In this document: positions 1 to 24,422 of the stretch, piece after piece
How the letters are laid out: the number at the start of each line of letters is the position of its first letter
How positions within the stretch are numbered: the stretch's first letter is position 1
DNA from: a virus
Direction: 5' to 3' (one strand)
DNA: 24,422 nucleotides
Virus record (IMG/VR): IMGVR_UViG_3300004457_000004
Location: 10,279 to 34,700 of that record
Program-made: the position numbers and the translations under genes
Notes under the pieces: generated by a model
Database searches by the model: none
What the model saw: the letters and a program-made list of their open reading frames with translations, nothing else
Told to the model about the DNA's origin: nothing

Positions 1-59
1 TTAGGCAAACTGCCTTAGCCATTGTGGGTTTCTACTTTGGCTCATCTCAAATCAAATAA
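1..59 (+). CDS. C-terminal end of a hydrophobic, holin-like protein (partial)
   Basis: Only the last 18 codons are in the window, read from base 3 and ending at TAA 57-59. They give a hydrophobic stretch, ALAIVGFYFGSSQIK, closing with a short polar tail. Ends of this type (VGFYFGSS) are familiar from phage and gene-transfer-agent holin-like membrane proteins, but this fragment is too short to prove that. The next ATG follows the stop directly at base 60. The call rests on the hydrophobic end, the small membrane protein behind it and the late-gene setting. It could be any small phage membrane protein. Confidence 0.55.
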   Translation, partial: RQTALAIVGFYFGSSQIK

Positions 60-215
60 ATGAATGAAATCTTGCAAATCATCGCATCCCTGTGGCCTGT
101 GTCGATCGGTGTCGTTACGCTCATTATTGTGCTGGCTCGCATGCACTATAACATCGAAGCTCTTACGGAGAAAGTCAAAGTCCTGTTTGATTTCCACAAT
201 AAAAGAAAAGATTAA
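60..215 (+). CDS. Small single-membrane-span protein, 51 aa
   Basis: A 51-residue protein starts at the ATG directly after the preceding TAA. Residues 3-26 form one hydrophobic span (QIIASLWPVSIGVVTLIIVL is its core), and a charged amphipathic tail follows (IEALTEKVKVLFDFHNKRKD). One N-terminal span plus a short helical tail is the shape of many phage lysis accessory proteins (XhlA-like or small spanin-like proteins), but there is no diagnostic motif. Its place beside a holin-like C-terminus suggests a lysis or membrane role. There is no Shine-Dalgarno sequence; the upstream bases are A-rich (tcaaataa), so translation may be coupled to the upstream gene. Confidence 0.65.
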   Translation: MNEILQIIASLWPVSIGVVTLIIVLARMHYNIEALTEKVKVLFDFHNKRKD

Positions 216-220
216 ATAGT

Positions 221-352
221 ATGAGTTTATATGAAAACATAAACAAGCGAAAGAAAGCAGGGACCAGTCGCTCAAAATCCAAATCTACAATCTCTAGAAA
301 GGCTTACAAAAATATGAAGGCTGGCTTCCCCAAGCGAAAGAAATGCAAGTAA
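221..352 (+). CDS. Small basic protein, 43 aa, of a type common in marine phages
   Basis: The 43-residue product begins MSLYENINKRKKAGTSRSKS and ends PKRKKCK. About a third of its residues are Lys or Arg and there is no hydrophobic core. I recognise the pattern SLYENINxRKKAGTSR...KAYxNMKAGFPK from unnamed small proteins in many aquatic phage genomes, where it often lies near DUF6321 proteins, as here. A nucleic-acid-binding or virion-packaged role is inference from charge and from the late-gene position. The stop shares its last A with the ATG of the next ORF (taATG). Confidence 0.75.
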   Translation: MSLYENINKRKKAGTSRSKSKSTISRKAYKNMKAGFPKRKKCK

Positions 353-531
353 TGGGTCTTGAGGAGCGTAGAAGAATAAGAAAAAACCTGACGGTTGCCT
401 CGATGAAAGAAAGGCTGAAGGCGTCAAGAGACCTTAAAGAGAAACAATGCGAAAAGTTCACAAAAGTAAAAAAGGAGGGCTTACAGCCGCAGGAAGGTCA
501 TACTTCAAGCGGAAGACGGGAGCAAACCTAA
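352..531 (+). CDS. Small basic protein, 59 aa, overlapping the next gene out of frame
   Basis: It starts at the ATG that overlaps the preceding TAA by one base, an arrangement repeated elsewhere in this genome. A further in-frame ATG at 343 lies inside the upstream gene and is less likely. The first 32 residues are helical and highly charged (MGLEERRRIRKNLTVASMKE). The last 28 residues are read from bases 447-531, which also encode the conserved start of the DUF6321-like protein in another frame. That C-terminal half is therefore probably overprinted, poor in structure and not conserved. No family is recognised. It could be a spurious ORF, but it fills an otherwise empty 94-base gap. Confidence 0.45.
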   Translation: MGLEERRRIRKNLTVASMKERLKASRDLKEKQCEKFTKVKKEGLQPQEGHTSSGRREQT

Positions 532-683
532 AGGCCCCAGTCACAGAATCTAGACCAACTGGCAAAAAAAAAGCTCGCAAGAAGTCATTCTGTGCTAGAA
601 TGTCTGGCGTAAAGGGACCAATGAAAGATTCTAAAGGAAGACCAACAAGAAAGGCTTTAGCCCTGAAGCGTTGGAAATGTTAA
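447..683 (+). CDS. DUF6321-like small basic protein, 78 aa
   Basis: The protein carries the hallmarks of the DUF6321 family found in aquatic phages: an N-terminal GGLTAAGRSYFKRKTGANLK block, a basic linker, the core KKSFCARMSGVKGPMKDSKG, and the end RKALALKRWKC. Two cysteines are present, one in SFCARM and one at the C-terminus. The family's function is unknown; its size, charge and late position suggest a nucleic-acid-binding protein carried in the virion or used in packaging. A stop at 435 in the same frame fixes the start at 447. The only ribosome-binding hint is a weak aaagaga. The gene overlaps the preceding small ORF by 85 bases. Confidence 0.85.
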   Translation: MRKVHKSKKGGLTAAGRSYFKRKTGANLKAPVTESRPTGKKKARKKSFCARMSGVKGPMKDSKGRPTRKALALKRWKC

Positions 684-701
684 AGTTAACCGTATAATAA
701 A

Positions 702-899
702 ATGAGTATTAAAAAGAAAATTACATCAAAGGCAACGCAAGTGCTTCAAAACGCACTAAAAGGCTACAAAAACTCTCGCATGACAGAAGGTCAAAGGCGC
801 AGAGCGGAAGTGCAAAACGTTATCAATCCAAAGAACCCTGCTCTTTCCAGAATGAATGACGACGCTAAAAGGGAGTTCGGAAGAACTATTTTAAAATAA
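702..899 (+). CDS. Small basic protein with MSxKKK N-terminal tag, 65 aa
   Basis: The 65-residue protein starts MSIKKKITSKATQVLQNALK and is rich in Lys, Arg, Asn and Gln. The first 25 residues could form a basic amphipathic helix. A similar start occurs in the genes at 899 and 1443, so these may be members of one set of virion-associated proteins sharing a tag. No known domain is recognised. There is no Shine-Dalgarno sequence; the ATG follows a fully A/T tract (tataataaa). Its TAA shares a base with the next ATG. Confidence 0.7.
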   Translation: MSIKKKITSKATQVLQNALKGYKNSRMTEGQRRRAEVQNVINPKNPALSRMNDDAKREFGRTILK

Positions 900-1240
900 T
901 GTCTTTAAAAAAAGGTAGATCAGGCCTGATAAAAAAGGGCATAGGAGCCCTCAAGGGCAAACTAAGGGAAATCAGGAGCCGCAGGGACCCGTCGGGCAAG
1001 TTGTCCAGCATGGACAGGGCAGCCGAGTCATACAAACGCAAGGAGTTCCTATCCAGTTCGCCTAGGTATTCTGATGGTAGACCTATACCTCAGCTGAAGG
1101 AGCCTGGCAGCCTTAAGGGCCAACTGACCAGAGATCTCAAGAAGTTCTCCGACAAAAACCCCATCACTCCGCCCAGCCCAATAACCCAGAGGCCCCAGCT
1201 TCCCTCTGAGAATGTTTTCGGGCGCAAGCCAGTTCAATGA
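899..1240 (+). CDS. Basic, Pro-rich-tailed protein with shared N-terminal tag, 113 aa
   Basis: The protein begins MSLKKGRSGLIKKGIGALKG, resembling the starts of the products at 702 and 1443. A strongly basic middle follows (REIRSRRDPSGK). The last 30 residues are rich in Pro and polar residues (NPITPPSPITQRPQLPSENV) and probably disordered. No enzymatic motif is visible. The start overlaps the previous stop by one base (taATG), and the stop overlaps the next start as ATGA, so the genes are translationally chained without Shine-Dalgarno sequences. A structural or DNA-contacting virion role is inferred from charge and context. Confidence 0.7.
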   Translation: MSLKKGRSGLIKKGIGALKGKLREIRSRRDPSGKLSSMDRAAESYKRKEFLSSSPRYSDGRPIPQLKEPGSLKGQLTRDLKKFSDKNPITPPSPITQRPQLPSENVFGRKPVQ

Positions 1241-1434
1241 TTGATCCATCCATAATTAAAGCTGCTCGGGCGGGAGTCAAGAGGGTAAAGAGGGAACAGG
1301 GTCGAGACAAAGAGCTGATCTCGGGAGAGTTTGATGTCCCACCCGAACTATCTAAACTTAAAAACAGGACAACGGAGAGCTTGCTACAAGAATACTCTGA
1401 TATAATGAACCAACAAGCCAAACTTAACCAGTAA
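1237..1434 (+). CDS. Small helical protein, 65 aa, unknown function
   Basis: The 65-residue product starts with ATGA overlap on the preceding TGA. It reads as mixed-charge helix: MIDPSIIKAARAGVKRVKRE at the start and TESLLQEYSDIMNQQAKLNQ at the end. It lacks the MSxKK tag of its neighbours and is less basic. The C-terminal segment has heptad-like hydrophobic spacing, so a short coiled coil is possible. No family is recognised. The coupled start and its place between two tagged basic proteins support it as a real gene of the same late mini-cluster. Confidence 0.65.
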   Translation: MIDPSIIKAARAGVKRVKREQGRDKELISGEFDVPPELSKLKNRTTESLLQEYSDIMNQQAKLNQ

Positions 1435-1442
1435 ATAAAATC

Positions 1443-2129
1443 ATGTCATTAAGAAAAAAGATAACTTCAGGATTAATCGGAGGTGCAAAAAAAGTACTCG
1501 AAACCGCCAGGTTAAAGAGAAAAACATACAAGCCCGCAACTCATACAACTGGCCCTAGCGGTAAGCCAAGAAAAATCACTGGCAGGCATGAAAAGGCTAA
1601 GGCGAGAACAGAAGCAGCAAAGAAAACTATTCAAAATAGGAGAACTGTAGGCAGAGTTAGAGCTGCTACTGCTACCGCTGGAGCGGTCGCTGGAGGCGTT
1701 GGATCATACGTAGCTGGAAGAAGATCTGGAGCTGGATCCAACAACAATCAAGGTGGCCCCGCCGCTGGAACCGATAAGCCGTCGAAGCCATCGAAGCCAA
1801 AGTTGCCCAACCCGCTCTCAATGCAAGGCAGAAGTGCTCACAATGAAAATGCAGTTATACGGGCTCGAGAAAAGGCTGCCAAAAAGCCACAAGAGCCAAC
1901 AAGTTTAAAAGACGCATACGCGAACCTCAGTCCAGCCGCTAAAGCGGCCCTGGGATCCAAGAAGAATCCAGTAAAGAAAGCAATCAAAAAAGTCAAGGGG
2001 GCTACCAGGAAAGCAAAGGAAGTCGCGCCGAAAAAAAAGAAGTTGAAGAAAATAACTTATGCGGATGTTAGGGCTGGTCGAGCAACCGCAATGCAGCACA
2101 CAAGATATCGCAATTCTCAAAAGAAGTAA
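1443..2129 (+). CDS. Lys/Ala-rich basic protein with glycine-zipper segment, 228 aa
   Basis: The product is very basic and low in complexity, resembling histone-like or phage internal DNA-binding proteins. It begins MSLRKKITSGLIGGAKKVLE, sharing the tag of the 702 and 899 products. Residues about 75-95 form an Ala/Gly-rich helix (TATAGAVAGGVGSYVAG), a glycine-zipper pattern that can insert in or perturb membranes. After a disordered Gly/Asn/Pro/Lys linker, the C-terminal third consists of Lys/Ala repeats ending in KKKKLKKITYADVRAGR. Packaging with DNA or release during ejection is a reasonable inference, not shown. Bases before the ATG are A/T-rich (aaataaaatc) with no Shine-Dalgarno site. 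Confidence 0.75.
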   Translation: MSLRKKITSGLIGGAKKVLETARLKRKTYKPATHTTGPSGKPRKITGRHEKAKARTEAAKKTIQNRRTVGRVRAATATAGAVAGGVGSYVAGRRSGAGSNNNQGGPAAGTDKPSKPSKPKLPNPLSMQGRSAHNENAVIRAREKAAKKPQEPTSLKDAYANLSPAAKAALGSKKNPVKKAIKKVKGATRKAKEVAPKKKKLKKITYADVRAGRATAMQHTRYRNSQKK

Positions 2130-2150
2130 TGCGCATTGAACTGATAATCA

Positions 2151-4931
2151 ATGTCAATATCCCACAGAACCCACAGGCTGAGGCTAGACGGAAGTCCCTC
2201 CGTAGATCAACTTCACAACGGTCGATACAGACTTACATTTAAATTAAAAAGCACTAATCCCAGTGAGGATTGGTATAACTCAAATAAGGACTCGATATTC
2301 GCAGAATACGGGTCACTTCAGAGCGATGCTTTTGACGGCAATGGCGCTGAGGCTCGAGTGGGAGAGGCATACTCCGACATGCTCCTCGTTAGTGCTTCCT
2401 CTAAGGGGGAAGGAGAAGATTATAGTATCACATTTGTATACGAAACGCTTACGTCTGCATTCGTAGTCGAGTCCGAAAATAAAATCGACTTTGATCTGAA
2501 TGGGCTCAAGCGAGTAGTCAAAACGATTATAGCTAAGTCTGGAACCGCTTATTCAAATGCATTGGGGACTACCCCGCTTAGTAGTGACTCTGAATCATCA
2601 GACAACGAAGTAATACTAGCTAAGTCCGAAGACTATCAACTTAAATCTGAAGAAGGTGGCTTCAGACGCATAACAGAAACATACCTGGAAAAAGGTATAA
2701 TCTCGGTTGATGTAAAAACTAAATACGGGGGCAACGCCGAAACTTCCGCAAACGACTTTCAGATTGCTGAAATTAAAGCAGTAGGATTGACGGCATCGGA
2801 AGCCCTTGCTGCCTCTTTATTGTCAGGATTTGCCGCCTTCGATACAGCGGAAGAGAACTCCCAGGGCCTATCTATCTTCGTATACAGATACACTAAGGGC
2901 TCGGGAGAAATATCCAGAACAACCTCTACCGAGGGTTTAATTACTAACGTAGTAATAACAAGCGTAAATGAAAAGCCCGATTCAACTGGTATTGGAGTTA
3001 TAACCAAGACCGACGTCCAGGCCAGGGAAGACGCCCTAATTTATACTTATACTTTTTCATCTGGATCTGGAACGCTAGAAACGAAGACGAGTAGTAAATA
3101 CAATAACCAGCTCACCATAACTACGGTAAGATCCTTGGATACCGTTCCATCGGTTCCATCTGGAGCTTATCAAGTTAGCGCCAGCAGCGAGTCAAGTGGG
3201 GCTTTTTTAATTCATACTCTTACGTATGCAGCTGGTAGTGGGCAGATAGGAATCTCAGAGGAATCGAGATACGATGACAAGCTCACCATAACTACGAAGA
3301 CACACCTGAATGAAGTTCCTACAATGTCAGCCGCTACAATTAGCACTGATGTTAGGTCTGGGGACTACGGGCAGATATACGTCTACAAGTTTGCGTCTGG
3401 CAGTGGACGGATAGGTATCTCAACAGATTCAAGGTATGGCGGTACACTTACAATTACCACCTTAACACACCTGAACGAAGTCCCGTCTATGACATCAGCT
3501 GCTACAATTAGCACGGATGTCAAGTCTGGGGACTACGGGGATATATACACCTACAAGTTTGCATCGGGCAGTGGGCAGATAGGTATCTCAACGGATCAAA
3601 AATACAATAACAAGCTCACCATAACCACAAAGACATTCCTGAATGAAGTCCCGTCTATGTCAGCGACAACAATTGGGACGGAGGTTAGGTCTGGCGACTA
3701 TGGGGACATCTACACCTATAAGTTTGCATCTGGTGCTGGACGGATAGGTGAGAATGAATCTAAAAAATACGACGACGTAATAACCGTAACAACCGTCAAG
3801 CATTTAAATGAAGCGGCAGAGACTTCGGGCACTATTATTTCTACGGACGAACAGGAGACTGAATTCGGGACCATTTTTAGCGCTACCTTTTATACTGGAG
3901 AAGGTCAGATCCAAGAAGACATCCAAAACCGTTATGATGATAATCTTACCATTACCACGGTAGCAAACATAAACAGCGAGCCCACCGTCCCTGCTGGTGC
4001 TTACTTAATGAAGAGTAGTGTCAGGGATACTGAATACGGCCCCATCACTAGCAAAACCTTCGCAGAAGGAGAAGGTAAAATTGAGGATAGTGACAGATCC
4101 AAAGTAATTTCGATTTCAAGTGGGCTCGACGGAGAAGTCCAGGAAATAAGGGAGAGGCACCTGAATCCACCTTCCGTTCCAGACAAGGGAACGGAATATG
4201 TTCTGGTTTCGGAAAGAAATACAGATGGTGACTTTGGCCAAATATCCGAATACACTTGGATTAAAGGATCTGGAATACTGCGTAAAAGCAAGGAAATTAG
4301 GTCCGATGGGAGTGAAGTTCACACATTTGCTTGCGCAGGAGCTTTTGATGTTGAAACGGATGGCGGAATGACTGGAGCTGCTGGAGAGGATTATTTCTTA
4401 GTATCTGAGGACGTTCAAGCTCAAGAGGGATACGAAATAACTACCTACAAATATTACACTCTTCCAGATAACTATGAAGTAACTTATGTTAAAAGTTTAA
4501 GGACCGCAGACAGAATAGACTTCGACTCGGACCTCGGGCCGCATATTGGCGAGGCTGGGAGCATGGATAGCTTCACAGGGACTAGTTCCGTGTCATTTAG
4601 CATCGATTTACCTGAAAACGCAGCGGTATCTGACCTTGAGCCGTCCGTGGTAATTGGAGAGTCCGTAAGGTGGACAGATGGAACTTTAACCGACAGGAAT
4701 ATGGTTTTCAGAAATGCTTATGCTGATTTTGGTGGGCAGGCTGAAACTGGGGGAGGGACCGAAATATACAGGGGGAAGGCTTACAAGGGATACAACGTAA
4801 ATGTAACTGGTGACACTGTAAACCCATACACTGGCACGTTGACTGTAGGATTTGAAGTGCTCCCCTATATTTCGGTGGGAGGGGTCACTGTATATAAAAC
4901 AACAAAAAGTGAAGTGACAGTAGCAAGTTAA
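2151..4931 (+). CDS. Large repeat-containing virion/tail protein, probable adhesin or fibre, 926 aa
   Basis: The 926-residue protein is dominated by Ser, Thr, Gly, Tyr and Asp with alternating polar/hydrophobic segments, as in beta-structured tail fibres. Residues about 195-715 consist of degenerate tandem repeats of 55-57 residues. Each has a KYxxxLTITTxxxLNEVP segment, a variable Ser/Thr loop, then SGDYGxIYxYKFASGSGxIG. The GSG-type turn occurs nine times (bases 2898 to 4266). The C-terminal 150 residues are a different, non-repeated domain. The + strand late setting and neighbouring 169-aa and 943-aa proteins support a tail or decoration role. No pectinase, sialidase or chaperone motif is recognised, so enzymatic activity cannot be claimed. 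Confidence 0.8.
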   Translation: MSISHRTHRLRLDGSPSVDQLHNGRYRLTFKLKSTNPSEDWYNSNKDSIFAEYGSLQSDAFDGNGAEARVGEAYSDMLLVSASSKGEGEDYSITFVYETLTSAFVVESENKIDFDLNGLKRVVKTIIAKSGTAYSNALGTTPLSSDSESSDNEVILAKSEDYQLKSEEGGFRRITETYLEKGIISVDVKTKYGGNAETSANDFQIAEIKAVGLTASEALAASLLSGFAAFDTAEENSQGLSIFVYRYTKGSGEISRTTSTEGLITNVVITSVNEKPDSTGIGVITKTDVQAREDALIYTYTFSSGSGTLETKTSSKYNNQLTITTVRSLDTVPSVPSGAYQVSASSESSGAFLIHTLTYAAGSGQIGISEESRYDDKLTITTKTHLNEVPTMSAATISTDVRSGDYGQIYVYKFASGSGRIGISTDSRYGGTLTITTLTHLNEVPSMTSAATISTDVKSGDYGDIYTYKFASGSGQIGISTDQKYNNKLTITTKTFLNEVPSMSATTIGTEVRSGDYGDIYTYKFASGAGRIGENESKKYDDVITVTTVKHLNEAAETSGTIISTDEQETEFGTIFSATFYTGEGQIQEDIQNRYDDNLTITTVANINSEPTVPAGAYLMKSSVRDTEYGPITSKTFAEGEGKIEDSDRSKVISISSGLDGEVQEIRERHLNPPSVPDKGTEYVLVSERNTDGDFGQISEYTWIKGSGILRKSKEIRSDGSEVHTFACAGAFDVETDGGMTGAAGEDYFLVSEDVQAQEGYEITTYKYYTLPDNYEVTYVKSLRTADRIDFDSDLGPHIGEAGSMDSFTGTSSVSFSIDLPENAAVSDLEPSVVIGESVRWTDGTLTDRNMVFRNAYADFGGQAETGGGTEIYRGKAYKGYNVNVTGDTVNPYTGTLTVGFEVLPYISVGGVTVYKTTKSEVTVAS
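2898..4277 (+). repeat. Nine tandem ~165-bp coding repeats inside the 926-aa gene
   Basis: The codons for the Gly-Ser-Gly-type turn begin at 2898, 3063, 3234, 3399, 3567, 3732, 3897, 4068 and 4266, giving spacings of 165, 171, 165, 168, 165, 165, 171 and 198 bases. All are multiples of three, so the reading frame is kept. Copies from about 3234 to 3732 are nearly identical in places at DNA level (for example ctcaccataactac and tctggggactacggg), which points to recent duplication or gene conversion. The outer copies have diverged strongly. Confidence 0.9.
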
Positions 4932-5440
4932 TGGCCCAGGACCCGCCAGTATTAGATTTTTTCCCCTCCAGGTTTTCGATAAGTCAAACTTATGGGAGGA
5001 ATGAAGACTTAAATGATTCAGGGGCAAAAATAGAAAACTTGCACCCGTTTCAATTGATTAGCGTTGCAACAGACGCAATTACCATTGCTCCTGGAACCAT
5101 AAATAACCATTACGCTGGCCCAGGTGGAGTAATAGATCACAATGTAGGAACTAGCTTGGATTACTTGGTTCTCGACGTGAACGCAGGCACCAACGGAGTT
5201 TCTAACGCGTCAATTGACATTCAAAGTAGTCCTCCTGACGGGTTTTCTTGGTCGAAGAATTCAGTTCCAGGGAGCTTTCAAGTTCTCCTGGCGGCATTCA
5301 GTGAAGGTGAGTTGTATCAAATAGTTAGAAACAATTTGTATGCTGACATAACGACTGCTCACACTAGTATCAAACAAAACATAAGCATTGGAGAATACGA
5401 TTCAGATATATACTACCAATGGAGAGTTGTTGAAGTTTAG
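4931..5440 (+). CDS. Putative virion protein, 169 aa
   Basis: The 169-residue protein starts at taATG overlapping the previous stop and its stop directly precedes the next ATG. It contains an HPFQ motif (residues 37-40) followed by a segment like VxxGTxNN (APGTINNHY) and ends with a Trp-Arg pair (YYQWRVVEV). I recognise this arrangement, HPF then PGTVNN and a terminal WRV, from many small beta-rich proteins encoded beside tail-fibre genes in phages. Their role is not established; a tail tip or fibre-associated subunit is inferred. There is no signal peptide or membrane span. Confidence 0.7.
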   Translation: MAQDPPVLDFFPSRFSISQTYGRNEDLNDSGAKIENLHPFQLISVATDAITIAPGTINNHYAGPGGVIDHNVGTSLDYLVLDVNAGTNGVSNASIDIQSSPPDGFSWSKNSVPGSFQVLLAAFSEGELYQIVRNNLYADITTAHTSIKQNISIGEYDSDIYYQWRVVEV

Positions 5441-8272
5441 ATGGCTAATTGGCACACCACCCAATATGCGGAGAGTGCATGGGCTTTGGCTGCAGCAGGC
5501 GAATGCTCCGCCCGAACAACCAGTCAGTCGGGGGCGAACGGCGCTACAATGGGCGAAGGGGGTGGGGTAACAACCTTCAGCAGTAGAGCTGTAAATAGCA
5601 ACGGCGACGGCGTAGCAGGAACTACACGTCGAGAAGGAGGAAACAACTACTTCTCGACAACTCAAAACGCAACAACGAGTTCAAATGCAGCCGTAGACTA
5701 CGGTGATTCCGATGACACTCCTAGCCCAAACACGGTCAACGCTGGGGTGAATGCGAACAATGAGTACGTAAGCTACAATAACGTATTAGAGGCTGGTAGC
5801 ACTGCGGTCACCGAAGGCGGAAGCCCTGCGGTAGTAGGGACTAATAGTAACAAAGGGACTTTCAGCAAATATGTTCATAGTATAAAACATTATTTACGCC
5901 TGGGTGTGCCAGCCAAAAATAGTAGGCACACTAATGCAAATAGCGGTAAGTCGGTTGGTGGTACTACATACTCACCAGCAAATGGAAATGGAGGATCTAC
6001 GGCGGGACGAACTACAAGTGGAGGTAATTACAATTCATTTGGTGGTACTACTGGAGGGAGACCTGCCCTGAATTCAACATATGCAACATATTTTAAAAGT
6101 AACACTGGTTTCTCCGACGGAGGAGACACTATGCAGTTGTCACTATCTAGCTATAGTTATAGCCGAGGAATTTTTGCAACCAGGCAGATCGAACAAGAAG
6201 GAAAGAACTCTACGATGGCGGCACAGTGGGACTACACGGCTGCGTATGGCGACTATACCTTTGTGTATTTTGAAGACTCCGATACTTATTACGGTACCAA
6301 GGTAGCCAGGATTACCTACGAGCCCGACAACTACGATTACGGACAACCTGCAAGTGTTGAAAACCCTTATGAAGGCGACGCAGTACCAACTGAAGAGAAG
6401 ATAGAACTTCAGGACTCAAATGGTGAAAACAGTGATTTATCACCTGACGAAGAAACTGGTGATGTTGATGTCCCAGATGCTGAAGCTCCAGATGAAGACT
6501 CCCCAGATTGGGTTGCTCAGATTGGCAGTCAGATTGCGCCAGTATCTAACGTCAGCTACACTTTAACTAATTATACCAATGTGGGGTTCTCTTACGACAC
6601 AAAAACAGCTCGAGGGGCCTATAGTTTTTCACCCGATGCTACATATAAGTCTACCGTCGTCGACTATGGAGACGGAGACGGATATGGAGACGACTACAAC
6701 TACTGCGGAAACATTAATGTGACTCTGGAAAAATACGATATGTATGAATCAGATTCATCCGATACAGACGAAACTCGAAGCGGCAACTATTACAACACTT
6801 ACGGACTTTCAATAGTATACAGCACAACCTATTACGCATTAGGTGGTCAGGTTGGGGTGAAAGGGCGTGAAGAAGTGGGTGGCGATGCTGGGTGGGGTAC
6901 TATTGATGGGTCGGCATTAAGCTATGGAACAAGTGCTTCGGTCGGGCCCAGTAAATACGACAGACTAGTTATGTTCGCGGGTGCTGCCGAGGGAAATTCT
7001 AATGCCACCAGAATGGTTCTTGATGGACAGGGCTACAGAACTCGGCTTAAACCTAAATTAACAAAAACTATAACCTATTGGACCACTAGCTATAACAGTG
7101 AATCAAGATCCAGTATTGGATATTTTGGACTCGGTAACAGCGTGCGGATAAACGATATTTTTACGAGCAGTTATGAAACTCAAGTGTATAATGGAACGGA
7201 AAACCAAGATAATCAATACAATAGTTACAAAGAAGAAGTCTACCAAAGGTCGCATGGTGATCGTCTGGAGGCGAGCAGGGCAGCTTCAACACGAGATAGT
7301 TATGAGTATAATTACGATTATGTATTTTGGGGCGGGGAAGGTATGGTTACCATTACCAAAACACAGCTGGATTACAGTAATTACAGGACCATTTCAACAG
7401 TTCAGACCCGCGCCAGTCTTGAGGACGGTTACGGAGTAACCGAAAAGCAAACGGGATCTTTTGGCTTTAAGGGAGTTTATGCGGTGGGAGGTGAATATAT
7501 TGAATTTTACAGCCAAAGCGCAATTAGTCCTAGACAGGTTAATGTGTTCAAAACGAACACTAATTTGGACCAGGGGGAGGATGCACTTACTCCTCCCGAA
7601 TTAAAGTTTACTGAAGAATATTTAAAGTCTGATATATCTGAGGGGGAAACGATATGGACCTCCATAAGCACAAGGACGGACTCTTTTTGGTCAATACCTG
7701 GGTTCAGTCCTAGTATATCTAAGGCCAAATTTCATCCTATACTTGATACTGTTTCTATTCCAGGTTCATACGGAAGCGTTACCGTAGAGGGGGATAAAAT
7801 TACTCAACTGAGAACCGTTCAACTCACGGTTCCGCGCACGTATAAAGTGGTTGATGATTCGGAGCAACCTCCAGCCACAGATACATTCACTGAAGTCTTT
7901 AGTTTTACTCAAACTTTAGGTAGAACTATAAGTAAGGCAGGGGGCCTACAATATTCCAATACTGGTTACGCTATTGCTGAGCCAGTTGTCCTGTCTCCAG
8001 GTCAGTTTCTACTTACAGGCCAATTATATCTCGGAGGCGGAATGGGATACGATGTTCCAGGGACGGCTAATGTGGGGCCTGGTCATGGATCTCTGATGAA
8101 CGCAGATGGCACAACGGACTTGGGTTACGATGGCCTAAATCGGACAATTCAGCTTGACACTGGACCCATGCTTTACAAGAATCCAGAGGGAGCTCGCTAT
8201 TCTCTGGGAGGCGATGGAGTTGAATATTTCTCTCGAGGCGTAGACCCATACCAAGATTATTATGAGTGCTAA
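5441..8272 (+). CDS. Very large Gly/Ser/Thr/Tyr-rich virion protein, probable tail fibre/spike, 943 aa
   Basis: The first ~220 residues are Gly/Asn/Ser/Thr-rich and low in complexity (runs such as GGTTYSPANGNGGSTAGRTT). A Tyr-rich beta region follows, then an acidic linker at about residues 305-360 (SPDEETGDVDVPDAEAPDED) that looks like a flexible hinge. Residues 365-943 are again beta-rich with many Tyr. The C-terminus (MGYDVPGTANVGPGHGSL, then repeated Gly-Tyr-Asp) is non-repetitive. No enzymatic motif is seen. Size, composition and position directly after two putative tail genes argue for a receptor-binding fibre or spike. The stop overlaps the glycosyltransferase start by 11 bases. Confidence 0.75.
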   Translation: MANWHTTQYAESAWALAAAGECSARTTSQSGANGATMGEGGGVTTFSSRAVNSNGDGVAGTTRREGGNNYFSTTQNATTSSNAAVDYGDSDDTPSPNTVNAGVNANNEYVSYNNVLEAGSTAVTEGGSPAVVGTNSNKGTFSKYVHSIKHYLRLGVPAKNSRHTNANSGKSVGGTTYSPANGNGGSTAGRTTSGGNYNSFGGTTGGRPALNSTYATYFKSNTGFSDGGDTMQLSLSSYSYSRGIFATRQIEQEGKNSTMAAQWDYTAAYGDYTFVYFEDSDTYYGTKVARITYEPDNYDYGQPASVENPYEGDAVPTEEKIELQDSNGENSDLSPDEETGDVDVPDAEAPDEDSPDWVAQIGSQIAPVSNVSYTLTNYTNVGFSYDTKTARGAYSFSPDATYKSTVVDYGDGDGYGDDYNYCGNINVTLEKYDMYESDSSDTDETRSGNYYNTYGLSIVYSTTYYALGGQVGVKGREEVGGDAGWGTIDGSALSYGTSASVGPSKYDRLVMFAGAAEGNSNATRMVLDGQGYRTRLKPKLTKTITYWTTSYNSESRSSIGYFGLGNSVRINDIFTSSYETQVYNGTENQDNQYNSYKEEVYQRSHGDRLEASRAASTRDSYEYNYDYVFWGGEGMVTITKTQLDYSNYRTISTVQTRASLEDGYGVTEKQTGSFGFKGVYAVGGEYIEFYSQSAISPRQVNVFKTNTNLDQGEDALTPPELKFTEEYLKSDISEGETIWTSISTRTDSFWSIPGFSPSISKAKFHPILDTVSIPGSYGSVTVEGDKITQLRTVQLTVPRTYKVVDDSEQPPATDTFTEVFSFTQTLGRTISKAGGLQYSNTGYAIAEPVVLSPGQFLLTGQLYLGGGMGYDVPGTANVGPGHGSLMNADGTTDLGYDGLNRTIQLDTGPMLYKNPEGARYSLGGDGVEYFSRGVDPYQDYYEC

Positions 8273-9272
8273 AATTGCTACAGTTGTCGTTGGAACTTCA
8301 TCTTACCTGGACCCTATGGAAGTTTCACTCAGGAGGGTTCTGAGCGCCACAAATGCCGTTGAAGACTGCGAGCATCTTTTAGTTGTTGTTACGGATGTTA
8401 AAAGCGCCGAAAGAGTTGAATCCATGTGCAGCCCGTTCAAGAACTTTAAAATAATTTCTTGTGATGTTAAGGAGGAAGGGGATCACTACGAGACAGACAG
8501 GCAGATACTAATAGCTACACTTCAGTCGTCGGGATTTAGTGCTGCCAGGCAGTGGGGCTGTGATTTTCTTTGGAGTGTTGAAGCTGACGTCCTGGTCCCG
8601 CCTAACGCGCTCAAGGTTTCAATGCAAATGCTTGAATTTGACGATGGATATTATGACGTTTCCTTTGTTACATACCCATCCCAAGGGGGAGGCAGCTTCT
8701 TGGGCGGGCACGGGGAATTCGACTCTCACATAAACGAAGACTTCCTTGATTCAGAAAGATCCATACCGAAGCGCTTAAAAAGCCTGAAGGAGGCTTGCCT
8801 TAAAATATTGAATTCTAATACCAAAGACAGAAAGAAGTTAAAGAAGGAGTCCAAAAGGTTATCCAGGATCAACGAAAAAATAAAACAATGCCCGCCCAAG
8901 GCAAACGTTTTTACTCTTAACGGAAAAAAATGGAGAAGGCGGGGATGGCTCGAGAATAGCCACCCTGGAATAGGTCGAGGTGCAGTATTACAGACCGACT
9001 GGACTGGCCTCGGATGCACGCTAATGAGCAAGAAAGCCACGAGCCTGGCTCACTTCGATGGATATGAGGGTAAAGGGACGCAGGATTTGTTTTTGAATTG
9101 GGAGAAATGGAAGCCAGAGGGACTTAATTTCTGCTGTATAACGCACATCGCTTGCGATCACATCATTAGGCATGGAAAAGATCTTGTTACATTAAAGTCA
9201 TACCATGAGCCATTAGGGGAGACCAGGGGTCACCTTAGATACAAAAAAACCAAATTTAATAAGTTTATTTAA
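8262..9272 (+). CDS. GT-A-like glycosyltransferase, 336 aa
   Basis: The N-terminal half fits a GT-A fold: a beta strand IATVVVGTSSY (residues 5-15), a central strand LLVVVTD, and the acidic motif LWSVEADVLVPPNAL (103-117), in which Glu-Ala-Asp sits where the DxD metal/nucleotide-sugar motif lies in family-2-like enzymes. Residues about 165-215 form a Lys-rich helical insertion. The C-terminal part (QTDWTGLGCTLMSKK, then GTQDLFLNWE and CDHIIRHGK) resembles the acceptor-side region. The likely role is sugar transfer onto a virion protein or a host surface glycan. The donor and acceptor are unknown. It overlaps the upstream fibre gene, and the next gene makes or modifies a nucleotide sugar. Confidence 0.7.
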   Translation: MSAKIATVVVGTSSYLDPMEVSLRRVLSATNAVEDCEHLLVVVTDVKSAERVESMCSPFKNFKIISCDVKEEGDHYETDRQILIATLQSSGFSAARQWGCDFLWSVEADVLVPPNALKVSMQMLEFDDGYYDVSFVTYPSQGGGSFLGGHGEFDSHINEDFLDSERSIPKRLKSLKEACLKILNSNTKDRKKLKKESKRLSRINEKIKQCPPKANVFTLNGKKWRRRGWLENSHPGIGRGAVLQTDWTGLGCTLMSKKATSLAHFDGYEGKGTQDLFLNWEKWKPEGLNFCCITHIACDHIIRHGKDLVTLKSYHEPLGETRGHLRYKKTKFNKFI

Positions 9273-9290
9273 AGTAATAAACGTTCAATA

Positions 9291-10277
9291 ATGAAAAGAG
9301 TTCTTATAACTGGAAGCGCTGGGTTTGTTGGGTCGCACACGACTGACTGGATACTAGATAAAACTGACTGGGAAGTAGTGGGAATTGACTCCTTCAGGCA
9401 CCTCGGTGACGTTGAGCGGGTGAGCGCTAGACCAAGATACACAATGGTCTGCCATGACTTGAATGCTCCTATCTCCAAGAGGACTAAGGACAGGATTGGA
9501 AAGATAGATTATATTATCAATTGCGCGTCCATATCGCATGTAGATACATCTATTAGCGACCCTATTTACGTGTGGGAGTCTAACACTGCCCTAATTGGAA
9601 ACATTCTAAAATACGCCAGAGAGCTGGACTCCCTCGAGAAGTTCATTCACTGCAGTACGGACGAGGTATTCGGAGCAGCCAACCAGGGCTACTCTCATCA
9701 CGAGTGGGACGTCATTGCTCCCTCTAACCCTTACGCCGCATCAAAGGCGGCTCAGGACGCTCTGTGCTTCGCTTTCTGGCGCACTTACGGGGTTCCAGTC
9801 GCAGTGACGCACTGCATGAACATGATCGGCACCACCCAAGACCCAGAGAAATACCTGCCGAAGATTGTAAGCAGGGTTCTCAAAGGGGAGGTTGTTCCTG
9901 TTCACGGCCAACCAGACAAGATAGGGTCCAGGATGTATATTGATTGCAGGAACCTGGCCGACGCTTGGTTATTCATGCTGGAGGGCATTGACTTCAATGT
10001 CTACGGGGAGGACTGCGCCAAGATGACCAAGTTCAACATAGCTGGCCTGGATGAGATAACCAACCTTGAATTGGCACAGAAAATAGCGGATAAGATGAAC
10101 CTGCCATTGAAATATGAATTAGTTGACTTTCATCAGACTAGACCTGGGCACGACCTGAGGTATGCCCTGGACAGTTCTAAGATCTATGAAGCTGGTTGGA
10201 GTCCCCCGATAGACCTAGATACAACCTTTGACGAGGTCATTAAGCACGTCAAATCCTTTAAAAGCTGGCAGGAGTAA
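9291..10277 (+). CDS. NAD-dependent epimerase/dehydratase, extended SDR, RmlB/GalE-like, 328 aa
   Basis: Residues 8-14 (GSAGFVG) are the Rossmann NAD(P)-binding motif. HCSTDEVFG (120-128) is the serine-containing signature typical of dTDP-glucose 4,6-dehydratase-like enzymes, and YAASK (148-152) supplies the catalytic YxxxK pair. DPEKYLPKIV and SRMYID fit the substrate-binding part. The length of 328 is normal for the family. In the usual RNxYGP segment the protein has MNMIGT, so substrate choice may differ. It probably converts a nucleotide sugar for the adjacent glycosyltransferase. The 18-base gap before its ATG (taaagtaataaacgttcaataATG) has no Shine-Dalgarno sequence. Sugar identity cannot be told from sequence. 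Confidence 0.9.
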   Translation: MKRVLITGSAGFVGSHTTDWILDKTDWEVVGIDSFRHLGDVERVSARPRYTMVCHDLNAPISKRTKDRIGKIDYIINCASISHVDTSISDPIYVWESNTALIGNILKYARELDSLEKFIHCSTDEVFGAANQGYSHHEWDVIAPSNPYAASKAAQDALCFAFWRTYGVPVAVTHCMNMIGTTQDPEKYLPKIVSRVLKGEVVPVHGQPDKIGSRMYIDCRNLADAWLFMLEGIDFNVYGEDCAKMTKFNIAGLDEITNLELAQKIADKMNLPLKYELVDFHQTRPGHDLRYALDSSKIYEAGWSPPIDLDTTFDEVIKHVKSFKSWQE

Positions 10278-10301
10278 CCTGTCAGGACCAAATAATTAAA
10301 T

Positions 10302-10318
10302 GTGATATAATAACCCTA
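10302..10318 (+). promoter_or_regulatory. Candidate extended -10 promoter, possibly leaderless transcript
   Basis: The sequence tgtgatataat contains TG-A-TATAAT, a perfect sigma70 extended -10, with the hexamer at 10306-10311. A good -35 is not visible, as is common for extended -10 sites. The usual start seven bases beyond the hexamer would be base 10318, the A of the ATG of the 609-aa gene. It lies in one of the few intergenic gaps (40 bases) of the late block. AT-rich chance matches are possible. Confidence 0.35.
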
Positions 10319-12147
10319 TGCAGCCACTTCAAAACGTAACAGATAATAAAGATAAAATGCAGCTCTTAGGGCAGGCACAAACCCAGACAAAAGATCAGCG
10401 CCTGGAGGGCCAGGAGCCTGGCTTGAAGGACAGATTCATTGATGGAACTATAGATTTTGGAATCGGGGGCTTGGACGCTGCAGAAGATGCTGTAAGCACG
10501 GGTTTTGACGGGTTCCTGGTGGACTCTGCAATAAAACTTGGGCAGAAGCACATACCTAAGATCCCAGGAATATCGAGGATACCAGGAGCAGCGAGACTTG
10601 CACCTTACTTGATGCGTAGCCCACAGGCGGCAGCAATAGGCGCAACGGCAGTAGGATCATACGGGCTTGGAAAAGCGTTTACTGAAGCTACTGGTCTCGA
10701 CGATAAAGTCGCCAACATGATAGTAGGGAACAAGGACTACAGTGGGTCTGGAAATATTACAGGAGAGCAGCAGAAGCTAATGGACCAGGGCTTTAACCCT
10801 TACGAGCCCACCTACAATGAGCACCGCAGAGGCGCTCAATATACCGACAAGAGTGCCTCTAATATTAACGGATACGAGAGGTCGCCAGGCTACACTCGTT
10901 GGATAGAGATGGGTGGAACTGACGAGACTTACGCCCGCCGAAACGCAGGCTACAACGGGCGAGAGCAAACCCCTGAATTCAAGGCTCACGTAGCAGCTGG
11001 TGGAAACGAAGTTAGTTTCGCCGCTCAACCTCAGGGCCCTAGTGGAGGTCCCACAAATACAAATCAAGCCACTCCCATGCTTGATGATGTCATGCAGAAC
11101 GGCATTGGACCATTCCAACCTGGCGCAATTGACATCGGAGCAAATCAGCCCAACCTCGCACAATCGGCTGTTCAAGCTGCCTCCAATCCAAACTTAGAAG
11201 CAGTTAAAGCTGCAGGGCAAGCTCCTCAGCCTAACTTGGGCGCGGTTGAGCAAGCACCTCCCGCTCAAATTCCTGGGGTTCCTCAACACGGAGACTTAGT
11301 GGGGTCATACCAAGATCGGGATGGCAGGAACGTTGGAATCTTTGAGGGTATGCCAATGCGCAACGAGCAGGGCGAACTAACATACATCGGCGACGATCAA
11401 GTAGCCGCGATGCAGGACAGGATGGACGCTCAGGGCGCTCCAGTTATATCTGGAGAGAAGGAAGGCAACCTGGTTCCGTTTATAGACAACATGGGCAACG
11501 TTCAATATGGCGACAAGCAAACAGCTAATGGGATGAACGCAATTGAAGCGGAATACCAGAGGGAGGATAAAGCGGCGCACCAAAGATTCTTACAATCCGA
11601 CGCAGCTAAGCAAATGACAGCTAGGAGCCTGGAGAACGCCAGGGCAGATGTTGCTGCTCAGAACGCCCAGAGTCAGGCCAGGGAGGCCAGGATGAACGCT
11701 AGACCAGACTTCAACGAAGCTAGACCTGGTGTAACTAATAGTCTGGATGGTTTAACTTCGTCTCAAAGGCGCAGGATGTATCCTGACCCTGCGGACGCAG
11801 AAAGATCCAAGCGGGGCATCTTGCCAGACGGAACCAGCATGGAGGCAGATCGAAAAGCGAAAGAGCTTAAGATGAAGGAAACTCAGGCCCGTATAGATGC
11901 CTTGAAGGACAAAGACCCAAGCAAATACGAAGCCAATATCGATGTTGTTAACGGCCTAATACAGGGACCTCAGTTCGAAAATTTGGACGATGCGCAAAAG
12001 GCTAGAGTGAAAACCATTATGATGATGGAGCTCATGGGAATTGGAACCGAAGAAACCCAGTTCGAATTTGACGGCATTGTTTATCCTGAACCAGTTTCAC
12101 CAGGCAATGGCAATGGCGATGGCTCCAGTAGTTCTGCATCAGAATAA
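10318..12147 (+). CDS. Putative internal virion (ejection) protein, 609 aa
   Basis: The protein is Gln/Ala/Asn-rich. Residues about 80-125 form an Ala/Gly-rich apolar segment (RSPQAAAIGATAVGSYGLGK) that could cross or insert in a membrane. Residues 130-280 are polar and probably disordered. The region 385-480 is helical and rich in Ala, Gln and Arg (REARMNARPDFNEARPG). The tail is an acidic, Gly/Asn/Ser-rich linker. No known enzymatic domain is seen. Position just before the 1218-aa protein, and similar composition to T7-type gp14/gp15 internal proteins, suggest a protein released with the DNA; this is inference. The ATG has no Shine-Dalgarno sequence but follows a candidate -10 element. Confidence 0.6.
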   Translation: MQPLQNVTDNKDKMQLLGQAQTQTKDQRLEGQEPGLKDRFIDGTIDFGIGGLDAAEDAVSTGFDGFLVDSAIKLGQKHIPKIPGISRIPGAARLAPYLMRSPQAAAIGATAVGSYGLGKAFTEATGLDDKVANMIVGNKDYSGSGNITGEQQKLMDQGFNPYEPTYNEHRRGAQYTDKSASNINGYERSPGYTRWIEMGGTDETYARRNAGYNGREQTPEFKAHVAAGGNEVSFAAQPQGPSGGPTNTNQATPMLDDVMQNGIGPFQPGAIDIGANQPNLAQSAVQAASNPNLEAVKAAGQAPQPNLGAVEQAPPAQIPGVPQHGDLVGSYQDRDGRNVGIFEGMPMRNEQGELTYIGDDQVAAMQDRMDAQGAPVISGEKEGNLVPFIDNMGNVQYGDKQTANGMNAIEAEYQREDKAAHQRFLQSDAAKQMTARSLENARADVAAQNAQSQAREARMNARPDFNEARPGVTNSLDGLTSSQRRRMYPDPADAERSKRGILPDGTSMEADRKAKELKMKETQARIDALKDKDPSKYEANIDVVNGLIQGPQFENLDDAQKARVKTIMMMELMGIGTEETQFEFDGIVYPEPVSPGNGNGDGSSSSASE

Positions 12148-12154
12148 ATAAAAT

Positions 12155-15100
12155 ATGGACCCAGAAGAGGAACTCGTAGAAGATCCAGGGCTAACAGGAT
12201 CTCAGATCGCTGGTTCGGCTGCAACTGAAATTGGCACCGCTGTAGGCGGAGAGCTAATCGCTGGGGTCGTTGGCAGAAAAAAGAAACTGGCGACAGCAGG
12301 AATTAGATTTGCATCTGGGGTGCTTGGTAGTTATCTCGCCCAAAAGGGCGTAGAGGACAGAGATGAACTGCAACTAGGAAGGCTGCTGGCAGCAGGTGCC
12401 GCCAATGCAATTCCCGTCAACGACAACGTCCTTCTTCCTTCTCCTGGCAAGACAGCACTCAAGGTTTCAGCTATAGCTGGTGCCGAGCGGGCTTACGCCG
12501 ACAAGGTGGACCACGGAGAGGTTAATTTAGAAAATGTAGCTATTGCCGCTGGAACTGGTGGATTAGTTGGTGGAGGAATAGCTAAGGCCGACTCTAAATA
12601 TATTAGCACCGCAAGAAAGTTAATAGGTAAGGACGCAGATAAGATCGACGAAATGATCGTGAAGGGCACTCTTACTGACTCAGATGTAGCTGATTCTCTT
12701 CGTGGAGTTCTATCCAGGAAGGCAACGGACAAGGAGATAAGAAGAACAAGGAACAGACTAGAGAGAGAGTTTCTCGCAAAGAAGCTCGCCGACACCGAGA
12801 CCCCTATATTTAAAACTCTCATAAGGGCCAGGAACTATCTTCTTCCCGAAAAATCTGTAGGTAAGGGAGCCAGGGAAGGATACTTCAAATACAAGGATAA
12901 CTTTGAGAGAGCTGAAGCTCTGTCCACCAGGTTGCAGGCAAGGGTGGATAAGGAGGTCCTGGACAATCCAGCAATAAGAGACGACGTAATAAACTACCTC
13001 GAAGGAGGTAAGATGTCCAACGCTCTGGCTGACTCTCAAATATCTGGCGACCTTCAGCAGGTCAGGGAAATTGAAATAAAGTCGATGGAAGAGCTTTATA
13101 GGTTGTTCGACGAAACGGACACCTTCAAGATTCTACCCCCCGAAGCCCAAGAAGTCGTTAAGGCCAGGATGGAGAAGGAGATATCCAGGGGCTACAGAAT
13201 GTATGACACTAGATCCTACAGGGCTTTTTTTGACAAGAAGCACGGGAGCAGTGCCACTGAAGGACAAGCCAAGCGAATTGAATCTGAAGTCGTTGAAGAG
13301 GTCTATGACTCTTTGTATAGAAAGGCCGCCCAGGCAGGACAAGAGCTAGACGAAAAAGCTATATCTAAGTTAAGGAAGCAAGCCAACAAGCATGTAAAGC
13401 ACCTCAGGTCACTGTTCGCTTCCGAGAAGCGCAGCTCAGCGCAGGAAATATTGGCGTCTCTCCCTGGCAGGTTTGAAATAATTTTAGATGGGCATATGCC
13501 TGGCCCGAAGGAAAGGGCCTTCCTGGGTGAAGTTAGCACCCCCATCGAGAAGGCTGGGATAAATACCAGATTCAGAGTAAGGGATAGCATCAAGCATGTA
13601 GCTCAGATAGAGGCGGATGCTTCGGTAGTAAGGGCACTGCAGGAGTCTGGCAATGTGAGCACCGAGAGCCTAAAGGGATATGTCCCGCTCAATCTAAAAA
13701 CTGGGGGCGGAAAGAACGCCGCTGGAGAGCAACTTTATGTTCCTGCCGAGACCGAGCACGGTATAAGGAAGCTATACGAGTCCGAGTTTGCGGAGCAGTC
13801 AGCAGAGGGAAGCGCTGCAGTGCTTAGCCAGGTTTTTGGTAGCGCTGTAGCTCTATCCAAAGCAACTAAGGTCATTTACAACCCGCCATCCTACGTGGTG
13901 AATTTCTACGGAGGGGTAATGGCTATGGCCAGTAACAACGTGCACCCATTCCTGAACCCATTTACCAACAAGGGGAAAGTATTTGATTTCGATTTGTTGA
14001 GGAATTATGCCAGGGGGGCAAACTTAGCTGTGTCCGAAATGGGCTCCATATACAACGCCGCGACCAAGAGAACTTCCGCGAAGACCAGAGCTAACCTGGT
14101 TAAAGATATAAATGAGATGTATGAATACGGCATCGGTAATGCCAGCATAGCTACCAATGAAGTAGCGGCAGCAATTCAAAACGGGAAGCTGGGCAAGGTG
14201 ACCGAAATGGCAACTAAGCCACTTGGAAAGCTATATAACATAACGGATACATCCACAAGATACGCTGTATGGATGGCCAACAGGAACTTTCTGGCTGGGA
14301 AGCTGGGCAAGAATGGCGTCAAGATGTCCGAAGAGCAAGTCAAGAGGATTGCAGCGAGCATCACTAACGACACTTATCAGAACTACAACAGAACCAGCAG
14401 GCTTGCTAAGCTTCTGTCTCGTAAGGGCGTTCTCCCTCCTTTCGTCACGTTCACCCTGGAGCTGTTCAGAAATACGACTAACCAGGTCAGGTTCGCAACG
14501 GAAATGATCAACGGAGACAAGTTCGCCAAGAGATTCGGTATCGAGCTTACTGATGCCGCCAGGAAGGAATTGGCTTCTGAGGGCAGAAAAAGACTTCTAG
14601 CTTTGGGAGCCGTGCTCGGCGTTTCTGCAGGGGCAGGTAGCTTCATTGGAAACTTCGGCGGTGTAACCGACGGAGAAACAATCGACGCAGAAAAGAAGGA
14701 TGACTTTAGGTTCTTCTCCCCGAGTTATATTAGAAACAAAGATTTCGTTGCTACGTTCAACCCCAAGACAAAGCATGGAACCTTTGCCGCAACCAGTTAT
14801 CTTTTTCCGCATACTACGATAACCCAAATGCTTGGCCCGATTATTGATACATTTAAGGCTGACGAAGGAGAATACGAAACCGAAAGAACACTAGCTGGTT
14901 TATTCGTGAACGAGTTCCTGGGAGAAGGCACATTCGTAAATCAGAATCTAATGCGAGCTATAGACAACCGCAAGGAGACTGGTAAAACCGTAAGTGATAA
15001 ACCAGGCATGCAAGGGTTCATCGACAGAAGCACTTACTTCGTGATGGAAACCCTTAAACCAGGGGTAGCGAACGAATACGAAAAGTTGATGGATGCATAC

Positions 15101-15811
15101 AAGGGCAGGGGCGACTTCTCTCCCGCGGAGATATGGATGCGCCAGGCTGGATTAAGGTTCTCAAAGATCGACATGACTCAGATGGCGGAGTTCAGGATAC
15201 AAGACTTCACCAAGAGATACTCTTCGGCCAGAGGAAACTACACAACCAACCTGAAGTATAAGTCCGACGAGCTATCCCCACAAGAGATAGAACGGTCCTA
15301 CCAGAATGCACTATCGGAAGCGTCCGCGGTATACAAGGATATCGAAGAGGCTTACAACAGGCTGGACAGCTTTGGATACAGCACCGAACAAAAAATCAAG
15401 ATACTCAAGGGCGGAAACGTGAAGAGTGAAGACATTTATAGAATTGTAAACGGAATGGACTTTAAGCCGTTCAAACGGGGCCTAGCTCAATCCACAGGAG
15501 AACAATACAGGGAAATGGCCGCGGGCAAGAGTGACGCGGGTGTAAGAGATGAGATCAGAAAGCTCAGAAGAGGAAGCGCCTCCGAAAGATTGATGAGCAA
15601 GAGATTCGATAGAGAGCGCAACAGGATCGCTTTAGACGAGCGCAAGGGTAGAAGCGAGAGGGACAAACTGCTCATGAATATGGACGTAGTCACTCGCGCC
15701 GAAATGCTCATAGAGATGGGAGCGCACATAGACAGAAGACTATACAGGGAGATGGCCAGGAAGGGCGTCATAACAAAAGACGTCAGGATGTTAATCCGCA
15801 GGGCTAGGTAA
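12155..15811 (+). CDS. Giant internal virion/ejection-like protein, 1218 aa
   Basis: This is the largest protein in the window. The N-terminal 150 residues are Gly/Ala-rich with short apolar stretches (AVGGELIAGVVG, GTGGLVGGGIA). A long, mainly helical charged region (residues 190-560) follows. Residues about 565-830 hold the most conserved-looking part: KVIYNPPSYVVNFYGG, NDTYQNYNR, LPPFVTFTLELFRNTTNQ, then an apolar helix LLALGAVLGVSAGAGSFIG. This resembles regions of phage polyvalent proteins (LPD38-like) and large podovirus internal proteins. The last 250 residues are highly basic helices. It is likely stored in the capsid and ejected with DNA; no catalytic motif was recognised. Only A/T-rich sequence (aataaataaaat) precedes the ATG. 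Confidence 0.7.
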   Translation: MDPEEELVEDPGLTGSQIAGSAATEIGTAVGGELIAGVVGRKKKLATAGIRFASGVLGSYLAQKGVEDRDELQLGRLLAAGAANAIPVNDNVLLPSPGKTALKVSAIAGAERAYADKVDHGEVNLENVAIAAGTGGLVGGGIAKADSKYISTARKLIGKDADKIDEMIVKGTLTDSDVADSLRGVLSRKATDKEIRRTRNRLEREFLAKKLADTETPIFKTLIRARNYLLPEKSVGKGAREGYFKYKDNFERAEALSTRLQARVDKEVLDNPAIRDDVINYLEGGKMSNALADSQISGDLQQVREIEIKSMEELYRLFDETDTFKILPPEAQEVVKARMEKEISRGYRMYDTRSYRAFFDKKHGSSATEGQAKRIESEVVEEVYDSLYRKAAQAGQELDEKAISKLRKQANKHVKHLRSLFASEKRSSAQEILASLPGRFEIILDGHMPGPKERAFLGEVSTPIEKAGINTRFRVRDSIKHVAQIEADASVVRALQESGNVSTESLKGYVPLNLKTGGGKNAAGEQLYVPAETEHGIRKLYESEFAEQSAEGSAAVLSQVFGSAVALSKATKVIYNPPSYVVNFYGGVMAMASNNVHPFLNPFTNKGKVFDFDLLRNYARGANLAVSEMGSIYNAATKRTSAKTRANLVKDINEMYEYGIGNASIATNEVAAAIQNGKLGKVTEMATKPLGKLYNITDTSTRYAVWMANRNFLAGKLGKNGVKMSEEQVKRIAASITNDTYQNYNRTSRLAKLLSRKGVLPPFVTFTLELFRNTTNQVRFATEMINGDKFAKRFGIELTDAARKELASEGRKRLLALGAVLGVSAGAGSFIGNFGGVTDGETIDAEKKDDFRFFSPSYIRNKDFVATFNPKTKHGTFAATSYLFPHTTITQMLGPIIDTFKADEGEYETERTLAGLFVNEFLGEGTFVNQNLMRAIDNRKETGKTVSDKPGMQGFIDRSTYFVMETLKPGVANEYEKLMDAYKGRGDFSPAEIWMRQAGLRFSKIDMTQMAEFRIQDFTKRYSSARGNYTTNLKYKSDELSPQEIERSYQNALSEASAVYKDIEEAYNRLDSFGYSTEQKIKILKGGNVKSEDIYRIVNGMDFKPFKRGLAQSTGEQYREMAAGKSDAGVRDEIRKLRRGSASERLMSKRFDRERNRIALDERKGRSERDKLLMNMDVVTRAEMLIEMGAHIDRRLYREMARKGVITKDVRMLIRRAR

Positions 15812-15849
15812 AAAAAACCCCCCTCGCATTATGACCAATACGAGAGGGG
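15810..15849 (-). terminator. Rho-independent terminator ending the - strand replication operon
   Basis: On the - strand a 12-bp stem (15849-15838 with 15829-15818), an 8-base loop and eight T follow in order. All twelve pairs form in the - strand RNA, two of them G-U; the same positions are C-A mismatches in the + strand RNA. The + strand side also has no T-run, so this is a one-way terminator. Its T-run abuts the stop codon of the converging 1218-aa gene. Confidence 0.85.
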
Positions 15850-15910
15850 CTGAGGATTAAACAGGGTCAAGAACTAACCCGCTCTTCGTCACCTAGGAGC
15901 TTACCTCGCA

Positions 15911-16105
15911 TTATTTTTTAATGCATGGAGTAACACTTGTCAAGGAGTCCTCGTTATTTTTCTTGTTTTCTACTCTATCGATTAGCTCCTTGGCGAAATC
16001 TGTTAGTACTGGTCCGCAGTAGACTTCTTCTACTTCTTGGACAGGGGTGACTAACTTTCCGCGTGTGCTTTCAAAATACTTAATGCAACTTGTTATACTA
16101 CTCAT
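15911..16105 (-). CDS. Small protein of unknown function downstream of dnaB, 64 aa
   Basis: It is the last gene of the - strand operon. The ATG follows the dnaB stop without a gap, and a good Shine-Dalgarno sequence (gggagg, nine bases before the ATG) lies inside the end of dnaB. The product has three cysteines (SSITSCIK, VYCGP, TPCIKK) and a mixed-charge helix near LTDFAKELIDRVENKKNN. No family is recognised. The strong ribosome-binding site, unusual in this operon, suggests it is made in fair quantity. A role with the helicase is possible only by position. Confidence 0.65.
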   Translation of the reverse strand: MSSITSCIKYFESTRGKLVTPVQEVEEVYCGPVLTDFAKELIDRVENKKNNEDSLTSVTPCIKK

Positions 16106-17416
16106 TTAATAAAACCTCCCGTATTGATTATAAAATTTAAAGTTCCCCATTAGGTCCCTTTCACCTTCTCTGTTCTTGCCGATCTTGTAAACCATATTCT
16201 TGTATTCACCTACAGTATCCTTGTAGCTAGCCTTGTTCATGTCCATGTGCTCTGGATACATCATAATTATGACGTCAGCGTCATTCTCAATGTCCCCAGA
16301 ATCGCGTAGATGATAAACTTCCAGACCACCCTCCGAACGAGCCCCTTCTCGGTTGACCTGAGATAGCAGTATTACCGCTACATTGAGCTCAATCGCCATC
16401 TGCTTGACCTTGTGTGAGATGTCAGAGACACCAGCGGTCTTTCCGAACTTCTTTGCATCCCAAGGCACCAACTGCAGGTAGTCTATTATTATCAGCTTTA
16501 TGCCGTGCTTCCGAACCATTGATCGAGCTTGAATCCTAAGGTCGTCAGCGTCACGCACACTGTGACTCGTGAAGATGTTCATCTTCTCTACAGCTTCACT
16601 GCTCTTTTGGATCTTCTTTTTTTGATCTTCAGTTATATATCCAGCCTTTATGCTCCTGGGGTTAACCCCCGACAGGGAGTGCATCATCCTCTTCAGGACC
16701 TGCTTCTGGGGCATCTCAAACGAAAATATGAGCACTGGTATGCCTTGATTTTCTACGGACCTACTGGCTATGTTCAAAGCCAACTGAGACTTCCCGCAAG
16801 AGGTAGGAGCCGCGATTACGCAAACCTCCCCCATTCCTATGCCTCCGTCGTGCAGTTTGTTGTCAAGGTGATCTATGTGCGTCTTGACCACGTCAGCTTC
16901 GTAGCTCCCATCGAGCATGCTTTCGAATTCATCCTGTATTTCGGCGAGTGCAGACTTAACGCTCTTGTCGCAATTGGACATATCATTAAGACCCAGGAGT
17001 AATGCCTCCACCTCAGAGGAAACCTGCTTGCTGTCCTTTACTTCAGATTGCATCTCTTCGACGTTTTCCTTGAACTGCCTGATCAGCTTACGAAGGTTGG
17101 ACTTCTCTTTGATTATCTCGGCGCACATTTTAACCTGGACCAAGCCCGTCTTGTTAATGTGCTCCATCATGCCTGCGATTCCGCCGACTTCCTCCAGCAT
17201 TCCGTCCCTCTTAAGTTCCTCGGACAGAGATATTTCATCCAGCTCATTACCAGATAATACAATCTGACGCATGCACTTAAATATGATTTGATTTTCTAAC
17301 TTATAAAAATCTGATTCTTCTAGCATTGTTGCCACTTCATCAAACTTGCTTGCCCCTCCTGTAGTCACAAAACTAGATAAAAGGCATTCTTCTGCTTCAC
17401 TGTTTCTCGGTGTCAT
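16106..17416 (-). CDS. dnaB: Replicative DNA helicase, DnaB-like, 436 aa
   Basis: The N-terminal region (residues 1-110) matches the DnaB N-domain (start NSEAEECLLSSF, then YKLENQIIF). The RecA-like core has Walker A APTSCGKS (203-210), an SFEMP motif (232-236), Walker B LIIIDYLQL (308-316), the sensor-like LLSQVNR (350-356), and the KNREGERD motif near the end that carries the arginine-finger-type residues. The length is typical of phage and bacterial DnaB. It should unwind DNA ahead of the replisome. The gene lies behind the SSB-like gene, separated by 75 bases that hold a strong terminator hairpin. The ATG itself has no Shine-Dalgarno sequence, only an A-rich run. Confidence 0.95.
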   Translation of the reverse strand: MTPRNSEAEECLLSSFVTTGGASKFDEVATMLEESDFYKLENQIIFKCMRQIVLSGNELDEISLSEELKRDGMLEEVGGIAGMMEHINKTGLVQVKMCAEIIKEKSNLRKLIRQFKENVEEMQSEVKDSKQVSSEVEALLLGLNDMSNCDKSVKSALAEIQDEFESMLDGSYEADVVKTHIDHLDNKLHDGGIGMGEVCVIAAPTSCGKSQLALNIASRSVENQGIPVLIFSFEMPQKQVLKRMMHSLSGVNPRSIKAGYITEDQKKKIQKSSEAVEKMNIFTSHSVRDADDLRIQARSMVRKHGIKLIIIDYLQLVPWDAKKFGKTAGVSDISHKVKQMAIELNVAVILLSQVNREGARSEGGLEVYHLRDSGDIENDADVIIMMYPEHMDMNKASYKDTVGEYKNMVYKIGKNREGERDLMGNFKFYNQYGRFY

Positions 17417-17437
17417 TTTCTTTTTTTGTTGTTAGTC

Positions 17438-17468
17438 AAAAAAGGGGAGGAGGTATAACCCCCTCCCC
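17438..17468 (-). terminator. Strong terminator or attenuator between the SSB-like gene and dnaB
   Basis: The - strand reads a 10-bp stem (GGGGAGGGGG with CCTCCTCCCC), a TTATA loop, and six T. Every pair forms in the - strand RNA with one G-U, whereas the + strand RNA has a C-A mismatch. The T-run ends 21 bases before the dnaB ATG, with no space for a separate conventional promoter in between. It should lower dnaB transcription relative to the genes before it unless termination is regulated. Confidence 0.8.
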
Positions 17469-17476
17469 AGAATCAT

Positions 17477-17494
17477 TAAGCTGGAATCAGCTTA
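17477..17494 (-). other. Short perfect hairpin at the end of the SSB-like gene
   Basis: taagctg-gaat-cagctta is a perfect 7-bp inverted repeat that includes the TAA stop codon of the SSB-like gene (17492-17494). It lies eight bases before the larger terminator stem, giving two hairpins in a row. It may protect the 3' end of the upstream message or help pause RNA polymerase; no protein-binding pattern is recognised. Confidence 0.5.
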
Positions 17495-17731
17495 GAATGG
17501 AGCTTCAGTAGAGTCGCTAGCATCCCCAGCGATCGTGCCGTCTTTCTTCTTCTGGCTGACTTTGATGCTCAGGTATTTACCCTGTTTATCGCTGACCTTG
17601 CTCCATGCCGCGATGCTATACTCAACCCCATCTACATTGAGAGGGCCAGTAAAGCAAGGATGCTTGTCCGTCTCTTTGTATTTGTTTTTGAATATTGCTC
17701 CGCTGTTGGTGTTATCGTATTGGTTTGACAT
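17492..17731 (-). CDS. Small SSB-like / DUF736-like protein, 79 aa
   Basis: The product has an OB-fold-like or DUF736-like pattern: KNKYKETDKHPCFTGPLNVD, then EYSIAAWSKVSDKQGKYLSI, the aromatic-rich strands seen in small phage proteins related to DUF736. It ends in an acidic tail finishing EAPF, much like the acidic-hydrophobic tip of bacterial SSB (DIPF). Together with position between ERF and DnaB this suggests a single-stranded-DNA-binding protein. The DUF736 link is from recalled patterns and SSB function is inference. The ATG lies two bases after the ERF stop; a gagg about 13 bases upstream is a weak ribosome-binding site. Confidence 0.65.
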   Translation of the reverse strand: MSNQYDNTNSGAIFKNKYKETDKHPCFTGPLNVDGVEYSIAAWSKVSDKQGKYLSIKVSQKKKDGTIAGDASDSTEAPF

Positions 17732-17733
17732 AA

Positions 17734-18198
17734 TTAAAACAGATCCTCTGTCTTTTTGTTATTAGTGGTGGGTTTGTTTGATGCTTTTCCATGATCATTG
17801 GTTGCGTCAGCATCCTTTGAGTCATCTATAGCAAAAAGTCCATTGAGTGCATACTTGCGAGCGTAAGAACTAGCACTGCCAGTTATCTGCGCCAGGTCCA
17901 TACCCTTCTTTGTTTCGGCGTGCTCGGCAAATCCGCTTGTGTTGATTGCGTCATCCGAGTCGTTGTCGAGAAGTCTAGCTACGGACTTCACAAAGACTCT
18001 TCCCTCCAGAGCAACCAGCTCGTCACCTATGACGATACTGCACTCCTGGATTAATAGTAAAGGCTTAAGAGCGGTAAGGATGTCTTCGCAGGATCGGTAG
18101 CTGTAATTACCGAAATTATTAGTCTGCCCCTTTGGGGCCTTCAAAGAGGATTGTATCCTCTGTAGTTTCTTACGTATATTTGTATTTACTTTAGTCAT
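17734..18198 (-). CDS. erf: ERF-family single-strand annealing protein, 154 aa
   Basis: The protein matches the ERF family of phage recombinases: NFGNYSYRSCEDILTALKPL (residues 29-48) and the strongly conserved block QITGSASSYARKYALNGLFA (104-123) followed by DDSKDAD. ERF proteins bind single-stranded DNA and anneal complementary strands, giving RecA-independent recombination and genome circularisation. At 154 residues it is compact; the DNA-annealing core is complete but the C-terminal extension is short and disordered, ending EDLF. It overlaps the endonuclease VII stop by eight bases and lies two bases before the SSB-like gene, forming a recombination unit. Confidence 0.9.
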   Translation of the reverse strand: MTKVNTNIRKKLQRIQSSLKAPKGQTNNFGNYSYRSCEDILTALKPLLLIQECSIVIGDELVALEGRVFVKSVARLLDNDSDDAINTSGFAEHAETKKGMDLAQITGSASSYARKYALNGLFAIDDSKDADATNDHGKASNKPTTNNKKTEDLF

Positions 18199-18637
18199 AC
18201 TTTATTTTAGTTATTTCTTTTCTGAACAACTTGGATCTCTTATCTGAGTTGCTTGCATCCATGCTGACAACGTCTACACCCAGGTCAAGTAAAATTTTCA
18301 ATTGTTCTTCATTTTTTTTCTGCTTGAATCTTTTCTGCAGTTGAGTTGCGCCGATAGGGTGCAGTAGTCCAGCTCTGCTGAACTCAATCCAGTCAGCCAT
18401 TTTTCTTAGAGCCTCGGGCAAAGATACATCCGCGCTCCTGGCCGTGTATCGCTTCCATGCGTTCTCAACCTTGCCAAGGAACGCATTGCTCTGCCTGTGC
18501 AAAACTCCGCGTATCTCTCCGCTTAGATGGCAATGGTCAACAACGTTGTCATTCATCTCTGCTTGAGTGATCGGGCACTTCTTCGGCCCGTTTTCCTTCC
18601 TCCATTCGGAGAGTCTGCTTTGAGTTATGTATTTCAT
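18191..18637 (-). CDS. Endonuclease VII-family (HNH/His-Me) junction nuclease, 148 aa
   Basis: The core CPITQAEMNDNVVDHCHLSG (residues 21-40) followed by EIRGVLHRQSNAFLGK is the recombination endonuclease VII pattern: DHCH holds the catalytic histidine region and N51 the distal asparagine. In T4-type enzymes the fold is held by zinc bound to two CxxC pairs; here only C21 remains and LCxxCN is replaced by LHRQSN, so zinc is probably not bound. The role would be resolving branched DNA before packaging. The start codon lies only four bases after the encoded CCA of tRNA-Arg, leaving no room for a Shine-Dalgarno site. Confidence 0.85.
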   Translation of the reverse strand: MKYITQSRLSEWRKENGPKKCPITQAEMNDNVVDHCHLSGEIRGVLHRQSNAFLGKVENAWKRYTARSADVSLPEALRKMADWIEFSRAGLLHPIGATQLQKRFKQKKNEEQLKILLDLGVDVVSMDASNSDKRSKLFRKEITKIKYD

Positions 18638-18641
18638 AATG

Positions 18642-18718
18642 TGGTAGGGAAGACAGGACTCGAACCTGTGGCCCTCGGTTTAGAAAACCGATGCTCTATC
18701 CAGCTGAGCTACTCCCCC
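18642..18718 (-). tRNA. tRNA-Arg, anticodon UCU
   Basis: Reading the - strand from 18718: a 7-bp acceptor stem GGGGGAG with CTTCCCT (two G-U pairs, including 1-72), TA, a D-arm (GCTC/GAGC), the anticodon stem TCGGT/ACCGA with loop TTTCTAA, and a T-arm ACAGG/CCTGT with loop TTCGAGT. A73 and an encoded CCA follow. The anticodon TCT is at 18684-18682 and reads AGA and AGG, both abundant in the late virion genes. It sits between two coding genes with gaps of only 8 and 4 bases, so it is cut from the operon transcript. Confidence 0.96.
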
Positions 18719-18726
18719 CTTCGTTG

Positions 18727-19068
18727 CTATAAGTCATAAAGATCTTTGGGTAATTGACCCTTGTCAACCCTGTTTTTTGTCTCGTAAAGGCACATGGCAT
18801 TCCAGATTACTGCTGACAGATGATCCTCCGCGCGGTCCCCTTCCATGAACTGCCACAGGTGCCTGTTGATGCTGTCCACGTATCTGGAGACGGGTATGCC
18901 CTTCTGCCAGTTGTTCCTGCCGTATTTCTCTGCGCCATCTTCAAAGCGCCTGGCGACAGCCCTGAGTGCGCTCACTGGCATCAGGCTTGGTATACCCTTG
19001 CCTCGCATCGCGTCTCTGACTGCTCCAGTGCTGAAGCTTGATTTGTTTCCTGAATCTGGTAGTTTCAT
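18727..19068 (-). CDS. dATP/dGTP diphosphohydrolase family protein (DUF5664-like), 113 aa
   Basis: The protein carries the family pattern: ARRFEDGAEKYGRNNWQKGI (residues 39-58), SRYVDSINRHLWQFMEG (61-77), EDHLSAVIWNAMC (81-93) and an end of the form KGQLPKDLYDL. Conserved acidic residues and histidines (E43, D65, H70, E76, D82, H83) fit a metal-dependent nucleotide hydrolase. Members are annotated as dATP/dGTP diphosphohydrolases, proposed to shape the dNTP pool during replication. The start is set at 19068, where ATGA overlaps the upstream TGA; a longer upstream reading is less likely. The tRNA gene starts eight bases after the stop. Confidence 0.85.
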   Translation of the reverse strand: MKLPDSGNKSSFSTGAVRDAMRGKGIPSLMPVSALRAVARRFEDGAEKYGRNNWQKGIPVSRYVDSINRHLWQFMEGDRAEDHLSAVIWNAMCLYETKNRVDKGQLPKDLYDL

Positions 19069-19253
19069 ATTTGTTCTATTGATATTATTTTTCCTCCTCC
19101 GCCTCGCTTGAAAACGCAATTCCCCGAGGAGTCTGGTAGTTTTTTAAGGATTAGTTTAACCGCGTCGTTCTTGGATCTGGCCCATTTAAAAGTTGATCCG
19201 ATGTAACCTTCTGGCATGTCGAATCTGCTATACTTTATCAAGTATTGATTCAC
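19065..19253 (-). CDS. Small conserved phage protein, 62 aa, GTG start
   Basis: I place the start at GTG 19253-19251, which overlaps the upstream TGA as GTGA and so repeats the coupling used throughout this operon. An ATG at 19298 would force a 49-base overlap. The product then begins MNQYLIKYSRFDMPEGYIGS, a pattern (IxYSRFDMPEGxxGxTFKxA) that I recognise from unnamed small phage proteins. The rest, FKWARSKNDAVKLILKK, fits an alpha/beta mini-domain, ending with a Gly-rich loop (FKRGGGGK). No function is known. Its stop overlaps the next start as ATGA. Confidence 0.65.
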   Translation of the reverse strand: MNQYLIKYSRFDMPEGYIGSTFKWARSKNDAVKLILKKLPDSSGNCVFKRGGGGKIISIEQI

Positions 19254-19540
19254 GGATTTAGGTAATGGATAACGAAGCCCTTGCCCGCGTTCACGCATGC
19301 AACATTGAAGTCAATCCATTCTTCGGCTTCTTCATGCGTCATTCCGTCGTCCGTAAAGACTTCTACCATTTTAAAGTAATCATAGACGGCGTAACCGAAC
19401 TGATCCATGCCAGTAATGCACTTCTCCAGTCCGTGAAATATAATCGCTTCATCAGCTAGATCAAAAAGGTTCCCCTCGCCTGATTCTTTTTCCCTGTCGC
19501 CATTGTAAGCATCTTCGTTGCTATAATTTATTCTGTACAT
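19250..19540 (-). CDS. Conserved phage protein of unknown function, 96 aa
   Basis: An acidic protein of 96 residues. Residues 30-75 follow a pattern widespread in phage genomes: EAIIFHGLEKCITGM, then YDYFKMVEVFTDDGMTHEEA and EEWIDFNVACVNAGKG, that is, a helix, a VIExLxxxDGMxxEEAxExxxFN block and a short Gly turn. The family has no assigned biochemical role that I know. The start overlaps the lytic transglycosylase-like gene by 20 bases; a weak ttggaaa precedes it. It is probably made together with the small GTG-start protein behind it. Confidence 0.75.
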   Translation of the reverse strand: MYRINYSNEDAYNGDREKESGEGNLFDLADEAIIFHGLEKCITGMDQFGYAVYDYFKMVEVFTDDGMTHEEAEEWIDFNVACVNAGKGFVIHYLNP

Positions 19541-19865
19541 TTTTCCAATATTTTTCTGTTGATTGTTTTTTCCATCCGTTCGGCCCCCCGTTGTGAATTC
19601 GGGCTACGTCTTCCGCCGTTACGGCTCTTCCTAGGCGCTCATAAGTAGCGTATCTAGCCATGTAAGCAAGAAATATATCTATGCTCGTATCTCTGCAGAA
19701 GGCATCTTCGTGCTTCCAGTCTTCTCCAGCGTATTCAGCGGCATCCTGGACGTATCCTGCGTGCATCTGAAGGCAACCATAGGCTTTACCCCCGTCCCCG
19801 ACGGCTAGGTCGTCTCCAGAGCTTTCTACCTGTATTAAAATTAGTATAAGGCTTAGTATCGTCAT
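19521..19865 (-). CDS. Lytic transglycosylase / lysozyme-like protein, 114 aa
   Basis: The start is placed at ATG 19865, which shares a base with the upstream TAA; a TTG start six codons earlier is possible. Residues 1-12 (MTILSLILILIQ) are hydrophobic, short for a signal peptide. The helix leads straight into VESSGDD, where E14 sits at the catalytic position of the transglycosylase fold. GKAYGCLQMH (26-35) and ARIHNGGPNGWKKQSTEKYW (88-107) are the other conserved blocks. It should cleave peptidoglycan between MurNAc and GlcNAc, for lysis or for entry. Unusually, it lies in the replication operon, far from the holin-like genes at the left end. Confidence 0.75.
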   Translation of the reverse strand: MTILSLILILIQVESSGDDLAVGDGGKAYGCLQMHAGYVQDAAEYAGEDWKHEDAFCRDTSIDIFLAYMARYATYERLGRAVTAEDVARIHNGGPNGWKKQSTEKYWKNVQNKL

Positions 19866-20620
19866 TACATTCTGGTTCTCCAATATAGTTTACTGCAGAG
19901 CTTGGCGATTTCTATACCCTCGAGGATCTGCTCGGGCTCCCATACCTTGTGGTAATGCTCTTTCGTGTCGCAATCAATGCAGATTGATATGCATCCAGGA
20001 ATGTAGGACATTTTGGCTCGCTTAGAGAGCATCCATGCTTCAATTGCCAGTTGATGAAGGTCCTTGGGGTAGAACTTTCCCCTGCCCTTGCAGTTTGCTC
20101 TGCACTTGTAGTCCGCCAGGAACGCTTCACCAGAGGCATCCTTGCCTATGAAGTCAACACTGCCGACAATCTTGATTGTTCCTTCACCCAGCATGTGCTC
20201 TACGGCTACTGGGGTTACGTCGTTATCAATATACCAATCGATGAAGGGACGAGCCCAGCCATCCCAAGGCGTTTTATCCGATGGCAGTCTGGCATCCATG
20301 TCCGCCAGGACGAAGTCCTCTATGCGCTTGTGCACGGACGTTCCAAATTCGGACGAAGGTATCTGCTTCCCGTCGACTGGGCTTTCCCTCGTTCCATAGG
20401 TCAAGTCCGCGATACCTCTCCAGTGCATGTGAGGCATCTCTCTTGCCAATTCGGTGATCTTCATCGGCTTATAGATACTGTCAAGGAATGGGTCCTTGAT
20501 GATACCTAGAACAGTTGTGACTGAGGGCCACGCCCCCTTTACCTTCTTTGCCTGTGCTGGAGTTGCTACGTCCTCTAGGAAGACGGGGTTACCTTTGTTG
20601 TATTTGTAGAAGTGCGACAT
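19865..20620 (-). CDS. PD-(D/E)XK nuclease, RecB/Cas4-like exonuclease, 251 aa
   Basis: Motifs in order: SVTTVLGIIKDPF (33-45), FGTSVHKRIEDF (92-103, with H97 as in RecB-family motif I), VGSVDFIG (152-159, metal-binding D156), LADYKCR (168-174, the DxK motif) and KDLHQLAIEAWML (186-198, motif with Q190). This is the phage RecB/Cas4-like pattern. Beside ERF it probably supplies the 5'-end resection that exposes strands for annealing. The ATG overlaps the preceding nuclease gene by 46 bases; no Shine-Dalgarno sequence is seen. Cys-rich stretches (CRANC, CIDCD) exist but do not match the Cas4 iron-sulphur layout. Confidence 0.85.
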   Translation of the reverse strand: MSHFYKYNKGNPVFLEDVATPAQAKKVKGAWPSVTTVLGIIKDPFLDSIYKPMKITELAREMPHMHWRGIADLTYGTRESPVDGKQIPSSEFGTSVHKRIEDFVLADMDARLPSDKTPWDGWARPFIDWYIDNDVTPVAVEHMLGEGTIKIVGSVDFIGKDASGEAFLADYKCRANCKGRGKFYPKDLHQLAIEAWMLSKRAKMSYIPGCISICIDCDTKEHYHKVWEPEQILEGIEIAKLCSKLYWRTRM

Positions 20621-21126
20621 ATCTTATTTAGTTTGGTGTGTTGGATTTTAAGCAGATCTGATCTGCGAATCATTGAGATGAGGTCATCCCTGTTCCTTCT
20701 TGTGTATCCCTTGTATAGGGCATCTGAGGCGGTTGCAACACTTTTATTCGTGTCGCAAAGTTCCTCAGCTAAATTTTGCAGGTGCTTAGTTCTAACTATC
20801 AAGTAATGATCAATGCATTCGAAGGCTATAAAATCCTGCTTCCCGTATAGCCATCCTTTGTCCCCTGTATTGTTCTTAAATTCCAGCCATATAATATCTT
20901 GGGACTTGTCCCCTGTCCTGCTCTTCCGCTTCATTGCCTTGACGTCTATGCTACCAGCAGAGCACACCCAGTCGATGTGCATGTATTGCTCGGCTAGGGT
21001 TGCGGGTCTAGCCCCTGGGTATCTCTCCTCTAGGAGCTCACCGAACGACGCCTCCGTATTCTGTCCTTCCATCCAGGATTCCGTTCCTACCCAGTCCTGG
21101 TATGTCTGACCCTTTTGTCCTCGCAT
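20575..21126 (-). CDS. Second PD-(D/E)XK-like nuclease, 183 aa
   Basis: The start is ATG 21126, joined to the upstream stop as TGATG. Residues 28-36 (FGELLEERY) give a first helix. HIDWV (50-54), SIDVKAMKR (59-67) and IIWLEFKN (78-85) follow, with D52 and the D61-x-K63 pair forming a restriction-endonuclease-like metal site. GWLYGKQDFIAFE (91-103) is the next conserved block. I recall similar unnamed proteins from aquatic phages. The short spacing between the two acidic residues is typical of small restriction-type or resolvase-like folds. DNA target and polarity are unknown. Residues after 130 look like a disordered tail. Confidence 0.65.
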   Translation of the reverse strand: MRGQKGQTYQDWVGTESWMEGQNTEASFGELLEERYPGARPATLAEQYMHIDWVCSAGSIDVKAMKRKSRTGDKSQDIIWLEFKNNTGDKGWLYGKQDFIAFECIDHYLIVRTKHLQNLAEELCDTNKSVATASDALYKGYTRRNRDDLISMIRRSDLLKIQHTKLNKICRTSTNTTKVTPSS

Positions 21127-21488
21127 CAAAGCTCGTCCTCTTCTATGCAGTCCAGGACGTAATTAAATATATATTGTATGTCGTCTACATCGAGGTCTTC
21201 CTCTATGGGAAAGTTGAGGACTTCCCCCTTAACTATGTGACTAACAACCAAGTAGCAACAGGGAAAATATTTATACGTTATCGATATCTTCCTAGATATC
21301 ATTTGCTCAACGCACTGCTTGACTGTGCGCTTGTGCATCTCCCTGTTAATTCTGGTTGTGTATACATCGCCAGTTGCCAACTGCGATACCATCTTCTCCT
21401 GAATGCTGTCGCCCAATATGACTGACACCATTGCGTCGGGTTCTAAAAGGCTAGCCCCCCCTCCTGGATATACGTGGGTTTTTTCCAT
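21126..21488 (-). CDS. Unknown protein, 120 aa, first gene after a terminator
   Basis: The ATG at 21488 is only five bases beyond the U-tract of a strong terminator. A later in-frame ATG at 21431 (MVSVILGDSIQ) is an alternative start without the Gly-rich N-terminus (YPGGGASLLEPDAM). The protein has a mixed alpha/beta look with a basic middle (INREMHKRTVKQCVEQMISR), a YFPCCYLVVSHIV strand and a very acidic C-terminus (PIEEDLDVDDIQ, then CIEEDEL). No domain is recognised. It begins the operon carrying the two nucleases, so expression must come by read-through or from a promoter before the hairpin. Confidence 0.6.
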   Translation of the reverse strand: MEKTHVYPGGGASLLEPDAMVSVILGDSIQEKMVSQLATGDVYTTRINREMHKRTVKQCVEQMISRKISITYKYFPCCYLVVSHIVKGEVLNFPIEEDLDVDDIQYIFNYVLDCIEEDEL

Positions 21489-21492
21489 GCCC

Positions 21493-21535
21493 AAAAAAAA
21501 GCACCTTAAGTATTGGTTGTCAATACCTAAGGCAC
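21493..21535 (-). terminator. Terminator between the early cassette and the replication operon
   Basis: The - strand reads a 15-bp stem (GTGCCTTAGGTATTG with CAATACTTAAGGTGC), a 5-base loop ACAAC and eight T. All 15 pairs form in the - strand RNA, three as G-U; the + strand RNA would have three A-C mismatches. The T-run lies five bases before the next ATG. Within the 3' arm, aaggtg could serve as a weak ribosome-binding site hidden in the stem, so termination and translation of the next gene may exclude each other. Confidence 0.85.
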
Positions 21536-21550
21536 TCGGTTTTTATATTG

Positions 21551-21640
21551 CTATTGTAACTCTGATCCTGCAAGCATCATTAGTATAAGTAGAGTCAATA
21601 TAGCTACATTAATCAGGTCGCACAACAGCTTGCTAAGCAT
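21551..21640 (-). CDS. Tiny predicted membrane peptide, 29 aa
   Basis: A 29-codon ORF starts inside the end of the preceding gene (8-base overlap). It has a fitting Shine-Dalgarno sequence (agaaggg, about five bases before the ATG) and ends 15 bases before the terminator stem. The product is a single hydrophobic helix: MLSKLLCDLINVAILTLLIL followed by MMLAGSELQ. Tiny one-span peptides are common in phage early regions, but such a short ORF could be chance. The ribosome-binding site, the coupling overlap and the clean membrane-like sequence are the arguments for it. Confidence 0.45.
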   Translation of the reverse strand: MLSKLLCDLINVAILTLLILMMLAGSELQ

Positions 21641-21944
21641 CGACGCCCTTCTGCAGTCCTAGGTTCACGAAGACCTTGTCCAACTCTAGCATGAATAGCC
21701 GTTGCCTTTCTAGACTGTCTTCCATCGGCATGTCATTAGGTGCATTCCAGTCCGTCAGGAACCCGTCGTCCGTGAAGTGCGCTAGGACGTCGTCGTGCGT
21801 GATCGCGGTGTATTGCCCGTCAGTCTGCGCTAGCATGCGGACTGAGCCTTCCTCCTTGAGGAGTCGATTGACTTCACTGAAGTAAGTGAATGGTTCTTCT
21901 TCGGGTAGATCTAGTTCTTCTATGATTTCGGTTATATTTTTCAT
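21633..21944 (-). CDS. Acidic early-cassette protein of unknown function, 103 aa
   Basis: The 103-residue protein is strongly acidic (start MKNITEIIEELDLPEEEPFT). Residues 18-65 suggest small beta strands (SVRMLAQTDGQYTAITHDDV, then FLTDWNAPNDMP), and residues 75-95 a helix (LERQRLFMLELDKVFVNLGL). No family is recognised. A clear Shine-Dalgarno sequence (aaaggaaac) precedes the ATG. It follows the 117-aa protein by 13 bases. Small acidic proteins of this sort in phage early regions often bind host proteins or mimic DNA, but nothing here proves it. Confidence 0.75.
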   Translation of the reverse strand: MKNITEIIEELDLPEEEPFTYFSEVNRLLKEEGSVRMLAQTDGQYTAITHDDVLAHFTDDGFLTDWNAPNDMPMEDSLERQRLFMLELDKVFVNLGLQKGVDA

Positions 21945-21957
21945 TGTTTCCTTTCTG

Positions 21958-22311
21958 TTATAGTTCTGCGGTGAAACTGCATTGACCTTCTTCTTTTATG
22001 CAGTCTCTAATGCGCCTGCCCATGAGCAGGTCGGCATACTCCGAGACTTCGTGATCGGCGACTGAATGCTTCTTGAGCCACTCTTTATTGTAGAAGTCAG
22101 TGCCCTCAAAGCACGCTTTCACTTTATCGACGTCGATGGCATCTTCGATGCGCTTGATCTCTGCTTCAACGTCGGGCAATTGCTCATCGTCGAAGTAGTA
22201 TTCCAAGTATTCTGGCTGATAACCCTCAGAGCCGAACCTGTCGGCGCAGTTGGAGTCCTGAACTGCGAACCAGAATTTACCTTCTATGTCTCCACTGTAG
22301 TATCTACCCAT
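21958..22311 (-). CDS. Conserved phage protein starting MGRYYSGDIEGKFWF, 117 aa
   Basis: The start MGRYYSGDIEGKFWFAVQDS is one I recognise from uncharacterised proteins in varied phages. The usual features are an aromatic-rich beta segment, ADRFG, a YLEYYF strand and a helical acidic middle (DVEAEIKRIEDAIDVDKVKA). The C-terminal helix includes EYADLLMGRRIRDCIKEEGQ. The family's function is unknown. The Shine-Dalgarno sequence is perfect (ggaggaacc before ATG), and the start overlaps the upstream stop by eight bases. Strong initiation and early position suggest abundant early expression. Confidence 0.8.
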   Translation of the reverse strand: MGRYYSGDIEGKFWFAVQDSNCADRFGSEGYQPEYLEYYFDDEQLPDVEAEIKRIEDAIDVDKVKACFEGTDFYNKEWLKKHSVADHEVSEYADLLMGRRIRDCIKEEGQCSFTAEL

Positions 22312-22540
22312 TGGTTCCTCCTTCCATTGATTGCACCATAGGGAGAAGGCATTCCTCTACCGCTTGATCTACAGCATTAATGATGTATCCCCATGCGTCG
22401 TCGTCGTTATGAAAATAATCAACGACTTCATTCCATTGGTCATCGGTTGAACTTATCTTCATTCCCAGTCGGGCTGTAATAGTTTCGTCGAGTGTATCTC
22501 GGCTGAAAACTATGATGTGGTCTTTATGTGTATCGTTCAT
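22304..22540 (-). CDS. Acidic early-cassette protein, 78 aa
   Basis: A 78-residue acidic protein: MNDTHKDHIIVFSRDTLDET, a Gly turn, then EVVDYFHNDDDAWGYIINAV and a short apolar helix before QSMEGGTNG. No family is recognised. The Shine-Dalgarno sequence aaaggaac lies four bases before the ATG. The gene overlaps its upstream neighbour by 17 bases and its downstream one by 8, so translation is chained. Confidence 0.7.
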   Translation of the reverse strand: MNDTHKDHIIVFSRDTLDETITARLGMKISSTDDQWNEVVDYFHNDDDAWGYIINAVDQAVEECLLPMVQSMEGGTNG

Positions 22541-22817
22541 TTGTTCCTTTCTGTTTTTTAATAGCGTCGCAGAATGCGTTGCTTAGGTGCTCGTCGGGCG
22601 ATACGTATTCGTATGGCTCGGGCTTTGGCTCAAGGGCGTATCTGATCTCCGAGTGAATGCAACTGTAGATCGTGTCGTCCAGATTACTGGGCACGTCGTC
22701 GTCGCTCCACTCGGGGAAGTGCATCTCATATTTAGATAGCACCTCGCGGACTTCGTCCATCACCATGTTAGTGATGTCGTCGATGCACTCTTCTTTATGT
22801 TCTCCTTCTGGCATCAT
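22524..22817 (-). CDS. Acidic early-cassette protein, 97 aa
   Basis: The start is taken at the first of two adjacent ATGs (22817), which overlaps the upstream TGA; ggagg lies seven bases before it. A longer reading from 22976 would add a basic, low-complexity 53-residue stretch that is the shadow of the upstream gene. The product is acidic: GEHKEECIDDITNMVMDEVR, then FPEWSDDDVPSNLDD and a helical region (IYSCIHSEIRYALE). The second half has EYVSPDEHLSNAFCDAIKKQ. No family is recognised. Confidence 0.7.
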   Translation of the reverse strand: MMPEGEHKEECIDDITNMVMDEVREVLSKYEMHFPEWSDDDVPSNLDDTIYSCIHSEIRYALEPKPEPYEYVSPDEHLSNAFCDAIKKQKGTNERYT

Positions 22818-23107
22818 ACCTCTTCCTCCATTAGTTGTTCTCCTGCTAGATCCTTTATGCATCGCAGGTCTTCTCTCGTTAATGACGACAGGGGTATCGC
22901 CCTGTATTCGTCGGCGGTATCCGTCAAGACTTGAACCGATTGTAGGTCGACGTCTTCTATCTCGACCTCGTCCCACTTCTCAACGCAATTCTTGTCGTCC
23001 CCGTAGGTGGAAGTGCACTCGCAGTGATTCAGCCTCCACGAGACTTCCGTCGTAGCAATGCAGTCCCTGCCTCTCAACTCTAGTTCTACTTCTATTATGC
23101 TCCTCAT
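22814..23107 (-). CDS. Cys-containing early-cassette protein, 97 aa
   Basis: It starts at ATG 23107, overlapping the upstream TGA as ATGA, with a perfect Shine-Dalgarno sequence (aaaggagg, spacing about eight). A longer reading from 23218 is rejected because it lies over the neighbour. The protein is beta-rich at the start (SIIEVELELRGRDCIATTEV), has a WRLNHCECTSTYGDD segment with two close cysteines, an acidic KWDEVEIEDVDLQSVQVL strand pair, and the helix LTREDLRCIKDLAGEQLMEE. The cysteines are C17, C31, C33 and two later ones; metal binding is possible but not shown. No family is recognised. Confidence 0.7.
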   Translation of the reverse strand: MRSIIEVELELRGRDCIATTEVSWRLNHCECTSTYGDDKNCVEKWDEVEIEDVDLQSVQVLTDTADEYRAIPLSSLTREDLRCIKDLAGEQLMEEEV

Positions 23108-23307
23108 TCGAAGATCCTCCTTTCTACGTCCTTGCATGATTGTTTCCAAGCCTCCCAAGAGACTAGACCATTCGTCCAATTCTCGGGTTGCTCTTCTATC
23201 TTCGACACCTGCTCGCAATATTTTTCAATTGCCGACAGGATCACTACTTGATTCAGCGGTGAACCGAAGTCCATCGCGCTAGTTACTTTTTCTATGTTTG
23301 TTTTCAT
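23104..23307 (-). CDS. Small conserved phage protein, 67 aa
   Basis: The protein begins MKTNIEKVTSAMDFGSPLNQ and continues VVILSAIEKYCEQV, a pattern (FGSPLxQxxxLxAIxxYxxxV, then a WxxW-containing stretch) widely found in uncharacterised phage proteins. The second half holds NGLVSWEAWKQSCKDVERRI, the usual final helix. The fold is probably a small helical bundle of unknown role. A Shine-Dalgarno sequence (aaaggaat) precedes the ATG, which overlaps the upstream TGA as ATGA. Confidence 0.8.
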   Translation of the reverse strand: MKTNIEKVTSAMDFGSPLNQVVILSAIEKYCEQVSKIEEQPENWTNGLVSWEAWKQSCKDVERRIFE

Positions 23308-23600
23308 GATTCGTATTCCTTTGTTCCCATTTGAAAGCCGAAAGCGTAATCGGCACTTCGTTCGTCTTTATTCGAATATGGCGACTTGTAGTTGTCCCCA
23401 TGCATGCCGTCTGTATAGCCAGTATTGTAGGCGGTCATTGAAAGGATCATTATGTCCTGCGCCATCGGCGACAACTCCTTCACCAGTGCTTCTATCCGCA
23501 CCAGTCTCTCGTAGTAATCGTGCGGTTCTGTTTCGTCGAGTGCCGACTGCACCTCTATGTCCAATTTGGCGATTGTCGCCCTGAGCATTGTCTCCTTCAT
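23304..23600 (-). CDS. Helical early-cassette protein, 98 aa
   Basis: The 98-residue product is mostly helical: LRATIAKLDIEVQSALDETE, then DYYERLVRIEALVKELSPMA and DIMILSMTAYNTGYTDGMHG. It ends with a polar tail (DERSADYAFGFQMGTKEYES). The central Tyr/Gly-rich turn is typical of small phage proteins, but no family can be named. An excellent Shine-Dalgarno sequence (gaggaggt, about six bases before the ATG) lies in the end of the upstream gene; the start overlaps its stop as ATGA. Confidence 0.75.
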   Translation of the reverse strand: MKETMLRATIAKLDIEVQSALDETEPHDYYERLVRIEALVKELSPMAQDIMILSMTAYNTGYTDGMHGDNYKSPYSNKDERSADYAFGFQMGTKEYES

Positions 23601-23761
23601 ACTGTCACCTCCTCTTCGAACATCTCTACAATGTGAATTGTCCCGTCTAGGACTTTATCCGCCAGCCATTCCCTTCGGTCGGCGTAGGTCATCGACTGGA
23701 TCTCGTCACGATCCTGTTCGTCTATAGAGAAGCTACTCATGTCTACTGTGTATACCTTCAT
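23597..23761 (-). CDS. Short acidic early-cassette protein, 54 aa
   Basis: A 54-residue ORF fills what would otherwise be a 157-base gap. It has a perfect Shine-Dalgarno sequence (agaggaggt, about six bases before ATG), and both ends use ATGA overlaps with its neighbours, which is strong support despite its length. The product begins MKVYTVDMSSFSIDEQDRDE and continues IQSMTYADRREWLADKVLDG, ending in an acidic segment (EMFEEEVTV). The pattern of a strand followed by a TYADRREWL helix is plausible for a small soluble protein. No family is recognised. Confidence 0.75.
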   Translation of the reverse strand: MKVYTVDMSSFSIDEQDRDEIQSMTYADRREWLADKVLDGTIHIVEMFEEEVTV

Positions 23762-24066
23762 ACGTCCACCTCCTCTGTGTTGTATCCGTTCTCCTTCAGT
23801 AGCTCAATGACCCCGCTCGACAAGGCAAACACCCCGTCGTAATCGGTGACATTCTTGCCCTCGAACCAGAGACCGCCCTCGGCGTGCCACTCATTGCCCC
23901 CAGTTTCTTCGTCGAAGATCTCGAACCAGCCGTAGTCATGGCTTCTGATTCCAATAGTGCAGTTGAGCTGAACCTCTGTCTCTTCTCTTATTACTCCAAA
24001 CGAGTTCTCAAGTGTGAGATGCTCGGTAGTGATCTTGTTGTATGTCTTCTGTTTTTCTTTTTGCAT
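23758..24066 (-). CDS. Conserved phage protein with YGWFEIFDEETGG motif, 102 aa
   Basis: The start is set at ATG 24066; a GTG at 24126 would lie directly behind the terminator and add a low-complexity stretch. The core, HDYGWFEIFDEETGG followed by EWHAEGGLWFEG and YDGVFALSSGVIELLKENGY, is a pattern I recognise from many unnamed phage proteins (YGWxExYDxETGG...AEGGLWF...DYDG). It is aromatic-rich and acidic, with a final helix. The function is unknown. The ATG has no close Shine-Dalgarno site; a gggaga lies about 11 bases away. It is the first gene after the terminator. Confidence 0.75.
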   Translation of the reverse strand: MQKEKQKTYNKITTEHLTLENSFGVIREETEVQLNCTIGIRSHDYGWFEIFDEETGGNEWHAEGGLWFEGKNVTDYDGVFALSSGVIELLKENGYNTEEVDV

Positions 24067-24076
24067 AATAAATTTG

Positions 24077-24097
24077 GGTCTCCCGTCTCGGTCTCCC
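24077..24097 (-). repeat. Two direct copies of GGGAGACC in a leader
   Basis: In the leader of the 102-aa gene the - strand carries GGGAGACC twice, at 24097-24090 and 24084-24077, with starts 13 bases apart. They lie between the terminator and the ATG. They could be an operator, a phage RNA-polymerase start region or chance. Confidence 0.4.
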
Positions 24098-24128
24098 CTC
24101 TCTGTCGTTGATGATTGCTGGCGCACAG

Positions 24129-24160
24129 AAAAACCCTAGCCAGAATTACTGACTAGGGTT
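24129..24160 (-). terminator. Terminator before the early cassette
   Basis: The - strand has a 12-bp stem (AACCCTAGTCAG with CTGGCTAGGGTT), a TAATT loop and five T. One pair is G-U in the - strand RNA and C-A in the + strand RNA. It lies five bases after the stop of the partial gene at the right edge and isolates it from the cassette that follows, so that cassette needs its own promoter or read-through. Confidence 0.8.
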
Positions 24161-24165
24161 CGCTG

Positions 24166-24422
24166 TTATCTATTCCAAGTTTCCTTGATTGTGCACCAGA
24201 TGATGGCTTGCGCTTCGTATCCCTTGAGCTCGTAAGCTCGGGCGAGTTCTACAGTTACCGCTTCAATTCGGCGATATTGTGCAGATGTGCAACTCTCGGC
24301 GGTTGGCGTGATGCCTTGCTCGGGTCGAGTCAAGCAAGCTCGGATGTGCCACTTGTCCGCCGTGATGTGATCGGGAGAAAGCAACCCGACATTCATGGCA
24401 AAGGCGTGCGTCTTCGGTGACT
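24166..24422 (-). CDS. C-terminal part of a conserved phage protein (partial)
   Basis: The frame is open to the right window edge, so the gene most likely begins outside; the ATG at 24396 is probably internal, because KTHAFAMNV just before and across it fits the family. The pattern KTxAFxxN, then DHITADKWHIRACLTRP and a closing YEAQAIIWCTIKETW, matches phage proteins of a type I recall as DUF7178-like (a helical protein with a TxDxW...RA motif and an AQAIxW end). The function is unknown. The stop lies five bases before a terminator. Confidence 0.65.
   Translation of the reverse strand, partial: SPKTHAFAMNVGLLSPDHITADKWHIRACLTRPEQGITPTAESCTSAQYRRIEAVTVELARAYELKGYEAQAIIWCTIKETWNR

Follow-up and report, generated by a model that had tools for sequence, protein, structure and literature searches.

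A mosaic cassette of ten small genes for acidic proteins, placed before the replication genes in an uncultured tailed phage, and the wide spread of one of its members

Gene layout and genomic position of the cassette

We analysed a stretch of 24,422 nucleotides (hereafter the window) that corresponds to bases 10279-34700 of a 34.7-kb virus contig from IMG/VR. The contig was assigned to a tailed phage because a terminase large subunit (phrog_2) and a major head protein (phrog_1328) are encoded elsewhere on it. A DNA search of the window against GenBank phages found neither a near nor a distant relative; comparison of DnaB gave C75C1 (OQ984151) as the nearest GenBank phage, with 41% identity, and this phage shares the gene order nuclease, endonuclease VII, ERF, SSB and DnaB. 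Ten ORFs, g1 to g10, follow each other on the minus strand (Table 1). The first-pass annotation had described them as a chain of genes of 29-117 aa linked by ATGA or short overlaps and lying between two terminators, and this description held. ORFs of at least 29 codons starting with ATG cover 99.5% of the minus strand in the interval, compared with a mean of 39% and a maximum of 65% in 500 simulated first-order Markov sequences. The 4-nt ATGA overlap occurs at five junctions (g1/2, 2/3, 3/4, 4/5 and 5/6), g6/7 overlap by 17 nt, g7/8 and g9/10 by 8 nt each, and g8/9 are separated by a 13-nt gap.

Table 1 Features of the cassette and its flanks, in window coordinates
Feature	Position	Strand	Description
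201-aa gene	24396-24166 (part at the window end)		one of the small genes ahead of the cassette
Upstream intrinsic terminator	24128..24161	-	13-bp stem, 5-nt loop, U tract; directly follows the upstream gene, which ends at 24166
g1	24066-23758	-	102 aa; predicted beta sheet and C-terminal helix; two diverged alleles in close relatives
g2	23761-23597	-	54 aa; orphan, missing from relatives
g3	23600-23304	-	98 aa; conserved among relatives
g4	23307-23104	-	67 aa; phrog_7895 family, FGSPLNQ motif
g5	23107-22814	-	97 aa; marginal phrog_34822 match; two diverged alleles
g6	22817-22524	-	97 aa; second ATG at 22814; group-restricted
g7	22540-22304	-	78 aa; in few relatives (L005, L013/L017)
g8	22311-21958	-	117 aa; phrog_33624; widespread single-gene cargo, N-terminus near-invariant
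g9	21944-21633	-	103 aa; diverged alleles among relatives
g10	21640-21551	-	29-aa hydrophobic peptide; among relatives only in L005 and L019
Downstream intrinsic terminator	21492..21537	-	17-bp stem, 5-nt loop, U tract
Two genes between cassette and nuclease	21494-21126, 21129-20575		

Comparison with homologues from eleven close relatives gave dN far below dS for nine of the ten genes (all but g2), with two relatives each for g7 and g10, showing that these nine are real genes under purifying selection. A pattern search of IMG/VR found no relative of g2, whose coding support consists of a good Shine-Dalgarno sequence (ribosome-binding site) and the ATGA junctions; as g1 directly overlaps g3, without g2, in L005 and L013, g2 appears to have been inserted in this phage. 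The terminators on either side of the cassette are real. They fold far better than shuffled sequences (z -4.5 upstream and -5.6 downstream; 0 of 200 shuffles), and both are conserved: the upstream one (-22.4 kcal/mol) is nearly identical in 8 relatives, and the downstream stem keeps 16 of 16 pairs across 8 sequences, with 14 two-sided changes, a number above that in every one of 500 shuffles. A consensus search beside the cassette found no convincing sigma70-like promoter.

The end of the contig falls just upstream of the cassette, and the relatives L005 and L012 extend further. There the terminase genes, running in one direction, are followed by a gene-poor intergenic stretch, a few small genes and then the cassette, which begins some 3 kb beyond the end of the divergently oriented terminase genes; after the cassette lie two more genes, the nuclease and the replication genes, including ERF and DnaB. 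The stretch between a divergent control region and the replication genes is a usual home of early accessory genes, and the cassette occupies this position in both relatives, which suggests that it is likely expressed early. The divergent intergenic region itself (about 5400-7250 in L012 and L005) is unusually rich in terminator-like hairpins, with 12 against 1.3 expected and 9 against 1.5 expected, respectively. Elsewhere in the window we found a tRNA-Arg gene (anticodon TCT, 18642-18718) between the dATP/dGTP diphosphohydrolase-like and endonuclease VII genes. In the structural arm, a 926-aa protein (2151-4931) with several near-repeat segments (like GSGRIGISTDSRYGGTLTITTLTHLNEVP) is probably tail fibre-like, and a glycosyltransferase-like gene (recognised by eye) and a nucleotide-sugar epimerase gene (phrog_540, E 7.7e-74) lie among the structural genes at 8262-10277.

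Acidity had been claimed for most of the products and was found in all ten (pI 4.08-4.90), most of the neighbouring replication genes encoding neutral or basic proteins. The claim that three or four products match widespread unnamed phage families was generous: PHROGs profiles gave two clear full-length or near full-length matches, g4 to phrog_7895 (residues 1-62 to profile 1-62 of 73, E 5.1e-6) and g8 to phrog_33624 (residues 1-116 to profile 1-121 of 122, E 1.6e-13), both families with no function assigned, and a third that was only marginal (g5). Close homologues of g4, whose dN is near 0 in the closest relatives, occur in this phage group and in a few larger phages; the single-sequence method matched 32 viral contigs in IMG/VR for g4, 11 for g6 and 7 for g1. 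None of the cassette products matched a functional family, and the two predicted folds, those of g1 and g8, had no match among solved structures. No product had a significant match to structural families; such a match would have spoken against the first-pass reading. Known anti-restriction families (e.g., ArdA or Ocr-type) gave no Pfam match to any of the ten at E up to 1, and for the g8 family none was found in NCBIfam or PADLOC either. The g1 model (pLDDT 90) was compared with solved structures and gave nothing convincing (best Z 4.9).

Single-gene exchange within the cassette

Recombination has added, removed or replaced the cassette genes one by one, the replacements being diverged alleles. 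Three of them (g2, g7 and g10) come and go among relatives, and g1, g5, g8 and g9 exist as diverged alleles that are differently distributed among near-identical phages. In relatives with 87-95% nuclease identity, single cassette genes are 59-73% identical in some and 87-100% in others, and which alleles are diverged and which near-identical varies from gene to gene. Thus, g1 is 98-99% identical with L005 and L013 and 73% with L004, L012, L019 and L021; g5 is 89-90% identical with L004, L013 and L021 and 68-71% with L005, L012, L016 and L019; and g8 is 87-90% identical with L003, L004 and L005 and 59-61% with L012, L013, L016, L019 and L021. As the allele pattern differs from gene to gene, the genes must have been exchanged singly. 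Mosaicism is not unique to the cassette, since alleles are also replaced in the nearby lysozyme-like gene (72-94%) and in DnaB (71-89%); it is a feature of the whole arm that is strongest in the cassette.

Spread and conservation of the g8 family

The g8 family is present in at least 386 IMG/VR contigs according to single-sequence patterns and in at least 514 according to a broader alignment, a small fraction of the 2.9 million contigs; the bearing contigs range from a few kb up to 206 kb. Searches by tblastn with five different queries gave no significant match in 50,697 GenBank phage records, the collection that holds C75C1, and several g8 relatives found nothing significant in GenBank plasmids. 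Bacterial copies are rare, with six loci in genome_contigs. Counting the seed genome in each case, g8 was found in 3 of 298 sampled genomes of the phylum of Helicobacter brantae and in 1 of 398 and 1 of 296 in two other phyla. The H. brantae copy (L088 / L137) is a 213-aa version with a long insertion, and it probably sits in a mobile element, since tyrosine recombinase-like and methyltransferase genes are nearby. In a Campylobacterota chromosome (L135, G013:C1:1386000-1405900, positions 9801-11320), a gene for a Card1-like CARF nuclease (PF09002, E 4.5e-12) is followed after 23 bp by a g8 homologue; no further CRISPR genes were recognised within 20 kb of this locus, and no convincing CRISPR repeats were found near the Card1-like gene.

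The gene crosses from one phage genus to another on its own. L012 and L003 share only 59% identity in g8 but 95% in DnaB and 98% in the nuclease, and the reverse is seen between L012 and L010, with 91% in g8 but 39% in DnaB and 65% in the nuclease. The nuclease tree parts two phage genera (support 100/100) and the g8 sequences of both are intermingled; the g8 data reject a tree that holds the first genus together (AU p=8e-53). Unrelated phages have almost entirely different genes next to g8 (307 clusters among 428 genes), and Pfam domains on the 58 neighbours scanned were DUF932 (3), RadC, GP88, primase-type domains and others. Catalogued until now as an unnamed PHROG, the family is thus widely distributed among uncultured phages, moves horizontally and reaches a few bacterial genomes. 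Both this exceptional spread and the gene-by-gene mosaicism of the cassette were missed by the first-pass annotation.

The N-terminus of g8 is near-invariant (MGRYYxGDIEGKFWF), with a mean major-residue frequency of 0.90 over residues 1-27 compared with 0.53-0.74 elsewhere, and M1, R3, G7, D8, I9, K12, F13, S20 and the C-terminal F and E are kept even in distant copies. The AlphaFold model (mean pLDDT 89) begins with an N-terminal strand segment, continues into a helical hairpin and ends in a C-terminal strand. Confidence in the prediction is lowest for the most conserved segment, which may become ordered on binding. Comparison of the model with solved and viral structures gave no convincing match. 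None of the Foldseek matches listed for g8 fell below E 0.1, and the absence of the nucleotide-signal sponges Tad1, Tad2, Acb2 and Acb4 from the list does not exclude a similarity to them. Profile matches to PDB entries were coiled coils (occludin, haemagglutinin stalk) with E of 0.04 or worse and were put down to chance, as were the weak Pfam, NCBIfam and PADLOC matches of single members, which were scattered over unrelated families. The VIA matches of g8 (Z up to 5.3) were helical hairpins, Gfh1 and DksA2 among them, and could point to a binder of the RNA polymerase secondary channel; this was rejected because they were not above unrelated entries.

Possible roles of the cassette and of g8

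On balance, we favour the view that the cassette, an accessory module close to where the early/replication arm begins and whose genes are exchanged one at a time, serves host takeover or counter-defence. Its products would be small proteins, made early, that help the phage to seize the cell or escape defence by binding to host proteins, nucleic acids or immune signals, and differences between hosts would be the reason why the genes are swapped. The first-pass annotation had pointed in the same direction; what stands is an operon-like accessory cassette that shows gene gain and loss and allele swapping of the sort expected of host-interaction genes. A specific anti-defence function found no support. 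Cassettes of this kind are well known. The early gene 0.3 region of T7, with Ocr and the small gene 0.x products, likewise groups small genes before those for replication. Anti-defence islands in the leading regions of plasmids are also clusters of small early genes, many of them uncharacterised (PMC11541004), but the present cassette is in a phage and has no known anti-defence gene among its members.

A serious, if unlikely, rival is that the products support phage DNA replication or recombination, as accessory factors of the ERF, nuclease and DnaB module, rather than acting on the host. The cassette points the same way as the nuclease, ERF, endonuclease VII and DnaB genes and lies just ahead of them, and g3, g4 and g6 are fairly stable within the phage group; however, a conserved terminator parts the cassette from the replication genes, g2, g7 and g10 are dispensable, and g8 is found in phages where its neighbours are unrelated. 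We consider it quite improbable that the acidic proteins are DNA mimics, a role that the first-pass annotation had raised because of their acidity, and that they block restriction enzymes, RecBCD or RNA polymerase. Such a role would suit the consistent acidity of the products beside mostly non-acidic neighbours, and acidic phage DNA mimics exist, such as SPO1 Gp44 (PMC8208478). T7 Ocr is, like g8, acidic and 117 aa long, and it is encoded first in the early region. Net charge per residue of the ten products is, however, -0.05 to -0.17, lower in density than the -0.24 of Ocr; no domain similarity to the T7 products and no domain or fold match in favour of mimicry was found, and the conserved part of g8 is the N-terminus with its conserved R, K, W and F, not an acidic helical surface.

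Still more doubtful is the idea that g8 is a sponge or anti-type-III factor, neutralising either a nucleotide immune signal or the CARF-type effector of such a signal. A small ligand found universally would fit an invariant segment with polar residues that recurs in hosts of many phyla, and the Campylobacterota homologue next to the Card1-like gene points the same way, but this is a single locus with no other CRISPR genes recognised around it, and g8 has no sequence or fold match to solved proteins.

Within the favoured reading of an accessory cassette, the notable part is the g8 family. It is the best candidate for a tool against the host because it is strikingly conserved and common to hundreds of uncultured phages. 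Tentatively, g8 might represent a family of single-gene mobile phage effectors whose N-terminal segment inactivates a single host target or immune signal common to bacterial phyla; its role would have escaped notice because GenBank phages lack the gene. The near-invariant segment would bind that one target across bacterial phyla, with the acidic helical part free to vary, and our guess is that the protein acts by binding and not by catalysis. Proteins in an arms race do not usually keep an invariant N-terminus, which could equally reflect a housekeeping phage function.

Early accessory cassettes are among the main sources of new host inhibitors and anti-defence proteins, and the one described here gives a ranked shortlist. 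First comes g8, conserved, mobile, unnamed and carried both by phage contigs of up to 206 kb and by a few bacteria, and then g1 and g5, which occur as swapped alleles. As g8 is small and its N-terminal segment is sharply conserved, its putative target can be searched for directly, by pull-down and by point mutation of the segment.
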